A stretch of 64,000 nt of DNA from Cupriavidus oxalaticus (GTDB taxonomy: Bacteria; Pseudomonadota; Gammaproteobacteria; Burkholderiales; Burkholderiaceae). This document shows positions 1 through 64,000 of this stretch, piece after piece; the first letter of the stretch is position 1, and every line of letters begins with the position of its first letter. Under the pieces are notes generated by a model that saw only the letters and a list, made by a program, of their open reading frames with translations, had not been told where the DNA came from and did no database searches. A program made the translations under genes and the position numbers. Location of the stretch: contig NZ_CP038634.1 in assembly GCF_004768545.1 (NCBI RefSeq), positions 1,736,001-1,800,000 on the forward strand, written 5' to 3'.

Positions 1-1
1 G

Positions 2-655
2 CACGGCGTGCGCGTGATCGACCTGACGCCGGCGTCGATCGGGCCGCACGTGGTGCCGGTGGTCAACCTCGACCAGCACCTGGCGGCGCCCAATATCAAC
101 ATGGTCACGTGCGGTGGCCAGGCCACCATCCCGATGGTGGCGGCGGTGTCGCGCGTGGCGAAGGTGCATTACGCCGAGATCGTCGCGTCGATCTCCAGCA
201 AGTCGGCGGGGCCGGGCACGCGCGCCAATATCGACGAATTCACCGAGACCACCAGCCAGGCGCTGTGCTCGGTGGGCGGCGCGGCGCGCGGCAAGGCCAT
301 CATCGTGCTGAACCCGGCCGAGCCGCCGCTGATGATGCGCGACACCGTCTTCACCTTGTCGGAGGATGCCGACACGGCGGCGATCGAGGCGAGCATCGAA
401 GCGATGGCGCAGGCGGTGCAGGCCTACGTGCCGGGCTACCGGCTCAAGCAGCGCGTGCAGTTCGAGCGCATCGACCCCTCGGCGCCGCTGAACATCCCGG
501 GGCTGGGACCGATGAGCGGCCTCAAGACCTCGATCTTCCTCGAGGTGGAGGGCGCCGCGCACTACCTGCCGGCCTATGCCGGCAATCTCGACATCATGAC
601 CAGCGCCGCGCTGGCCTGCGCCGAGCGCCTGGCCGCGACCCGGCTGTCCGCCTGA
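2..655 (+). CDS. mhpF: Acetaldehyde dehydrogenase (acylating), 3' part
   Basis: Converts acetaldehyde plus CoA and NAD+ to acetyl-CoA, the last step of the meta-cleavage lower pathway. The frame is already open at the window edge, so the N-terminal NAD-binding half is outside; the visible part begins at [11 protein letters not shown], before the catalytic segment. The catalytic cysteine lies in [13 protein letters not shown] (codon 110-112), followed by [11 protein letters not shown] and the conserved [12 protein letters not shown] stretch. It runs to a normal C-terminus, collinear with the complete paralogue at 55156-56055. The aldolase gene follows 30 bp downstream; the two enzymes normally form a substrate-channelling complex. 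Family assignment is firm; the specific pathway is not shown here. Confidence 0.93.
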
Positions 656-685
656 GCGCGGCCCCATCACCGCAGGGAGACGAAC

Positions 686-1750
686 ATGACCTTACCGTCC
701 AACACGCCCAACAAGAAGCTCTACATCTCCGACGTGACGCTGCGCGACGGCAGCCACGCCATCCGCCACCAGTACAGCCTGGACCAGGTGCGCCGCATCG
801 CCGCGGCGCTCGACGCGGCCCGGGTCGATTCGATCGAAGTGGCCCACGGCGATGGCCTGTCGGGCTCCAGCTTCAACTACGGCTTCGGCGCGCATACCGA
901 CCTGGAATGGATCGCCGCTGTGGCGGAGACCGTGCGCCATGCGCGCGTGGCGACGCTCCTGCTGCCTGGCGTCGGCACCGTGCACGACCTGCGCGCCGCC
1001 TATGACGCCGGCGCGCGCGTGGTACGCGTGGCCACGCACTGCACCGAGGCCGATGTCTCGCGCCAGCATATCGAGTCGGCGCGCGAACTCGGCATGGACA
1101 CCGTGGGCTTCCTGATGATGAGCCACATGACCACGCCGGCGGCGCTGGCGCAGCAGGCAAAGCTGATGGAAAGCTACGGCGCGCAATGCGTGTATGTGGT
1201 CGATTCGGGCGGCGCGCTCGGCATGCAGGACGTGCGCGAGCGCTTCCGCGCGTTCAAGGACGTGCTGAAGCCCGAAACGCTGACCGGCATGCATGCGCAC
1301 CACAACCTGAGCCTGGGCGTGGCCAACTCCATCGTCGCCGTGGAAGAGGGATGCGACCGCATCGACGCCAGCCTGGCAGGCATGGGTGCCGGCGCGGGCA
1401 ACGCGCCGCTGGAAGTGTTCATCGCTGCCGCCGAGCGGCTGGGCTGGGACCACGGCTGCGACCTGTACACGCTGATGGATGCCGCCGACGATATCGTGCG
1501 GCCGCTGCAGGACCGCCCGGTGCGGGTCGACCGCGAGACGCTGGCGCTGGGCTATGCGGGCGTGTATTCCAGCTTCCTGCGCCATGCCGAAGCGGCGGCG
1601 GCACGCTATGGGCTGGGTACGGTCGACATCCTGGTCGAGCTGGGCCGCCGCCGCATGGTGGGCGGGCAGGAAGACATGATCGTCGACGTGGCGCTGGACC
1701 TGCTGGCGCGGCGACAGGGGCAGCGGCAGCCGGGGGAGGTGTCTGCCTGA
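686..1750 (+). CDS. mhpE: 4-hydroxy-2-oxovalerate aldolase
   Basis: Cleaves 4-hydroxy-2-oxovalerate into pyruvate and acetaldehyde, which passes to the dehydrogenase encoded just upstream. The 354-residue product has the DRE-TIM metallolyase features: the TLRDG motif near the N-terminus (divalent metal and substrate), a HAHHN metal-ligand segment in the middle and the C-terminal communication domain with [11 protein letters not shown] near the end. The start is supported by AGGGAGA a few bases upstream. It is paralogous to the MhpE at 54119-55144 but clearly diverged. Its stop codon directly abuts the chemoreceptor remnant, so no further pathway gene follows in this operon. Confidence 0.93.
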
Positions 1751-2433
1751 GGGACGGCGCGACCGCCACCGTCACGCAGGTGCGCGCGAGCAGCGCCAAT
1801 ATCGCGCTGTCGACCAGCGAGATCGCCGCCGGCAATGCCGCCGAGGTGGCATTGCGCGGCAGCACCACCGTGCAGCGCGTGGTCGGCACCATGCAGGACA
1901 TCAGCGCCAGCTCGGCCAAGATTGCCGAGATCACCGGCATCATCGAAGGCATTGCTTTCCAGACCAATATCCTGGCGCTCAACGCCGCGGTCGAGGCGGC
2001 GCGCGCGGGCGAGCAGGGGCGCGGCTTCGCGGTGGTGGCCAGCGAGGTGCGCGGGCTGGCACAGCGGTCGTCGAGCGCGGCCAGGGAAGTCAAGGAGCTG
2101 ATCGAGGCTTCGGGCCGCCAGGTGCAGGACGGCTCGTCGCAGGCAGTGGGGCGCGTGACCGGTATCGTGGAAGACATCGCCACGGCGTCGGCCGGGCAGA
2201 GCCGCGGCATCGAGCAGGTCAACCAGGCCATCGTGCAGATCGACCAGGTGACCCAGCAGAACGCGTCATTGGTGAACGAGGCCGCCATGGCATCGCGCGT
2301 GCTGGAAGAGCAGGGCCGCGAGCTGAACGAGGTGGTGTCGTTCTTCCGGCTGCCGGGTGAGGGTGGCGGGCGTGCGGTGCCGGGTGCGGCAGTCGCGGCG
2401 CGCCGTCAGGCAGGCTCGCTGGCGACGGCATAG
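1747..2433 (+). pseudogene. Methyl-accepting chemotaxis protein, signalling-domain remnant
   Basis: The frame encodes only the cytoplasmic signalling helices of a chemoreceptor, including the near-invariant hairpin tip [20 protein letters not shown] followed by [20 protein letters not shown], and the return helix [20 protein letters not shown]. There is no sensor domain, membrane segment or HAMP domain and no convincing start: upstream the same frame runs antiparallel in meaning through the aldolase gene. Homology begins within a few bases of the aldolase stop codon, which marks a rearrangement breakpoint. On the return helix about 14 residues present in typical receptors appear to be missing after [10 protein letters not shown] (judged from memory of the family). 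I treat it as non-functional. Confidence 0.8.
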
Positions 2434-2446
2434 CGCTGCCTTGTTT

Positions 2447-2561
2447 CCTCTCCCTCTGGGAGAGGGTTGGGCAGAGGGCCGGCGTAGCAACGATGTCAGC
2501 GCAGCGGTATGCCACGGCCATGCCCTCTCCCCCGGCTCCTCTCCCGCAAGCGGGAGAGGAG
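2447..2561. repeat. Paired palindromes, REP/BIME-like
   Basis: Two GC-rich palindromes lie 70 bp apart between the chemoreceptor remnant and the ammonia-lyase gene. One is CCTCTCCC-TCT-GGGAGAGG (2447-2465); the other is CTCCTCTCCCGC-AA-GCGGGAGAGGAG (2536-2561), a perfect 12-bp stem. Neither is followed by a T-run, so they do not look like intrinsic terminators. A related CTCTCCCGC palindrome sits at 14863-14895, so this is a dispersed intergenic family. Confidence 0.7.
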
Positions 2562-2635
2562 AGCAAACCGGCGGATGCATTGGCGGCGCGGGACGGGTAG
2601 ACTTGCCTGTCCCATTCCCTTCCATCGCCACCGTC

Positions 2636-3610
2636 ATGCCCAACCTGCCGATCTCCTTCGAAGACGTTGCCGCCGCCCACGACCGCATCCGCGCCGCGGC
2701 CCACCGCACGCCGGTGCTGACTTCCGCGACCGCCGATGCGGCCACCGGCGCGCAGCTGTTCTTCAAGTGCGAGAATTTCCAGCGCATCGGCGCCTTCAAG
2801 TTCCGCGGCGCCTATAACGCCATCGCCCAGTTCACGCCGCAGCAGAAGGCCGGCGGGGTGCTGGCGTTCTCCTCCGGCAACCACGCGCAGGCGATCGCGC
2901 TGTCGGCTCGGCTGCTCGGCGTACAGGCGGTGATCGTGATGCCGCAGGACGCACCGGCGATCAAGATCGAGGCCACGCGCGGCTATGGCGCCGAGGTGGT
3001 GCTGTACGACCGCTACACCGAGGATCGCGAGGCCCTGGGCCGGCGCATCGCCGCCGAGCGCGGCATGACGCTGATCCCGCCGTACGACCATCCGCACGTG
3101 ATGGCCGGGCAGGGTACCGCGGCCAAGGAACTGCTGGAGGAAACCGGCCCGCTGGACATGCTGGCGGTGTGCCTGGGTGGCGGCGGGCTGCTGTCGGGCT
3201 GTGCCGTGGCGGCGCACGCCATGTCGCCCGGCTGCGAGGTCTACGGCGTCGAGCCCGAAGCCGGCAACGACGGCCAGCGCAGCCTGCGCAGCGGCGAGAT
3301 CGTCCGCATCGACACCCCGCGCACCATCGCCGACGGTGCCCAGACTCCCTTCCTCGGCCAGTACACCTTTGCCGTGATCCGCGAACGGGTGACCGATATC
3401 GTGACCGTTTCGGACGCCGAGCTGGTCGAGACCATGAAGTTCTTCGCTGGCCGCATGAAGATCGTGGTCGAGCCCACCGGCTGCCTGGCCGCGGCCGCCG
3501 TGCTGCATGGCAAGCTCGATGTGCGGGGCAAGCGTGTGGGCATCATCGTTTCCGGCGGCAATGTCGACCTGGGCAGCTTTGCCGGCTTCCTGCAGGGGCA
3601 GCCGAGCTGA
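2636..3610 (+). CDS. PLP-dependent threonine dehydratase / threo-3-hydroxyaspartate ammonia-lyase family
   Basis: A fold-type II PLP enzyme of 324 residues, the single-domain length of serine racemase, catabolic threonine dehydratase and hydroxyaspartate ammonia-lyase. The Schiff-base lysine is K55 in FKFRGAYNA; SGNHAQA follows as the substrate loop, and the phosphate-binding glycine loop is GGGGLLSG. There is no C-terminal ACT regulatory domain, which argues against biosynthetic IlvA. The ATG at 2636 is chosen because it gives the usual N-terminus (ISFEDVAAAHDRI), although a longer open frame extends upstream through the repeat region. Substrate (threonine, serine or 3-hydroxyaspartate) cannot be settled from sequence. 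Confidence 0.85.
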   Translation: MPNLPISFEDVAAAHDRIRAAAHRTPVLTSATADAATGAQLFFKCENFQRIGAFKFRGAYNAIAQFTPQQKAGGVLAFSSGNHAQAIALSARLLGVQAVIVMPQDAPAIKIEATRGYGAEVVLYDRYTEDREALGRRIAAERGMTLIPPYDHPHVMAGQGTAAKELLEETGPLDMLAVCLGGGGLLSGCAVAAHAMSPGCEVYGVEPEAGNDGQRSLRSGEIVRIDTPRTIADGAQTPFLGQYTFAVIRERVTDIVTVSDAELVETMKFFAGRMKIVVEPTGCLAAAAVLHGKLDVRGKRVGIIVSGGNVDLGSFAGFLQGQPS

Positions 3611-3692
3611 GCCGCGACTGCCTTGCGTTATCCGGAATCCGTGCGGCGCCCGGCCGTCTAACCTGCAACGCAACGCCAGAGCAGGACAGACC

Positions 3693-4922
3693 ATGACGGC
3701 CAGGCAGCACTATGACGTTCTCGATACCGGCGCCGGCAAGCCGGCAAAGATGTGGACCCGCGGTGTCCCCGTGGAGGACTCCGCGCGCCAGCAGCTCGTC
3801 AATACCGCGCAGATGCCGTTTATCTTCCGCCACCTGGCGGTGATGCCGGACGTGCACCTCGGCAAGGGCTCGACCATCGGCTCGGTGATCCCGACCGTGG
3901 GCGCGGTGATCCCGGCCGCGGTGGGCGTGGATATCGGTTGCGGCATGATGGCGGTAAAGACCTCGCTGACCGCCTCGGACCTGCCCGACAACCTCGGCCC
4001 GCTGCGCAGCGCGATCGAGCACGCCGTGCCGCACGGCCGCACGGCGCAGGGCGGGCGGCGCGACCAGGGCGCCTGGGGCTCGGTGCCCACGCACGTCGAC
4101 GCGGCGTGGGCGGGCATGGCCGCGGATTTCCGCCGCATTACCGACAAATACCCGCAGCTGGCGCGCACCAACCACCGCAACCACCTGGGCACGCTCGGCA
4201 CCGGCAACCACTTTATCGAGGTCTGCCTGGACGAGTCGCAAGCGGTCTGGTTCATGCTCCACTCCGGCTCGCGCGGGGTGGGCAACGCCATCGGCACCAC
4301 CTTCATCACGCTGGCGCAGCAGGACATGCGGCGCCACCTGGCCAACCTGCCGGATCGCGACCTGGCCTACCTTGTCGAAGGCTCGCAGCACTACGAGGAC
4401 TATGTCTTCGCGGTGTCGTGGGCGCAGGCGTTCGCGCGCCGCAACCGCGAGCTGATGATGGAAGCGGTGCTGGCCGCGGCGCAGCGCGTGCTGCGCAAGC
4501 CGTTCCAGGCACGGCTCGAAGCCGTCAACTGCCACCACAACTATGTGCAGAAGGAACATCACTTCGGCAAGGAAGTGCTGGTGACACGCAAGGGCGCGGT
4601 CAGTGCGCGCGCGGGCGAGCTGGGCATCATCCCCGGCTCGATGGGCGCGCGCTCTTTCATCGTGCGCGGCAAGGGCAATCCGGAATCGTTCTGCTCATGC
4701 AGCCACGGCGCGGGCCGCACCATGAGCCGCAGCGAAGCCAAGCGCCGCTTCACCGTGGCTGACCAGAAGCAAGCCACCGAAGGGGTGGAATGCCGCAAGG
4801 ACGCCGCGGTGATCGACGAGATCCCGATGGCGTACAAGGACATCGATGCGGTGATGGCGGCGCAGTCGGACCTGGTCGAGGTGGTGCATACGCTGCGGCA
4901 GGTGGTGTGTGTAAAGGGGTAG
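3693..4922 (+). CDS. rtcB: RNA-splicing ligase RtcB
   Basis: Mn- and GTP-dependent RNA ligase joining 2',3'-cyclic phosphate or 3'-phosphate ends to 5'-OH ends. The 409-residue product shows the family hallmarks: AVMPDVHLGKGSTIGSVI, the metal-binding GVDIGCGM (C83), NHRNHLGTLGTGNHF with the histidine and asparagine ligands, HSGSRGVGN, and the C-terminal SCSHGAGR segment that carries the GTP-linked histidine. No RtcA cyclase, archease or RtcR activator gene is adjacent, so the usual bacterial rtc operon structure is absent. It stands 82 bp after the ammonia-lyase gene and converges on the Bug receptor gene downstream. Confidence 0.95.
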   Translation: MTARQHYDVLDTGAGKPAKMWTRGVPVEDSARQQLVNTAQMPFIFRHLAVMPDVHLGKGSTIGSVIPTVGAVIPAAVGVDIGCGMMAVKTSLTASDLPDNLGPLRSAIEHAVPHGRTAQGGRRDQGAWGSVPTHVDAAWAGMAADFRRITDKYPQLARTNHRNHLGTLGTGNHFIEVCLDESQAVWFMLHSGSRGVGNAIGTTFITLAQQDMRRHLANLPDRDLAYLVEGSQHYEDYVFAVSWAQAFARRNRELMMEAVLAAAQRVLRKPFQARLEAVNCHHNYVQKEHHFGKEVLVTRKGAVSARAGELGIIPGSMGARSFIVRGKGNPESFCSCSHGAGRTMSRSEAKRRFTVADQKQATEGVECRKDAAVIDEIPMAYKDIDAVMAAQSDLVEVVHTLRQVVCVKG

Positions 4923-5004
4923 GCGCGACAAGGCCCGCGCGGCAACAATGCAAGGGAGAAAGGCAGGGCTCCGGCTGCTGTGGCCCGGCCGGTCACCCGG
5001 GTGG

Positions 5005-6000
5005 TCAGTCGACCAGCAGATTGATCTTCGTCGCGAATTTCTGCCAGCGATCGATATCGGAGGTCACCAGCTTCTGGAATTCGGCAGGGGTGCTCGTGGT
5101 CGTGGCAAAGCCGAGCTGCTCCAGCGAAGACCTGACCTCGGGCTTGGAGATGGCCCTGGCGATTTCCGTGTTCAGCTTCTGCACGATTTCGGGCGGCGTG
5201 TTCGCCGGAGCCAGGATGCCGAACCATTGGTCGACGTCATAGCCGGGGATGCCAAGCTCGCTCACGCTTGGCACGTCGGGCAGGAACGGCGAACGTGCCT
5301 TCGAGGTGACGGCCAGCGCGCGCAACCTGTTGCTTTTCAGGTAGGGCATGGTGTTGGTCAGCGTATTGATACTGACATCGGCCTGATTGCCGAGCACGTC
5401 GGCGATGGCGGGTGCACAACCTTTGTACGGCACGTGAAGCATAGCGATCTTTGCCGAGACCTTCAGCAATTCACCGGCCAGATGCTGGGGCGTGCCGTTA
5501 CCGCACGAGGCATAGCTGGGGGGGGAGGCGCTCTTGCCCGTCGCCAGCAAGTCGTTGAAGGTGCGGATCTTCGAGTGCGATGGCACGGCGATCACCGACG
5601 GCACCGAAGCAAAGGTGATGACGGCGCTGAAATCGGACTTCGGGTTGAACTGTAGCTTCTTGAAGACGCTCGGGTTGATGGCAAAACTGCTGTTGACGAT
5701 CAGCAGCGTGCAGCCGTCGGCAGGGCTCTTGGCGACGTACTCGGCGCCGATGTTGCCGCTGGCGCCGGGCCGGTTGTCGACGACTACCTGCTGCCCCAGC
5801 GACTTGCTGATGTCCGCTCCGATCACGCGCGCAAGGGAATCGGTCCCGCCTCCGGCCGGGAACGTCACCACCATGCGGATGGGCTTCTGCGGGAAGGTAC
5901 TGGCGATATTGGCCTCGGCGCGCCCGGGCAGGGTGCCCAGGCTCCCTGCAACAAACAGGAGCGATGCCAGGCTGTTGACGACGGATAGGGGTCTCATCAA
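5005..6000 (-). CDS. Bug/TctC-family periplasmic solute receptor
   Basis: Periplasmic binding protein of the tripartite tricarboxylate transporter (TTT) type, 331 residues. A signal peptide (about residues 1-30, ending near GRAEA) precedes the family motifs KPIRMVVTFPAGGGTDSLAR and the loop NRPGASGNIGAEYVAKS; PYKGCAPAIADVLG is the second ligand loop. The family binds small carboxylates, and at least one Bordetella member is reported to bind nicotinate-type ligands. No TctA/TctB membrane genes are nearby, as is common for Bug receptors in this group. The gene starts 40 bp after the fusion enzyme gene on the same strand, so co-transcription is likely. The coding strand contains a C8 tract (5518-5525) that could slip. 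Confidence 0.88.
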   Translation of the reverse strand: MMRPLSVVNSLASLLFVAGSLGTLPGRAEANIASTFPQKPIRMVVTFPAGGGTDSLARVIGADISKSLGQQVVVDNRPGASGNIGAEYVAKSPADGCTLLIVNSSFAINPSVFKKLQFNPKSDFSAVITFASVPSVIAVPSHSKIRTFNDLLATGKSASPPSYASCGNGTPQHLAGELLKVSAKIAMLHVPYKGCAPAIADVLGNQADVSINTLTNTMPYLKSNRLRALAVTSKARSPFLPDVPSVSELGIPGYDVDQWFGILAPANTPPEIVQKLNTEIARAISKPEVRSSLEQLGFATTTSTPAEFQKLVTSDIDRWQKFATKINLLVD

Positions 6001-6040
6001 TATGTCTCGTCGGTTAGGTTGAAGGAAGGGGAAACGCTGG

Positions 6041-7846
6041 TCAATCGGAATCTATACGCACTGCCTGATGGCACTCGCCACCAACGCCGACCAGTGCCGA
6101 TGCCGCCTCAAGTGCTGCAGCGGAGTCGGCGTGGATACGGTAGAGAGGTTGCCCTGGCGCCACCTGCGCACCGAGCGTGCACAGCAGGTCGATGCCTGCA
6201 CCCGCAGCGCGCGGTGCCCCGGCGGCGCGCGCCACGCCGGAAATCTGCAAGCCGTCGATGGCCGTCACCTGGCCCCGCGTCGTGGCGGCCACGATCCGTG
6301 TATGCGTACCCGGCGCCACCGGGCGGGAGCGAATACCCTGCGCTGCGGCGATCCGGTCGAATGCGGCCTTTGCCTTGCCTTCGTCCAGCAGCGCAGCCGC
6401 AATGCGCATGCCTTGTTCGGCGCAGCCCACGCGCGGATCGAAGGCGATGATTCCGCCGGCAAAGCGCAGGGCCTTTTCACGCAGGTCCGCGGGAGCCGCG
6501 GGATCGTTGTCGAGCACCAGCCGGACGTCGCGCACTTCCAGCGCGGGGCCGATGCCACGGCCTATCGGGTGGCTGCCGTCCGTGACCAGCGCGCGCACGT
6601 GCAGGCCCAGTCCCTTGCCGACGTGTTCGAACAGTGCGCCAAGCGCCTCGGCGTCGGCGCGCGTCGCCAGCTTGGTCTGCGGCCCGAAGGGCAGGTCGAC
6701 GATGACATGGGTGGCGCCGGCGGTGAACTTCTTCGACAGGATCGACGCCACCGACCAGCGTCGCGAATCGAGGCGCAGGGGCCGGGTGATCGCGTTCATC
6801 ACGTCGTCGATCACGGAATGGTTCAGGCGTCCGTTCCATGCAATGCATGCACGCGCCTGCGCCACGCATCGGCGCACGTCCTCGTGCGTCAGGTCGACCC
6901 GCGCGATGGTTTCCATGGCATCGGCGGTGCCGGCAGCAGATGTGATAGCGCGCGATGACGTCTTGGGCATGGCCAGGCCGTAGGCCGCGACAATCGGCAC
7001 CACGACCAGCGTGATGCGACTGCCGGGAACGCCGCCCATTGAGTGCTTGTCGACGACAAGAGGCTCGTCCCAGTCGATGCGGGGTGTGAAGGCCGTCCGA
7101 GCGCGTGCCAGCGCCACCACTTCGTCATCGGTCAGCGTGAGGGTTGCGGCAATGAGGAAGTCGGTCAGCTCTGCCTCGGTGTACCGCCCGGCGATGGCGT
7201 CTTGCAGCACGGCAACATAGGCAGCTTCGTCGAGCGGCTCGCCGCGCAGCTTGGCCATGAGGTTGGCGCGGCTGGCCGGCTGCCTGGCGGCGGATGTACT
7301 GGTGCCGTTTCGCAGCGCTTCGACAAAGCGTGCCATGCCCGCTTCCAGCGTGCCGTCGTTTGACACCGTGATGCAGGCGACCTCGGGAGGCATCGATACT
7401 CCCGCTCGCGCCACCCGCCTGGCGACCTGGTCGCCCGATTCACGTCCGCGCGCGCTGATGCGCTGTGCCAGCACCTCCTGCGGTGCCGTCACCAGGATGA
7501 CCACGAAGCGCGGCAAGCGGGCGGCAAGGTCGGCGACGACGCCGCGCGAGCCATTGGCTACGACGTTGCGCCCGCGTTCCAGCTCGCGCACCAGCGACAT
7601 GGGCAATCCATAGCGAAGGTCGTGTGCGTCCCAGGTGGCCAGGAACTCGCCCTTTCGCTGGCGCCGTGCGAACTCGGCTTCCGAAACGCCCTCGTGATCC
7701 TCGCCGGCAGACCCGCCCGGGCGCGTGATGACGCGCCGTGCGAAGACATAGTCGTCATCGAGCGAGGCACGCGCACCGTCGATCAAGGAATCCTTGCCAG
7801 CGCCACTGGGCCCTACAACGAGAAAGAATGTGCCGGTTGCCTTCAT
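6041..7846 (-). CDS. Fusion enzyme: PhnN-like ribose-1,5-bisphosphokinase plus AMP/thymidine phosphorylase-like domain
   Basis: A 601-residue fusion. Residues about 5-185 are a guanylate-kinase-like PhnN domain with P-loop [13 protein letters not shown] (K18); PhnN phosphorylates ribose 1,5-bisphosphate to PRPP. Residues about 195-600 are a thymidine-phosphorylase-family domain. Its motifs [15 protein letters not shown] (K267 region) and [15 protein letters not shown] (295-309) match the AMP-phosphorylase branch rather than classical DeoA. AMP phosphorylases convert NMP plus phosphate into base plus ribose 1,5-bisphosphate, exactly the PhnN substrate. The extra N-terminal domain of archaeal AMP phosphorylases is not visible; PhnN occupies its place. 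The start is fixed by the P-loop distance, with no strong ribosome site. The promoter carries paired palindromes shared with nadC. No C-P lyase genes are present. Domain calls are strong; the coupled reaction is inference. Confidence 0.85.
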
Positions 7847-7852
7847 GATTAT

Positions 7853-7923
7853 CTTAGATGTCGAAGTTGTACGGCTATGCTAGCACCGGCTAGACGGGTG
7901 TCAAGATAAGTTCGATGTCTAAG
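7853..7923 (-). promoter_or_regulatory. Promoter of the fusion operon with two MarR-type operators
   Basis: Reading on the minus strand, a perfect -35 TTGACA (7904-7899) is followed after 16 bp by TAGCAT (7882-7877) as -10. Two palindromes of the form TTNGANNTCNAA bracket it: CTTAGATGTCGAAG at 7853-7866, between the expected transcription start and the ATG, and GTTCGATGTCTAAG at 7910-7923, upstream of the -35. Their centres are 57 bp apart. The nadC promoter has the same layout, which makes a common repressor likely; the MarR gene next door is the candidate. Confidence 0.8.
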
Positions 7924-8196
7924 GTAATGCAAGCAATGGACCATCCCCCGCAAATCCAGTGTGTACGCGGGATTCGCATGGTCGTAGGGGAAAACACGGG
8001 TCACCGCATGCGCGCTGCCGGTGCCTCATGCATCGGTTGCGCGCATGGTGCACTAATGGAGTGAATACTACATAAAGAGGACCGGAGGCCAGGGGCGCGG
8101 TGCCGGACGCGCGAGCTCGCGAGGCGCTATCATGTGCGCTGTCGCTTGCACCGCATCATGGTGCCGCATGCATACATCTCATTTCCCGTCACAACT
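7924..8196. other. Leader region upstream of the MarR gene
   Basis: This stretch separates the fusion-operon promoter from the MarR start. I see no further copy of the TTNGANNTCNAA operator in it. It contains the perfect palindrome CGCGAGCTCGCG (8110-8121) and a run of possible start codons (GTG 8134, ATG 8158, ATG 8167) in frame with MarR. Confidence 0.5.
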
Positions 8197-8742
8197 ATGG
8201 CCACAAGGAAGCCGGATGCTCCGGTCAAAATCACGCCGCCGGATGAAGCCGATGAAGAACGGCTTGCCCACCTGGTAAAGGACGCTGCGCGCGCCTATAT
8301 CCGGGCGCTGCAACTGCGCCTGGCGGAACATTCGGTTTCGTACGGCCACTGGACCATTCTGCGTATCCTGTGGCGCCATGATGGTCTGTCGCAGCGGGAG
8401 CTGAGCGAACGGGCCGGCGTGACCGAGCCGACCACCTTTGCGGCGGTGAAGGCGCTGGAAGCGCTGGGCTATGTGGAACGCACGCACCTTCCCGGCAACA
8501 AGAAGAAGGTGCACGTGTTCCTGAGCAAGACCGGGCGCGCGTTGCGCCGCAAGCTCGAACCGCTGGCCACCGAGGTCAACGAACTCAGCGTGGAAGGCGT
8601 GAGCGAAGAGGATGTGCTGACTACGCGCCGCGTACTGATTACCATCGCCAAGCGCTTGGTCGCCGACGAAATCGCGTCGGCAGAGAACGGCCGGCGGGTG
8701 CCGTCCACGCAGGAGGTGGGGCGGCTGTTGTCGGACCTGTAG
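8197..8742 (+). CDS. MarR-family transcriptional regulator
   Basis: A 181-residue winged-helix regulator. The DNA-binding part spans roughly residues 49-115: GHWTILRILW, the recognition region LSQRELSERAGVTEPTTFAAVKALEALGYVER, and a basic wing LPGNKKKVHVFLSKTG. Helical flanks before and after it provide the usual MarR dimer interface. It sits between the minus-strand fusion operon and the minus-strand nadC, whose promoters carry identical paired palindromes, so it is the obvious regulator of both. The start is uncertain: in-frame GTG 8134 and ATGs at 8158 and 8167 would add up to 21 residues. Ligand unknown; a pyridine carboxylate or nucleotide-derived compound would fit the context. Confidence 0.88.
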   Translation: MATRKPDAPVKITPPDEADEERLAHLVKDAARAYIRALQLRLAEHSVSYGHWTILRILWRHDGLSQRELSERAGVTEPTTFAAVKALEALGYVERTHLPGNKKKVHVFLSKTGRALRRKLEPLATEVNELSVEGVSEEDVLTTRRVLITIAKRLVADEIASAENGRRVPSTQEVGRLLSDL

Positions 8743-8769
8743 CGGTAGTCGGCTGGCGCCAATGAAAAA

Positions 8770-8798
8770 GCCCCCGTCGGCCATGCCGGCGAGGGGGA
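8770..8798 (-). terminator. Intrinsic terminator of nadC
   Basis: On the minus strand a GC-rich hairpin (CCCCCTCGCCGGC, loop, GCCGACGGGGG) is followed by CTTTTTC. The T-run is on the minus-strand side only, so it ends nadC transcription rather than the convergent MarR transcript. Confidence 0.75.
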
Positions 8799-8861
8799 AT
8801 GCCTTGGGTAGAAGGCGTGAAACCGATGCCGGAGCGCCTGGGCCCCGACAGGCGCGATGCG

Positions 8862-9695
8862 TCAGGCGTCGTCCAGTCCAATATCCACGGCCGGTGCCGA
8901 CTGCGTGATCTTGCTCGTCGAGATGTAGTCCACGCCGGTTTCCGCCACGGCCCGGATCGTTTCCAGGCGAATGCCGCCCGAGGCCTCGACCTTGGTCCGG
9001 CCATTGACGACCTGAACGGCCTCTTTCATGTCGGGCACCGACATGTTGTCCAGCATGATCACGTCGACACCGGCGGCCAGGGCCTCGTGCACCTGCTCTA
9101 GCCGGTCGCATTCCACTTCCAGTTTGGTCAGCACCGGCAGCTTGCGGCGCACGCGTTCCACGGCGGCGGCGATGCTGCCGCACACGGAGATGTGGTTGTC
9201 CTTGATCATCACGCCATTGTCCAGGCTCAGTCGGTGGTTCAGGCCGCCGCCGCAGGTCACCGCATGCTTTTCCAGCGCCCGCAGGCCTGGCGTGGTCTTG
9301 CGGCTGTCGATCAGGCGCGCCCTGGTATGCGCAATGGCCTGGGCATAGGTGGCCGTGAGGTTGGCGATGCCGCACAGCCGCTGCATGATGTTCAGCGCGG
9401 TGCGCTCGGCCGTCAGCACGCTGCGCGCATTGCCGCTCACGTTCAGCAGCACCGCCCCTTTGGCGACCTTGTCGCCGTCGGCGACGCGCACGTCGACAGA
9501 CAGCGTGGGATCGTAGCGGGCGAAGATACGTGCCGCCACGTCGATGCCGGCGATGATCATCGGCTCGCGGGCGTTCATGCAGAAGGTGCCGGTCTCGCCG
9601 GGCTCGATCATGGTCTGGACGGTCAAGTCGCAGATGCCGATGTCTTCGGTCAGCCAGAGGTCGATCAGCTTGTCGGTGGCAAAGAGGTCGTACAT
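8862..9695 (-). CDS. nadC: Nicotinate-nucleotide pyrophosphorylase (carboxylating), NadC
   Basis: Quinolinate phosphoribosyltransferase: quinolinate plus PRPP gives nicotinate mononucleotide, CO2 and PPi. The 277-residue length is typical. Active-site motifs are present: TAERTALNIMQRLCGIAN, the quinolinate- and phosphate-binding RKTTPGLR, GGGLNHRLSLDNGVMIKDNH, and the C-terminal LDNMS and EASGGI strands that hold the phosphates. This separates it from the ModD branch of molybdenum loci. No nadA or nadB gene is near, so this is not the de novo NAD operon. Its promoter matches that of the fusion-enzyme operon, implying co-regulation and use of the PRPP that enzyme would make. Confidence 0.92.
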   Translation of the reverse strand: MYDLFATDKLIDLWLTEDIGICDLTVQTMIEPGETGTFCMNAREPMIIAGIDVAARIFARYDPTLSVDVRVADGDKVAKGAVLLNVSGNARSVLTAERTALNIMQRLCGIANLTATYAQAIAHTRARLIDSRKTTPGLRALEKHAVTCGGGLNHRLSLDNGVMIKDNHISVCGSIAAAVERVRRKLPVLTKLEVECDRLEQVHEALAAGVDVIMLDNMSVPDMKEAVQVVNGRTKVEASGGIRLETIRAVAETGVDYISTSKITQSAPAVDIGLDDA

Positions 9696-9730
9696 GTAAG
9701 GGCTCCTGGGTAGGGGTTGCGGTCAATAAT

Positions 9731-9802
9731 CTTAGAGATCGAAGTACATGGCGCAATCTTAGCGCCTTGCCGCCTCGTGTCAAGACATATTCGAGGTCTA
9801 AG
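9731..9802 (-). promoter_or_regulatory. nadC promoter with two MarR-type operators
   Basis: Minus-strand -35 TTGACA (9783-9778), 16-bp spacer and -10 TAAGAT (9761-9756). Palindromes CTTAGAGATCGAAG (9731-9744) and ATTCGAGGTCTAAG (9789-9802) flank it with centres 58 bp apart. Arrangement, spacing and sequence closely repeat those of the fusion-enzyme promoter at 7853-7923, including the segment TGTCAAGA next to the -35. Confidence 0.82.
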
Positions 9803-9904
9803 ATTAATGCGCGCACGCGTTGAAGATCGGCGTGGCGCCGCGTTACCTTGTTGCCGAAAAGAGTGGAATTGCAGCCGCAAAGAAGGCGCGGTGCCGCCGT
9901 GGCG

Positions 9905-10690
9905 CTAGCGCCCGAACTGCCCCAGCACCGTTCCGATCGATTCCAACCCGGCCTCGATCAGGTGCTGCATGAAGGTGCCCATCTGCGGCATCACCAGCAT
10001 CAGCACCAGGAACCCGCCCGACAGCGTCACCGGGAAGCCCACCGCGAAGATCGACAGCTGCGGCGAGGCACGGTTCAGGATGCCCATGGCCAGGTTCAGC
10101 GTCAGCAGCGCGGCGATCATCGGCAGCGCCAGCAGCAGCCCCGAAGCGAACACCATGCCGCCGGCGCGCGCCACGGCCATGGCGCCGCCCGCTGACAGCG
10201 GCGTCCCCCCGATCGGCAGCCCATTGAAGCTGTCGACCAGCGCGCCCAGCATCATCAGGTGGCCGTCCAGCGCGAGGAACAGCAGCACCGCGATGATGTT
10301 GAGAAAGCGCGACAGCACCATGGTCTGGCCGCCGGCGGCGCGGTCGAAGAAGGAGGCGAACGACAGGCCCATCTGCAGGCCGATGATTTCGCCGGCCTGC
10401 TGCACGGTGGCGAACACCAGCCGCATGACAAAGCCGGTGGCCAGGCCGATGCCGACCTCGTTGAGGATGATCAGCAGGCCCTCGAAGGAGTACACCGGCG
10501 CCGCCGGCAGCTGGGCGATGGTAGGCGACACCACCATCGCGATCATCGCCGACAGCGCGATCTTGGCGCGCCGCGGGATGGTCGACTCACCGAACAGCGG
10601 CGCGGTGCCGATCAGCGCCAGGATGCGGAAGAAGGGCCACAGGAATGCCGCGAGCCAGCCATAGAGCTGGGCTGAAGTGAACTCGACCAC
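9905..10690 (-). CDS. fliR: Flagellar export apparatus protein FliR
   Basis: Inner-membrane component of the flagellar type III export gate, assembling with FliP and FliQ. The 261-residue protein is almost entirely hydrophobic with about six membrane segments; it starts FTSAQLYGWLAAFLWPFFRILALIGTAPLFG and contains the family segment IPRRAKIALSAMIAMVV and GLSFASFFDRAAGGQ. It is the last gene of the fliLMNOPQR cluster, 33 bp after fliQ. No flhB gene follows. Assignment is secure from sequence and order. Confidence 0.95.
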   Translation of the reverse strand: MVEFTSAQLYGWLAAFLWPFFRILALIGTAPLFGESTIPRRAKIALSAMIAMVVSPTIAQLPAAPVYSFEGLLIILNEVGIGLATGFVMRLVFATVQQAGEIIGLQMGLSFASFFDRAAGGQTMVLSRFLNIIAVLLFLALDGHLMMLGALVDSFNGLPIGGTPLSAGGAMAVARAGGMVFASGLLLALPMIAALLTLNLAMGILNRASPQLSIFAVGFPVTLSGGFLVLMLVMPQMGTFMQHLIEAGLESIGTVLGQFGR

Positions 10691-10723
10691 GGCAGTCTGG
10701 CGGAAGGCGGGAGTGAGCGCGCG

Positions 10724-10993
10724 TCAGTGCGCCAGCGCGGGAATGCTCTGGAACACCTCGCGCATATAGTCGACCATGGTGTTGATCATCCACGGGCCGG
10801 CCAGCACCATGGTGGCAAACAGCGCGATCAGCTTGGGGATGAAGGTCAGCGTCATCTCGTTGATCTGCGTTGCGGCCTGGAACAGGCTCACCACCAGGCC
10901 GGCCGCGAGCGCCACCAGCAGCAGCGGCGCGGCTAGCAGCAGGGTCATCTTCATCGCCTGGGTGGCGATGGTCATTACGGTTTCCGGGGTCAT
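10724..10993 (-). CDS. fliQ: Flagellar export apparatus protein FliQ
   Basis: Small export-gate subunit of 89 residues with two membrane helices (about 15-40 and 55-78), typical FliQ length. The first helix region reads MTPETVMTIATQAMKMTLLL and the second includes KLIALFATMVLAGPWMI. It lies between fliP (46 bp upstream) and fliR (33 bp downstream) in the standard order. Confidence 0.95.
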   Translation of the reverse strand: MTPETVMTIATQAMKMTLLLAAPLLLVALAAGLVVSLFQAATQINEMTLTFIPKLIALFATMVLAGPWMINTMVDYMREVFQSIPALAH

Positions 10994-11039
10994 GGCTCGG
11001 ATCCTGCGGATAGGAATGCGAAGGGCGAGGCAACTGGCC

Positions 11040-11861
11040 TCAGTTCATGAAGCTCTGCGCCAGCGATCCCAGCAGCAGCTGCCAGCCGTCCACCAGCACG
11101 AACAGCATCAGCTTGAACGGCAGCGAGATGGTTGCCGGCGGCACCATCATCATGCCCATCGCCATCAGCACGCTGGCAACCACCAGGTCGATGATCAGGA
11201 ACGGGATAAAGATGGTGAAGCCGATCTGGAACGCGGTCTTCAGCTCGCTGGTGACGAAGGCGGGCACCAGGATGCTCAGCGGCACTTCTTCCGGGCCCTG
11301 CATCTCCGGCGCCTTGGCCATCTGCGCGAACATCGCCAGGTCCTTTTCGCGGGTCTGGCGCAGCATGAAGGCCTTGAGCGGCTCGGCGGCCCTGGCGGCG
11401 GCGGTTTCCAGGCTGATCTTGTTTTCCGATAGCGGCTTGTAGGCGTCGTTGTAGACGCGGTCCAGCACCGGCGCCATCACGAAAAAGGTCAGGAACAGCG
11501 ACAGCCCCACCAGCACCTGGTTGGGCGGCGAGGTGGCCGTGCCCAGCGCGTTGCGCAGCAGGCCCAGCACGATGATGATGCGGGTGAAGCCGGTCATCAT
11601 CAGCATCGCCGCCGGCAGGAACGACAGCGAGGTCAGCAGCACCAGCGTCTGGATCGGCAGCGACCAGATCTGGCCGCCGCCCGGGGCGGGCTTGCTGACC
11701 ACGCCGGGCAGCTGCTGCGCCCAGGCAGGCGCTGGGGCCAATGCCAGTACGGCGGCGGCAAGCGCCAGGACCAGGGCAATCGACAACGGGCGGTAGCGCG
11801 CGGCCACGGCGAGGCTCGCGGGCCGGAAGCGGCGCCGCCATTCGGCACGCAGGGAACTCAT
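11040..11861 (-). CDS. fliP: Flagellar export apparatus protein FliP
   Basis: Core pore protein of the flagellar export gate, 273 residues. It has a cleavable signal peptide (about residues 1-48, ending APAWA), as is normal for FliP, then helices including [28 protein letters not shown], the periplasmic domain, and the C-terminal [32 protein letters not shown]. The ATG at 11861 overlaps the fliO stop (ATGA), indicating translational coupling. A longer upstream reading of the frame runs through fliO and is discarded. Confidence 0.95.
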
Positions 11862-12373
11862 GACTTGAACTGGGATTGCAGCGAACGCAGCAGCTTCTCG
11901 GCGAAGGTGCCGCCGGTCGGCGGTTGCGGCATGCCGGTGGCGTGTGCCGGGGTCAGCGGGTTGGCGGAGGCAGAGGAGGAACCGCCAGCGGTGTGCGCCG
12001 GCATGCTGTGCAGCGGGCGGATTTCGCCGGGGCTGACGCCCAGCACCAGCCAGGTATCGCCGACTTCCACCAGCACCAGCCGCTGGCGCGCGCCCAGCAT
12101 GGTGCTGCCGACCACCTTCATCACCCCGCCGGTGGCATGGCGCACCAGTCCGGCACGCCGGGCCAGCCATGCCATGCCAAGGATCAGCGCGATCACGGCA
12201 AACAGCCCCAGCCCGGCCTGGGCCAGGCTGCCCGCGCCGCTGATGGCCGGTGCCGGCTTGTCGTCGGCGGCCAGTGCCAGCGCCGGGGTCAGCGCCAGCA
12301 TCAGCGTGGCGAGACTGGCGCCGACGGCCCGGAGGCGGCCAGCACCGGGCGCGGGGTACTTCCGGATGGTCAT
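11858..12373 (-). CDS. fliO: Flagellar protein FliO
   Basis: Assembly chaperone for the FliP ring. The 171-residue protein has an N-terminal hydrophobic leader ([17 protein letters not shown]), one membrane segment ([20 protein letters not shown]) and the conserved cytoplasmic patch [27 protein letters not shown]. Its start overlaps the fliN stop by 4 bp and its stop overlaps the fliP start, so fliN-O-P are translationally coupled. Confidence 0.92.
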
Positions 12374-12822
12374 TTGTTCAGCTTGCGGATGCGTTCGGAC
12401 GGCGTGATGATGTCCGTCAGGCGGATGCCGAACTTGTCGTTCACCACCACCACCTCGCCCTGCGCGATCAGGTAGCCGTTGACCAGCACGTCCATCGGCT
12501 CGCCGGCCAGCCCGTCCAGTTCGACCACCGAGCCCTGTGCCAGCTGCAACAGGTTCTTGATGGGCACCTTGGTGCGGCCCAGTTCCACCGTCAGCTGCAC
12601 CGGGATATCGAGGATCATCTCGATATCGTTGTGGAAGCCGCTGGTCGTTTCCTTCGCCAGCGGCTGGAAGACAGTGGCGGCGGCCGGGGTGGCCGCGGGC
12701 GCGGAGGCCGCCGAAGGGGCCGCGGCGGGCACCCCGGCGGCTGTGGCGCTGGTCTGCTCCGCCAGCGCGCTGGCCCAGTCGTCCATCGGATCGACCGGCT
12801 TGTCCTCGAAGCCGTCACTCAT
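12370..12822 (-). CDS. fliN: Flagellar motor switch protein FliN
   Basis: C-ring switch component. In the 150-residue product an alanine-rich, low-complexity N-terminal third is followed by the SpoA domain (about 75-150): [23 protein letters not shown] and [37 protein letters not shown]. It overlaps fliM by 8 bp at its start and fliO by 4 bp at its end. Confidence 0.95.
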
Positions 12823-13834
12823 AATCGGTGTCCTCGGTGTCCAGGTGGGATTGGCCGTCCTGGTGATTGATCATTCGTTCTACCCGCAGCGCGTATTGGC
12901 CGTTCATGGTGCCGAAGCCGCACTGCATCACGGGCACGCCGTCCACCTTGCCGAAGATCTTCTCCGGCAGCTCGATCGGCAGCACGTCGCCGGCGCGCAG
13001 CGCCAGCACTTCGGCCACCGTGCTTTGCAGGTGCGCGAACTCGGCGACCAGTTCCACTTCGGCCGCGCGCAGCTGCCTTGACAGCTGGTTGACCCAGCCC
13101 TTGTCGACTTCCTTCTCGTCCTGCAGCGGATTCATCAGCAGGTCCTTGAGCGGCTCGATCATCGCGTACGGCAGGCACACGTGGAGCTGCCCGCCGACTG
13201 CGCCCAGTTCGATATGGAAGGCGGTGGTCACCACGGCTTCGTTCTGCGTGGCGACATTGGCAAACTTGGTGTGCATCTCCGAGCGGATGTACTCGGTCTC
13301 GATCGGATGCACGGTGCGCCAGGCGCTGCCGTAGCTGGCCAGCGTCAGCTCCAGCATGCGCTGGATGATGCGCTGCTCGGTCTGGGTGAAGTCGCGCCCT
13401 TCCACGCGGGTGTGGAAGCGGCCGTCGCCGCCGAACAGGTTGTCCACCACCAGGAACACCAGGTTCGGGTCGTAGACGAACAGCGCCGTGCCGCGCAGCG
13501 GCTTCAGGTGGACCAGGTTCAGGTTGGTCGGCATCGGCAGGTTGCGGGCGAAATCGCCGAACTTCTCGATCCTGATGCTGCCGACCGAAATATCCGCGCC
13601 GCGGCGGATGAAATTGAACAGTGCCGAGCGCAGCGAACGCGCAAAGCGCTCGTTGATGATTTCCAGCGTATGCAGGCGGCCGCGGATGATGCGTTCCTGC
13701 GTCGCCAGGTTGTACGGGCGCACCCCGCTGTCGTCCAGCGCCGGCTCGCTGGCCTTGGGCGTATCGGCCTCGCCGGATACGCCCTTGAGCAGCTCGTCGA
13801 CCTCGTCTTGCGAGAGGAACTTGTCGTAGGCCAT
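12815..13834 (-). CDS. fliM: Flagellar motor switch protein FliM
   Basis: C-ring protein that binds phospho-CheY. The 339-residue product begins with the CheY-binding peptide (FLSQDEVDELLKGV), then the middle domain (ERIIRGRLHTLEIINERFARSLR, GTALFVYDPNLVFLVVDNLFGGDGR) and the C-terminal SpoA-like domain. The start is preceded by a purine-rich site. The stop overlaps fliN. Confidence 0.95.
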   Translation of the reverse strand: MAYDKFLSQDEVDELLKGVSGEADTPKASEPALDDSGVRPYNLATQERIIRGRLHTLEIINERFARSLRSALFNFIRRGADISVGSIRIEKFGDFARNLPMPTNLNLVHLKPLRGTALFVYDPNLVFLVVDNLFGGDGRFHTRVEGRDFTQTEQRIIQRMLELTLASYGSAWRTVHPIETEYIRSEMHTKFANVATQNEAVVTTAFHIELGAVGGQLHVCLPYAMIEPLKDLLMNPLQDEKEVDKGWVNQLSRQLRAAEVELVAEFAHLQSTVAEVLALRAGDVLPIELPEKIFGKVDGVPVMQCGFGTMNGQYALRVERMINHQDGQSHLDTEDTDYE

Positions 13835-13878
13835 CTGGTGTCCTGCCCCTTGTGCGGCTTTATGCGGCGTCGTTATGG

Positions 13879-13969
13879 ATGAAACCGTTGCGGCATGGCC
13901 AGGCGCGCATCACCGTGCCCGGCGGCATGCGTGTGCAGGGCGGGCCTTTGTGGCGGCGGACGGTTTCAT
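13879..13969. repeat. Inverted repeat upstream of fliM
   Basis: ATGAAACCGT (13879-13888) and its exact reverse complement ACGGTTTCAT (13960-13969) are 71 bp apart in the 171-bp gap between fliL and fliM. This could form a long-range stem in the fliL-fliM mRNA or mark a small insertion. No gene is apparent in the gap. Confidence 0.5.
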
Positions 13970-14005
13970 ATCGGTTTGCGGGCGGGGCAGGGCGCAAGCG
14001 GGCGC

Positions 14006-14500
14006 TTACTGCACCACGAAAGAGGTGAACAACACATCCAGCACGCGCTGGGCCGGCAGGCCGGTGGCGAAGGGCTGGGCGATGGTGGTGCGGATGTCGT
14101 CGGCCAGCTTGCGCTTGCCTTCGACCGTGGCCAGATCCGCGGGCTGGCGTGCCGACAACAGCAGCAGGATGCGGCTGCGTGCCTCGGGCAGGTACTGCGC
14201 CAGGCGCGCCTGCGTCTCGGCATCCGCCACCTTCAGCGACAGGCCGGTATGCAGGAAGCGGTCGCCGTCCTCGCTCTTCAGGTTGACGGTGAACGCATCC
14301 AGCGGCACGAAGATCGGTGGCGGAATGACCGGGGCGGCGGGCGCGGCGGGCGCCGCCGGCAGGCGGTTGCTCAGCACGCTGCCCAGCACAAAGCCTCCGG
14401 CACCCAGTGCCACGACAAGCACGCCGCCGCCGATCAGCAGCAGCCGGCCGCGCTTGCCTGTGTTGCTGCCAGTCTGGGAAGGGGAAGCCGTGTTCGCCAT
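14006..14500 (-). CDS. fliL: Flagellar basal-body protein FliL
   Basis: Stator-associated inner-membrane protein, 164 residues. A short cytoplasmic N-terminus with basic residues (GKRGR) is followed by one membrane helix (LLLIGGGVLVVALGAGGFVLG), a proline/alanine linker and the periplasmic domain: FVPLDAFTVNLKSEDGDRFLHTGLSLKV, ending VLDVLFTSFVVQ. It is the first gene of the flagellar cluster here; its upstream side is a long non-coding region, so the flagellar promoter should lie in 14501-14660. The separation from fliM by 171 bp is wider than the other gaps in the cluster. Confidence 0.93.
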   Translation of the reverse strand: MANTASPSQTGSNTGKRGRLLLIGGGVLVVALGAGGFVLGSVLSNRLPAAPAAPAAPVIPPPIFVPLDAFTVNLKSEDGDRFLHTGLSLKVADAETQARLAQYLPEARSRILLLLSARQPADLATVEGKRKLADDIRTTIAQPFATGLPAQRVLDVLFTSFVVQ

Positions 14501-14777
14501 GAGAAGCCTGTGTCGGAATGCCTGCCATTCTTCCGGAATCGCAGGCCAGCAAAGGGCCGAAAAAAAGGGGGAAACCCTTTCAGCTTGGCCGTTTGAGCGG
14601 AAAGGGAGCAGGCATGGCTACGCTAGCGGGCGCTTTGTGGTGCGCGCCTGCAGGGGGGTTAACGAGTGGTGGGGCGGGAACTTGAGTTTGGGGGTGGTGG
14701 GGGTGGGATGTGGTTGTTTTTGTGTTTTTGTTTTGCCTGGCGGCTGGCATCTGGCGGGATTTGATATGCCCCGGTTT

Positions 14778-15083
14778 CGCCCCTAAAGGGGCGAGTCACT
14801 TTTGCCCGAGCGGCAAAAGTAACCAAAAGCGCGTAACGGCCCTGCGGGCGGCCACCGTTTTCTCCCCTCTCCCGCTTGCGGGCGGGGGAGAGGGCCGGAG
14901 CCGCCACGGAGTGAAGCCCAACCAATTCGCTCAAGCCGACCCCTGCGAGGCCCTGCAACGAAGCAAAGCCCCGTACGAAAGCCCGGGCACACTACGATAA
15001 GAGTGGCCGCCCGCACGGCCGTAAACGCGTTTTTTGGTGGCTTTTTGGCGCTCGGCCAAAAAGTGACCTGCCCGGGAGGGCGG
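14778..15083. repeat. Composite inverted-repeat element (MITE/BIME-like)
   Basis: Left arm 14778-14855 and right arm 15003-15083 are imperfect reverse complements over about 80 bp. Shared blocks are GTCACTTTTGCCCGAGCG, CAAAAGTAACCAAAA, CGCGTAACGGCC and TGCGGGCGGCCAC. The 147-bp centre carries a separate CTCTCCCGC/GGGGGAGAG palindrome (14863-14895) related to the one at 2536-2561. No transposase gene lies inside. Confidence 0.72.
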
Positions 15084-15270
15084 AACAGGGCGCATCCATC
15101 ACCACTAGATACCAAGCCGAAGGCGCACGAACCCATCAAATGCCATGCCAAAGCCACATATCCAAGACAAAGCCACCATTCCCGACTCCCCTACTCAAGT
15201 AGTCCCCCTGCAACCCACCAACTCTTCTATCCAGAACCCCATTGATTAATAAGGATTTTCAAAACCCAAC

Positions 15271-15289
15271 TCTTATATAAGATATAAGA
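15271..15289. promoter_or_regulatory. Palindromic operator upstream of acnB
   Basis: TCTTATATAAGA (15271-15282) is a perfect 12-bp palindrome, and its half TATAAGA is repeated directly after it (15283-15289). It lies about 83 bp before the acnB start in a markedly AT-rich stretch. This is a plausible binding site for a dimeric regulator of acnB; I cannot name the regulator. Confidence 0.55.
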
Positions 15290-15371
15290 CATTTGACCGA
15301 AGCCCCCACACCGACTACAATCGCGAACGTCAAAGGAAGTTTTTCAAAACCTAATTACTCAGCAGGTTCCC

Positions 15372-17963
15372 ATGCTTGAAAACTATCGCGCACATGTGGC
15401 CGAGCGCGCCGCGCTTGGTATCCCTCCTCTGCCCCTGACCGCCAAGCAGACGGCCGAGCTGATCGAACTGCTGAAGAACCCGCCCGCAGGCGAAGAGCAG
15501 AACCTGGTCGACCTGATCAGCAACCGCGTTCCCGCCGGCGTGGACGACGCCGCCAAGGTCAAGGCCTCGTACCTGGCCGCCGTTGCCCTGGGCAAGGAAA
15601 AGTGCGCGCTGATCTCCCGCGCCAAGGCTACCGAGCTGCTCGGCACCATGCTGGGCGGCTACAACATCTCGCCGCTGATCGAGCTGCTGGACGACGCTGA
15701 AGTCGGTACCGTGGCTGCCGACGCGCTGAAGAAGACCCTGCTGATGTTCGACGCCTTCCACGACGTGAAGGAGAAGGCCGACAAGGGCAACGCCAACGCC
15801 AAGGTAGTGCTGCAAAGCTGGGCCGACGCCGAATGGTTCACCAGCCGTCCGGAAGTCCCGCAAAGCCTGACCATCACCGTGTTCAAGGTGCCGGGCGAAA
15901 CGAACACCGACGACCTGTCGCCGGCCCCGGACGCCACCACCCGCCCGGACATCCCGATGCACGCGCTGGCCATGCTGAAGAACAAGCGCGAAGGCGCGGC
16001 GTTCCAGCCGGAAGAAGACGGCAAGCGCGGCCCGGTCAAGTTCATCGAATCGCTGAAGGAAAAGGGCCACCTGGTTGCCTACGTGGGCGACGTGGTCGGT
16101 ACCGGCTCCAGCCGCAAGTCCGCCACCAACTCGGTGCTGTGGTTCACCGGCGAAGACATCCCGTTCATCCCGAACAAGCGCTTCGGCGGCGTGTGCCTGG
16201 GCAACAAGATCGCCCCGATCTTCTACAACACCATGGAAGACGCCGGCGCACTGCCGATCGAGCTGGACGTGTCGAAGATGGAAATGGGCGATGTGGTCGA
16301 ACTGCGCCCGTACGAAGGCAAGGCCCTGAAGGACGGCGCAGTGATCGCCGAGTTCAAGGTCAAGTCGGACGTGCTGTTCGACGAAGTCCGTGCCGGCGGC
16401 CGTATCCCCCTGATCGTCGGCCGCGGCCTGACCGCCAAGGCGCGTGAAGCGCTGGGCCTGGCCCCGTCGACGCTGTTCCGCCTGCCGCAAAACCCGGCCG
16501 ATACCGGCAAGGGCTTCACGCTGGCGCAGAAGATGGTCGGCCGTGCCTGCGGCCTGGCCGAAGGCAAGGGCATCCGCCCGGGCACATACTGCGAACCGAA
16601 GATGACCTCGGTGGGCTCGCAGGACACCACCGGCCCGATGACCCGCGACGAGCTGAAGGACCTGGCCTGCCTGGGCTTCTCGGCCGACCTGGTGATGCAG
16701 TCGTTCTGCCATACCGCCGCCTATCCGAAGCCGGTCGACGTCAAGACCCACCACACCCTGCCCGAGTTCATCAGCACCCGCGGCGGCATCTCGCTGCGCC
16801 CGGGCGACGGCGTGATCCACTCGTGGCTGAACCGCATGCTGCTGCCGGATACCGTCGGCACCGGCGGCGACTCGCACACCCGCTTCCCGATCGGCATCAG
16901 CTTCCCGGCCGGTTCGGGCCTGGTGGCCTTTGCCGCCGCCACCGGCGTGATGCCGCTGGACATGCCGGAATCGGTGCTGGTCCGCTTCAAGGGCCAGATG
17001 CAGCCGGGCGTGACCCTGCGCGACCTGGTCAACGCGATCCCGCTGTATGCGATCAAGCAAGGCCTGCTGACCGTGGCCAAGCAAGGCAAGAAGAACATCT
17101 TCTCGGGCCGCATCCTGGAAATCGAAGGCCTGCCCGACCTGAAGGTCGAGCAAGCGTTTGAACTGTCGGACGCCTCGGCAGAACGCTCGGCCGCCGGTTG
17201 CACGGTGCGCCTGAACAAGGACCCGATCATCGAATACATCAACAGCAACATCACGCTGCTGAAGTGGATGATCGCCCAGGGCTACCAGGACCCGCGCAGC
17301 CTGCAGCGCCGTATCAAGGCCATGGAAGCGTGGCTGGCCGATCCGAAGCTGCTGGAGCCGGACGCCGACGCCGAGTACGCCGCCGTGATCGAGATCGACC
17401 TGGCCGACGTGCACGAGCCGATCGTGGCCTGCCCGAACGACCCGGACGACGTCAAGACCCTGTCGGACGTGGCCGGCGCCAAGATCGACGAAGTCTTCAT
17501 CGGTTCGTGCATGACCAACATCGGCCACTTCCGCGCGGCTTCCAAGCTGCTCGAAGGCAAGCGCGACATCCCGGTCAAGCTGTGGGTGGCGCCGCCGACC
17601 AAGATGGACCAGAAGCAGCTGACCGAGGAAGGCCACTACGGCGTGTTCGGCACCGCCGGTGCCCGCACCGAAATGCCGGGCTGCTCGCTGTGCATGGGCA
17701 ACCAGGCACAGGTGCGCGAAGGCGCGACGGTGATGTCGACCTCGACCCGCAACTTCCCGAACCGCCTGGGCAAGAACACCAACGTGTACCTGGGTTCCGC
17801 CGAACTGGCAGCGATCTGCTCGCGCCTGGGCCGCATCCCGACCAAGGACGAGTACATGGCCGATATTGGCGTCATCAACCAGAATGGCGACAAGATCTAC
17901 AAGTACATGAACTTCGACCAGATCGAGGACTTCAAGGAAGTGGCTGACGGCGTGACGGTCTGA
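15372..17963 (+). CDS. acnB: Aconitate hydratase B
   Basis: TCA-cycle and methylcitrate-cycle enzyme interconverting citrate and isocitrate. The 863-residue product has the AcnB-specific N-terminal HEAT-like domain ([34 protein letters not shown]), the swivel domain before the core ([19 protein letters not shown]) and the aconitase core. The [4Fe-4S] ligands are C713 ([11 protein letters not shown]) and C771/C774 (CSLCMGNQ), with the same spacing as in the E. coli enzyme. Codon use is cleaner than in neighbouring genes, as expected for high expression. It is monocistronic, with a palindromic operator upstream and a strong terminator 70 bp downstream. Confidence 0.97.
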
Positions 17964-18030
17964 GCGTCGCACTGAGCTGGTAAGGGCGGCGGGGCGCCGC
18001 CGCACAACAGCGCCCCACACGGCAAAAACA

Positions 18031-18063
18031 AAACCCCGCATCTCGCGAGAGATGCGGGGTTTT
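18031..18063 (+). terminator. Intrinsic terminator of acnB
   Basis: A perfect 11-bp stem CCCCGCATCTC / GAGATGCGGGG with loop GCGA is followed by TTTT. Upstream A-runs (AAAAACAAAA) would let it also work in the other direction. Confidence 0.93.
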
Positions 18064-18172
18064 GCATATTGGCCAGCCTCCCGGCATGGTTTGCCGCGCC
18101 GGGCTATCATCCGGGCTTTCAGCCATCCGGTGCCGGCCGCGCGTCTGGCACCATGCCACCACCGGAGCCCAC

Positions 18173-18877
18173 GTGTCCGATCTGTCCGCCTTCCCCATCA
18201 CCCGCAAATGGCCGGCGCAGCATCCCGAGCGCATCCAGCTCTATTCGCTGCCGACGCCCAACGGCGTCAAGGCATCGATCATGCTGGAAGAGACGGGCCT
18301 GCCGTACGAGCCGCACCTGGTGCGCTTCGACACCGACGACCAGCTCTCGCCGGAATTCCTGTCGCTCAACCCCAACAACAAGATCCCCGCGATTCTCGAT
18401 CCCAATGGCCCGGGCGGCAAGCCGCTGCCGCTGTTCGAATCGGGCGCGATCCTGCTGTACCTGGCCGACAAGTCGGGCAAGCTGATTCCGGCCGATCCGG
18501 CACGGCGCTACGAGACCATCCAGTGGCTGATGTTCCAGATGGGCGGCATCGGCCCGATGTTCGGGCAGGTCGGCTTCTTCCACAAGTTTGCCGGCAAGGC
18601 CTATGAAGACAAGCGCCCGCGCGACCGCTACGTGGCGGAAAGCCGGCGCCTGCTCAACGTGCTCGAGCAGCGCCTGGCCGGGCGCGCGTGGATCATGGGC
18701 GACGAGTACACCATTGCAGACATCGCCACCTTCCCGTGGGTGCGCAACCTGGTCGGCTTCTACGAGGCAGGCGACCTGGTCGGCTTCAAGGATTTTGCCA
18801 ACGTGCGGCGCGTGCTGGAGGCGTTCGTGCAGCGCCCGGCGGTGGTGAAGGGGCTGGATACGCCGCATCGCGGCTGA
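18173..18877 (+). CDS. Glutathione S-transferase, YfcG/YghU (Nu-class)-like
   Basis: A 234-residue two-domain transferase. The N-terminal thioredoxin-like domain carries [21 protein letters not shown], resembling the TPNGxK active-site region of Nu-class GSTs such as E. coli YfcG, which reduce disulphides. [13 protein letters not shown] contains the cis-proline and [18 protein letters not shown] binds the glutathione glutamyl part. The helical C-terminal domain includes the cap box [13 protein letters not shown]. The GTG at 18173 is preferred: it has GGAG upstream and gives the family N-terminus, whereas a longer frame would start inside the acnB terminator. Confidence 0.88.
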
Positions 18878-19010
18878 GTGCCGGCATGCGGTGGGCCGGC
18901 GTGGGCGTTGTCCTACACCGGGCCTTCCCAGGGGCCTACAGAGGGGACGGCGGCACGCATCCTATAGTCGAGTAGCGGGCGCATCCTGCCTCGCCCGAGG
19001 AGTCCGCACC

Positions 19011-20354
19011 ATGCCGCTGCCCGAGCCCTTCCCGCCTTCTTCCCGCTTGTGTGGCGCAGTGCTGCTGGCGGGCGCCGCCGCGACGCTGGGCGCGTGCGGC
19101 GAATCGGCCAAGCTGCCTTCCGAGGCCGGCTTCGGACCCACGCCGCAGCTGCCGCCGCCGAACGAGACCGCCATCCCCACCGTCAAGATCGCGCCCGCCG
19201 TCGGCTGGGGCGAAGGGCAGCGCCCGGTGGCGGCCGAGGGCATGGCGGTGACCGCCTTCGCCGACAAGCTCGATCATCCGCGCTGGGTCTACGTGCTGCC
19301 CAACGGCGATGTGCTGGTGGCCGAGAGCAATGCCCCGCCCAAGCCCGACGACGGCAAGGGCATCAAGGGCTGGATCATGAAGAAGGTGATGAAGCGCGCC
19401 GGCGCCGGCACGCCCAGCGCCAACCGCATCACGCTGCTGCGCGACAGCAACGGCGACGGTGTCGCCGACCAGCGGTCGATATTCCTGAAAAACATCAACT
19501 CGCCGTTCGGCATGGTGCTGGTCGGCAACGATTTCTACGTGGCTGCCACCGACGCGGTGCTGCGCTTCCCGTACCAGCCCGGCCAGACCGAGATCGCCGC
19601 GGCGCCGCAGAAGGTGGTCGACCTGCCCGGCGGGCCGCTCAATCACCACTGGACCAAGAACATCATCGCCAGCCGCGACGGCCGCAAGCTCTACGTGACA
19701 GTGGGCTCTAACAGCAACGTGGCCGAGAACGGCATGGACAAGGAAGCGGGCCGCGCCGCTATCTGGGAGGTCGATCCCAGGAACGGCTCGCACCGCATTT
19801 TTGCCAGCGGCCTGCGCAATCCCAACGGCATGGCGTGGGAGCCGGTCACCGGCGCGCTGTGGACCGCGGTCAACGAGCGCGACGAGCTCGGCAGCGACCT
19901 GGTGCCCGACTACATCACCACCGTGCGCGACGGCGGCTTCTATGGCTGGCCATACAGCTACTTCGGCCAGCACGTCGACAAGCGCGTCAAGCCCCCGGCG
20001 CCCGACCTGGTGGCCAGGGCGATCGTGCCCGACTACGCGGTCGGCGCGCATACCGCGCCGCTGGGGCTCGCGGCCGCCACCGGCAACAGCCTGCCGGCGC
20101 GCTTCAGCGAGGGCATGTTCGTGGGCCAGCATGGGTCCTGGAACCGGCGGCCGCTGGCGGGGTACAAGGTCATCTTCGTGCCGTTCAGCAAAGGCCGTCC
20201 GAACGGCGCGCCCTTCGACGTGCTGACCGGTTTTGTCGACGGCGAGGGCAATGCGCGCGGCCGGCCCGTGGGCGTGGCGATCGACAAGCGCGGCGGGCTG
20301 CTGGTGGCGGACGACGTCGGCAATGTCATCTGGCGTGTGAGCGGGGCGAAATAG
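19011..20354 (+). CDS. PQQ-type sugar/sorbosone dehydrogenase-like lipoprotein
   Basis: A 447-residue exported beta-propeller of the soluble glucose/sorbosone dehydrogenase family. The N-terminus is a lipoprotein signal with lipobox LGAC ([10 protein letters not shown]). Blades of the propeller are seen in [76 protein letters not shown] and [21 protein letters not shown], the calcium-bound DLVPDYIT region and HGSWNR are typical of the sorbosone branch. No haem motif CxxCH is present, so electrons would have to leave through a partner. The substrate is unknown; many relatives have no assigned activity. Confidence 0.82.
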
Positions 20355-20564
20355 CGGCCAGGCCCATGCCGGACTGCCCCGGCGCTGCCACGCTGCGCTG
20401 CGTGTGAGCGGGGCCATCGCCTGGCCATCTGCTGACCATTTCCAGGCCATTGCGCCGGCGCCACGCTGACTATACTTCGCTTGGAGGGGGCCGCGGGGCA
20501 TCAATCGTGCCTGCTTCGTCCCCGCGCAAACCGCAGCCTGGACACCGACGCCTGGGAGGGGGGC

Positions 20565-21389
20565 ATGGATCACACCGGAGATTCGTTTCGCGCCTTTGAG
20601 CTGGCTGGCTGGGAGGACCCCGAAGTCGTCAGCCGCTACCAGGAGCACCTGTCGCACGTGACCCGGCAATCGATCGAGGCGCTGCTGGACGACGCGCGCG
20701 CCGCCAGCGGGCAGCGTGTGCTCGATGTCGCCAGCGGCTCGGGCCATATCGCCGCGGCGGCGGCACGGCGCGGCGCCGAGGCCATCGGCATCGACTTCTC
20801 GCTGGCGCAGGTGGAGCTGGCGCGCAAGCTGTATCCCCACATCGACTACCAGCAGGCCGACGCGCAGGCGCTGCCCTTCGGCGACGCCAGCTTCGATGTC
20901 GTGGTCAACGGCTTCGGCATGTGCCACCTGTCCGATCCCGATGCCGCGCTGCGCGAAGCCTTCCGCGTGCTGCGCCCAGGCGGTCGCATAGCCTTCACGG
21001 TGTGGGATGCCCCCGAACGCGCGGTGGGCTTCGGCGCGGTCTATGCCGCCATCCGTGCCTATGGCTCGATGGAGGTCGACCTGCCGGCGGGGCCCAATTT
21101 CTTTCTCTTCAGCGATCCCAACGAGTGCCGCAGCGCCTTGCAGCAGGCCGGCTTCGTTGCCCCGTCGTGCCGGCACGTGCACCAGGTATGGCGCTTTTCC
21201 ACGCCGGACCAGCTGTTCGATGCGCTTGCGCAAGGCACCGTGCGCGCGGCCGCCACGCTGCGCGCGCAGACCCCGCGGGCGCGCGACGAGATCCGGGCCG
21301 TGCTGCGCGGTACGGTGGCCGGCTATATGCGCGGCAGCGGCTTCGAGGTGCCGATGCCGGCGGTGCTGGCCGCCGCGGTGAAGCCCTGA
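20565..21389 (+). CDS. Class I SAM-dependent methyltransferase
   Basis: A 274-residue Rossmann methyltransferase. Motif I is VLDVASGSGHIAAAAARRG, motif II IGIDFSLAQVELARK, and the post-motifs ADAQALPFGDASFDVVVNGFGMCHLSDPDAALREAFRVLRPGGRIAFTVW are the standard UbiE/Methyltransf_11 order. The C-terminal third, about 90 residues, forms a helical lid. The start at 20565 has a GGGAGGGGGG site just upstream. It lies alone between the dehydrogenase lipoprotein and a convergent AraC gene, so its substrate cannot be read from context. Confidence 0.85.
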   Translation: MDHTGDSFRAFELAGWEDPEVVSRYQEHLSHVTRQSIEALLDDARAASGQRVLDVASGSGHIAAAAARRGAEAIGIDFSLAQVELARKLYPHIDYQQADAQALPFGDASFDVVVNGFGMCHLSDPDAALREAFRVLRPGGRIAFTVWDAPERAVGFGAVYAAIRAYGSMEVDLPAGPNFFLFSDPNECRSALQQAGFVAPSCRHVHQVWRFSTPDQLFDALAQGTVRAAATLRAQTPRARDEIRAVLRGTVAGYMRGSGFEVPMPAVLAAAVKP

Positions 21390-21438
21390 CCCGGCGCCGC
21401 TGTACGTTACCCACCCGCGTCACCTCCCGTGCGTCACC

Positions 21439-22290
21439 TCAAGCCAGCACGCGGCGCCGGCGCGCCATGAAGTCGCGCGGGGTTTGCCCGAGCGCGCGGC
21501 GGAACATGGTCGAAAACGCGCCCGCGTGGGCGTAGCCGGTTTCCGCGGCCACATGCGCCAGCGGCCGGCCGCGGCTCATCAGGTCGATCGCATGGGCCAG
21601 CCGCAACTGCTGGCGCCAGCTGCCGAAGCTGGTCTTCAGCTCGCTTTCGAACAGCCGCGCCAGCGTCCGCTCGCTGGCGCCGGTGCGGGCCGCCCATTCG
21701 GACAACGTCAGGCTGGAGCCGGGATCTTCCATCAGCGCGTGGCACAGCGCCTGCAGCCGCCGGTCCGACGGCAGCGCCAGCCCCAATGACAGCGTGGGCG
21801 CGGCCGCCAGTTCCTCCACCAGCAGGCTGGCGCAGAGCTGGCGGCGGCGCTCGCCGAGCGTGTCGTCGTGGGCCAGGGCCTCCATCAGCTCGCGCAACAG
21901 AGGCGACACCTCCAGCACCGCGCATGAATCGGCCGACAGCGCGCAGGCCTGCGGCGCGATATAGCAGGCGTAAAAGCGCACCGTGCCCAGCACCACCACG
22001 TTGTGCTCCACGTCGGGCGGGATCCAGACTGCGCGCATCGCTGGCACCAGCCATGTGGTGCCGCCGGCGGTGATGCGCAGGCTGCCGCTGATCGGGAACG
22101 ACAGCTGGCCCCACGGATGGCGGTGCGGGTGGATCACCGCGTTGGGAGGCGGCCGGCGCAGGTGTGCGATCACCGGGTCGGCGGCGCTGGGACGTGCGCG
22201 CGGCACCGGCGAGTAGACCGGGCGGCGGCGGGCCGGGGCGGGCGGCGAGGCGGCAGGCAGGGCAGGGGCGGGGGCGACGTCGTGTGGCAT
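21439..22290 (-). CDS. AraC-family transcriptional regulator with cupin sensor
   Basis: A 283-residue regulator. After a proline/alanine-rich leader of about 35 residues comes a cupin-type sensor (IHPHRHPWGQLSFPISGSLRITAGGTTWLVPAMRAVWIPP). Two helix-turn-helix units follow at the C-terminus: LTLSEWAARTGASERTLARLFESELKTSFGSWRQQLRL and PLAHVAAETGYAHAGAFSTMFRRALGQTPRDF. It is divergently transcribed from the anion permease gene across a 167-bp gap and is therefore its likely regulator. Confidence 0.88.
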   Translation of the reverse strand: MPHDVAPAPALPAASPPAPARRRPVYSPVPRARPSAADPVIAHLRRPPPNAVIHPHRHPWGQLSFPISGSLRITAGGTTWLVPAMRAVWIPPDVEHNVVVLGTVRFYACYIAPQACALSADSCAVLEVSPLLRELMEALAHDDTLGERRRQLCASLLVEELAAAPTLSLGLALPSDRRLQALCHALMEDPGSSLTLSEWAARTGASERTLARLFESELKTSFGSWRQQLRLAHAIDLMSRGRPLAHVAAETGYAHAGAFSTMFRRALGQTPRDFMARRRRVLA

Positions 22291-22457
22291 GAAATCGTAA
22301 GAAATTGCCTGATTAGTGTAACTCCGCCAATCGCGGTCGGCCTACGATGCATCGAGCGGCCGCGACCGGAAAGGTGACCGGCCAATTGCCGAACAGGCAC
22401 CGGCCCGCCGAAATCGCGCGCGGCATGGGACCGGCGCCATAGACGAGATGTTCTTCC

Positions 22458-23939
22458 ATGCCTCCATTCGTACGCCGCGCCGCGGCGCGTTTCGGCCTGA
22501 GCGGCCCGGATGCCACGCTGGCCGCCACCGCGCCGGTGCGGGACACCATTTCCGACCCCGGCCTGCGGCAATCCGCCAGGGCCGCCTTTGCCATCGGCGT
22601 GTGCATTGCGCTGGTGTTGAGCGCCGGCCACGCCATCGACGCGCCGCCGGCGCTGGTCTGGGCCGCGGCGCTGGTGTTGTCCACGGTGTGCTGCTGGGCG
22701 CTCGGCGCCTTGCCCGAGCCCACCGCCACGCTGCTGTTCTTCCTGTGCGCGGTCGTATTCCAGATTGCGCCGCCCAAGGTGGTGTTCAGCGGCTTTGCGT
22801 CGCCCGCGTGGTGGCTGATGTTCGGCGGCGCCGTCACCGGCGTGGCGCTGCGCAACAGCGGGCTGGCGCTGCGGCTGGCCGACGCCATCTTCCAGCGCCG
22901 GGTGCACGGGTATCCGCAACTGGTCGCGCTGGTCGCGGCCAGCGCCGTGGGCCTCGCGTTCCTGATGCCGTCCACCACCGGCCGCGTGCTGCTGCTGATC
23001 CCGATCGTGCTGGCGCTGGCGGACCGCGTGGGCCTGGCCCCCGGCTCCAACGGCCGTATCGGTCTGGTGCTGACGGTGGCTGCGGCCAGCTATATGCCGC
23101 CGACCACCATCCTGCCCGCCAATATCCCCAACAGCGTGCTGCTGGGCGCGGCCAGCTCGCTGTACGGCATCAACCTCAGCTACGGCGGCTACCTGCTGCT
23201 GCACTTCCCGATCCTCGGGCTGCTCAAGACCGTGGTGCTGGTCTGGCTGGTGTGCCGGCTGTTTCCGCACGACGCACCGCTGGCCGCGGCGCCGGCGGCA
23301 GCGCGCGCGCCGATGGGCCGGCAGGAGCGGCTGCTGGCGGTCATCCTGGCGATCGCCGTGGTGGGATTCGCCACCGACGCGCTGCATGGCATCTCGCCGG
23401 CCTGGATCGCGCTGGCCGCAAGCATCGTCTGCCTGCTGCCGGGCGTGGGGCTGGTCTCGTCCAGGGCGCTGGCCGAGCAGGTTCACCTGGTGCCGCTGCT
23501 CTATGTGGCGGGCTTCCTCGGACTTGGCGCGGTGGTGGAGTCGACCGGCCTGGGCACTGCCGTCAGCCACGCGCTGCTGAACTGGCTGCAGCTGACGCCG
23601 GGGCACACGGTGGCGAACGTCGGCGCGCTCGGCGCCGTGGGCGCCAGCATGGGCCTGATGACCACGCTGCCGAGCCTGCCGGCGGTGTTGTCTCCGCTGG
23701 CGCGGGAATTTGCCAGCGCCACCGGCTTGCCGCTGGAGACGGTACTGATGCTGCAGGTGCCGGTGTTCTCCACGGTGTTCTTCCCCTACCAGTCGCCGCC
23801 GATCGTGATCGCGATGCAGCTGGGCGGCGTCGGGCTACGCCATGGCACGCGGCTGTGCCTGGCATTGGCGGCCATCACGGTGGTGGCGTTGCTGCCGCTG
23901 GATTACCTCTGGTGGCGGCTGCTGGGGTACCTGCCCTGA
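22458..23939 (+). CDS. SLC13/DASS-family anion permease
   Basis: A 493-residue membrane protein with about 11-12 predicted helices, of the divalent anion:sodium symporter superfamily. The repeated hairpin regions are at FLMPSTTGRVLLLIPIVLAL with PPTTILPANIPNSVLLG, and at GASMGLMTTLPSLPAVLSPLA. The canonical Ser-Asn-Thr substrate signature is altered to Ser-Thr-Thr in the first repeat, so this belongs to a divergent branch. Dicarboxylate, sulfate or another anion cannot be distinguished. The divergent AraC-type gene suggests substrate-responsive control. The protein ends in a basic-poor WWRLLGYLP tail with no fused TrkA-C domain. Confidence 0.8.
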   Translation: MPPFVRRAAARFGLSGPDATLAATAPVRDTISDPGLRQSARAAFAIGVCIALVLSAGHAIDAPPALVWAAALVLSTVCCWALGALPEPTATLLFFLCAVVFQIAPPKVVFSGFASPAWWLMFGGAVTGVALRNSGLALRLADAIFQRRVHGYPQLVALVAASAVGLAFLMPSTTGRVLLLIPIVLALADRVGLAPGSNGRIGLVLTVAAASYMPPTTILPANIPNSVLLGAASSLYGINLSYGGYLLLHFPILGLLKTVVLVWLVCRLFPHDAPLAAAPAAARAPMGRQERLLAVILAIAVVGFATDALHGISPAWIALAASIVCLLPGVGLVSSRALAEQVHLVPLLYVAGFLGLGAVVESTGLGTAVSHALLNWLQLTPGHTVANVGALGAVGASMGLMTTLPSLPAVLSPLAREFASATGLPLETVLMLQVPVFSTVFFPYQSPPIVIAMQLGGVGLRHGTRLCLALAAITVVALLPLDYLWWRLLGYLP

Positions 23940-24149
23940 GCTTCATGCGGTGTTGGACGGATACCGACAGCTTTTCGCTGGTCGTCGGCCCGGTGCCAAC
24001 GAATGATCAGCGGAACAGCCCGGAAAGTGCCCTGCACCGCGCCGCAGGCGGCGTAGTGGTGGTGGCACGGTCATTGCGGAATGGACAGCGAGCGCGGCGC
24101 CGATGCTCGTTGTCCCACCCGCCAGCAATGGCTTCCCCGGAGAACACCG

Positions 24150-24512
24150 ATGAACCCCCAATCCCCCTGCCAGCGCGGGCAGGCCGCATCGCGCCCGCAA
24201 AAGAAACTGCTGCACCGCACCCGCCGCGCCGTCGTGCTGCTGCGTGTGCTGGGGCTGTGCCTGAACAGCGTCGCCTGCGCACAGGCCGAAGCCCCGCAGC
24301 CCGCCGCTCCCGCGGCAGCGGCTGTCACCCCTGAACAGAAATTCGCCCCCGGCTACCTCGAGGCCGTGTCCACCGGCTATGACAATGGCGTGGCGTGGCG
24401 GGAACCGGAAGGCATCGCGCCGCTGCGGCAGCCGCGCGAGGTGCGTGGGCCGAGTGCGGGAGATGCCGGCGCGGCGATGCGACCGGTTTCGGCAAAGCCG
24501 CGGGTTCGTTGA
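24150..24512 (+). CDS. Hypothetical small exported protein
   Basis: I do not recognise this 120-residue protein. It has a basic N-terminus (RPQKKLLHRTRR), one hydrophobic segment ending in a plausible signal-peptidase site (VVLLRVLGLCLNSVACAQA), then an alanine/proline-rich linker and a short hydrophilic region with GYLEAVSTGYDNGVAWREPEG. GGAGA stands about 7 bases before the ATG. It lies on the same strand between the permease and the LysR gene, with no clear link to either. It may be a small periplasmic protein of narrow distribution. Confidence 0.5.
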   Translation: MNPQSPCQRGQAASRPQKKLLHRTRRAVVLLRVLGLCLNSVACAQAEAPQPAAPAAAAVTPEQKFAPGYLEAVSTGYDNGVAWREPEGIAPLRQPREVRGPSAGDAGAAMRPVSAKPRVR

Positions 24513-24601
24513 GCGGGATGCAAGGGAGTCAGTGTGAGATTTCCGATTCTCGGTTGGGATCTGCTTACAATCCGTCACACCGGCCCAACGCAGCTCCGAC
24601 C

Positions 24602-25462
24602 ATGGACATCGAACTCGCCCGCACCTTCCTGCAAGTCGTGCGCACCGGCAGCCTGCTGGCGGCGGCCGACAAGCTGCACGTCACGCAAACCGCGGTAACG
24701 GCCCGGATCAAGAGCCTGGAGTCACAGCTGAACTGCCGGCTGTTCGAGCGCAACAAGGCCGGCGCGCGCCTCACCGCCGACGGCCAGCGTTTCCTGGGCT
24801 ATGCCAGCCAGCTGGTGCAGACCTGGGAGGCGGCTTGCCGCGAGTTGCCACTGCCGGCTGGGCTGGCAAACCTGTTCCGCTTTGGCGCCGAGATCAGCCT
24901 GGGCAATCCGCTGGCGCTGCTGTGGGCCACGCGCATGCGCCAGCAGATGCCGGCGCTGGCGGTGCGCGCTGAAGTGGGGGAGGGCGAGGCGCTGCAGTAC
25001 AAGCTGCAGTCGGGCACGCTCGATGCGGCGCTGGTCTACCAGCCGGAGTACGCGCCCGGCATGCATGTCGAGGCGCTGATGGAGGAAAAGCTGATCCTGA
25101 TCCGCTCGGCCCAGCGCGACGGCCCCTATGTCTACGTTGACTGGGGGCCGGAATTCCGGCGCCAGCATGACAGCGTCCTGCCCCAGCATGCGCGCGCGTC
25201 GCTGTATTTCAACCTCGGGCCACTGGCTTTGCAGTACATCCTCCAGTTCGGCGGCAGCGGGTATTTCCGTACGCGGGTCGTGCAGAGCTACCTCGACAAC
25301 GGCGCGCTGGTGCGAGTCGACAGCGCATCGGAATTCTCGTATCCGGTCTTCCTTGTTTGCGCCAGGACGCCAGCCGGCATGACGCAGGAGGCCGTGCGCA
25401 TGCTGCGCGATATCGTGCGCGAAGAATCGGACTGGTCGCAGCGTTGGGACGTGCCACTGTAG
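24602..25462 (+). CDS. LysR-family transcriptional regulator
   Basis: A 286-residue LysR regulator. The N-terminal winged helix is MDIELARTFLQVVRTGSLLAAADKLHVTQTAVTARIKSLESQLNCRLFER, about 60 residues, followed by the linker helix and a periplasmic-binding-protein-like effector domain (about 90-280). No divergent target gene is adjacent: the gene upstream is on the same strand, and downstream it converges on a small minus-strand gene across 15 bp that contain the perfect palindrome GCGGGCGCCCGC. Target and effector are not deducible. Confidence 0.9.
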   Translation: MDIELARTFLQVVRTGSLLAAADKLHVTQTAVTARIKSLESQLNCRLFERNKAGARLTADGQRFLGYASQLVQTWEAACRELPLPAGLANLFRFGAEISLGNPLALLWATRMRQQMPALAVRAEVGEGEALQYKLQSGTLDAALVYQPEYAPGMHVEALMEEKLILIRSAQRDGPYVYVDWGPEFRRQHDSVLPQHARASLYFNLGPLALQYILQFGGSGYFRTRVVQSYLDNGALVRVDSASEFSYPVFLVCARTPAGMTQEAVRMLRDIVREESDWSQRWDVPL

Positions 25463-25477
25463 CGGGCGCCCGCGGCA

Positions 25478-25732
25478 TCAGGCGCGCACTGGCATGGGCC
25501 GCGCCGACAGCCCCGCCCAGCCGGGCATGCCGGCCGGCACCAGCCGGTACTGCCGCACGCGCTTGCCGCCCCGCGGCCGGCGCGGCGGCCTGGGTTCGAG
25601 GCCGGCGAAGCGGCCATGCCGCTGCACGCGCTCGAATACCGGTTCAGGTACCCGCGTGCCGATCAGCCAGGTAACAGTGCCTCCCAGCGCCAACAGCGCC
25701 AGCGCCAGCGCGATCCAGAGGACGGTTTCCAT
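25478..25732 (-). CDS. Hypothetical small membrane protein
   Basis: An 84-residue product not recognised as a known family. It has one N-terminal membrane helix (METVLWIALALALLALGGTVTWLIG) and a strongly basic, proline-rich cytoplasmic tail (PRPPRRPRGGKRVRQYRLV). The start at 25732 has GGAG nine bases upstream; ATG 25747 would add five residues. It is a single gene convergent with the LysR gene. Coding potential rests on the membrane segment and ribosome site only. Confidence 0.45.
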   Translation of the reverse strand: METVLWIALALALLALGGTVTWLIGTRVPEPVFERVQRHGRFAGLEPRPPRRPRGGKRVRQYRLVPAGMPGWAGLSARPMPVRA

Positions 25733-25970
25733 GATTTCCCGCTCCATCGAATAAGTGTCGGTGTCTCCTAGTATTGGCACAAACCATGCCCGCGGGTAAA
25801 TGAAAGTTATCATGGGTTCATATCAATAAAACTGCATTGAATGGCCTGTCCCGGCAACGCCAGCGTGGGCACGGGTTGTAGAAAAATCATCTTTTCCGAC
25901 GAACCTCAGGCGCGCGGCACGGCAGACACTCAACCGATCCGAACATCACACCAGAAGGGGGACTCCAGCC

Positions 25971-27128
25971 ATGCAACGCCTGATCTTCGAAGCCGAACAC
26001 GACGCCTTCCGCGAATCCGCCCGCCGCTTCTACCAGCGTGAGGTCGGGCCGCACGGCGAGCGCTGGCGCGAGCAGGGCTGCGTCGACCGCGAGGTGTTCC
26101 GCAAGGCCGGCGAGCAGGGCTACCTGCTGATGTGGGCCGACGAGAAATACGGCGGCGCCGGCGTCGATGACTTCCGCTATGAGCAGATCCTGATCGAGGA
26201 AAACGCGCGCCATGGCGACTCCGGCTTCTTCGGCACGCTCCATTCGCGCCTGGTGGCGCCGTATGTCGGCCGCATCGGCAACGAAGAGCAGCGCCTGCGC
26301 CTGCTGCCGGCCGCGGCGCGCGGCGAGGCGATTTTCGCCATCGCCATGACCGAGCCGCAGACCGGCTCCGACCTGGCCGGCATCCGCACCCGGGCCGAGG
26401 ATCATGGCGACCACTGGGTGCTGAACGGCGCCAAGACCTATATCTCCAACGGCCAGCTGGCCGACTACGTGGTAGTGGTGGCGCGCACCGACCCCGAGCG
26501 CAGCCACGGCCTGACGCTGTTTATCGTCGAGCGAGGCATGCCGGGCTTCGAGCGCGGCCGCAAGCTGCGCAAGATGGGCCTGCATTCGCAGGACACCTCG
26601 GAGCTGTTCTTCGACAACGTGAAGGTGCCCAAGGCCAACGTGCTCGGCGAGCCCGGCCAGGCCTTCCGCTACCTGACCCGGCACCTGGCCGAGGAGCGGC
26701 TGATCGGCGCCTGCGGCTACATGGCGTCGGCGCAGGTGGCGTTCGACCTGACGCTGGACTACGTCAAGGAACGCAAGGCCTTCGGCCGGCCGATCGGCAC
26801 CTTCCAGAACTCGCGCTTCAAGCTGGCCGAGCTGCGCGCCCAGCTCGACGCGATCCAGACCTTTGTCGACCAGTGCGTGCTGCAGCATAACGCCGGCACG
26901 CTGACGGTGGAGACGGCGGCGTCGGCCAAGCTGCTGACCTCCGAGCTGCAGGGCCGCGTGGTGGACGAGGGCGTGCAGCTGCACGGCGGCGCCGGCTATA
27001 TGGAGGAGTACCGCATCTGCCGGATGTACACCGATGCGCGGATCTCGCGAATCTACGCCGGCAGCAGCGAAATCATGAAAGAAATCATCGGGCGCAGCCT
27101 CGGGCTGGACGACCGCGCCAAGGCATAA
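25971..27128 (+). CDS. Acyl-CoA dehydrogenase
   Basis: A flavoenzyme of 385 residues oxidising an acyl-CoA to the trans-2-enoyl-CoA. The N-terminal helical domain, the beta-domain with AIAMTEPQTGSDLAGIRT and WVLNGAKTYISNG (FAD and substrate contacts), and the C-terminal helical domain (YVKERKAFGRPIGTFQ; LHGGAGYMEEYRICRMYTDARI) are all present. At IYAGSSEIMKEI the residue that is the catalytic Glu in medium-chain enzymes is Ala, as in long-chain and isovaleryl-type enzymes, whose base sits elsewhere in the fold. It is not flanked by enoyl-CoA hydratase or thiolase genes. GGGGGAC precedes the ATG. Confidence 0.92.
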   Translation: MQRLIFEAEHDAFRESARRFYQREVGPHGERWREQGCVDREVFRKAGEQGYLLMWADEKYGGAGVDDFRYEQILIEENARHGDSGFFGTLHSRLVAPYVGRIGNEEQRLRLLPAAARGEAIFAIAMTEPQTGSDLAGIRTRAEDHGDHWVLNGAKTYISNGQLADYVVVVARTDPERSHGLTLFIVERGMPGFERGRKLRKMGLHSQDTSELFFDNVKVPKANVLGEPGQAFRYLTRHLAEERLIGACGYMASAQVAFDLTLDYVKERKAFGRPIGTFQNSRFKLAELRAQLDAIQTFVDQCVLQHNAGTLTVETAASAKLLTSELQGRVVDEGVQLHGGAGYMEEYRICRMYTDARISRIYAGSSEIMKEIIGRSLGLDDRAKA

Positions 27129-27160
27129 GCCACCAGGGCGGCCAAGGCTGGAATAACGGA

Positions 27161-27196
27161 CCGGGAATCACCGACGCACGCGTCGGTGATTCCCGG
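27161..27196. terminator. Perfect hairpin after the acyl-CoA dehydrogenase gene
   Basis: CCGGGAATCACCGACG and its exact reverse complement form a 16-bp stem with loop CACG, 32 bp after the stop codon. No T-run follows, so it may stabilise the mRNA 3' end or act with another terminator rather than as a classical intrinsic terminator. Confidence 0.55.
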
Positions 27197-27512
27197 GCCG
27201 CTTGCATTCTTGATCGAAGTCGCGCGGACTGGGGTTTTCACGCAGTTAAAGGCTTTTGTCAACGATATGAAAGCCGTTTGTAAAGCGATTCGGTTTGAAT
27301 GCCGTCGGGAGATCGTGCCCGGGTGGCGTTTGAAGCATCGGGATAGCAGGGCGAGGGCGCGCGAGGACGCGGCATGACAGCCCAGCCGGGCGACCGCCGG
27401 AGCAGCTGCCAGACGGATGAAAATTCATCGGTCGGTGCACCGCTTTGGGGGCACGGTCGTTTACCGCAGACCGTTGACCGCAAAACCGCTTTCGAACCGA
27501 GCCTGACTGACC
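27197..27512. other. Upstream region of the metal efflux operon
   Basis: No gene is seen here. It contains the stem GGCTTT/AAAGCC around 27250-27275 and the near-palindrome GATGAAAATTCATC (27416-27429), either of which could be a regulatory site for the efflux operon. TTGACC near 27473 is a weak -35 candidate. No metal-responsive regulator gene is adjacent. Confidence 0.45.
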
Positions 27513-28928
27513 GTGCCCGTTGTCTTTGCCCGTGCCACCGCGGGAACCCTGCTCCTGCTGGGCGTTCTCGCCACACCTGCGGCCAGCATTGCCGCCGAAT
27601 CCGAGCCTGCGGCCGATACCGCCGCCGATACCGCCGCCGCCGATACCGTCGATGCCGCCGCCCCCTGCACGCCACCGCCCGCCGGCGCCACGCTGACGCT
27701 GGCCCAGGCGCGCCTGGACGCGCTGCGCTGCAACCGCACCATCATTGCCGCGCGCCGGGGCGTGGAAGCCAGCCAGGCCGATGTGCAGATCGCGTCGCAG
27801 CGGCCCAACCCGGTGCTGAGCCTGGGTGTGGAGAACATCAACCCGCACGCCGGCGTCGGCTCCGGCAACCTGCGCAGCAAGACGGTGGACTCCAAGCTGC
27901 GCGTCGACCAGCTCATCGAGACCGCCAACAAGGGCAACCTGCGCGTCGACGCCGCGCAAAAGGCCAGCGCCGCGGCGGGCGAGGCGGTGCAGGCCGTGGT
28001 GGCGCAGCAGACTGCCGCGGTCGAGCAGGCCTTCTTCGAGGCGCTGGTCAGCCAGGAACACGTGGCGGTGCTCCGGGAAACGCTGGCTTTGTACGAGCGT
28101 ACCCGCCAGGCCAGCGAAACGCGGCTGAAGGCAGGCGACGTGGCGCGCGCCGACGTGAACAAGCTGCAGCTCGACGTCCTGCGCGCGCAGAACGACATGC
28201 GCCAGGCCATGACCGACCACTACAGCGACAAGGCCGCGCTGGCGCAGGCGATGGGGGTTCCCGGCACGCTGTCGGATAACCGGCTGGTCGCCGACTGGCC
28301 AGCGCTCGATGCGCCGGCGCCGCAACCCGATCCCTACCTGCTCGAGCGCCGCCCCGACGTGACCGCCGCCGAGGCCCGCCTGGCAGCGGCCGCCGCCGCG
28401 CGCGACCTGGCCCGCGCCGGACGCGTGCCTGACGTGACCATTGGGGCGCAGGCCGAGCACTATCCGGTCTCTCCCACCAACTCCTATGGCACCGGCAACA
28501 GCTTCGGCGTGTTCCTGTCGATCCCGCTGTTCGTGCGCCACCGCAACAGCGGCGAGGCACGGCGTGCCGAAGTCGACTACTACGCCGCGCTGGACGACCG
28601 CAACCGCGTGATGCTGGAGGCGGGCAACGAAATCGACCGGCTGCGCAGCCAGCTCGAAACCGCGCGCCAGTCGCTGCGCCAGATGCGCGACGAAGTGCTG
28701 CCCGCCGCGGAAAGCGTCGCCGGCAGCGCCGAGTTCGCCTACAGCAAGGGCGCCACCGGCGTGCTCGACCTGCTCGACGCGCGCCGTGCGCTGCGCCAGA
28801 CCCGGCTCGACGCCGTCGAAGCGCAGGGCGCATACGCCAAGGCGTTGTCGGCCTACCGCGCCGCCTTGCAGACCTCCAAGACCTCTGGCACCGCGGGCGC
28901 GCCCGTGGCCTCGCAGGCACGTCCCTGA
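27513..28928 (+). CDS. Outer-membrane efflux factor, CzcC/TolC family
   Basis: Outer-membrane channel of a tripartite heavy-metal RND pump, 471 residues. A signal peptide (to about ASIAA) is followed by two repeated coiled-coil/beta units, each opening with the family phrases LTLAQARLDALRCNRTIIAARRGVEASQADV and PDVTAAEARLAAAAAARDLARAGRVPDVTIGAQ; LSIPLFVRHRNSGEARRAEVDY is typical of CzcC-like factors. The start is a GTG at 27513, the only one that keeps the signal peptide. It is the first gene of the czcCBA-type operon, 24 bp before the adaptor gene. Confidence 0.9.
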   Translation: MPVVFARATAGTLLLLGVLATPAASIAAESEPAADTAADTAAADTVDAAAPCTPPPAGATLTLAQARLDALRCNRTIIAARRGVEASQADVQIASQRPNPVLSLGVENINPHAGVGSGNLRSKTVDSKLRVDQLIETANKGNLRVDAAQKASAAAGEAVQAVVAQQTAAVEQAFFEALVSQEHVAVLRETLALYERTRQASETRLKAGDVARADVNKLQLDVLRAQNDMRQAMTDHYSDKAALAQAMGVPGTLSDNRLVADWPALDAPAPQPDPYLLERRPDVTAAEARLAAAAAARDLARAGRVPDVTIGAQAEHYPVSPTNSYGTGNSFGVFLSIPLFVRHRNSGEARRAEVDYYAALDDRNRVMLEAGNEIDRLRSQLETARQSLRQMRDEVLPAAESVAGSAEFAYSKGATGVLDLLDARRALRQTRLDAVEAQGAYAKALSAYRAALQTSKTSGTAGAPVASQARP

Positions 28929-28952
28929 TACCGCAGTTCCCGCGCATTCTTC

Positions 28953-30185
28953 ATGTCTTACTTGTCACGCATGTTCCGCCGCACGTCCTGCACCCATCGT
29001 CCGCTTTCCACCGCCGTGCCCGCACGGCTGTCTTCCGTCTGCGCCATGGCGCTGTGCGCGCTGGTGCTCGCCGCCTGCGGCAAGTCCGAGCCGCCCAAGC
29101 CCGATGACGATCCCAAGGTCAGCGGCAACACCATCCAGTTCCCGGCCAGCGTGAAATCGCTGCCCGGCATTGCCGGCGAACCCGCCAAGTCCGGCGGCGA
29201 GCGCATGCTGAACCTGCCGGGCCGGCTGGTCTGGAACGAGGACAAGACTGTGCGCGTGTCCACGCCCTTTGCCGGCCGCGTGACCGAGGTCCTGGTGCAG
29301 CCCGGCGCCACGGTCAAAGCCGGCCAGCCGCTGGCCAGCCTGACGTCGCCGGACTTCGGCGTGGCCCAGGCCGACGCACGCAAGGCTGCCGCCGACAGCG
29401 CGGTCGCGGCCAAGGCGCTGGCGCGCCAGCGCGAGCTGTACGGCGCCGGCGTCATCGCACAGAAGGACCTGGAACAGTCGCAGGCCGACGCGGCGCGCGC
29501 CGCGGCCGACCTGCAGCGCACGCAGGCGGCGCTGCGCCAGTACGGCGCAGCGGCGGGCAGCGACGGCGTGAACCAGCGCTTCGCGCTGCGCAGCCCGATC
29601 GACGGCCTGGTGGTCGAGCGCAACATCAACCAGGGCATGGAACTGCGCCCCGACCAGCCGCCGGCCGCGCCGCTGTTCCTGATCACCGACCCCACCACGC
29701 TGTGGGCGCAGGTCGATGCCGGTGAATCCGACCTCAGCCTGTTTCGCGACGGTGTCATCGTGCAGGTGGTCACCGCCGCCTACCCCGGCGAAACCTTCAC
29801 CGGCACCGTGGTCAAGATCGCCGACTATGTCGACCCGACCGCGCGCAGCATCAAGGTCCGGCTGAGCGTGCCCAATCCCGGGCGCCGCCTGAAGGCCGAG
29901 ATGTTTGTCACGGCGCGCCTGCCCGCGGCGTCGTTCGAAGGCATCGCGGTGCCATCCAAGGCCGTGTTCCTGGCCGACAACCGCAACTATGTCTTTGTGC
30001 GCACCGCCCCCAATACCTTCGAGCGCCGCCAGGTGCGCGTGGGCGTGACCATGCCCGGCACCACCGAACTGCTGGAAGGCGTGAAGGAAGGCGAGACCGT
30101 GGTGACCGAGGGCAACCTCTACCTGCAGGACATCCTGCGCGATGCCACAGCAGTCAATGCGGCGCGTGCGGCCGACAAGAAGTGA
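28953..30185 (+). CDS. Membrane-fusion adaptor, CzcB family lipoprotein
   Basis: Periplasmic adaptor linking the RND pump to the outer-membrane channel, 410 residues. It is anchored by a lipobox (LVLAACGKS). The barrel-sandwich domain is VSTPFAGRVTEVLVQPGATVKAGQPLASL and RSPIDGLVVERNINQGMELRP, separated by an alanine-rich helical hairpin, then the beta-barrel (LWAQVDAGESDLSLFRDG) and membrane-proximal domains. The N-terminal histidine-rich metal-binding stretch found in some CzcB proteins is absent. The pump gene starts 13 bp downstream. Confidence 0.92.
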   Translation: MSYLSRMFRRTSCTHRPLSTAVPARLSSVCAMALCALVLAACGKSEPPKPDDDPKVSGNTIQFPASVKSLPGIAGEPAKSGGERMLNLPGRLVWNEDKTVRVSTPFAGRVTEVLVQPGATVKAGQPLASLTSPDFGVAQADARKAAADSAVAAKALARQRELYGAGVIAQKDLEQSQADAARAAADLQRTQAALRQYGAAAGSDGVNQRFALRSPIDGLVVERNINQGMELRPDQPPAAPLFLITDPTTLWAQVDAGESDLSLFRDGVIVQVVTAAYPGETFTGTVVKIADYVDPTARSIKVRLSVPNPGRRLKAEMFVTARLPAASFEGIAVPSKAVFLADNRNYVFVRTAPNTFERRQVRVGVTMPGTTELLEGVKEGETVVTEGNLYLQDILRDATAVNAARAADKK

Positions 30186-30198
30186 GGACGGTCGCCAC

Positions 30199-33100
30199 AT
30201 GATCTCGCGCATCGTCAGCTTTGCCCTGCACCAGAAGCTCTTTGTCTGGCTGGGCCTGCTCATCTTCGTCGGCGGCGGCCTGGCCGCGTTCAAGAACCTG
30301 CCCATCGAGGCCTTCCCCGACGTATCCGACATCCAGGTCAACGTCATCACGCTGTACCCGGGGCGCGCCGCGGAAGAAGTCGAGCGGCAGGTCACCATCC
30401 CGATCGAGACCGCGCTGGCCGGCACGCCCAACGCGGTGCGGGTGTTCTCGCACACCCAGTTCGGCCTGTCGTTCATGATGGTGACCTTCAATGACCGTGC
30501 CACCGACGTGACCGCGCGCCAGCAGATCCTGGAGCGGCTGCGCAGCGTCGACCTGCCCGACGGCGTGCATCCGGACCTGGCGCCGCTGTCGACCGCGATC
30601 GGCGAGATCTTCCGCTTCCGGCTGACCGGCAAGGGCTATACGCCGCAGGAGCTGCGCACGCTGCAGGACTGGGTGGTCGAGAAGAACCTGCGCCAGGTGC
30701 CGGGCGTGGCCGACCTGGTGACGATCGGCGGCACCATCAAGCAGTACGAGGTCAACCCCAACCTCGCGCGCATGCGCGACGCCAAGATCTCGCTGTCGCA
30801 GCTGTTCACCGCGCTGCAGCGCGCCAACGCCAACGCCGGCGGCGGCGCCGTCGCGCACGGGCGCCAGCAGTTCCTGCTGCGCTCGCTGGGCAGCTTCCGC
30901 ACCTCGGCCGACATCGCCAACGTGGTGGTGGCCGAGAACAACGGCACGCCGATCCTGGTCAAGGACATCGCCGACGTCAAGGTTGGCAGCGCGCCGCCGC
31001 AGGGCCTGATGGGCCAGGACGACGAAGACGACATCGTCTCGGGCATCGTGGTGATGCGCAAGGGCGAGAACCCGTCGCTGGTGCTCGAAGCGCTGAAGAA
31101 GCGCATCGACCTGCTCGACGACCAGATCCTGCCCAAGGGCGTGAAAATCGTGCCGTACTACGACCGCTCCACGCTGATCGACAAGACGCTGCACACGGTG
31201 TTCGGCAACCTGGTCGAAGGCGCGCTGCTGGTGATGGCCGTGCTGTACCTGTTCCTGGCCAACGTGCGCGCCGCGGCGATCGTGGCGCTGGTGATCCCGC
31301 TGGCGCTGCTGTCGACCTTCATCGGGCTCACCTGGGTCGGCATCCCGGCCAACCTGCTGTCATTGGGGGCGATGGACTTCGGTATCATCGTCGACGGCGC
31401 GGTGATCGTGGTCGAGAACATCTTCAAGCGCCTGGGCGAGCTCAAGGAGCAGCAGATCCGCGACAGCAAGGCGCGGCTGCACGCGATCCTGCTGGCCACC
31501 ACCGAGGTGGGCCGCCCGACCGTGTTCTCGATGGTCATCATCATCGCCGCGCACATTCCGATCTTCACGCTGCAGCGGCACGAGGGCAAGATCTTCGCGC
31601 CGATGGCCTATACCGTGACGGGTGCGCTGATCGGTTCGCTGATCATTTCGCTGACGCTGGTGCCGCTGCTGTGCCACCTGCTGCTGACGAAGAACATCGC
31701 GCACGACGACAACTTCATCGTGCGCCATTGCAAGCGGCTGTACGAGCCCATGCTGGGCTGGGCGCTGGACCACAAGAAGCTGGTGATCGGTGCCGCGCTG
31801 GGCCTGCTGCTGGTGACGGTGGGCGTGGGCAAGTTCCTCGGCAGCGAATTCCTGCCCGAACTGGACGAAGGCTCGATGTGGGTCAGCTTCGACCTGCCGG
31901 CCTCGGTCTCGGTCGATGAGGCGCGCGACCAGGCGCGGCTGCTGCGCAGCATCATCCGCAAGACGCCGGAGGTCAATACCACCATCTCCAAGGTGGGCCG
32001 CCCCGACGACGGCACCGATCCCAAGCTGATCAACACCGTCGAGGTCCTGGTCGATCTCAAGCCCGAGAAGCAATGGCGCGATGGCTTCAACAAGCGCGCC
32101 ATCATCGGCGAAATCGACAAGAACTTGCGCCAGCTGCCTGGCATCGAGCCCAATTTCTCGCAGCCGGTGCGCGACAACATCCTGGAAAGCATCTCGCAGA
32201 TCAAGGGCCAGATCGTGATCAAGGTGCAGAGCGACAGCCTCGAGCAGAACAAAAAGGTGGCCGACCAGATCCTGGCCAACGTGCAGTCGGTCAAGGGCGT
32301 GATGCGCGCCTTTATCGACCGCGACGGCGAGCTGCCGCAGTATGTGCTGGAGTTCGACCGCGCCCAGGCCGCGCGCTACGGCATCAACGTGGCCGACGTG
32401 CAGGACCTGATGGAAACCGCGCTGGCGGGCAAGGCCGCCACCGAGCTGTGGGAAGGCGAGCGCCACTTCAGCGTGGCGGTGCGCCTGAAGCCGTCCGAGC
32501 GCGAGCTGCCCAACCTGCCCAATATCTTCATGCAGACCGCCGATGGCGCGCAGGTGCCGCTGTCGCAGCTGGTGACCTTCCGCGCAGCGTCGGGCGCGAT
32601 GAACATCAGCCGCGAGAACGGCCAGCGCACCACCTCGATCGGCATCTTCATCCGCGACCGCGACATGGGCAGCGTGGTCAAGGACATGCAGGCGCTGGTG
32701 AAGAAGAACGTCAAGGCCGACGACGTCAAGATCAGCTGGTCGGGCGAATTCGAGAACCAGGAGCGCGCCATGGCGCGGCTGGCGATCGTGGTGCCGCTGT
32801 CGGTGCTGATGATCTTCCTGCTGCTGTTCAACGCGTTCAAGTCGTTCAAGAGCGCGACGCTGATTATCTCGAACATCCCGTTCGCGCTGGTCGGCGGCGT
32901 GTTCGCGCTGTTCCTGACCGGCATCCCGCTGTCGGTGTCGGCGGCGATCGGATTTATCGCACTGTTCGGCCAGGCCGTGCTCAACGGCGTGGTGATGGTG
33001 ACCTACTTCAACCAGCTGCGCGACGAGGGCATGCCGGTGCGCCAGGCCGTGCTGACCGGTTCGATGGACCGGCTGCGCACAGTGCTGATGACGGCGCTGC

Positions 33101-33321
33101 TGGCAATGCTTGGCCTGTTCCCGATGGCGATCTCGCGTGCGATCGGTTCGGAGACGCAGCGCCCGCTGGCCATCGTCATCATCGGCGGCCTGATCACCGC
33201 CACGGTGCTGACGCTGATCGTGCTGCCGACGCTGTACGAATGGATGGTCGGCCGCAACTGGCCGGACGAAGAAGCCCCGGCGCCTGACGAGAACAGGCTG
33301 ACGACGTCTATCTCCGGCTGA
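30199..33321 (+). CDS. Heavy-metal efflux RND pump, CzcA family
   Basis: Proton-driven inner-membrane pump exporting divalent metal ions, 1040 residues with 12 membrane helices and two periplasmic loops. The helix-4 signature MDFGIIVDGAVIVVEN (D393 and D399) is that of pumps for Zn, Co, Cd or Ni and differs from the copper/silver type, which lacks this acidic pair. The N-terminus reads ISRIVSFALHQKLFVWLGLLIFVGGG and the motif SEFLPELDEGSMWV is also present. The ATG at 30199 follows the adaptor stop; a longer frame overlaps it. A strong terminator follows at 33341. The exact metal is not determinable from sequence. Confidence 0.93.
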   Translation: MISRIVSFALHQKLFVWLGLLIFVGGGLAAFKNLPIEAFPDVSDIQVNVITLYPGRAAEEVERQVTIPIETALAGTPNAVRVFSHTQFGLSFMMVTFNDRATDVTARQQILERLRSVDLPDGVHPDLAPLSTAIGEIFRFRLTGKGYTPQELRTLQDWVVEKNLRQVPGVADLVTIGGTIKQYEVNPNLARMRDAKISLSQLFTALQRANANAGGGAVAHGRQQFLLRSLGSFRTSADIANVVVAENNGTPILVKDIADVKVGSAPPQGLMGQDDEDDIVSGIVVMRKGENPSLVLEALKKRIDLLDDQILPKGVKIVPYYDRSTLIDKTLHTVFGNLVEGALLVMAVLYLFLANVRAAAIVALVIPLALLSTFIGLTWVGIPANLLSLGAMDFGIIVDGAVIVVENIFKRLGELKEQQIRDSKARLHAILLATTEVGRPTVFSMVIIIAAHIPIFTLQRHEGKIFAPMAYTVTGALIGSLIISLTLVPLLCHLLLTKNIAHDDNFIVRHCKRLYEPMLGWALDHKKLVIGAALGLLLVTVGVGKFLGSEFLPELDEGSMWVSFDLPASVSVDEARDQARLLRSIIRKTPEVNTTISKVGRPDDGTDPKLINTVEVLVDLKPEKQWRDGFNKRAIIGEIDKNLRQLPGIEPNFSQPVRDNILESISQIKGQIVIKVQSDSLEQNKKVADQILANVQSVKGVMRAFIDRDGELPQYVLEFDRAQAARYGINVADVQDLMETALAGKAATELWEGERHFSVAVRLKPSERELPNLPNIFMQTADGAQVPLSQLVTFRAASGAMNISRENGQRTTSIGIFIRDRDMGSVVKDMQALVKKNVKADDVKISWSGEFENQERAMARLAIVVPLSVLMIFLLLFNAFKSFKSATLIISNIPFALVGGVFALFLTGIPLSVSAAIGFIALFGQAVLNGVVMVTYFNQLRDEGMPVRQAVLTGSMDRLRTVLMTALLAMLGLFPMAISRAIGSETQRPLAIVIIGGLITATVLTLIVLPTLYEWMVGRNWPDEEAPAPDENRLTTSISG

Positions 33322-33340
33322 GGCTCCCCGGCTGGTGTCC

Positions 33341-33378
33341 TCCCCTGTTCCGTGAGCGGTACAGGGGATTCTTTTTTT
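33341..33378 (+). terminator. Intrinsic terminator of the efflux operon
   Basis: Stem TCCCCTGT/ACAGGGGA extended past one mismatch by CCG/CGG, loop TGAG, followed by TTCTTTTTTTG. It lies 20 bp after the pump stop codon. Confidence 0.92.
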
Positions 33379-33524
33379 GCGCGCTATCCCCGCAAGTGCC
33401 GCTCCCGGACCCTGGTGTCGGAATAGTCTGACGCGCCTTTCGGAACCCAACGCCTGCTTCCCATTACCCCTGCAGCCTACGCTGTACATACGGCGTGGCC
33501 AGCAGCGCATCGCCGCCGGCCCCT

Positions 33525-33548
33525 TATGCGTACGACTATGCGTACGAC
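33525..33548. repeat. Tandem 12-bp repeat in the promoter of the Cys-repeat protein
   Basis: TATGCGTACGAC occurs twice head-to-tail with no mismatch, 29 bp before the downstream start codon and just ahead of its ribosome site. Each unit contains the palindrome CGTACG. It may be an operator pair or a recent slippage duplication. Confidence 0.7.
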
Positions 33549-33576
33549 CACGCAACCAACTGGAAAGGAGCTCGAC

Positions 33577-34188
33577 ATGATGAAGAAATGGCTCACTGCA
33601 GCAGTGTGTTCGATGATGGTCGCGGCCCCCGCGGGCTATGCCCTGGCCCAGGCGACAGCGCCCGGCACGCCGCCGGCCACCACGGCCGCCGCTGGCACCC
33701 GCGCCGACTATGACGCCGCGGCCAAGCAGGCTGATGCGGACTACAAGGCTGCCACCGCCAAGTGCGACGGCATGAAGGACAACGCCAAGGACGTGTGCAA
33801 GGCCGAGGCCAAGCGCGACCGCGACGTGGCCAAGGCCCAGGCCGAAGCCCGGCGCGACGGCACGCAGAAGTCCATGGCCAAGGCCGAGAAAGTGAAGGCC
33901 GACCGTGACTACGACGTTGCCAAGGAAATGTGCGACGACAAGAAGGGCAACGACAAGGACGTTTGCAAGAAGGACGCCAAGGCTGCCCATGAAAAGGCCC
34001 TGACCGCCGCCAAGGTCGACAAGGCCGCGGCAACCGGCTCGCGCACCGATGTGGCGGAAGCCCGCGCAGATGCCAAGAAGGACACGATGGACGCCGCTTA
34101 CAAGGCCGACAAGGAACGTTGCGATGCAATGTCCGGCGATGCCAAGGACAAGTGCCAGGCTGACGTAAAGGCCAAGTACGGCAAGTAA
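33577..34188 (+). CDS. Periplasmic protein with three paired-cysteine repeats
   Basis: A 203-residue exported protein rich in Ala, Lys and Asp. The signal peptide is MMKKWLTAAVCSMMVAAPAGYALAQA. The mature part holds three copies of a roughly 40-residue unit with the pattern YxxAxxxCDx(6)KDxCK: CDGMKDNAKDVCK, CDDKKGNDKDVCK and CDAMSGDAKDKCQ. Each cysteine pair is 12 residues apart, suggesting an intra-unit disulphide clasping a helical hairpin. AAAGGAG precedes the chosen ATG; an upstream frame without a ribosome site is ignored. A CsbD-type stress gene follows. Function unknown; envelope stress or metal binding would fit the neighbours. Confidence 0.75.
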   Translation: MMKKWLTAAVCSMMVAAPAGYALAQATAPGTPPATTAAAGTRADYDAAAKQADADYKAATAKCDGMKDNAKDVCKAEAKRDRDVAKAQAEARRDGTQKSMAKAEKVKADRDYDVAKEMCDDKKGNDKDVCKKDAKAAHEKALTAAKVDKAAATGSRTDVAEARADAKKDTMDAAYKADKERCDAMSGDAKDKCQADVKAKYGK

Positions 34189-34338
34189 GGTGGCAAGTAA
34201 GTCGACAGGCAGCCCATGCCGGCGCAGTCGCCGGCATGGTCCAGCCGGGCCGCCCGCCAGCCCCTGGCGGACCATTCATCGACGCAATGGCGGGCGGCCA
34301 CCGCGCGGCCCGTCCGCCCCCGCATGAAGGAGCACAAC

Positions 34339-34542
34339 ATGAACTGGGACCAGATCGAAGGCAAGTGGGAGCAGGCCAAGGGCAAGATCAAGGAAAAGTG
34401 GGGCAAGCTCACCGACGATGACATCGCGCAGATCAATGGCAAGCGCGACCAGCTCGCCGGCCGCATCCAGGAGCGCTATGGCTACTCCAAGGAGCGCGCC
34501 GAGGAAGAGATGAAGGCGTGGGAAAACGACTCGCGCTGGTAA
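34339..34542 (+). CDS. CsbD-family stress protein
   Basis: A 67-residue hydrophilic protein: MNWDQIEGKWEQAKGKIKEKWGKLTDDDIAQINGKRDQLAGRIQERYGYSKERAEEEMKAWEN. This is the complete CsbD/YjbJ fold, a small helical protein made in general stress in many bacteria, of unknown molecular role. AAGGAG lies seven bases before the ATG. It is followed at once by a strong terminator, and preceded by the paired-cysteine protein gene 150 bp upstream. Confidence 0.92.
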   Translation: MNWDQIEGKWEQAKGKIKEKWGKLTDDDIAQINGKRDQLAGRIQERYGYSKERAEEEMKAWENDSRW

Positions 34543-34563
34543 GCCGGTTTGTCACGGCAGCAT

Positions 34564-34600
34564 AAGGCGGGACGTCCTTGGACGTCCCGCCTTCTTTGTT
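34564..34600. terminator. Intrinsic terminator after csbD-like gene
   Basis: AAGGCGGGACGTCC and GGACGTCCCGCCTT form a 14-bp stem with a TT centre, followed by CTTTGTT. The symmetry suggests it can act on both strands. Confidence 0.88.
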
Positions 34601-34674
34601 GCCCGGGCTGCGCTCTGGATACCCCCACGTCGTGGGGAGTGATCCCCGCTGCATTAAGCAGGCGTTAGCTCTGT

Positions 34675-36210
34675 ATGCAAAGAAATGAAGCACGCATCAC
34701 GCGCAGACGTCATAACATGTCGCGTCGCGGCAGCGCGCCAGCGATAGGCGCCGACCTGCCGCTATACGCCTGCTGGCTACCCGCACCGCGCATGTACGCT
34801 GCCCTGCCTGCCTTCGTCTCGTCCACCTTCCTCGGTTACGGCCTCTACGTGCTGGTGACCAAGGGGGTCACGCGCGTGTCGGCATCGTTCTTCCTGCTGT
34901 GCGTGACCACCTTCGCCTGGCAGGGCACGTGGGTCTTCCTGTACCAGGCCACGCATCCCGACGTGGCGCTGTTGCTGGCCCGCCTGGGTTACCTGTTCAT
35001 CCTGTTCCTGCCGACGACGTTCTACCACTTCATCGCCGAAGTGACCGAGCGCCGCCGGGAACGGCCGCTGCTGCTGGCCTCCTATGGGCTCAGCCTGGTG
35101 CTGGTGGTGCTGCTGCTGACCACCGGGCAGGTGGTGTCGGGCTACTACACCTATTTCTTCGGCGACTATCCCAAGGCCGGGCCGCTGCATCCGCTGCACC
35201 TCGCGCAGACCGTGCTGGTGGCGATCCGCAGCGCCTGGATCCTGGCCGAGGCCCGCCGCAACGCCACCGCCGAACGCCGCAAGCGCTACAACCTGTGCCT
35301 GGTGGCGGTGGTGCTGTATTCGCTGGCGGCGGTGGACTACCTGGTCAACTACGGCGTGGCCTTCTACCCGCCGGGTGTGGTCTTCGTGGCGGCGAGCCTG
35401 GGCATGCTGGCTGTCAGCGTGGTGCGCTACGACCTGATGCATCCGTATTCGCTGGCGGCCACGGTCGCGCATGAAGTGCGCACGCCGCTGGCCACGATCC
35501 GCATGCAGGCGCAGGAGCTGGCGCGCACCTGGCCGCAGGTGCTGCAGGGTTACCAGCTGGCGGTCGAGCAGGGCCTGTGCGAAGACCGCATGCGCCCCGG
35601 GCAGCTCGAGCGCGTGTCGAGCCTGGTCGGCGCGATCACGCGCGAGGTCGACGGCACCAGCACGGTGATCGACATGGCGCTGGCCTCGGTCACGCTCGAG
35701 CGGCTGGACCGCAGCACCTTCGCGCCGCACGGCATTGCCGACTGTGTCCATGCGGCGCTGGAGCGCTACCCGTTCCAGGGCGATGAGCGCGGCTGGGTGC
35801 ATGTGCGCGGCATCGATGCGGGCTGGCGCTTCGTCGGTTCCGACACGCTGCTGGTCTACGTGCTGTTCAACCTGCTCAAGAATGCGCTGCATGCGATCCG
35901 CGCCACCGGCGGCGGGCGCATCGACATCACCGGCGCGACCGAAGGCCAGCACCATGTGATCCGCTTCCGCGATTCCGGCCCCGGCATCGCGGCCGACGTG
36001 CTGCCGCGCATCTTCGAGCCGTTTTTCTCGACCAAGGCGCATGGCCTCGGCGCCGGCCTCGGGCTGGCATTCTGCCGCCGCGTGATCGAGACCTTTGGCG
36101 GCCGCATCGAGTGCGAGTCGGTGCCCAGGGTGCACACCACCTTCACGCTGCGGCTGCCGCGCTTCACCCCGATGGCCGACAGCCGGCTGCGCACCAGCAC
36201 CGCCGGCTGA
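34675..36210 (+). CDS. Orphan sensor histidine kinase with 7TM N-terminal domain
   Basis: A 511-residue membrane kinase. About seven membrane helices fill residues 40-265; VSASFFLLCVTTFAWQGTWVFLYQATHPDVALLLARLGYLFILFLP matches the 7TM sensor domain of histidine kinases. The H-box is VAHEVRTPLATIRMQAQEL, followed by the N box (LLKNALHAIRATGGG), G1 (RDSGPGIAADVLPRIFEPFFSTK) and G2 (GAGLGLAFCRRVIETFGG). The architecture resembles quorum-sensing kinases of the CqsS/PhcS type, but no autoinducer synthase, receiver protein or PhcR-like gene is adjacent. The start is uncertain: ATG 34675 or 34717, neither with a good ribosome site. Confidence 0.85.
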   Translation: MQRNEARITRRRHNMSRRGSAPAIGADLPLYACWLPAPRMYAALPAFVSSTFLGYGLYVLVTKGVTRVSASFFLLCVTTFAWQGTWVFLYQATHPDVALLLARLGYLFILFLPTTFYHFIAEVTERRRERPLLLASYGLSLVLVVLLLTTGQVVSGYYTYFFGDYPKAGPLHPLHLAQTVLVAIRSAWILAEARRNATAERRKRYNLCLVAVVLYSLAAVDYLVNYGVAFYPPGVVFVAASLGMLAVSVVRYDLMHPYSLAATVAHEVRTPLATIRMQAQELARTWPQVLQGYQLAVEQGLCEDRMRPGQLERVSSLVGAITREVDGTSTVIDMALASVTLERLDRSTFAPHGIADCVHAALERYPFQGDERGWVHVRGIDAGWRFVGSDTLLVYVLFNLLKNALHAIRATGGGRIDITGATEGQHHVIRFRDSGPGIAADVLPRIFEPFFSTKAHGLGAGLGLAFCRRVIETFGGRIECESVPRVHTTFTLRLPRFTPMADSRLRTSTAG

Positions 36211-36321
36211 ACCACGCCGGCGGTAGGGGTCATGCCACAACGTCTTGCTGCCTTTCAGCGTGCATTTCAGCGGGTATCAGGCCAGGCGCTGCACTGACGC
36301 ATGCCACGCCGGGCCGCTGCA

Positions 36322-36819
36322 TCAGCTGGCAAACCGGGGCAACGCCAGCTCATACTCCTTCACCCGTTCGATGATTCCCGCCGGGAAGCGCGAAATGCGC
36401 TTCTGACGGTCGGCAAACACGATCTGCTGGTAACCCAGCGACACCGGCTTGCCGCCCACGCAGAAGCGGAACAGCAGGTAGGCCGAGCACTGGCGCACCT
36501 GGAAGGTGTTCAGGTAGCAGTCCACGCGCTGGAACGGGAAGGTCTCCTCGACATACTCCTGGTGCGCGCGCTTGGTCACGAAGACGCCGCCGGCGGCCAG
36601 CAGGTTGTCATGGATGCATTCATGGAACCACCGCTCGCGGCAGATGCCCTGCCATTCGAAATAGCGGGCGAAGTACGTATTCATGAAGGCGTTGGAATCC
36701 TTGAGGTAGATGTCGATTGCATGGTGGAAGGTCTTGTGTTCGCCGGCCTCGAGCGAGCCTGGCTCCGGCATCGTCGTCGCGTGGTTCAGGACTTGGGGGA
36801 TCACGTCTCGCATCAACAT
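36322..36819 (-). CDS. Hotdog-fold acyl-CoA thioesterase-like protein
   Basis: A 165-residue protein of the 4-hydroxybenzoyl-CoA thioesterase type: NTYFARYFEWQGICRERWFHE at the active-site helix, VTKRAHQEYVEETFPFQRVDCYLNTFQVRQCSAYLLFRF as the central strands, and LGYQQIVFADRQKRISRFP. AGGAG nine bases upstream fixes the start at 36819. The canonical Asp of the D-x3-H/Y motif is not obvious: YFEWQG stands in its place. Function could be thioester hydrolysis or biosynthetic acyl transfer. It is separate from the pseudogene that follows upstream. Confidence 0.68.
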   Translation of the reverse strand: MLMRDVIPQVLNHATTMPEPGSLEAGEHKTFHHAIDIYLKDSNAFMNTYFARYFEWQGICRERWFHECIHDNLLAAGGVFVTKRAHQEYVEETFPFQRVDCYLNTFQVRQCSAYLLFRFCVGGKPVSLGYQQIVFADRQKRISRFPAGIIERVKEYELALPRFAS

Positions 36820-37001
36820 GTGTTGACTCCTTGAAAGGGCTGCAGGCGGCAGCCGCGCCTGCCCCGGGGAGGTCGGGGCATGCTGGCATTCTGGCCGGAT
36901 GCGGTGCGCTGATGTGCATGGTGTGGCACGCAACATCATCGGCGACCAGGCCACCTGCCACCGGCCGCTCGATGCGCCGCTGACCGCCGATACCGAAGGC
37001 T

Positions 37002-37401
37002 CTGACCGGTGGCGCCATCGGCGACGGCCTGCCCCTGGCGGTCGGCGCGGCGGTGGCGCCACCGGACCGGCGCGTGGTGTCGCTGCAGGCCGACGGCTCG
37101 GCCATGTACACGCTGCAGTCGCTGTGGACCATGGCGCGCGAACGGCTCGATGTCACCGTGGTGCTGCTCGCCAACCGCAAGTACGCGATCCTGCTGGGCG
37201 AACTGGCCGGCGTCGGGGCAAGCCCCGGCAAGACCGCGCTCGACATGCTGGGCCTTGGCAATACCGGACCTGGACTGGGTCAAGCTGGCCAACGGCATGG
37301 GCGTGGAAGGAGCGCGGGCGAAGGACATGGAGACCTTCGCCGACCTGTTCCGGACGGCGAACGGCCGCAAGGGACCGTTCCTGATCGAGCTGGTGATCTG
37401 A
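37002..37401 (+). pseudogene. ThDP-dependent enzyme remnant (acetolactate synthase-like large subunit)
   Basis: Only the C-terminal third of an IlvB-type thiamine-diphosphate enzyme remains. Homology starts abruptly at LTGGAIGDGLPLAVGAAVA, within the ThDP-binding domain, and runs through SLQADGSAMYTLQSLWTMARE (the GDGS-like motif, with ADGS here) to LDMLGLGN. It continues in the next frame as PDLDWVKLANGMGVEGA to a normal C-terminus. One extra A at about 37263 explains the shift. With neither an N-terminus nor an intact frame it cannot be functional. Confidence 0.8.
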
Positions 37402-37465
37402 CCGGACGATAGCGGCCACGCCGTCGAGCCATGCAACGGCCGTGCCGGTACGGCGGCCGCGGCGG

Positions 37466-37663
37466 TCAGGCGTCGCGCGGCGGCGCCTCCGCGTCATAGC
37501 CCAGCAACCCCGCCAGCAGCGGCCAGCGCCGCGCGGCCGCTTGCGCGGCCCGCCGTTCCTGGTGGTCGAAATACCGGCGCGGGTCGAAGCCGTCGACCTC
37601 GCTGCCAAGGACGTCGATATCGCTGCGCGCCAGCGGCTGTCCGCGTGCGTTGGCCGGCTTCAT
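37466..37663 (-). CDS. bcsR: BcsR-like cellulose synthase accessory protein
   Basis: A 65-residue protein: SDIDVLGSEVDGFDPRRYFDHQERRAAQAAARRWPLLAGLLGYD. This fits the BcsR pattern known from E. coli, where a DI-x2-L segment and a terminal RWPLLAE stretch flank an acidic middle; BcsR partners BcsQ and stabilises the synthase. Its ATG overlaps the bcsG stop codon (ATGA), showing translational coupling. In enterobacteria bcsR stands first, before bcsQ; here it is the last gene of the operon. The call rests on motif similarity over a short protein. Confidence 0.72.
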   Translation of the reverse strand: MKPANARGQPLARSDIDVLGSEVDGFDPRRYFDHQERRAAQAAARRWPLLAGLLGYDAEAPPRDA

Positions 37664-39249
37664 GGCTTGCCCTCGATCCAGACCCCGTCCGGCGTGCGCA
37701 CGACATAGCCGTTGCCTTCGCGCATGGTCACGGTGGCCTCGTTCTCGCCGACCATCTGCGTCTGCGGCAGGTCGCTGGCATAGCTGGCCAGCGCCGGCGC
37801 CTGCGCGGCGAACGGGTTCTCGGCAATCAGGTTGGACAGCAGCTGCGACAGGCCCAGGTAGCTGGTGGGCGCATCGATGGTGACGGTGCTGTTGTTGGGC
37901 CTGGGCAGTCCCACCAGCTTGACGCCCACCGGCACGTTGATGATGCGCGGGGTCGGGATCTCGCGCATGCCGGCGATCTGGTTGGCGTCGCCGCGCAAGG
38001 CCGCGCCATGCTCGGGCACGAACACGATCACCGCGCGCCGGCCCGATTGCGCCACCATCTCGATGACCTTGTCGATGTCGCCCAGCAGCCGCGACAGCCG
38101 CAGCGGATAGGACTCCAGGCTGGACAGCCGGTTGTCGGTCATGCGGTTGCCGTCGTGCAGCGTCACGGTGTTGTAGTACAGCGCCTGCGGCCCGCCGCCG
38201 GCCTGCTGGCGATCGCGGAACCAGCGCTGCAGCACGTCGAAGTCGCCGATGACGGGCGAGTTGTCGAACGAGCGCATCGCCACCGGCAGGCCGGTGTTGG
38301 GGGGCGGCGCGACGCCGTCGACGCCGATCTCCTTCTGCACTTCCTTCAGGAAGTTGTCGAAGTGGCCGTCGTGGTTGAGCAGCATGCGCGTGGAGAAACC
38401 GGCCTGCGCCAGCGCCTGGAACAGGTGGCACTGGGCCGGCGCCGGGTCGTACAGCGCCTTGTGCTCGGGCTGGCCGCAGGCCGCGCGCAGCACGCGGATC
38501 GCCGCCGGGCCGCTATAGCTGGCCGCCGAGCTGAAATTGGTGAACAGGAAATCGAAGCGCTGCAGCAGCGGGTTGTCGCGCGCGCGCGCCGTGTCCAGGT
38601 CGTCCCATGACAGCGAGCAGACATGCAGCACGATCACGTCGTACTGCGTGTCTGGCGTGGCCGCCATCCGCGGGAAGCTGACCTGGCGCAGCGCTTCCTG
38701 GTTGCGTAACGCGGCCAGCCGGGCATCCGGGCCGCTTGCGGCGACCTCGGCACCGCCAGTGCCCAGCGCAGCGCCCGTGGTCAGCGCCGCGGTCGCGGTG
38801 CCGGCGCGGGCGCCCGCGATGCCGCCCGGTTCGCCGGCGCCGTACAGCGCCTGCCACAGCGGAACCGCGACCAGCGCGCCCAGCACCAGCGTTGTCACCC
38901 GCACCCAGCGGTTCACGAGCCAGAAGATCACCAGCGCGGCCAGCGCGACCAGCAGCATCTCGCGCGTGATCACGCGCTGCGCCAGTTCCAGCATGTACGC
39001 GGGCGTAAACGCCTGCAGGCTGGTGAACTGCGAGACCACGCGCGCGAAGGGCGGCAGCTCCGATTCGCGGTACATCAGCGCGGCGCCCGCCACCACCGCC
39101 AGCATGTGCCGCAGCGCGGACAGCGCCGGATGGCGGATGCGCACCACCAGCACCAGCGCGAACAGCAGGTTCAGCAGCCATTGCGGATGCAGCCGGCCGA
39201 TAAAAAACAGGTACAGCTTGGCGATGAAGTAAAGGTTCCAGATGCCCAT
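37660..39249 (-). CDS. bcsG: Cellulose phosphoethanolamine transferase BcsG
   Basis: Inner-membrane enzyme that transfers phosphoethanolamine from phosphatidylethanolamine to cellulose. The 529-residue product has about five N-terminal membrane helices (IWNLYFIAKLYLFFIGRLHPQWLLNLLFALVLV and following), an alanine/glycine-rich linker (about 135-175), then a periplasmic alkaline-phosphatase-like domain. Visible features are VLHVCSLSWDD (with a metal-region Cys), NFSSAASYSGPAAIRVLRAACGQ carrying the nucleophilic Ser, LLNHDGHFDNF, and VFVPEHGAALRGD with the metal-binding Glu-His. It is the penultimate gene of the cellulose operon, between bcsA and bcsR. Confidence 0.92.
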   Translation of the reverse strand: MGIWNLYFIAKLYLFFIGRLHPQWLLNLLFALVLVVRIRHPALSALRHMLAVVAGAALMYRESELPPFARVVSQFTSLQAFTPAYMLELAQRVITREMLLVALAALVIFWLVNRWVRVTTLVLGALVAVPLWQALYGAGEPGGIAGARAGTATAALTTGAALGTGGAEVAASGPDARLAALRNQEALRQVSFPRMAATPDTQYDVIVLHVCSLSWDDLDTARARDNPLLQRFDFLFTNFSSAASYSGPAAIRVLRAACGQPEHKALYDPAPAQCHLFQALAQAGFSTRMLLNHDGHFDNFLKEVQKEIGVDGVAPPPNTGLPVAMRSFDNSPVIGDFDVLQRWFRDRQQAGGGPQALYYNTVTLHDGNRMTDNRLSSLESYPLRLSRLLGDIDKVIEMVAQSGRRAVIVFVPEHGAALRGDANQIAGMREIPTPRIINVPVGVKLVGLPRPNNSTVTIDAPTSYLGLSQLLSNLIAENPFAAQAPALASYASDLPQTQMVGENEATVTMREGNGYVVRTPDGVWIEGKP

Positions 39250-39291
39250 TGTCCGAAGCGTGGCGTGGCCGCGTTTCCGTTGTGTTTGAGT

Positions 39292-41886
39292 TCAGAGCCG
39301 TCGCGGGCGCACGCGCTCGGCCAGCGCCGTGGTGGCGCCGCGGAACGCATCGACCAGCCGCAGCAGCCCCTGGTAGCCCATCTCGATCACTTCCTTGAGA
39401 CCGCGCAGCGGCACGTCCACCGGTTGCTCGTCGACCCAGTGGATCCAGGCGTCGGCGCGGCCGAAGGTGCACTGGACCAGTTGCTGCTCGGTGCGCGCGT
39501 CCATGCCGTCGAAGCGCACGCCCATCTGCCGCTCGACATTGCGCGTCACCACCGCCGGGAAATGGTAGCTGCGGGTGCCGCGCGACAGGCACACGCCGAC
39601 GTGCGTGCCGGGCTCGACCCTGGCCTCCACCGGCAGCGCCAGGCCCAGCCCGCCCAGCGAGTAATTCTCGGTCTTGCAGGCGAGCGTGCGGCCGTCGGGC
39701 AGCAGCAGCGTCGCCGGCACGCGCATCGGGATGCGGTGCGACACGCGCACCTGGCGCGCCTCGCGCGCCACGCCGATGGCCGCGCCCAGCATCACCAGGT
39801 TGGCCAGCGCCCAGCCCAGGTTCATGATGATCGCCGAGGGCTCGAAGGCCGGATCGAACAGGATGCGCCCCAGCCCCAGCAGCAGCGCGATCACGTTCAG
39901 CGCCAGCAATACCAGGTAAGGCTTGGAAATGGTCCAGTCCAGGTATTCCTCGCGGATTTGTCCGCCCTTGGCCGTGACGTTGAACTTGCCCAGCTTCGGG
40001 TTGATGAACGCCATCGTGGTCGGCAGCACGATGTACCACGCCAGCACCGATTCATAGACCTCGGCCCAGAACGAATGCCGGTAGCGTCCCTGCAGGCGCG
40101 AGTTGGTGACGTTGGCGACGAACAGGTAGGGCAGCACGTAGGCCATGATCAGTACCGCCGAGGTATGGATCACATGCAGCCCGAAATACAGGTACGCGAT
40201 CGGCATGGTCAGGAAGATCAGCCGCGGCACGCCGTAGAAGAAGTGCAGCATCGCGTTGGTGTAGCACAGGCGCTGGAACAGGTGCAGGCCCTTGCCGAAC
40301 ATCGGATTGTCGATGCGGAAGATCTGCGCCATGCCGCGCGCCCAGCGGATGCGCTGGCCGATATGGCCCACCAGGTTCTCGGTGGCGAGCCCGGCGGCCT
40401 GCACGATGCGGATATAGGCGCTGTTGTAGCCGCGGCGATGCAGTTTGAGCGCGGTGTGGGCGTCCTCGGTCACGGTCTCCACCGCGATGCCGCCGACTTC
40501 TTCCAGCGGCGCGCGCTTGATCACCGCGCACGAACCGCAGAAGAAGGTGGCATTCCAGAAGTCGTTGCCGTCCTGGATCAGGCCGTAGAACAGGCTGCCT
40601 TCATTGGGCACGCGGCGGAAGGTGTCGAAGTTGCGCTCGAACGGGTCCGGCGAGAAGAAATGGTGCGGCGTCTGCACCATCGCGCATTTGGGGTCGGCGA
40701 GGAACTCGCCCATCGTCATCTGCAGGAAGGAGCGCACCGGCATGTGGTCGCAGTCGAAAATCGCGACGTACTCGCCCTGCGTGTGCCGCAGCGCCGAATT
40801 GATATTGCCCGCCTTGGCATGCGCGTGCTCGGTGCGTGCCAGGTAGCCCACGCCGGCGTCGCGCGCGAAGTCGCGCACTTCGTCGCGGGCACCGTCGTCG
40901 AGGATATAGATGCGCAGCTTGTCCTGCGGCCAGTCCAGTCCCAGTGCGGCGTAGACGGTCGGCTGCAGCACCCGCAACGGCTCGTTGTAGGTGGGGATCA
41001 GCACGTCGACGGTAGGCCAGCTCGCGGTATCGGGAGGCAGCGGCGCCGGCTGGCGGTTGAGCGGCCAGATGGTTTGAACGTAGCCCAGGAACAGCACGAT
41101 CCAGGTATAGACCTCGGCCGCGAACAGCAGGTAGCCGAAGACAGCCTCCGGCACGCTCTCGAACTGCAGCGTGGTCGTGATGCGCCACCAGATATAGCGG
41201 CCGGCCATCATTACCGATAGCGCGGCCATGGCCAGCGTGGCGGCGCGCCCCGGGATGCGGCGCAGCACCAGCAGCCCCAGGATGATCAGCACGGCCAGCA
41301 GGAGCTGGTCGCGCAGCGGCAGCGGCGTGGTGCACAGCAGGATGCCCGCGGCGGCGGCCAGCGACAGCAGCGCCGGCATCAGCCACGGCACGCCGGACAA
41401 GGTGGGCGACAGCGACTCGAGGCGCAGTCCCACGCGTTTCCAGTCGATGCCCGGCAGCCGCGCCAGCAGTCGCCGGCGCAGCCGCTTGGCGCGGAAGTAG
41501 ACCGGCTCGAGCCAGCCGCGGAACCAGCGGCGCAGCGCGCTCGGCTCGGGCGGCGCCTGCGGCTTGCGGCGATGGTGCACGTCGGCGGCGAGCGGCACCA
41601 GTGCGCGCGGCGGCCGCAGCAGCGCCCGGCTCAGCCAGATGCCGGGGCCGTGCCGGTGGCGCGGGATGTCCAGGCGCTGGCGCAGGCGCCGCCGCATCCA
41701 GCTGGCGGTGAGCAGCGCCAGGTCGGGGCGCCCGCGCGGCGGGGTGCGGAAGAACACCCGCAGCAGCCACAGGCTGACCGGGGCTTCGGCGGCCACGCCC
41801 AGCTCGCGCGCCAGCGCGCGGCGCAGCGCCTGGAACCAGTCGGCCGCGCGCTGGCGCAGCGGCAGGGGCAGCAGCGCGCGCATCAT
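39292..41886 (-). CDS. bcsA: Cellulose synthase catalytic subunit BcsA
   Basis: Processive GT2 synthase that polymerises UDP-glucose and extrudes glucan through the inner membrane. The 864-residue product has a long basic N-terminal region (1-160), membrane helices, then the GT domain: ILDDGARDEV (first Asp), DCDHMP (DxD), ETVTEDAHTALKLHRRGY (TED base) and GQRIRWARG (QxxRW). The C-terminal PilZ domain keeps the c-di-GMP residues R714-VSH-R718 and N741-Y-S-L-G-G746, so allosteric activation should be intact. The start at 41886 overlaps the bcsQ stop (ATGA). Confidence 0.97.
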   Translation of the reverse strand: MMRALLPLPLRQRAADWFQALRRALARELGVAAEAPVSLWLLRVFFRTPPRGRPDLALLTASWMRRRLRQRLDIPRHRHGPGIWLSRALLRPPRALVPLAADVHHRRKPQAPPEPSALRRWFRGWLEPVYFRAKRLRRRLLARLPGIDWKRVGLRLESLSPTLSGVPWLMPALLSLAAAAGILLCTTPLPLRDQLLLAVLIILGLLVLRRIPGRAATLAMAALSVMMAGRYIWWRITTTLQFESVPEAVFGYLLFAAEVYTWIVLFLGYVQTIWPLNRQPAPLPPDTASWPTVDVLIPTYNEPLRVLQPTVYAALGLDWPQDKLRIYILDDGARDEVRDFARDAGVGYLARTEHAHAKAGNINSALRHTQGEYVAIFDCDHMPVRSFLQMTMGEFLADPKCAMVQTPHHFFSPDPFERNFDTFRRVPNEGSLFYGLIQDGNDFWNATFFCGSCAVIKRAPLEEVGGIAVETVTEDAHTALKLHRRGYNSAYIRIVQAAGLATENLVGHIGQRIRWARGMAQIFRIDNPMFGKGLHLFQRLCYTNAMLHFFYGVPRLIFLTMPIAYLYFGLHVIHTSAVLIMAYVLPYLFVANVTNSRLQGRYRHSFWAEVYESVLAWYIVLPTTMAFINPKLGKFNVTAKGGQIREEYLDWTISKPYLVLLALNVIALLLGLGRILFDPAFEPSAIIMNLGWALANLVMLGAAIGVAREARQVRVSHRIPMRVPATLLLPDGRTLACKTENYSLGGLGLALPVEARVEPGTHVGVCLSRGTRSYHFPAVVTRNVERQMGVRFDGMDARTEQQLVQCTFGRADAWIHWVDEQPVDVPLRGLKEVIEMGYQGLLRLVDAFRGATTALAERVRPRRL

Positions 41887-42695
41887 GTCCGGTCGGCCTC
41901 GGCGGCCATCTGGCGGGCGCCCATGTCGCGCACGCTGGCGGGTCCGGCGTTGCCGCGCACGGCCAGCAGGCTCCAGCCCGATACCCACGAGGCCAACCCC
42001 TGCAGGTCATGCGCCGCCTGCGAGTACGGCGTGCTGCGGCAGAAGCTCTCGCCGCGGGCAAAGGCTTCGGGCACGGCGGCGTCCTCGTGCACTTCATACG
42101 GCAGCAGCTCGCCGTCCAGCGTGGCGCGCAGCAGCACCGAGATATCGGTATGGAGCTGGCGCGCCGGCTGCAGCCGCGTGACCGCGCAGGCCACGGCGGC
42201 GCCGCTCTCGCGCAGCGCCGCGCGCAGCGGCGGCAGCGTGGCGCAGGTCTGCGGCTGCGGCGGCACCAGCACCAGCACGAGATCGGCCGCGGCAATGGCC
42301 TGGCGCGCATGCGGCGACGGCCACGGCGCGCTGTCGACCAGCGCCAAAGCATTGCTCGGCAGGTCGACCTGGGCCAGCAGGCCGCGCAGCCAGTGCGGAT
42401 CGCGCTCCATCCGCTCGGCCATGCGGCCTTGCTCGGCCGCGCTGCCGGGATCGCCCCACGGCACGAACAGCACGCCGTCGTCGCTGCGCTGTCCCGCTTC
42501 ATTCCACCTGGCGCTGTTGCACAACCCTGCGCCGGCCGGCGCGCGCAGGCCGAAGTGGAAGCCAAGCACCCCGCGCGGGTCGCATTCGACGGCCAGCGCC
42601 GGATGGCCGTGCCAGGCCAGCAGCGTGGCGAGTTCGGCGGTGACGGTGGTGCGGCCCGCGCCGCCGACGGTCGAGACGATGGCCACGGTCTTCAT
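41883..42695 (-). CDS. bcsQ: Cellulose synthase accessory ATPase-like protein BcsQ
   Basis: A MinD/ParA-like protein (270 residues) that positions the synthase with BcsR and BcsE. The Walker A region is STVGGAGRTTVTAE. The signature lysine is V10 and the P-loop lysine is R15, so both basic residues of the deviant Walker A are changed; E. coli BcsQ also departs from consensus here. LAVECDPRGVLGFHFGL is the switch I region, and LALVDSAPWPS the Walker B side. It overlaps bcsF and bcsA by 4 bp each. Nucleotide hydrolysis is doubtful; a binding or scaffold role is likely. Confidence 0.88.
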   Translation of the reverse strand: MKTVAIVSTVGGAGRTTVTAELATLLAWHGHPALAVECDPRGVLGFHFGLRAPAGAGLCNSARWNEAGQRSDDGVLFVPWGDPGSAAEQGRMAERMERDPHWLRGLLAQVDLPSNALALVDSAPWPSPHARQAIAAADLVLVLVPPQPQTCATLPPLRAALRESGAAVACAVTRLQPARQLHTDISVLLRATLDGELLPYEVHEDAAVPEAFARGESFCRSTPYSQAAHDLQGLASWVSGWSLLAVRGNAGPASVRDMGARQMAAEADRT

Positions 42696-42895
42696 TCGCG
42701 CTCTCCGCTCGCCTCGCGCCAGCGCCGGCCGCGGATCACCACCGGCTGCAGCTGGGGCGGCAGCCGCACCGCGCGGCGCGCGCGCGGCAGGCGCCAGCGC
42801 GGCAGCAGGCGCAGCAGCCGGAAGTGCCAGACGACCCAGGCCACCGGCACGGCCAGGATCAGCCCCCAGATGAAATAGCCGAGAAACAAGTCCAT
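42692..42895 (-). CDS. bcsF: Cellulose synthase accessory membrane protein BcsF
   Basis: A 67-residue protein with one N-terminal membrane helix (LFLGYFIWGLILAVPVAWVVWHF) and an arginine-rich cytoplasmic tail (RLLRLLPRWRLPRARRAVRLPP). BcsF recruits BcsE to the membrane in E. coli. Identification relies on size, topology and its place directly between bcsE and bcsQ; it overlaps bcsQ by 4 bp. Confidence 0.82.
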   Translation of the reverse strand: MDLFLGYFIWGLILAVPVAWVVWHFRLLRLLPRWRLPRARRAVRLPPQLQPVVIRGRRWREASGERE

Positions 42896-42916
42896 GGTGT
42901 TTCCTGTCGATCTTGC

Positions 42917-44656
42917 CTAGCGTTGCGGCTTCAGCGGGATGGCAAACGCCTGTGGCTGCGCGCGCCGGCCACGGCGCGCGCGCGAGGTCGCGGGCAGCGG
43001 GATCGGCGCGTCCTGCGGCGGCAGTTCCGCCGGCGCCGCCACCGGCGACGGACCGGGCTGGCTGGCCAGCCAGCCGCTGTAGTCCTGCACCGGGCGCTGC
43101 GCGAGATCGGATTCGAGCCGTTTAAGCGAGCCCAGGATCGATTCGGGATCGCCGCAGCGCAGCTCCCCGCCGAACAGCTCGGACATCGGCCGCACAAACA
43201 CATGGCGGCACGCGGTCTCGACGTTCTCCATGCGGCAGGCGAAGAAGAAGGCGTAGACCGCGTTGCTGCCGGCGGTGCACAGGTCGCCGGCATCCTGCAT
43301 CTGGCACGCGCGCAGCGCGTCGACATGCGCCACCTCGGGCAGCAGCGGCAGCTCCAGCAGCACGTGCGGCAGCCGGATCACGCTGCTGCGTTCGAGCGTG
43401 GTGCGCACCAACGAGACAAAGTCGGCGGGCGGCACGTAGCCCGTGGCGGCGGTGGCCACCACCGCGGACAGCGCGTTCTTGTAGTCCGGCAGGATCGGGC
43501 GCGAGAACACCTGGCCCTGGATCGCCTCGATCATGGTCTGCACGCGCGCGAACGGCGTGTTGCGGTGGATCACCAGGCTGGCGCCCAGCGTCAACATCAG
43601 CAGCTCGTAGCGCTGGCGCAGGATCTCGTGGTCCTCGCGCACCACGATCTTGAGCGCCTTGCCGCCGTCATGGCGCAGCTGGTGCACCTGGCCGGCCAGG
43701 GTCTCGAGCTCGGCGATCTGGCCGTAGTGCAACACCACGGTGGCCGCGACCGCTCCGGCGGCGGCGGCCACCGCGGCGGCGTTGTCGTCGACCACCTGCC
43801 AGTGCGCGGGGATCCAGCGTTCGCGCAGCACGGCTGCGCGGCTGACGATGATGCGGTCCTCGTCGGGGGCCAGCAGCGTCGGCGCCTCGCCGGGCGCGAT
43901 GGCTTCGTCGGCGCCGCTGCCAGCCACCAGGCCGCGGTCTACCGGCGAGAAGCGCAGCGGCACCATCTCGGGCGGCAGGATCGCGTCCTTGTGGCGCCAG
44001 AAGCCGACTTCCCAGACAAAGTGCCCGTGCTGCTGCGCCAGCCGCGCGACGCCGGCGAAATGCCGGTGGAACCCCGCCAGCGACGCCAGCTGCAGCGCTT
44101 CCGTGCCGCCGGGCGGCGCCATCACCAGCAGCACGCCACAGCTGTTGCTTCTGCACCATCGTGCCAGCAGCTCGCCGTCATCGGCCAGCGCGACCGGGTC
44201 GTCCCAGCGGAAATACGCCTGCGCGCCTTCCACCAGGAACTGGCTGCCCTGTGCGCCGCACTGGTCCACCATGGCCTGCAGCGCTTCGGTCAGCACGGCG
44301 ATGCCGGAGCGGCCGGGCACGCCACGCAGCGTGCAGACGTTGGCGCGCGGATGCAGCGTGCGCGAGCGTTCGATGTCGAGGCCGTGCGCGCGCAGCATGT
44401 CGGCGATCCCGGCCGGTTCGCGCGGGGACAGCACCGTGGTGCGTGCGCGCAGCAGCCGTGCCGCGCTCTGCCAGAACAGCGCGTCGCAGGCGGGCGTGGC
44501 GTCGGCATAGACCACGTGCACGGCGGTGGGCTCGAGCGCCGCCAGCGCCGGCGGCAGCGCATCGATGGCCAGCGCCGGGCGCGCCTGCAGCCAGGCGCGC
44601 GGCTTGTTGCGCGTGCGCGGCGGCGGCGGGGCGGTGGGGCGGCTGGCGTCGTTCAT
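42917..44656 (-). CDS. bcsE: Cellulose biosynthesis regulator BcsE
   Basis: A 579-residue cytosolic protein that in E. coli binds c-di-GMP and is needed for full cellulose output. Family segments are an N-terminal RecA-like domain (about 20-215), then the degenerate receiver and GGDEF-like domains. The I-site region is VVREDHEILRQRYELLMLTLGASLVIHRNTPFARV. Where E. coli has the c-di-GMP motif RATD, this protein reads R347-Q-R-Y350, so the Asp is lost. The last 60 residues are a disordered proline/alanine tail. It starts 14 bp after bcsC, 21 bp before bcsF. Confidence 0.87.
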   Translation of the reverse strand: MNDASRPTAPPPPRTRNKPRAWLQARPALAIDALPPALAALEPTAVHVVYADATPACDALFWQSAARLLRARTTVLSPREPAGIADMLRAHGLDIERSRTLHPRANVCTLRGVPGRSGIAVLTEALQAMVDQCGAQGSQFLVEGAQAYFRWDDPVALADDGELLARWCRSNSCGVLLVMAPPGGTEALQLASLAGFHRHFAGVARLAQQHGHFVWEVGFWRHKDAILPPEMVPLRFSPVDRGLVAGSGADEAIAPGEAPTLLAPDEDRIIVSRAAVLRERWIPAHWQVVDDNAAAVAAAAGAVAATVVLHYGQIAELETLAGQVHQLRHDGGKALKIVVREDHEILRQRYELLMLTLGASLVIHRNTPFARVQTMIEAIQGQVFSRPILPDYKNALSAVVATAATGYVPPADFVSLVRTTLERSSVIRLPHVLLELPLLPEVAHVDALRACQMQDAGDLCTAGSNAVYAFFFACRMENVETACRHVFVRPMSELFGGELRCGDPESILGSLKRLESDLAQRPVQDYSGWLASQPGPSPVAAPAELPPQDAPIPLPATSRARRGRRAQPQAFAIPLKPQR

Positions 44657-44670
44657 CGTGTCGGGATGGC

Positions 44671-47600
44671 TCAGTAAGTCGAATACGGCCGCACCGGGGT
44701 GGGCGGGTAGGGCACGGGGCCCTGTTGCTTGTCGAAGATATAGCGCACGTAGGCCTGCGCGCGGTTTGGCGCGTAGTCGCGCGAGCGGTCGATCTCGAAC
44801 ACCGCGCCGGCGACCCAGTGCGGGGCAAGACGGTACTCGATCGCCGCGCCGATGGTATAGCTGAAGCCGCCGCCGGAGCCGCCGCCATAGGTGGCATTGC
44901 CGGAGAGTTCCTGCAGCCGGGAATCCGTCGGGTAGTACGGCATCGACTTCTCATACGTGCTCGACAGCCCCACCGAGCCGCGCACGCGCCACGACAGCTT
45001 GTCGCGGCGCCCGGTCCAGTCCAGCGGGATGCCGAACGACAGGTAGCGCTGCGGGCTGTAGTAGCCGCCGTGTCCGAAGCTGTAGTAGCGCTCGTTCTCG
45101 CTGTAGCGCCAGTAGTTCAGCACCAGGCCGCTGGTGAGGCGCTGGTCGCGCCGCACGAAGACGGGCACGTCGAAGCCGGTGCGCACGGTGAACTCGCGGT
45201 TGGTCAGGACATTGTGACCAGTGTAGATGCCGTATCCCAGATCGGCGAACAGGCCAAAGCGCCCCACGTCGCGCGCATAGCGCACATGCACGCCGTTGCG
45301 CACCACGCCGCCCCAGGTGGCCGCGGGCGAGACCACGCCGGTGGTCGGGTCGACATGGGCGGGATCGGTGGCGCCGGCGTACGACACCAGGCTGCTGGTG
45401 ACGGCGCGGCGCGAGACGTCGATGGTGGTCGATGCCGGCCCCATCTCGCCGCGCCAGCGCAGCCCGCCGACGATGTTCTGCCGCAGGAAGCCCAGCGGCG
45501 TGGTGCCGATGTCGGCACGCCAGCTGTTGTAGGCGCCGTTGAACTCGTAGCCGGCCGCCAGCGCCACGCCGCGGTCGTTCTGGCCGATCGGGCCGAGGCC
45601 GGTGTTGCCGAGCGCGCGGATGCGCCCGAAGTCGCGCGAGGCGGACAGGTTGTCGGCGGGCAGCGTGCCGGCATCGAGCAGCACCGTGTCGGCATGGAAG
45701 AATGTGTGGCCGGTGTAGCCGTGCGGAATGCGCACGTACAGCGGGATCTCGGTTGCCAGCAGGCGCGAGATGCCGGGATCGCCGGTCTTGTGCGAGAACA
45801 GCACCGCCGAGGCCACCTGGCCTTCGCGCCGGGCTTCGAGCGAGGCCAGCGCGCGGCCGGCCGCGGTGCCTTCGGCGCCCTCGGGGCCCGGGCTGACGCC
45901 CTCGCGCTGCTCCAGCACGCGCGCCTCGCGGTACAGCGCCGCGGCCTGGTCGAAATCGCCGCGCGACTGCGCGATGCGCCCGGCCTGCACCGCGATGTCG
46001 GCGTGCCCGGGATAGCGCTGGCGCAGCGGGCCGACCACCGCCACCGCCTCGTCCTCGCGCCGCATCGCCGTGAAGCGGCGCGCGATCGACAGGCGCGTGT
46101 CGATGTCGTCCCCCGGGGTATCGGCGAGCACCGCGCGCACGATCTCCAGCGCCTGGTTCTCGTCGCCCTGGCGCTCCAGCATGTTGGCCACCATCAGGCG
46201 CGCGCCGGCGTCCGTCGGGTTGGCCGCCAGCACCTGGCGCGCGGCGTCGGCGGCGCCGGCATAGTCGCCGCGGGCCTCGCGCAGGTCGGCCAGCGCCAGC
46301 AGCCAGCGGCGCTCGCGCTGCTGCGCTGCGGGCACGGCCATCAGCGTGCGCTGCGCCCCGGCGAAATCGCCCTCGGCAATCAGGCGGTCGCTCTCGCGCA
46401 CCGCCAGCCGCAGCGACTGGTCGTCGAGATCGGCGCGCTGCGCGGCGTTCAGGCCGGGACGCGCGCGCACGTCGGCGATCCACGCGCGCAGCGCATCGTC
46501 GTGCCCGGCCGCGGCCAGCAGTTCGCCATAGCGGATGCGCACGTCGATGGCGGGGTCGTCCGGATGCGCGTCGAGCCAGTCCGTGACCAGCTTCAGGCCG
46601 GTGTCCGGCTGGCCCAGCGCGATCCATTCGCGCCCGACCGAGGCCAGCATCTGCGGATCGTCGGGCACCTCGGCTGCGGCCGCGCGCAGCCGGGCCATGG
46701 CTTCGTCTTCGCGGCCCTGCGCGGACAGCTGGCGCGCTTCGCGCAGGAGGCGCTGCGCGGCCAGGTTGCCGGACAGGCGGCGCATGCCGTCGGAGCGCTC
46801 GGCGTCCGGCACGCCAGCCAGCAGCGCACTGGCGGCGTCGATGTCGTCGACCGAATTCAGGTAGAGCGCCGCGGCATAGCGCATCTCGGCGTTGCCGGCG
46901 GCGGCCACGCCTTCGTCCATCACGCGCCGGGCCAGCACGGGCAGGCCCAGGTCGCGGTAGGCGCGTGCCAGCGTGAAGCGCGTCCAGGGATCCTGCGGCG
47001 CCAGCCGGATCGATTCTTCCAGCCGTGCCAGCGCCGGGCTCTGCTTGCGCTGCGCCAGCAGCTGTTCGCCCTGCAGCGCGAGCAGTTCGGCGCGCAGGCT
47101 GCGCAGCTCTTCGGCCGAGTCCTTGAGGCGGCTTGCGGTGCTGGCGATCAGTGGCCCGGTCTCGTCGCCACGCCCGCTTTCATTGAGCAGCCTGACCAGC
47201 GTGCGCAGGCTGCCGATATCCGGCTCGGGGCCGGCAAGGTTGGCGCGCAGCAGGCGTTCGGCCTCGGCCGGCCGGTCCTGCGCGATCAGCGCGTCGGCGA
47301 GGATGGCGCGGGCATTGGCGTTGTCCGGCTGCTGCTGCAGCGCCTGGCGCGCCAGCGCTTCGGCCTGCGCCGGCTTGCCCTGGGCGTTGGCCTCGCGCGC
47401 GCGCGCCAGCGTGCCCCAGAACGTGGCGGTGCCCTGCAGGCTGCGCCATTTGCCGCGGTTGCCGGGATCGAGCTCGGCGGCGCGCGTGCACAGTTCGCGC
47501 GCTTCGTCGTGGCGTCCCTGGCGCAGGCGCACCAGCCCCAGGTTGCCAAGCGTCTCGCCTTCGTTGCGGCGCTTGCGGTTGGCGCTCTCCAGCGCGGTTT

Positions 47601-48513
47601 CGGCCTCGCGCACATTGCCGCGCGCCAGCTGCTTCTCGCCCTCGCGCCGCGCCTGGTAGGCCGGGCTGGCCTGCTCGCGCTGGCGCGCGGTGCCGTGCTT
47701 GCCCAGCTCGGCCAGCGTCTGGCGCGCGGCGTCGTCGTCCGGCACTTCCTGCAGGTAGGCCTCGTACCACTTGTAGTACGCGGGATCGTCGCTGACGTTG
47801 TAGAGCGTGCGCCGCCACATCTCCAGCGCGCCCTTGCGGTCGCCGTCGGGCCGCCGGGCAATGCGCTGCAGGATGCCGAGCCCTTCCTGGCGCGTCGCCT
47901 CGCGGTCGGTCAGCAGGCTGGCCAGTGCCATCTGCAGGCGCAGGTCGTCAGGGTTCTGGCGCACGCGCGTGCGCAGCTCGGCAATGGTGGCGGTGCGCCC
48001 GGCGGGCGTGCCGGCCAGGATGCGGTAGTAATCGATCGCCAGCTCGCCGCGCGGGGCGCCGTGCGGGAACAGCCTGTGCAGCCGGGCGATCGCTTCGTCG
48101 GACTTGCCGGCGCGCGCCAGCAGCCGGATGCGCGCCATCTCGGCCTTGTCGCGCGTGGCGATGCGCCAGGCGTCTTCCAGTTCGAGCGTGGCGGGATGGC
48201 CGGGGTTGGCCTGGCGCAGCCGGCGCAGGATCTTCTCGGCTTCGAGCGGGCGGTTGGAGCGCAGCTCGATCAGGCCCATCAGCATCAGCGCGTCGGGCTG
48301 GTTGGGATCGATCAGCAGCGCCTTGTCGAGGATGCCGCGGGCCACGTCGGTGCGGTTCTTGGCTTCCCACATGCGTGCCGCGGACAGCAGTTGCGCCAGC
48401 TCGGGCGAGGGCTTTGCAGCCGGTTGGGCCAGCGCCGGCGCGGCCGCCATCGGTGCCACCGTGGCGGCGCCGAACAGTGCCGGCAGCAGGATCGGATTCA
48501 GCGCGCGGGGCAT
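44671..48513 (-). CDS. bcsC: Cellulose export outer-membrane protein BcsC
   Basis: Outer-membrane exporter of 1280 residues. A signal peptide (ending PALAQP) leads into about 18 TPR-like repeats (35-930), for example ALLIDPNQPDALMLMGLIELRSNRPLEAEKILRRL, which span the periplasm. The C-terminal beta-barrel (about 940-1280) contains GHTFFHADTVLLDAG and ends YIFDKQQGPVPYPPTPVRPYSTY, a beta-barrel end followed by a short tail. ATG 48513 overlaps bcsZ by 16 bp; ATG 48525 would add four residues. A longer open frame running into bcsZ is discarded. Confidence 0.93.
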   Translation of the reverse strand: MPRALNPILLPALFGAATVAPMAAAPALAQPAAKPSPELAQLLSAARMWEAKNRTDVARGILDKALLIDPNQPDALMLMGLIELRSNRPLEAEKILRRLRQANPGHPATLELEDAWRIATRDKAEMARIRLLARAGKSDEAIARLHRLFPHGAPRGELAIDYYRILAGTPAGRTATIAELRTRVRQNPDDLRLQMALASLLTDREATRQEGLGILQRIARRPDGDRKGALEMWRRTLYNVSDDPAYYKWYEAYLQEVPDDDAARQTLAELGKHGTARQREQASPAYQARREGEKQLARGNVREAETALESANRKRRNEGETLGNLGLVRLRQGRHDEARELCTRAAELDPGNRGKWRSLQGTATFWGTLARAREANAQGKPAQAEALARQALQQQPDNANARAILADALIAQDRPAEAERLLRANLAGPEPDIGSLRTLVRLLNESGRGDETGPLIASTASRLKDSAEELRSLRAELLALQGEQLLAQRKQSPALARLEESIRLAPQDPWTRFTLARAYRDLGLPVLARRVMDEGVAAAGNAEMRYAAALYLNSVDDIDAASALLAGVPDAERSDGMRRLSGNLAAQRLLREARQLSAQGREDEAMARLRAAAAEVPDDPQMLASVGREWIALGQPDTGLKLVTDWLDAHPDDPAIDVRIRYGELLAAAGHDDALRAWIADVRARPGLNAAQRADLDDQSLRLAVRESDRLIAEGDFAGAQRTLMAVPAAQQRERRWLLALADLREARGDYAGAADAARQVLAANPTDAGARLMVANMLERQGDENQALEIVRAVLADTPGDDIDTRLSIARRFTAMRREDEAVAVVGPLRQRYPGHADIAVQAGRIAQSRGDFDQAAALYREARVLEQREGVSPGPEGAEGTAAGRALASLEARREGQVASAVLFSHKTGDPGISRLLATEIPLYVRIPHGYTGHTFFHADTVLLDAGTLPADNLSASRDFGRIRALGNTGLGPIGQNDRGVALAAGYEFNGAYNSWRADIGTTPLGFLRQNIVGGLRWRGEMGPASTTIDVSRRAVTSSLVSYAGATDPAHVDPTTGVVSPAATWGGVVRNGVHVRYARDVGRFGLFADLGYGIYTGHNVLTNREFTVRTGFDVPVFVRRDQRLTSGLVLNYWRYSENERYYSFGHGGYYSPQRYLSFGIPLDWTGRRDKLSWRVRGSVGLSSTYEKSMPYYPTDSRLQELSGNATYGGGSGGGFSYTIGAAIEYRLAPHWVAGAVFEIDRSRDYAPNRAQAYVRYIFDKQQGPVPYPPTPVRPYSTY

Positions 48514-49712
48514 CCGGTCTTCCATGCGGGCAGCAGCGCGCCGTCTTGGGCAAAACGGTACTGGCCGTCGAGATAGCCGAGCCCGAACAGCGTCAGCACC
48601 TGGGTGTAGTAGCCGGCCTGGCCGCCGGGCTCGCGCTGCGCCAGCTCGCGCGTGCGGCGCGCCTGCGCGGCGGCCTGGTCGGCGCGGCCGAGCGCGGCCA
48701 GGTAAGGCGCCACCGCGGCGCTGAAGCCGCCGTTGCCCGCGTTGGGGCCGGGCTGGCCGGTCTGGGTATCGATGCGCTCGGGCGGGTAGCCCCTGGCCGC
48801 GACATAGTCGGCCAGCGGCGTGAAGGTGCGCAGCAGCGCGGCGCGCTGGGGCTCGTCGGCCGGCAGCGTGCCGGCCCACAGGTAGACGCGGATCGCGTTG
48901 TAGGCGCTTTCGGCGCGGGTGGCCGCGTCGGGCAGGAAGCCGCGGCCGGCTTCGTATTCGACCCAGTCGGGCGAAAAGCCGCGCGGCGCGGTGTCCAGCA
49001 TCAGCCGCGCCGACGTGCCGACCATCTGCTGCCACGCCGGCTCTTCCGGCAGCGCGGCGGCGAGCCGGCGCATCACCTGCAGCGGCACGTAGCTGGGGTT
49101 CAGGCGCCAGCGCTTGTCGCCCAGCCTGAAGCCCTGCGGTCCCGGCAGCACGGTGCGGCCCAGGCCGGGCAGCAGCGCGGTTTCCTCGCGCAGGATGCGC
49201 CGCGCCAGCAAGGTGCCGAGCGCGGTGAAGCGGCGCTCCTGCCACAGCCGGCCCGCTTCCAGCAGCGCGTAGGCGATCCACAGGTCAGCGTCGGATGCCG
49301 GGTTGCTGTCGATCACGCCCCAGCCGCTGCCCGGGTTGTCCACATGGCCGGCGCTGGCTGCCTGCGCGGGCGTGAGCTTGCCCCAGATCCACGCGGGCAG
49401 GCGCGAGGCCAGGTCGCCCTGGGCCAGGTTGTTCTCGGTCCAGGCCAGCAATTTGTCGAAGCTGGCGCGGTCATTGGCCACCAGCGCGAAGAACAGGCCA
49501 TAGGCCTGGCCTTCGGACACGGTGGCCTGCTGGTCCGAGCTGCGGTCGATCACGCGCCCGTCGGCGCTCATGAGGTGCTGGCGGAAGGCATCCCAGTCGG
49601 CCCACTTGCAGGCCGGTGCGGGCGCGGCATTGGCCGCAATGGGGGCCAGCGCGGCACAGGCCAGCGCGCCGGCCGCCAGCCATCGGCCCAGCCCTGTCAG
49701 CGTGCGCCGCAT
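48498..49712 (-). CDS. bcsZ: Periplasmic endo-1,4-beta-glucanase BcsZ (GH8)
   Basis: Cellulase of glycoside hydrolase family 8, 404 residues, which trims nascent glucan. A signal peptide (LAAGALACAALAPIAANAA) is followed by the catalytic Glu in TVSEGQAYGLFFAL and the catalytic Asp in NPASDADLWIAYALLEAGRLW; the (alpha/alpha)6 barrel continues through YNAIRVYLWAGTL. The start follows the bcsB stop with one base between, so it is translationally coupled. The stop overlaps bcsC. Confidence 0.95.
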   Translation of the reverse strand: MRRTLTGLGRWLAAGALACAALAPIAANAAPAPACKWADWDAFRQHLMSADGRVIDRSSDQQATVSEGQAYGLFFALVANDRASFDKLLAWTENNLAQGDLASRLPAWIWGKLTPAQAASAGHVDNPGSGWGVIDSNPASDADLWIAYALLEAGRLWQERRFTALGTLLARRILREETALLPGLGRTVLPGPQGFRLGDKRWRLNPSYVPLQVMRRLAAALPEEPAWQQMVGTSARLMLDTAPRGFSPDWVEYEAGRGFLPDAATRAESAYNAIRVYLWAGTLPADEPQRAALLRTFTPLADYVAARGYPPERIDTQTGQPGPNAGNGGFSAAVAPYLAALGRADQAAAQARRTRELAQREPGGQAGYYTQVLTLFGLGYLDGQYRFAQDGALLPAWKTGCPAR

Positions 49713-49713
49713 G

Positions 49714-52029
49714 TCAGCTCCCGCCGCGCCGCGCCGCCAGCCTGCCCAATGTCCAGAACAGCGACAGCGCCACCACCAGTCCGGCCAGCAACCCGCCGAT
49801 CGCCATCAGGCTCGGGAAGGCCGACACCCGCACCCAGATGCGCGCATACCACGGCAGGTCGCCGACGTAGTAGCGCTCGCCCAGGCGCAGGCCATCGACC
49901 TGGTCCTGCCGGATCACGGTCAGGTCGCCGCGCATCTGCGCCACCTTGCCGGGGTTCTCGAGGGCGTCCAGCACGTCGGCCACGCGGCGGTCCTCGGTGG
50001 CGGTCAGCGCGACCACGGTATTGCCGTCGGCCAGCGGCGATTCGAAGCCGACCAGCGCCGCCACCGGGCCATCGGCTGACAGGATGGCGCGCCCCACCGG
50101 CGTGACCGGGTCTTCGCGCATGCCGGCGAGCCAGTTCGACCGGATGCTGGTGCGCTGGTCGCGCAGCGAGATCTCGGTCTTGCCGCGCGCGATCAGCAGC
50201 GGCAGCGACTTGCCCCATTTTTCCAGCGTGGCGGCGCCGCTGCCGGTGCCGATCAGCAGCAGGTTATGGTCGCGCACGGTATCGATCTTTGCCGTCGGCA
50301 CCACCGTCACGCGCAGCGACGGCAGGCCGGTCCACTTGCCCATGTGGCCCAGCAGCGACAGCAGCGCTTCCTGGTCCGTCGCGGTCGGCGCGTCGGGCAC
50401 GACCACGGCGGTGTCGGCGAGATCGGCCAGCCGGGTGAAGGGATAGCCGCTGTTGGCGAAGTACGCCAGGTTGGGCAGGCCGGTGTAGTGGGAAAATTGG
50501 CTGAAGTCGATGGTCGAGTCGGGATCGATCGCCGCACGGGCCACGTCGGTCGCGGTGGAGCTGCACAGCGCCGTCTTCTGCGAATCGATATGGAACTGGA
50601 ACTGCATCTGGTTGTTGCTGCCGACGCGGAACGCCGGGATGCCGACCCGCTGCGCCGCCGACGCGGTGGTGCCCGACAGCAGCGGCACGCTGACCACGTT
50701 GTGGTCGTCGGTGCTGGCCAGCGGGCGCAGCCGGTACGAGCGCACCAGCTGGTCGTTGATGTCGATGCTCAGTACCGAGTCGTTGTAGGTGGGCGGCGCG
50801 GTGTAGCGGTAGCGCAGGTTCAGCGGCACGTTGCTGCGGGTCCAGTCGTACAGGTCCGCCGGCACGCGCAGGTTGACGCGGATCGGGTTCGGGTTGCCGC
50901 CGGCGACCTGCAGGTCCCGCGGGTCCGCCACCAGTTCGCGTAACAGCACCGGGCGGTCGGTCGGCGCCCACGCCGGCGCGTCATAGGGCCGGCGCGGCTT
51001 GCCTATGTCGACCGACTCCACCCGCGCGCTGTTGCCGGCCATGGCCACCTTGCCCAGCACCAGGGCATTGACCGCGGTCTGCAGCTCCTGCGCATTGCGG
51101 CCGGCCACCACCAGCAGCTTGCGGTCCGGGCTGGCCGGGTTGGGCATGAGACTCACGGTGGGGCCGGCGATCGCCGGCAGGTTAAGGCCCGCCGGAATGG
51201 TCTGCGGCGTGACGAAGGCAATGGCATCGCTGCCGGCCGGCGCGGTCCGCGCCACGGGGAAGCGCGCCTCGCGCCAGGCGGCCAGCGCGCCCAGCCACGA
51301 TGCCGCCACGCCGGCGGCGCGCAGCGTCGCGCTGTCGGCGCCGGCCGGCAGCACGAACGGCACGGTCACGCGGCGGTTGTCGCGGCGGTCGAAGAACGGT
51401 GCCGGCAGCAGCGCCAGGTTATCCGGCAGCGACACGCGCAAGGTATTGAGCGTCAGCGTGGTGGCCGGGCTGATGTCGGCCCACAGGCTCGAGTGCAGCG
51501 GGTCCTCGCAATGATCCAGCGTGTAGTGCGCGATCAGCTGCACCCGCAGGTGGTTGAAGTCGGTGAAGAAGCGCGGGTCGATATCGAGCTCGCGCGTGAC
51601 CAGTCGCCCGGCTTCCTTCTCTTCCAGCGGCAAAGTCGCGATGACCTCGTCGTTCAGCGTCAGCTTGATATGCGACAGCGGGAACACCAGCGCCGGCGAA
51701 TAGGTAAACGCCAGCTTGAGCCTGGCCGCCGTGACCACTTCATCGAGCCGCACGCCGATATCGAGCTGGCGCGCGTGGTCCACGCCGCGCAGCGCGATCG
51801 GTCCGTAGGCGCCCATCTGGCGCAGGGTGAGGACGTGGGTGGCGGAGTTGGCCGGCGCGGTTGCGGCAGGCGTGAGGAGCGTGGCTGACGGCCTTGCGGC
51901 AGGCACGGACGCGGCGCCCGCGGCCGGAGCTTGCGCGCCCGCCGGCCACGACAGGCATGACAGGGCGAGCAGGCCGGCGGCGGCGTGTAGCGGGGGCCGG
52001 TGGAAGCGGGGCGGGACGGAGCGGGTCAT
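49714..52029 (-). CDS. bcsB: Cellulose synthase periplasmic subunit BcsB
   Basis: Membrane-anchored partner of BcsA that guides the glucan through the periplasm, 771 residues. A signal peptide (LLALSCLSWPAGAQA) and an Ala/Pro-rich linker precede two repeats of carbohydrate-binding jelly-roll and flavodoxin-like domains: LRQMGAYGPIALRGVDHARQLDIGVRLDEVVT, then PIRVNLRVPADLYDW and FRVGSNNQMQFQFHID. A C-terminal helix (LMAIGGLLAGLVVALSLFWTLGRL) docks onto BcsA. ATG 52029 is chosen because it gives the signal peptide; the frame is open further upstream. It is the first gene of the operon, whereas in E. coli bcsA precedes bcsB. Confidence 0.93.
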   Translation of the reverse strand: MTRSVPPRFHRPPLHAAAGLLALSCLSWPAGAQAPAAGAASVPAARPSATLLTPAATAPANSATHVLTLRQMGAYGPIALRGVDHARQLDIGVRLDEVVTAARLKLAFTYSPALVFPLSHIKLTLNDEVIATLPLEEKEAGRLVTRELDIDPRFFTDFNHLRVQLIAHYTLDHCEDPLHSSLWADISPATTLTLNTLRVSLPDNLALLPAPFFDRRDNRRVTVPFVLPAGADSATLRAAGVAASWLGALAAWREARFPVARTAPAGSDAIAFVTPQTIPAGLNLPAIAGPTVSLMPNPASPDRKLLVVAGRNAQELQTAVNALVLGKVAMAGNSARVESVDIGKPRRPYDAPAWAPTDRPVLLRELVADPRDLQVAGGNPNPIRVNLRVPADLYDWTRSNVPLNLRYRYTAPPTYNDSVLSIDINDQLVRSYRLRPLASTDDHNVVSVPLLSGTTASAAQRVGIPAFRVGSNNQMQFQFHIDSQKTALCSSTATDVARAAIDPDSTIDFSQFSHYTGLPNLAYFANSGYPFTRLADLADTAVVVPDAPTATDQEALLSLLGHMGKWTGLPSLRVTVVPTAKIDTVRDHNLLLIGTGSGAATLEKWGKSLPLLIARGKTEISLRDQRTSIRSNWLAGMREDPVTPVGRAILSADGPVAALVGFESPLADGNTVVALTATEDRRVADVLDALENPGKVAQMRGDLTVIRQDQVDGLRLGERYYVGDLPWYARIWVRVSAFPSLMAIGGLLAGLVVALSLFWTLGRLAARRGGS

Positions 52030-52356
52030 GGGCAGGATGGCAGTTCCTTTGCATGCTTCCAGGGCGGACGGCCCACGCGGCGCGGGAACTTTGATACCCG
52101 CCGCGATGGCACGGCGCAATGTTGCGGCAACTGGTACGGCTTCTGGCTGATAACGGTCGCGCAAGTGTAGCTGCAAATGCACCCCGGGGCTCCACTTTGC
52201 GACAGCGCTCTAAAAAAGATTCAACGGCGAATAAAAAAGGCGGAAAAGCCACCCTCTTGCCAAAGGGGACATTTCCGCGCGGTTTGGTAGGAGAAGCACC
52301 GGCGCGGAAGCACGGCAAGTCGCCCGCGCTTCACTCCGTCCACTCCGGCGTGCCAC
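52030..52356. other. Presumed promoter region of the cellulose operon
   Basis: About 330 bases separate bcsB from the lipoprotein gene on the same strand. An AT-richer block with A-runs lies at 52205-52250; on the minus strand it gives CTTTTTTAG and TTTTTTATTC. TACACT (52169-52164, minus) could be a -10. The bcs promoter should lie here, but I cannot define it. No gene is seen. Confidence 0.45.
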
Positions 52357-53019
52357 TTACCCGCAGGAGTCGTCTGCCCGGCAAACGCCGTGCAGCACCA
52401 TCTCTCCCATCAGGTCCAGGGCTGGCTGGTCGGCGATCGCCTCGCGCATGGCATCCAGCGCGGCGTCGTGCGGATCGGCGGGGTTGCCGGCCGCAAGCGG
52501 CGTGTCATGCCAGCGGCGCGGCACGGCGGCGGGATCGATGCCGACACCGGCGCCCTCGGCCAGCGCGTCAAGCACCGCCTGCTCGGCCGCCGCGATGGCA
52601 TCGGCGCCCAGGCGCGCCGCGTGCTGCGGGCCGAAGCTGTCGAAGGCTTGCGCCGGCGGCCCGTCCAGCAGCTTCCACAGTGCCAGTTCGGTCAACGGGG
52701 TGCAATTGACGGTTTGCCCGGCCAGCACCAGGCCGTGGAGCCGCTGCCGGTTGGCCTCGCCCTGTGCCTGCCCGCCGTCGCAACGCACCATCACCGCGCC
52801 GTCCGGCACGCTGTGCAGGCGGAAGGCGCCGCTGGCGTCGGCGGTGGCCTGGCGCACCTGGCCTTGCGTGTCGCGCAGCTGGACCGATGCGCCTGCCAGG
52901 GCCGCGCCGACCGCGGCGGTGCCGCCGATGTCGCGCGATTCGTCATCCCCGCATGCCGCCAGGGCCGCCACCGCGCCTGCGAGCACGAGGTGGCGCCAGT
53001 TTCCAGGTTGCTTGCCCAT
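52357..53019 (-). CDS. Hypothetical lipoprotein with carboxypeptidase-regulatory-like domain
   Basis: A 220-residue lipoprotein (lipobox LAAC in LAGAVAALAACGDD). Residues about 35-90 read GASVQLRDTQGQVRQATADASGAFRLHSVPDGAVMVRCDGG, the beta-sandwich pattern of carboxypeptidase regulatory-like domains. The rest is helical and acidic, with a C-terminal pair of cysteines (GVCRADDSCG). It lies 22 bp after the exported surE-like gene and is probably co-transcribed with it. No specific function can be given. Confidence 0.7.
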   Translation of the reverse strand: MGKQPGNWRHLVLAGAVAALAACGDDESRDIGGTAAVGAALAGASVQLRDTQGQVRQATADASGAFRLHSVPDGAVMVRCDGGQAQGEANRQRLHGLVLAGQTVNCTPLTELALWKLLDGPPAQAFDSFGPQHAARLGADAIAAAEQAVLDALAEGAGVGIDPAAVPRRWHDTPLAAGNPADPHDAALDAMREAIADQPALDLMGEMVLHGVCRADDSCG

Positions 53020-53041
53020 GGTGTCTTCCTCAGTGTCGTCC

Positions 53042-54028
53042 TCAGGGCGCCAGCGCGGCCAGGTCGCGGTGCGAGCGGTTGAACAGGCCGCGCGCAAGCG
53101 GCGTCGGGCGGAAATCCACGTCGAGCGGCGAGATGGTGATGAACTTGGCCAGGAACGCCGGGGTCTCGGCGGTGCGGGCGAGCGCCTTCAACTCGGCATC
53201 CGCTGCGCCGGCTTCGATCGACACCGTGTTGTCGGCATTGCGCTTGTATGCGGTGGTGAACGAATCCACCGTGCCCGGCACGGTCAGGCGCACGCCGGCC
53301 GGGGCCTGGCCGCCCGCGGTGATCGGGTAGTTGATGCTGAGCGGATTGGCCACGGGCAGCAACGGCTGCGCCGCGCGCCGCGTGGCCTCCAGGCTGGCGA
53401 TCACGCGGGCCAGGAAGGCCCCGGCCTTGGGAAAGGCTGCCAGCGTTGCCGGAAACCCGCTGCGCGCCTCGGCAAAGTCGACGCCGACGCTCAACGCGAT
53501 GGCCGGCACGCCGCGCCGCGCGGCGAACAGCACGTTCATCACCGTCCCCGAATGCGGGATCGAGTCCGACAGGTTCTCGCCGAAGTTGGCGCCGGAGACG
53601 ACGAGGTCGGGCGTGAAACCGCTTTCCGGGCCGACGATCTTCAGGCCCATGGCGGTGGCATCGACCGGCGAGCCGCTGCCGATGTAGTCGGCATTGGTGG
53701 CGTTGAGCGCGCCGCCGGCCACGTAGGTGGGCTTGACCCGGTGCACGCAGTACGTGTCGGCGCCGCCGGCCAGCGGTTCCACCACCAGCCGCGTGCGTCC
53801 GTCGGGCACGGCATAGGCGGCACCGGAGCCGCTCTGGTTGCTGGCCGGGCCAACCGTGATGACGCGGTGCCCGGCATCCTGCAAGGCCTTGCGCACCGCG
53901 GTGATACCGGGCGCGGCGCAGCCGTCGTCATTGGTCAGCAGCACATTGAGCGCCTGGGCGGGGGTGGCCACAGCGGCCAGGGCCGCGGCAGCGAGACTCA
54001 GCCGCAAAGCGGCGGGAAGTCGAAGCAT
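53042..54028 (-). CDS. Exported SurE-family nucleotidase/acid phosphatase
   Basis: A 328-residue SurE-fold phosphohydrolase. After a cleavable signal peptide (residues 1-26, ending TPAQA) the metal-binding motif follows at once: LNVLLTNDDGCAAPG. VSGANFGENLSDSIPHSGTV contributes the remaining metal Asn/Ser residues, and INYP is also conserved. Classical SurE is cytosolic and about 250 residues, next to pcm and nlpD; this one is exported, longer by a C-terminal extension, and paired with a lipoprotein gene. It probably dephosphorylates nucleotides or other phosphomonoesters in the periplasm. Confidence 0.88.
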   Translation of the reverse strand: MLRLPAALRLSLAAAALAAVATPAQALNVLLTNDDGCAAPGITAVRKALQDAGHRVITVGPASNQSGSGAAYAVPDGRTRLVVEPLAGGADTYCVHRVKPTYVAGGALNATNADYIGSGSPVDATAMGLKIVGPESGFTPDLVVSGANFGENLSDSIPHSGTVMNVLFAARRGVPAIALSVGVDFAEARSGFPATLAAFPKAGAFLARVIASLEATRRAAQPLLPVANPLSINYPITAGGQAPAGVRLTVPGTVDSFTTAYKRNADNTVSIEAGAADAELKALARTAETPAFLAKFITISPLDVDFRPTPLARGLFNRSHRDLAALAP

Positions 54029-54118
54029 GGAACCAGTTCCTCGTTCTGATGGTGTGGAAAGCGCTGCATGGCCGCGGCGCCGGGTAAAAGTAATGAAGCG
54101 AACCGATGAAGCGGCGCC

Positions 54119-55144
54119 CTACGCCGCGAGCAATCCCCGCGCGCGCGCCAGCGTGATCGCCGTGTCCTCGATCATGTCTTCCTGGCCGCCCACCAGGCGC
54201 TGCCGGCCCAGCTCGACCAGGATCTCGCGCGCGGGGATGCGGTACTTGGCCTCGGCGCGCTTGGCGAACAGCAGGAACGACGAATACACGCCGGCATAGC
54301 CCAGCGTCAGCGCGTCGCGGTCGATGCGGATGGGCTGGTCCATGATCGGCACGACCAGGTCTTCGGCCACGTCGGCGATGCGGAACACATCGACGCCGGT
54401 CTCGATGCCCATGCGCTCGCACACCGCCACCAGCACCTCCATCGGCGTGTTGCCCGCGCCGGCGCCCAGTCCCGCGGCGGCGGCGTCGATGCGGGTGGCG
54501 CCGGCGGCGATCGCGGCGAGCGAGTTGGCCACGCCCATGGCGAGGTTGTGGTGGCCGTGGAAGCCCAGTTCGGTTTCGGGACGCAGCGCCTGCCGGACCG
54601 CGGTCAGCTTTTCGGTGACGTCGTGCGGCAGCATGTGGCCGGCCGAGTCGGTGATGTACAGGCAGTTGGCGCCATAGCTTTCCATCAGCAGCGCCTGCTG
54701 CACCAGCACCTCTACGGGCGCCATGTGCGCCATCATCAGGAAGCCCACGGTATCCATGCCGAGCCGGCGCGCCATGCCGATATGCTGCTCGGACACGTCG
54801 GCCTCGGTGCAATGGGTGGCGACGCGGATGGTCTGCACGCCGATGTCGTGCGCCATGCGCAGGTGGTCGACGGTGCCGATGCCGGGCAGCAGCAGCGCGG
54901 ACACGTGCGCGTTCTTCAGTTCGCCCAGCACCGCGCGCAAATACTCTTCATCGCTGTGCGCCGGAAAGCCGTAGTTGACCGAGGCGCCGCCCAGGCCATC
55001 GCCGTGGGTCACTTCGATCAGCGGCACGCCGGCGGCGTCCAGGCCGCGGGCGATGCCCTTCATCTGTTCCAGCGAGATCTGGTGGCGCTTCGGATGCATG
55101 CCGTCGCGCAGGGTCATGTCGTGCAGGGTGATGCGTTGGACCAT
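54119..55144 (-). CDS. mhpE: 4-hydroxy-2-oxovalerate aldolase (second copy)
   Basis: A 341-residue aldolase giving pyruvate and acetaldehyde. Motifs: [13 protein letters not shown] at the N-terminus, [15 protein letters not shown], the metal ligands in [14 protein letters not shown], and [11 protein letters not shown] near the end. ATG 55144 lies 11 bp after the mhpF stop; a longer open frame that runs on through mhpF is rejected. With mhpD and mhpF upstream it forms mhpD-F-E. It is a diverged paralogue of the gene at 686-1750 and lies in the opposite orientation. Confidence 0.94.
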
Positions 55145-55155
55145 GGCGTGGCTCC

Positions 55156-56055
55156 TCAGGCAGTGGTGGTGGCGCTGGACAGCATCGCGGCGGCGATGCA
55201 CTCCGCGGTGCGGGCGGCGGAGGCGGTCATGATGTCTAGGTTGCCGGCGTACTTCGGCAGGTAGTCGCCCAGGCCCTCGACCTCCAGGAAGATCGAGACG
55301 CGCTTGCCGTCGAACACCGGGCCGTTCTTCAGCGTGTAGCCGGGCACGTACTTGCGCACCTCGGCGATCATGTCGTGCACCGACGCGGTAATCGCCGCGA
55401 CGTCGGGCGCCTCGTCGGTCAGGCAGTGGATGGTGTCGCGCATGATCAGCGGCGGCTCGGCCGGGTTGATCACGATGATGGCCTTGCCCTGGCGCGCGCC
55501 GCCCACGGCTTCGATCGCGCCTGCCGTAGTGCGCGTGAATTCGTCGATATTGCGGCGCGTGCCGGGCCCGACCGAGCGCGACGACACCGTCGCCACGATC
55601 TCGCCATAGGCCACCGGCTGCACGCGCGACACCGCAAACACCATCGGAATGGTGGCCTGGCCGCCGCAGGTGACCATGTTCACGTTCATCTCGTTGCTGC
55701 CGATATGGGCCTCGAGGTTGACGGGCGGCACGCAGAACGGCCCGATCGCCGCCGGCGTCAGGTCGATCACGCGCACGCCGCGCGCGGTCAGCCTGGCCGA
55801 GTGCCCGGCGTGGACGTAGGCCGACGTGGCATCGAAGGCGATGCGGATATCGTCGGCCTCCAGGTGCGGCAGCAGGCCGTCGATGCCGTCGCTGGTAGTC
55901 TTCAGGCCGAGCTCGCGCGCGCGTGCCAGGCCCTCGGATGACGGCTCCACGCCGACCATCCAGACCGGTTCCAGGATGTCGCTGCGGCGCAGCTTGTAGA
56001 GCAGGTCGGTGCCGATATTGCCGGGCCCGATCAGGGCGCATCGGATCTTGTTCAT
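55156..56055 (-). CDS. mhpF: Acetaldehyde dehydrogenase (acylating), second copy
   Basis: Complete 299-residue enzyme. The NAD-binding fold starts at [17 protein letters not shown] (GxGxxG), the catalytic Cys130 is in [14 protein letters not shown], and [16 protein letters not shown] and [25 protein letters not shown] follow. It normally channels acetaldehyde from MhpE, whose gene is 11 bp downstream. It shows that the fragment at the left window edge lacks roughly the first 80 residues only because the window cuts it. Confidence 0.95.
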
Positions 56056-56102
56056 GGTGTCTCGCGTGGCAAGTGGAAGGAATCAGGAAGTCAGCAAGGA
56101 AG

Positions 56103-56885
56103 TCAGCAAAACGCGGCGCTGCAGCCGCCGATGCCGGTGATGTGCATGGACAGCCGGTCGCCGGCCTGGACCGGGATCAGCGCCGCGAGCGAGCCCGACA
56201 GGATGGCCTCGCCGGCCAGCAGCGGGATGCCGAAGCTGCCCAGCGTGTTGGCCAGCCAGGCCACCGCATCGGCGGGATGGCCGAGCGCGGCGCTGCCCAG
56301 GCCCGTTGCTACGCATTCGCCGTTTTTCTCCAGCGTCATCGCGCAGGCGGCCAGGTCGAGTCCGTGCGGGCTGACGCGCTCGTCGCCGAGTACGTAGACG
56401 CCGCAGGATGCGTTGTCGGCGACGGTGTCCTCGATGCGGATGCGCCAGTCGCGGATGCGCGAGTCAACGATCTCGAAGCACGCCGCCACCGACTCGGTCG
56501 CGGCGAGCACGTCCTCGCGCGTCACGCCCGGCCCGCGCAGGTCGCGCCGCAGGAAAAAGGCGATTTCGCCCTCGGCGCGGGGCTGGATCAGCGTATCGGT
56601 CGGAATGGGCTGGCCCGCCGCGTAGTGCATGCTCTGCAGCAGGATGCCGAAGTCCGGCTGGTGCACGTCCAGCATCTGCTGCACGGGCTTGCTGGTCACG
56701 CCGATCTTCTTGCCGGCGACGCGGTCGCCCGCGGCGAGGCGGTGGGCAATGAAGCCTTGCTGGATGCGATAGGCGTCGTTCACATCCAGCGCCAGGCCGC
56801 GGCCGCTCAGTGGCGGCACCGGCGAGCGCGTGACGAGCGCGTGGTGGAGTTCTTGGCTGAGCGTGGCGATCTGGTCCGGGTGCAT
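56103..56885 (-). CDS. mhpD: 2-keto-4-pentenoate hydratase
   Basis: Hydrates 2-hydroxypenta-2,4-dienoate to 4-hydroxy-2-oxovalerate, the substrate of MhpE. The 260-residue product has the fumarylacetoacetase-like features [66 protein letters not shown] and [29 protein letters not shown]. It lies 47 bp upstream of mhpF on the same strand. An activity on other 2-oxo-3-enoates (HpaH/TesE-like) is possible. Confidence 0.93.
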
Positions 56886-56944
56886 GGGGAGGAACGGGTT
56901 GCGCTGCCGCGGACCTGCCGCGGCAGCCAGGGACGAAGCAGGCG

Positions 56945-58513
56945 TCAGAACGAATACTTGGCGTTGAACGCCACGTAGTCGCGGTCAGCCAGCGGACGGT
57001 TGGTAATGCTCGGCCCGCCGATGAACGCCGCGTAGGTCAGGTTGAGCTCCAGGTTGTTCAGGTACTTGAAGGTCAGCCCCACGCTGGCGCGCCGGTCGCC
57101 ATAGCCCATCAGCGTGCCGAAGGCGCCGGCCACCGCCGAGCGGCCGCTGAACTGGTGCGCGTAGGTGAGCGGCACGGTCAGGTCCCAGCCATCGAACACG
57201 TTGTTGTAGGTCAGCGACCAGCCGAGCTGGAACGCCGCCGAGTTGCGCGTGTTGGTCAGCTGGCTGAAGCCCATCACCGGATCGACGCTCAGCACATGCA
57301 GGTAGGCGACTTCACCGAGCAGCGACTGCGAGTTGGCGAGGAAGGTCGGCCCCACCGAGTAGATCGCGGACAGCTGTCCCTGCAGTGCCTTGCCGCGCGA
57401 GGCGGTGGGCGAGCCGGCCACGTCTACCAGCATCGGGATGCCGTCCTTGTAGCTGACTTCGCCGGCGATGTTGGCGCCGAGCACCTGGGTGGAGAAGCTG
57501 GCGCCGGTCAGGTTGATGCCGCCGAAGAACTTCTCCTGGTATTGCAGCGTGGGGAACAGCGAGGTCACGACGCTCGGGTTCTTGTCGTGGTAGCGCAGCT
57601 GGTAGAGCCCGAGCTCGGTGCCCTCGAACACGCGCCAGCGCGCGCCCACGCCCCACTGTCCCCAGTCGGACGGGCGCACGTCCGGCCCGCGCGGGATGCG
57701 GAAGCCGGGCCCGATGATGAACTCCGCACCCGGGCCGACCACGTCGCTGGTGCTGAAATAGCTGCCCGGCGCCGACAGCTGGTTCGGCTTGAAGGTGAAC
57801 TGGTAATAGCCCATCAGGCTGAACGACGGCGTGACCTGCAGCTGCAGCGAGGCCTGCGGCACCGGCAGCAGGATGTCCTTGACCTCTGCGCCAGGCACGA
57901 ACGCCTTGGTGGCGTCCGCTGGCCCCTGCGCGCCGGCGATATTGGCGAAGAACAGGCTCTCGCCCCATGCCACCACCTGGTTGCCCAGCTTGAAGCTCAG
58001 CTGGGTGCCGCCGACCGGCGTGGCGCCGTAGACATAGGCATCGAGCAGCTGGGCGCGATGCTCGTGGTAGTCCTGCGCCGATTCCGTGAACTGGTTGAAC
58101 GGGCCGCTGTGGTTGACCGTGAACGGCGCGTTGTTCGAGTTGGTGCCGCGGTAGGCCCAGTCGTAGAACACGCTGCCGCGCACCAGCGCGCCGAAGGCGC
58201 CGTGGCGCAGATGTGCCTCGCCCAGCAGCGACACGCGGTTGGCGATCATGTCGCCGGGCTTGAAGTTGCGGTCGCCGTCGTCGCCGTTGATATTCGCCGG
58301 GCTCAGCAGCGTGTCGCTGCGGTGGCCGGTGCGCACGGCGGCGCCGTAGGATGCGGTGACGCTGTAGTCGAGCGTGGTGCCGCGGCCGAATTCGATGGTG
58401 TCGCCGGCATGCGCGGCAGGCGCGAGCAGCGTGGCCAGCGTAGCCAGTGCCGCGGCGGCGATCGGCCGCAGCCGGCTGCGGCGCTTCACTGGGCCGCGTG
58501 GTGGTTGTTGCAT
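56945..58513 (-). CDS. DUF1302-type outer-membrane protein
   Basis: A 522-residue outer-membrane beta-barrel. A signal peptide (LATLATLLAPAAHA) is followed by repeated amphipathic strands, for example LGEAHLRHGAFGALVRGSVFYDWAYRGTNSN, WGQWGVGARWRVFEGTELGLYQLRYHD and the terminal strand DRDYVAFNAKYSF, which ends in Phe as outer-membrane proteins do. The family often sits in operons for degradation of hydrophobic aromatic or sterol-like compounds and probably helps uptake. It is the first gene of the unit followed by mhpD-F-E (59 bp). GGGGAGA precedes ATG 58513. Confidence 0.82.
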   Translation of the reverse strand: MQQPPRGPVKRRSRLRPIAAAALATLATLLAPAAHAGDTIEFGRGTTLDYSVTASYGAAVRTGHRSDTLLSPANINGDDGDRNFKPGDMIANRVSLLGEAHLRHGAFGALVRGSVFYDWAYRGTNSNNAPFTVNHSGPFNQFTESAQDYHEHRAQLLDAYVYGATPVGGTQLSFKLGNQVVAWGESLFFANIAGAQGPADATKAFVPGAEVKDILLPVPQASLQLQVTPSFSLMGYYQFTFKPNQLSAPGSYFSTSDVVGPGAEFIIGPGFRIPRGPDVRPSDWGQWGVGARWRVFEGTELGLYQLRYHDKNPSVVTSLFPTLQYQEKFFGGINLTGASFSTQVLGANIAGEVSYKDGIPMLVDVAGSPTASRGKALQGQLSAIYSVGPTFLANSQSLLGEVAYLHVLSVDPVMGFSQLTNTRNSAAFQLGWSLTYNNVFDGWDLTVPLTYAHQFSGRSAVAGAFGTLMGYGDRRASVGLTFKYLNNLELNLTYAAFIGGPSITNRPLADRDYVAFNAKYSF

Positions 58514-58608
58514 GGTGGTCTCCCCTTGGTTTCGGTGGTGGTTCATGGCCTGGCACTTCGAATGGCGCGCATCTGGCCGCAAGCGTAGAGAGGGGGAGAC
58601 CTGCACAA

Positions 58609-58625
58609 ATCGGCAGAACGGACTA
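58609..58625 (-). promoter_or_regulatory. Candidate operator, copy 1
   Basis: On the minus strand TAGTCCG-TTCTGC-CGAT stands about 96 bp before the DUF1302-type gene start. The same outer halves TAGTCCG and CGAT with the same 6-bp spacer occur at 59484-59500. Confidence 0.4.
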
Positions 58626-58635
58626 GGCGGTTTCC

Positions 58636-59427
58636 CTACGGCACGCGGTTGAGCGATGCCGCGTCGAGAAAGGCCGGGCGTTCGCCGCCGCCATCGATCA
58701 CGAGGTTGGCGCCCGACACATACGACGCCTGCGACGAAGCCAGGAACAGGCATGCATTGGCGATGTCATCAGGCTGTGCCAGGCGGCCCAGCGGCACTGT
58801 CGCGGCCATCGCGCGCAGTGCCCCGGGATCGCCGTAGTGCTGGTCGCGCGAGGTGTCGGTCAGCACCATGCCCGGACTGACCGCGGCAACGCGCACGCGC
58901 GGCGCCCATTCCACCGCGAGGGTGCGCACCGCGTTGAGGATGCCGGCCTTGGCGGCGCCATAGGCCGCGGTGCCGGGCGAGGGCCGCAGCGCGCTGACGC
59001 TGCCGACGAACAGTTGCGTGCCGCCGCCGGGCTGCCGCTGCATGCGGGCATTGACGCGCTGCGCCAGCTGCAGCGGTGCCACCAGGTTCAGCCGGATCAC
59101 CGATTCCAGCAGGCGTGGCGAGGCTTCGGCGACCAGCGCGTACGGCGAGCCGCCGGCGTTGTGGATCACGACGTCCAGCGTGGGGCTGGCCTGCGCGATC
59201 TCGGCCAGCATGGCATCGGCCTGTTCGAGGTCGCGTATGTCCGCGGCGATAAAGCGGGCGCTGCGCCCGTCTGCGCTCGGCAGCTCGCCGTCGTGCGCGG
59301 ACGCGGTGCGTCCGCAGACGAAGACCTGCGCGCCCGCGCGCAGGAAAGCCTCGCTGATGGCGCGGCCGATGCCGCGCATGCCGCCGGTCACCAGCACGGC
59401 CTGGCCGGTGTAGTCGAATCCTGTCAT
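58636..59427 (-). CDS. Short-chain dehydrogenase/reductase
   Basis: A 263-residue classical SDR. The cofactor site is VLVTGGMRGIGRAISEAF (TGxxxGIG); ADIRDLEQA and NAGGSPYALVAEA follow. The catalytic triad is Ser in VGSVSALRPSPGT and YGAAKAG (Tyr-x3-Lys); SPGMVLTDT closes the site. It is divergent from the hydrolase gene and may oxidise a dihydrodiol or alcohol intermediate of the same pathway. The ATG at 59427 has GGGGGGAC upstream. Substrate unknown. Confidence 0.88.
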   Translation of the reverse strand: MTGFDYTGQAVLVTGGMRGIGRAISEAFLRAGAQVFVCGRTASAHDGELPSADGRSARFIAADIRDLEQADAMLAEIAQASPTLDVVIHNAGGSPYALVAEASPRLLESVIRLNLVAPLQLAQRVNARMQRQPGGGTQLFVGSVSALRPSPGTAAYGAAKAGILNAVRTLAVEWAPRVRVAAVSPGMVLTDTSRDQHYGDPGALRAMAATVPLGRLAQPDDIANACLFLASSQASYVSGANLVIDGGGERPAFLDAASLNRVP

Positions 59428-59483
59428 GGGGTCCCCCCTGATGCATGGAGGGCCCATCGTAGGAGAAGTGGAGGGATCGCTCT

Positions 59484-59500
59484 TAGTCCGAATGAACGAT
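59484..59500 (+). promoter_or_regulatory. Candidate operator, copy 2
   Basis: TAGTCCGAATGAACGAT lies in the 129-bp divergent region between the SDR and the hydrolase gene, 56 bp before the hydrolase ATG. It resembles sites 58609-58625 (minus) and 63181-63197. Confidence 0.4.
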
Positions 59501-59556
59501 GCCCGGCAGGCCGTGGCTGCGCAATATCGCTGCACGATTCCACGGGAGACGCCCTC

Positions 59557-60429
59557 ATGTCCGCTACGCCACAGCAACCGCCTTCATCCCTGCATCCCAA
59601 CCTGCCGGTCGGGCGCTTCGTCACCACGTCCGGGGGCCTGCGGCTGCACAGCCTGGACGCTGGCAGTGGCGAACCCGTGGTCTTTATCCACGGCAGCGGC
59701 CCGGGCGCGAGCGGGCACAGCAACTTCCGCTTCAACGTGCCGGCCTTCGCTGCGGCGGGCTTCCGTACCGTGGTGGTGGATCTGCCCGGCTATGGCTTGT
59801 CGTCCAAGCCGGATGACGTCGAATACACGCTGGATTTCTTCGTCGCCGCGCTACGGGAGCAGCTGGTGGCACTGGAGCTGCAGCGCTGCGTATTGGTCGG
59901 CAATTCGCTCGGCGGCGCGATTGCGCTGAAGTACGCGCTGGACTATCCCGAGCATGTGAGCCGGCTGGTCATGATGGCCCCGGGCGGCGTGGAAGAGCGC
60001 GAGACCTACTTCCAGATGGAAGGCATCCAGCGCATGGTGTCGCTGTTCACCGGCGGGCACATGAACCCGGACACCATGCGGCAGCTGCTGCAATTGCTGG
60101 TGCATGACGCCAGCCTGGTCACCGACGCGCTGGTGGACGAGCGCATGGCGGTGTGCCGCGAGCAGCCGCGCGAGGTGCTGGCCACCATGAGGGTGCCCAA
60201 CCTGACGGAGCGGCTGGGCGAGATCCGCTGCCCGGTGCTCGGCTTCTGGGGCACGGAGGACCAGTTCAATCCCGCCGCCGGCGCGATGAAGTTCCTCGGC
60301 GGCTGCGCCGATGCCCGCTTTGTCATGATCAACCGCTGCGGGCACTGGGTGATGGTCGAGCACGCCGCGTATTTCAATCGCGAATGCCTAGGCTTCCTGG
60401 CCGATACCGCGCAGGCCGTGGCGGCATAA
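59557..60429 (+). CDS. Meta-cleavage product hydrolase (alpha/beta-hydrolase, MhpC/BphD-like)
   Basis: A 290-residue alpha/beta-hydrolase. VFIHGSGPGASGHSNF is the oxyanion-hole loop typical of C-C bond hydrolases of meta-cleavage pathways. The nucleophile is S117 in VGNSLGGAIA, the acid D235 in WGTEDQFNP and the base H263 in NRCGHWVMVEHA. Such enzymes split a 2-hydroxy-6-oxo-dienoate into an acid and 2-hydroxypentadienoate, which MhpD then hydrates. It heads a plus-strand unit with an SDR (40 bp) and a SnoaL-like gene. The ring-cleavage enzyme is not in the window. Confidence 0.9.
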   Translation: MSATPQQPPSSLHPNLPVGRFVTTSGGLRLHSLDAGSGEPVVFIHGSGPGASGHSNFRFNVPAFAAAGFRTVVVDLPGYGLSSKPDDVEYTLDFFVAALREQLVALELQRCVLVGNSLGGAIALKYALDYPEHVSRLVMMAPGGVEERETYFQMEGIQRMVSLFTGGHMNPDTMRQLLQLLVHDASLVTDALVDERMAVCREQPREVLATMRVPNLTERLGEIRCPVLGFWGTEDQFNPAAGAMKFLGGCADARFVMINRCGHWVMVEHAAYFNRECLGFLADTAQAVAA

Positions 60430-60469
60430 TTGGCGCGCATATCCATACAACGATATCTCAGGAGACATC

Positions 60470-61255
60470 ATGGAATACCCGTATAGCCTGTTCGACCTGC
60501 GCGGCAAGGTAGCCGCCATCACCGGCGCCGCGCGCGGCATCGGCGCGGAAACCGCCCGTGTGCTGGCGGCGGCAGGCGCGAAGGTGGCCGTGCTCGATGT
60601 GCTGGAAGCCGACGGCAAGGCCACCGCCGAGGCCATCTGCGGCGCAGGCGGCGAGGCCGCGTTCTGGCAGCTCGACGTCACCAGCGAAATCGACGTGGCG
60701 CGCGTGCTGGGCGCGGTGGCGGCGCGCTTCGGCGGGCTCGACATCCTCGTCAACAACGCCGGCATCGAAGGCCCGAACGAACCGACCCACCAGGTGACGC
60801 TGGAGCAATGGCAGAAGGTGATGGCGGTGAATGTGACCGGCACCTTCCTGTGCACCAAGCATGCCATCGCGCACATGGAGCGCGCCGGCAGCGGGGCCAT
60901 CGTCAACGTGTCGTCGATGTATGGCATTGCCGCGGGGCCGGACGTGCCGCCTTACCATGCGTCGAAGGCCGCGGTGCGGATGATGGCCAAGACCGATGCC
61001 ATGCTCTATGCGGCCAAGGGGATTCGCGCCAACTCTATCCATCCCGGCTATATCCGCACGCCAATGCTCGAGCACGTGGCCCAGGCCTCGGGGCAGGGCG
61101 AGGCGCTGTTCGACTATCTCGGCGGCCTGACGCCGGTCGGCCAAGTCGGGCAGCCGCGCGACATCGCGGCGGGCATCCTGTACCTGGTCTCCGATGCCGG
61201 ACGCTATGTCACCGGCGCCGAGCTGGTGATCGACGGCGGCTACACCGCGCGCTGA
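60470..61255 (+). CDS. Short-chain dehydrogenase/reductase
   Basis: A 261-residue SDR: AAITGAARGIGAETARVLAAAG at the cofactor site, NNAGIEGPNEP, catalytic Ser in VNVSSMYG, YHASKAA (Tyr/Lys), and HPGYIRTPML. The acidic residue in VAVLDVLEADGK after strand 2 suggests NAD+ rather than NADP+. AGGAG stands a few bases before the ATG. It lies between the hydrolase and SnoaL-like genes, so it probably acts on an intermediate of the same pathway, but the substrate is unknown. Confidence 0.9.
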   Translation: MEYPYSLFDLRGKVAAITGAARGIGAETARVLAAAGAKVAVLDVLEADGKATAEAICGAGGEAAFWQLDVTSEIDVARVLGAVAARFGGLDILVNNAGIEGPNEPTHQVTLEQWQKVMAVNVTGTFLCTKHAIAHMERAGSGAIVNVSSMYGIAAGPDVPPYHASKAAVRMMAKTDAMLYAAKGIRANSIHPGYIRTPMLEHVAQASGQGEALFDYLGGLTPVGQVGQPRDIAAGILYLVSDAGRYVTGAELVIDGGYTAR

Positions 61256-61273
61256 CAGGACGAGGAGAGCACG

Positions 61274-61651
61274 ATGCCCGATAGCGCCGCGATGAAAGCC
61301 ACGCTGCTTGCCTATGTCGAACGCTTCAATGCCGGCGATGCCGAGGGCATCGCCGCGCTCTACGCGGACGATGCCACGGTGGAGGATCCGGTCGGCGCGC
61401 AGCCGCTTGCCGGCAAGCCGGCCATCCTTGCCTTCTACCAGCACGCCACCTCGCTCGGCGCGCGCCTGGAGATGGTGGCGCCGCCGCGCGGTTCGCACGG
61501 CAATGCCGCGGCGCTGACCTTTGCCGTGCATGCGCGGCTTGAAGGACGGGCCGCACGCATCGACGTGACCGACATCATGACGTTCGGCGCGGACGGGCGC
61601 ATCCAGAGCATGCGCGCCCACTGGGGGCCGGACGACGTGCATTTCATGTAA
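61274..61651 (+). CDS. SnoaL-like / ketosteroid-isomerase-fold protein
   Basis: A 125-residue NTF2-like protein: YVERFNAGDAEGIAALYADDATVEDPVGAQPLAGKPAILAFYQHATSLG is the cone-shaped pocket pattern of ketosteroid isomerase and SnoaL proteins, and the end reads MTFGADGRIQSMRAHWGPDDVHFM. YADDATVEDPVG holds the position of the catalytic Asp of ketosteroid isomerases. It is 18 bp after the SDR gene. An isomerase of a steroid-like or polycyclic intermediate is possible. Confidence 0.82.
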   Translation: MPDSAAMKATLLAYVERFNAGDAEGIAALYADDATVEDPVGAQPLAGKPAILAFYQHATSLGARLEMVAPPRGSHGNAAALTFAVHARLEGRAARIDVTDIMTFGADGRIQSMRAHWGPDDVHFM

Positions 61652-61670
61652 GACCGCGCCAACTGCAACC

Positions 61671-62309
61671 ATGGTCCGGCGTAGCCGCGACGATGCTGTC
61701 GCCACGCGCGGGCGCATTCTTGCCAGCGCGCAGCAACTGATGCGCCAGCGGGGCGTGCATTGCGTCACGCTGGAGGATGTGGCCCGCGCCATCGGCATGA
61801 CGCGCGGGGCGGTGTATGCCCATTTCCGTTCGCGCGCCGCATTGATGGGCGCGCTGCTGTCCTGTGCCGAAGCGGATCTTGCCGAACGGCTCGCACCGCT
61901 GGCCCGGCGCTCCGCCGGCGCGGCCACGGACCTGCTGGAGCCGGCGCTTGCCGCCTTGCTCGATGGCGATGATGGCGATGGCATGGCATGCCATGTCAGC
62001 CTGCTGGCGTTCCTGCTGCAGCACAAGTGCGGCACCGCCTGCGAGCTGTGTCCGCTGCGCGCGCGCGTGTTGCAGGGTGCCAATACCCTGCGCAACGCGC
62101 TGGCGGCCCGGATGGCCGAGCCAGCCCAGGCTGGCCTGCTGGTCGCGCACCTGTGGGGCTTGCTCAGCGCCCATGCGCTGCAGCTGGCGCCGTCCGGCTT
62201 GTCCGGGTGCGCGGCATCGCTGGCGCGGCTGTATGCGGCACCTGGTATGCAACGCGGTGCATGCCCGGACGGGGCCACCGGCCCGGCATTTCCTCGGGAT
62301 ACCCCCTAG
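61671..62309 (+). CDS. TetR-family transcriptional regulator
   Basis: A 212-residue regulator. The N-terminal HTH is TRGRILASAQQLMRQRGVHCVTLEDVARAIGMTRGAVYAHFRSRAALMGALL (AcrR/TtgR-like), followed by a helical ligand domain of about 150 residues that is rich in Ala and Leu and contains several Cys residues (CHVSLLAFLLQHKCGTACELCPLRARV). It is 19 bp after the SnoaL-like gene, so it is probably co-transcribed with, and may control, the hydrolase operon. Confidence 0.88.
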   Translation: MVRRSRDDAVATRGRILASAQQLMRQRGVHCVTLEDVARAIGMTRGAVYAHFRSRAALMGALLSCAEADLAERLAPLARRSAGAATDLLEPALAALLDGDDGDGMACHVSLLAFLLQHKCGTACELCPLRARVLQGANTLRNALAARMAEPAQAGLLVAHLWGLLSAHALQLAPSGLSGCAASLARLYAAPGMQRGACPDGATGPAFPRDTP

Positions 62310-62389
62310 TCTGCTCGGACGAAGAGACGGCGGCGAGCGCCGCCTACGATGCTGTCAAAGGACCCGGAAAGGGTGCGGAGGAGACAGCG

Positions 62390-62614
62390 ATGAAGCGGCT
62401 CGGATTGCGTTGGGCGGCCGGGCTGGCCGCGGTAGGGGCCGGCCTGGGAGTGGCCTGGGTGCTTGCAGGCGGGAATGGGGTCGCCGTGGCATACGGCGGC
62501 CACGATGAAGCCCGTGCTGCCGGCACGGCGGGTCCGGATGGGTGCGATGCTGCCTGCGTGCGCAGCCGGGGCGTTGCGGCGATGGTGGTGCTCAGCCAGC
62601 GCCCGCCGCAATGA
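62390..62614 (+). CDS. Hypothetical small exported protein
   Basis: A 74-residue product not recognised. It has a basic start and a hydrophobic segment that could be a signal peptide or anchor (LRWAAGLAAVGAGLGVAWVLAGG), then a short soluble part with two cysteines (DGCDAACVRSRG). GGAGGAGA lies just before the ATG, the best ribosome site in the region. It follows the TetR gene on the same strand by 80 bp. Coding is likely but function is unknown. Confidence 0.5.
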   Translation: MKRLGLRWAAGLAAVGAGLGVAWVLAGGNGVAVAYGGHDEARAAGTAGPDGCDAACVRSRGVAAMVVLSQRPPQ

Positions 62615-62644
62615 CGGCGGCGGGGTGGTCTTCCACGCTATGGG

Positions 62645-63115
62645 TCAGCCCTGGCGCTGCGCGTGCAGCGCTTCGGCGCGCGCCTTGACATCCCTTGCCA
62701 CCTGGTCGAAGCCCTGTTTTACCCAGGCGCCGTGTTCGCGCATGATGGTTTCGGCGTTCAGGCCCAGGAACAGGTCGGTGGTGAAGTAGTAGGTGCGGGC
62801 GGGTGCGATTGCTTCTATGTACTGGTCGCGGCGGGCGGCGTCCTTGTTTGCGTCGGTGGGGCGTTGCTCCCACGACAGCAGGCGTTCCGGTTCCCATGCC
62901 ACGAGGTACTCATTGACCGGGATGATCTGGTCGGTGCCCGGGATGCGGACTTGCATGTGGACCATGTCGCCAAGCTTCGCAGTGGTTTCCAGGCCGGGGC
63001 AGAAGGTGTTCCATTCCGCGTAGCGGGGGAAGTCGGTCAGGACTTCCCATACCAGGGAAGCGGGGGCTTCGATTTCCACGGTGATTGAGGTGACCAGATT
63101 TTCTGGCTTGGCCAT
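62645..63115 (-). CDS. SRPBCC-family (polyketide cyclase/START-like) protein
   Basis: A 156-residue helix-grip protein: SITVEIEAPASLVWEVLTDFPRYAEWNTFCPGLE is the classic opening of SRPBCC proteins, which bind hydrophobic ligands in a deep pocket. VNEYLVAWEPERLLSWEQRP and YYFTTDLFLGLNAETIMREHGAWVKQGFDQVARDVKARAEAL complete the fold. AAAGGAGA precedes ATG 63115. It converges on the small exported protein gene. It may bind or shuttle the pathway substrate; no enzyme activity can be assigned. Confidence 0.83.
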   Translation of the reverse strand: MAKPENLVTSITVEIEAPASLVWEVLTDFPRYAEWNTFCPGLETTAKLGDMVHMQVRIPGTDQIIPVNEYLVAWEPERLLSWEQRPTDANKDAARRDQYIEAIAPARTYYFTTDLFLGLNAETIMREHGAWVKQGFDQVARDVKARAEALHAQRQG

Positions 63116-63180
63116 TCTGTTGTCTCCTTTCATTTCTTTGTTTGGGAATCCAACACTAGGGCTGGGCTGTGCGGGGCGCA

Positions 63181-63197
63181 TACCCTGAATGGACGAG
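63181..63197. promoter_or_regulatory. Candidate operator, copy 3
   Basis: TACCCTGAATGGACGAG lies 66 bp upstream of the SRPBCC start and matches TAGTCCGAATGAACGAT (59484-59500) at 12 of 17 positions. A second GGACGA follows about 14 bp on, giving a tandem look. Confidence 0.35.
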
Positions 63198-63378
63198 TCT
63201 GGGTGGACGATGATGATTTGGTGTTGCTGGGGGATATTGGGGGTATGCTCCGCGAGTCTCCGGATGCTGTGAGCTTGGTGCCGGCCTTGGGGGTGATGGT
63301 CGGCATTTTTTTTATGGAATGTTGGCTTGCGGCTCGGCATTGACGCGATTGTTGAACGAGCCCAGAGCTGTGGGTGCC

Positions 63379-64000
63379 TCACCCCATCCCCACCACACTA
63401 GACAACAGCATCTTCACCAACACCGCCTGCCTTGTCGCCCCGGTCTTGGCAAAGATCCCCCGCAGGTGCGCGCGTACCGTGTTCTTCTTCACGCCGAGCC
63501 TGACGGCTGCTTCATCCAGCGTCAGGCCATCGACCATCAGCAAGGCCAGCTCGATCTCCGTTGGCGTCAGGTGGAACAGCTTGCGCAGGCTGGCGTGCGT
63601 GTTGCGCGGCGACCCGGCCGGGTCGCGGATGAATACCGCGACCGCGGGGCGGCGGGCCTTGTCTTCGGTGCGGTAGCTGAGGGGAATGGGCCGCACCAGC
63701 ACGCTCAGCGGCGTGGCCGCCGCGGGGCGGCTGAGCAGCGTGACTTCGCTGCGCGAGGTGGCCAGTGCGTGGGCTTGCGCGGCGTCTTCGAGGATCTTGC
63801 GGAAGCGGCGGTTTTCCACCGGGCAGTGTGCGTGCAGCGTGCCGCCGGACAGATGGAGGCCGTCGCGCTCTTGCAGCAGGCGCCTGGCGACGTCGTTGCT
63901 GCGGATGGCCTTGCCGTGTTCGTCGAGGATGATGGTGCCGACCAGCAGCCGGTCCACGGCTTCCGCGTACAGGGCGCGCTCGGATTGCAGCAGGTCGAGC
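63379..64000 (-). CDS. LuxR-type HTH transcriptional regulator, C-terminal part
   Basis: The gene enters from the right edge; the frame stays open to the window end (LDLLQSERALYAEAVDRLL upstream of the first GTG), so the N-terminus is missing. Visible are part of a PAS-like or linker region (LLVGTIILDEHGKAIRSNDVARRLLQ), a middle domain with SRPAAATPLSVLVRPIPLSY, and the LuxR/FixJ HTH at the C-terminus: HLTPTEIELALLMVDGLTLDEAAVRLGVKKNTVRAHLRGIFAKTGATRQAVLVKML. No receiver domain is seen. It may control the neighbouring catabolic operons. Confidence 0.87.
   Translation of the reverse strand, partial: LDLLQSERALYAEAVDRLLVGTIILDEHGKAIRSNDVARRLLQERDGLHLSGGTLHAHCPVENRRFRKILEDAAQAHALATSRSEVTLLSRPAAATPLSVLVRPIPLSYRTEDKARRPAVAVFIRDPAGSPRNTHASLRKLFHLTPTEIELALLMVDGLTLDEAAVRLGVKKNTVRAHLRGIFAKTGATRQAVLVKMLLSSVVGMG

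Follow-up and report, generated by a model that had tools for sequence, protein, structure and literature searches.

The window analyzed here, a stretch of 64,000 nucleotides from the genome of Cupriavidus oxalaticus, carries at positions 6041 to 7846 a gene for a 601-residue protein in which a PhnN (ribose 1,5-bisphosphokinase) domain is fused to a phosphorylase. The fusion had been proposed in an initial annotation made from the letters alone and is confirmed here. Its gene lies on the minus strand, where the open frame spans 612 codons, with the ATG at 7846 as the start; stops interrupt plus-strand frame 1 across this interval. Upstream on the same strand lies nadC (8862 to 9695), the second copy of the quinolinate phosphoribosyltransferase gene in this genome (TIGR00078 317.7 bits, cut-off 198.4), and a divergent gene for a MarR-family regulator (8134 to 8742, plus strand) sits between nadC and the fusion. 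A TctC/Bug periplasmic binding protein is encoded 40 bases downstream of the fusion (5005 to 6000, minus strand). At the left end of the window, positions 8 to 1750 hold a DmpG/MhpE-type aldolase and what looks by eye like an acetaldehyde dehydrogenase.

Domains of the fusion protein

Profile searches of the two halves, as suggested by the initial annotation, bore out its assignment of both. The PhnN domain (residues 5 to 180; 7307 to 7834, minus strand) reaches 180.9 bits against TIGR02322, which places it within the family, given the curated cut-off of 156 bits. Its P-loop GPSGAGKDS is present, including the lysine K18 pointed out earlier, and within the Walker A motif GPSGAGKD (residues 12 to 19; 7790 to 7813, minus strand) G12 to G15 and G17 to D19 are invariant, with residue 16 as the only exception, in an alignment of 20 fused sequences that includes the one from the window. 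The type-2 (AMP-phosphorylase-like) phosphorylase core covers residues 190 to 585 (6092 to 7279, minus strand). When residues 183 to 585 were compared with the archaeal-type phosphorylase models, scores of 403.8 bits (TIGR02645) and 350.8 bits (TIGR03327, AMP phosphorylase, cut-off 535) were obtained, each below the respective cut-off, and the type-2 "thymidine phosphorylase" subfamily NF003338/PRK04350 was matched at 643 bits, exceeding its cut-off of 434. The models of the classical phosphorylases gave only 102 to 157 bits, all below cut-off (PRK05820 157.4 of 269, TIGR02643 104.8 of 570.7, TIGR02644 153.9 of 409.05, PRK06078 102.2 of 559). The fold model of the protein (mean pLDDT 89.0, pTM 0.69) shows the AMP phosphorylase core fold; its PhnN half is barely represented in the structural match lists and nothing is inferred from it. 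By profile and by fold, the phosphorylase core is nearer to AMP phosphorylase than to the classical thymidine phosphorylases. A grouping of the C-terminal half with classical nucleoside phosphorylases, one of two outcomes that the initial annotation had named as fatal to its proposal, did not appear, since this half is nearer to the AMP-phosphorylase type.

The archaeal NMP (AMP) phosphorylase TK0352 of Thermococcus kodakarensis (4ga4/4ga5) has no PhnN fused to it, whereas the window copy is fused and lacks the N-terminal AMP phosphorylase domain of about 85 residues. Many fused relatives retain this domain as an insert of 81 to 93 residues (88 in loci L053 and L057, 81 in L144), and thus two forms of the fusion exist, one of about 680 residues with PhnN, N-domain and core, and one of about 600 residues, the window's type, without the N-domain. 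In a FastTree tree, fused and unfused proteins lie apart, and the branch formed by the window's genus contains fusions of either length, L144 and L145 being those that retain the N-domain. Since both forms occur within this branch, the N-domain was probably lost repeatedly, as far as a quick tree can indicate.

Ten positions, each conserved within 44 fused and within 21 unfused phosphorylases, tell the two groups apart (one genome, the L048/L161 pair, is counted twice in the tree and in these residue comparisons). Among them are R250 (M in the unfused proteins), N338 (G), H343 (L), and N351 (I), and these four residues are specific to the fusion in the comparison with TK0352 as well, where M, G, L, and I were read by eye from the alignment. 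N338 and H343, invariant in all 44 fused sequences, fall together with R340 in the fusion-specific motif WNGRLNHS (residues 337 to 344; 6815 to 6838, minus strand). Residues of this kind would fit an altered base, perhaps a carboxylated one. Two stretches had been taken earlier as AMP-phosphorylase signatures, and one of them stands: [15 protein letters not shown] is identical in the fusion and in the T. kodakarensis enzyme. The other, KHSMGGVPG, is not specific to AMP phosphorylase, as the archaeal enzyme reads DVHSIGGVPG at this place.

The source genome encodes also an unfused type-2 phosphorylase paralogue of 520 aa on contig C3 (L007:7358-8920). It belongs to the same NF003338 subfamily (660.3 bits) and, with 447.6 bits, likewise stays short of the 535 bits required by the AMP phosphorylase model but, unlike the window's fusion, it has kept the N-domain and has no PhnN, no nearby nadC, and no NHS motif. 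By eye, some of its neighbors resemble an Fnr-type regulator, CBS/BON proteins, and universal stress proteins. Considering the idea that the unfused family might work with a PRPP synthase, a Prs-like gene was looked for by eye in one 16-kb stretch around the paralogue and none was seen.

Distribution and the nadC partner

At least 4,230 homologues, fused and unfused together, were obtained at E ≤ 1e-3. The survey of the domain pair across genomes, which the initial annotation had called for, shows that the same fusion recurs in many genera, among them Cupriavidus, Caballeronia, Pandoraea, Trinickia, Pseudomonas, Bosea, Variovorax, Salinicola, and Bradyrhizobium, with carriers spanning the alpha-, beta-, and gammaproteobacteria; one further carrier is a MAG contig labelled Flavobacteriaceae, which may be misbinned. 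In the databases, the family goes under the names "phosphonate metabolism protein PhnN" or "thymidine phosphorylase." For the neighborhood analysis, 35 fused loci from named genomes were combined with 40 from genomes of the family, giving 75 loci, of which 70 are distinct, as five are common to both sets (L040=L140, L041=L154, L047=L160, L048=L161, L051=L151). The family set comprised 398 genomes, 87 of them with a match over the cut-off, from which 40 seemingly fused and 20 seemingly unfused loci were sampled. Two loci in which nadC lies directly upstream of PhnN and the contig stops in or just past PhnN (L083 and L085) were excluded from the counts. In the MAG locus L066 (411-2131), the PhnN match is limited to residues 5 to 115 and the called ORF has 129 aa, so this MAG may carry an interrupted fusion gene.

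Based on tblastn mapping, nadC is found upstream and on the same strand in 69 of the 70 distinct fused loci (34/35 in the named-genome set and 40/40 in the family-genome set). The sole locus without a visible nadC, L068, is on a contig that starts 127 bases upstream of the fusion, and in L066 and L070 just the end of nadC is seen because of the contig edge. None of the 20 unfused phosphorylase control loci has a nadC partner, and neither does any of the 43 PhnN-only control loci, although four of the latter (L093, L106, L109, L115) have less than 1.3 kb of sequence upstream. The gap between nadC and the fusion is 11 to 52 bases outside the window's genus and widens to roughly 1 to 2.2 kb within it (L040 and 26 of the 40), the wider gap being due to the opposite-strand MarR gene, whose position is constant across all 26 genus loci. 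In the genus loci, as in the window, a Bug gene follows the fusion.

The window nadC is 78% identical to the fusion-linked nadC of Bosea and 73% identical to that of Pseudomonas, but just 41.5% identical to the other nadC of its own genome, which on contig C2 adjoins nadA (372.9 bits) and nadB (986 bits, PRK09077). Given that the genome encodes nadA, nadB, and this other nadC, NAD synthesis should not depend on the window's set. In a sample of 60 genomes of the genus (29 fusion carriers, 28 of them sequence-confirmed and G370 counted on its open frame alone, versus 31 others, including G002 with a partial, interrupted NF003338 match), a nadC of at least 314 bits occurs in 27, every one a carrier; this line was set after seeing the gap in the scores, the next one being 298. 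The remaining two carriers, G370 and G385, have broken or partial nadC copies. Judged by sequence, the fusion-linked nadC is a separate, dedicated lineage. A mirror-tree comparison between nadC and phosphorylase gave r = 0.74 for 41 loci, to which we attach little weight, no null having been computed. Two loci, L194 and L195 (G220:C129 and G326:C172), hold a nadC from a different lineage, which shares 40% identity with the window copy and adjoins a MarR gene with 56% identity to that of the window; no fusion lies within the stretch examined, and these loci may represent another cluster related to quinolinate or NAD.

Genes of phosphonate use are not part of this neighborhood. PhnI- or PhnM-like genes were found near none of the 75 fused loci (70 distinct) and near 34 of the 43 PhnN-only loci, the PhnI of the query locus having been named by eye, as no NCBIfam model matched it at 1e-20. 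A phosphonate role for the PhnN of the fusion, already ruled out in the initial annotation, was rejected on this count; like the PhnN of phosphonate operons, it is above the TIGR02322 cut-off but, unlike it, is fused and away from such genes. The accompanying statement that C-P lyase genes are absent holds for the neighborhood and is unsafe for the whole genome, where a separate PhnN (210.6 bits) lies near a PhnM on contig C2. Nine PhnN-only loci (L073, L077, L078, L084, L086, L088, L093, L096, L109) lack PhnI- and PhnM-like genes in the stretch examined, and there PhnN may have other roles.

A relative of a quinolinate-binding protein and the nicotinate catabolism setting

The protein encoded downstream of the fusion belongs to the TctC family (Pfam TctC 223.1 bits), and its closest solved relative is Bug27 (2qpq), at 348.5 bits versus 201.9 for the next one; from this likeness it is predicted to bind quinolinate. 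Bug27 and Bug69 are reported to bind quinolinate at submicromolar affinity, and the same study describes the gene groups nadC-bug69 in Bordetella and nadC-phnN-bug27 in Variovorax, the latter read as NAD biosynthesis (PMC11452294). Our Variovorax locus L058 shows this arrangement, with genes for a Bug27 relative and a "phnN" adjoining nadC. Neither "thymidine phosphorylase" nor "catabol" occurs in the main text of that source. In other lineages, a TRAP transporter, an NMT1-type ABC transporter, or an MFS gene is found near the fusion.

Several fused loci also hold genes related to the aerobic degradation of nicotinate. In Salinicola, NicC, the 6-hydroxynicotinate 3-monooxygenase (577 bits to 5eow), is encoded 3.4 kb upstream of nadC, and the Pandoraea and Trinickia loci have NicC relatives together with NicA/NicB-like subunits, which are so called by analogy, the NCBIfam models giving Fe-S, molybdopterin, and cytochrome c parts. 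A gene with the database name "6-hydroxynicotinate reductase" occurs in three Bosea loci and in three MAG loci (L065, L066, L067). In a Bradyrhizobium, the fusion gene is immediately followed by one for a nicotinamidase (L055:12093-12713), which would make nicotinate a shared product. In addition, several loci contain a MarR gene related to BpsR (6pcp/6pco), which is reported to be a 6-hydroxynicotinate-responsive repressor of nic genes (PMC6837509). In four members of the genus, the nic genes are about 9 kb away, and nadC, MarR, fusion, and Bug are all within about 18 kb of them; a BpsR-like gene precedes nadC in L189 to L191 and, for L188, in L142 of the same genome.

At thresholds of at least 40% identity and at least 50% coverage, nic-related genes were found near the fusion in 13/35 and 7/40 loci of the two sets (18 of the 70 distinct ones), some of these positives being weak (Variovorax L058, NicA 41%) or consisting of the regulator only (L050, L141-L143, L147). 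These counts are partly circular, as the nic queries were drawn from fused loci; this does not apply to the zeros of the controls, where the same thresholds gave 0/20 unfused phosphorylase and 0/43 PhnN-only loci. In the remaining 22/35 and 33/40 fused loci, no recognized nic gene is present in the stretch examined. Within the genus sample, NicC above 500 bits, a line set after viewing the score list, is found in 28 of the 29 fusion carriers versus 13 of the 31 others (Fisher p 3.5e-6, ignoring shared ancestry), and the 29th carrier has NicC in two pieces. In the source genome, the nic cluster is on contig C2 and not on the contig of the window. Its products are NicC (5eow, 560 bits), NicX (7cn3, 405 bits), a maleate isomerase (4fq7, 369 bits), and a BpsR-like regulator (239 bits). 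A further one resembles 3ot4 (333 bits), an entry listed as "putative isochorismatase" which we take to be maleamate amidohydrolase.

A proposed quinolinate cycle and its alternatives

The chemistries of the NadC and PhnN families are established, and the idea of the initial annotation that two genuine domains meet here at ribose 1,5-bisphosphate is supported, the coupling being plausible. The domains themselves, the fixed partnership with a dedicated nadC, the Bug27-like neighbor, and the nic genes are all seen at the level of sequence. From this context we infer the substrate NaMN, the direction of the reaction, the transport, and the catabolic role, and propose, with a probability of roughly two in three, that the fusion is a NaMN phosphorylase and ribose 1,5-bisphosphokinase that cycles PRPP with NadC, converting quinolinate to nicotinate for catabolism. 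The Bug27-like protein would capture quinolinate; NadC would convert it with PRPP to NaMN, CO2, and PPi; the C-terminal domain of the fusion would split NaMN with phosphate into nicotinate and ribose 1,5-bisphosphate; and the PhnN domain would turn the latter with ATP into PRPP and ADP. Nicotinate would then enter the nic pathway, encoded on contig C2 here and nearby in some other genomes. The net reaction would be quinolinate + ATP + Pi to nicotinate + CO2 + PPi + ADP, with PRPP being catalytic in the decarboxylation of quinolinate, since the fusion would regenerate it after the phosphorolysis of NaMN. That PRPP serves in this way as the handle of a catabolic route, in which NadC decarboxylates quinolinate and the bifunctional fusion frees nicotinate and rebuilds PRPP for one ATP, is a probable outcome too, held with slightly less confidence.

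NaMN had been listed earlier as merely one of five candidate substrates; because of the coupling to nadC, to a relative of a quinolinate-binding protein, and to nicotinate catabolism, it becomes the best candidate. Its phosphorolysis should be favorable, given the high energy of the pyridinium N-glycosidic bond, and PRPP made by PhnN costs the conversion of ATP to ADP, less than the ATP to AMP of PRPP synthase. In the archaeal NMP shunt, the ribose moiety goes to R15P isomerase and RuBisCO, whereas in the case of the fusion, with NadC as the partner, it would return to PRPP. The aerobic nic pathway (NicAB, NicC, NicX, NicD, NicF, NicE; regulators BpsR/NicR) begins at nicotinate, and the nadC-fusion pair would funnel quinolinate in upstream of it. 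Some genes of this pathway surround the pair in certain lineages, and some are present in the source genome. Against this cycle count the NicC of the 13 fusion-free genomes of the genus, the majority of fused loci in which no nic gene was recognized, the location of the nic genes on another contig here, and the published NAD reading of nadC-phnN-bug27.

The main rival is that the fusion supplies PRPP for NAD synthesis, producing it from AMP, CMP, and UMP through ribose 1,5-bisphosphate, with NadC then using it to form NaMN. PhnN chemistry, an AMP-phosphorylase-like core, the link to nadC, and the NAD metabolism reading published for the Variovorax genes (PMC11452294) all agree with it. However, the genome already has nadA, nadB, and another nadC, the pair is flanked by nic catabolic genes in several lineages, with NicC co-occurring in the genus, and the fusion remains below the AMP phosphorylase cut-off, so we consider PRPP supply unlikely. 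In view of the 350.8 bits against 535, of the fusion's own invariant residues, and of the coupling to nadC, a Bug27-like protein, and nicotinate catabolism, the generic NMP-to-PRPP route put forward in the initial annotation is unsupported.

Alternatively, the fusion might recycle pyridine nucleotides, cleaving NaMN or NMN from NAD turnover or external NMN for nicotinate catabolism or salvage, with NadC as an accessory entry for quinolinate. The nicotinamidase adjoining the fusion in Bradyrhizobium and the nic genes of some lineages would suit such a role, which we nevertheless regard as improbable: the constant partner is nadC, the Bug27-like neighbor indicates quinolinate, and among the neighbors that were given names there is no NMN deamidase, NUDIX protein, or NMN transporter. 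Even if the automatic name of the C-terminal half (NF003338, well above cut-off) and the lysine of its KHS motif, which AMP phosphorylase lacks, point to a classical (deoxy)nucleoside phosphorylase acting on thymidine or uridine next to a kinase, the profile and fold scores led us to reject this possibility as very improbable, bearing in mind that the fold alone cannot settle the substrate.

In the open-licence PMC literature, we found no description of NaMN phosphorolysis, nor of the proposed quinolinate route, for which the subscription literature may hold one. If the quinolinate-to-nicotinate cycle is true, it would add a NaMN phosphorylase activity, a role of PhnN outside phosphonate use, and a degradation route for quinolinate, a neuroactive pyridine derived from tryptophan; a family named PhnN or "thymidine phosphorylase" would be neither, and ribose 1,5-bisphosphate would gain a defined bacterial source. 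The fusion would then link quinolinate to nicotinate degradation in alpha-, beta-, and gammaproteobacteria, with an enzyme of NAD biosynthesis being re-used for catabolism and its PRPP recycled.
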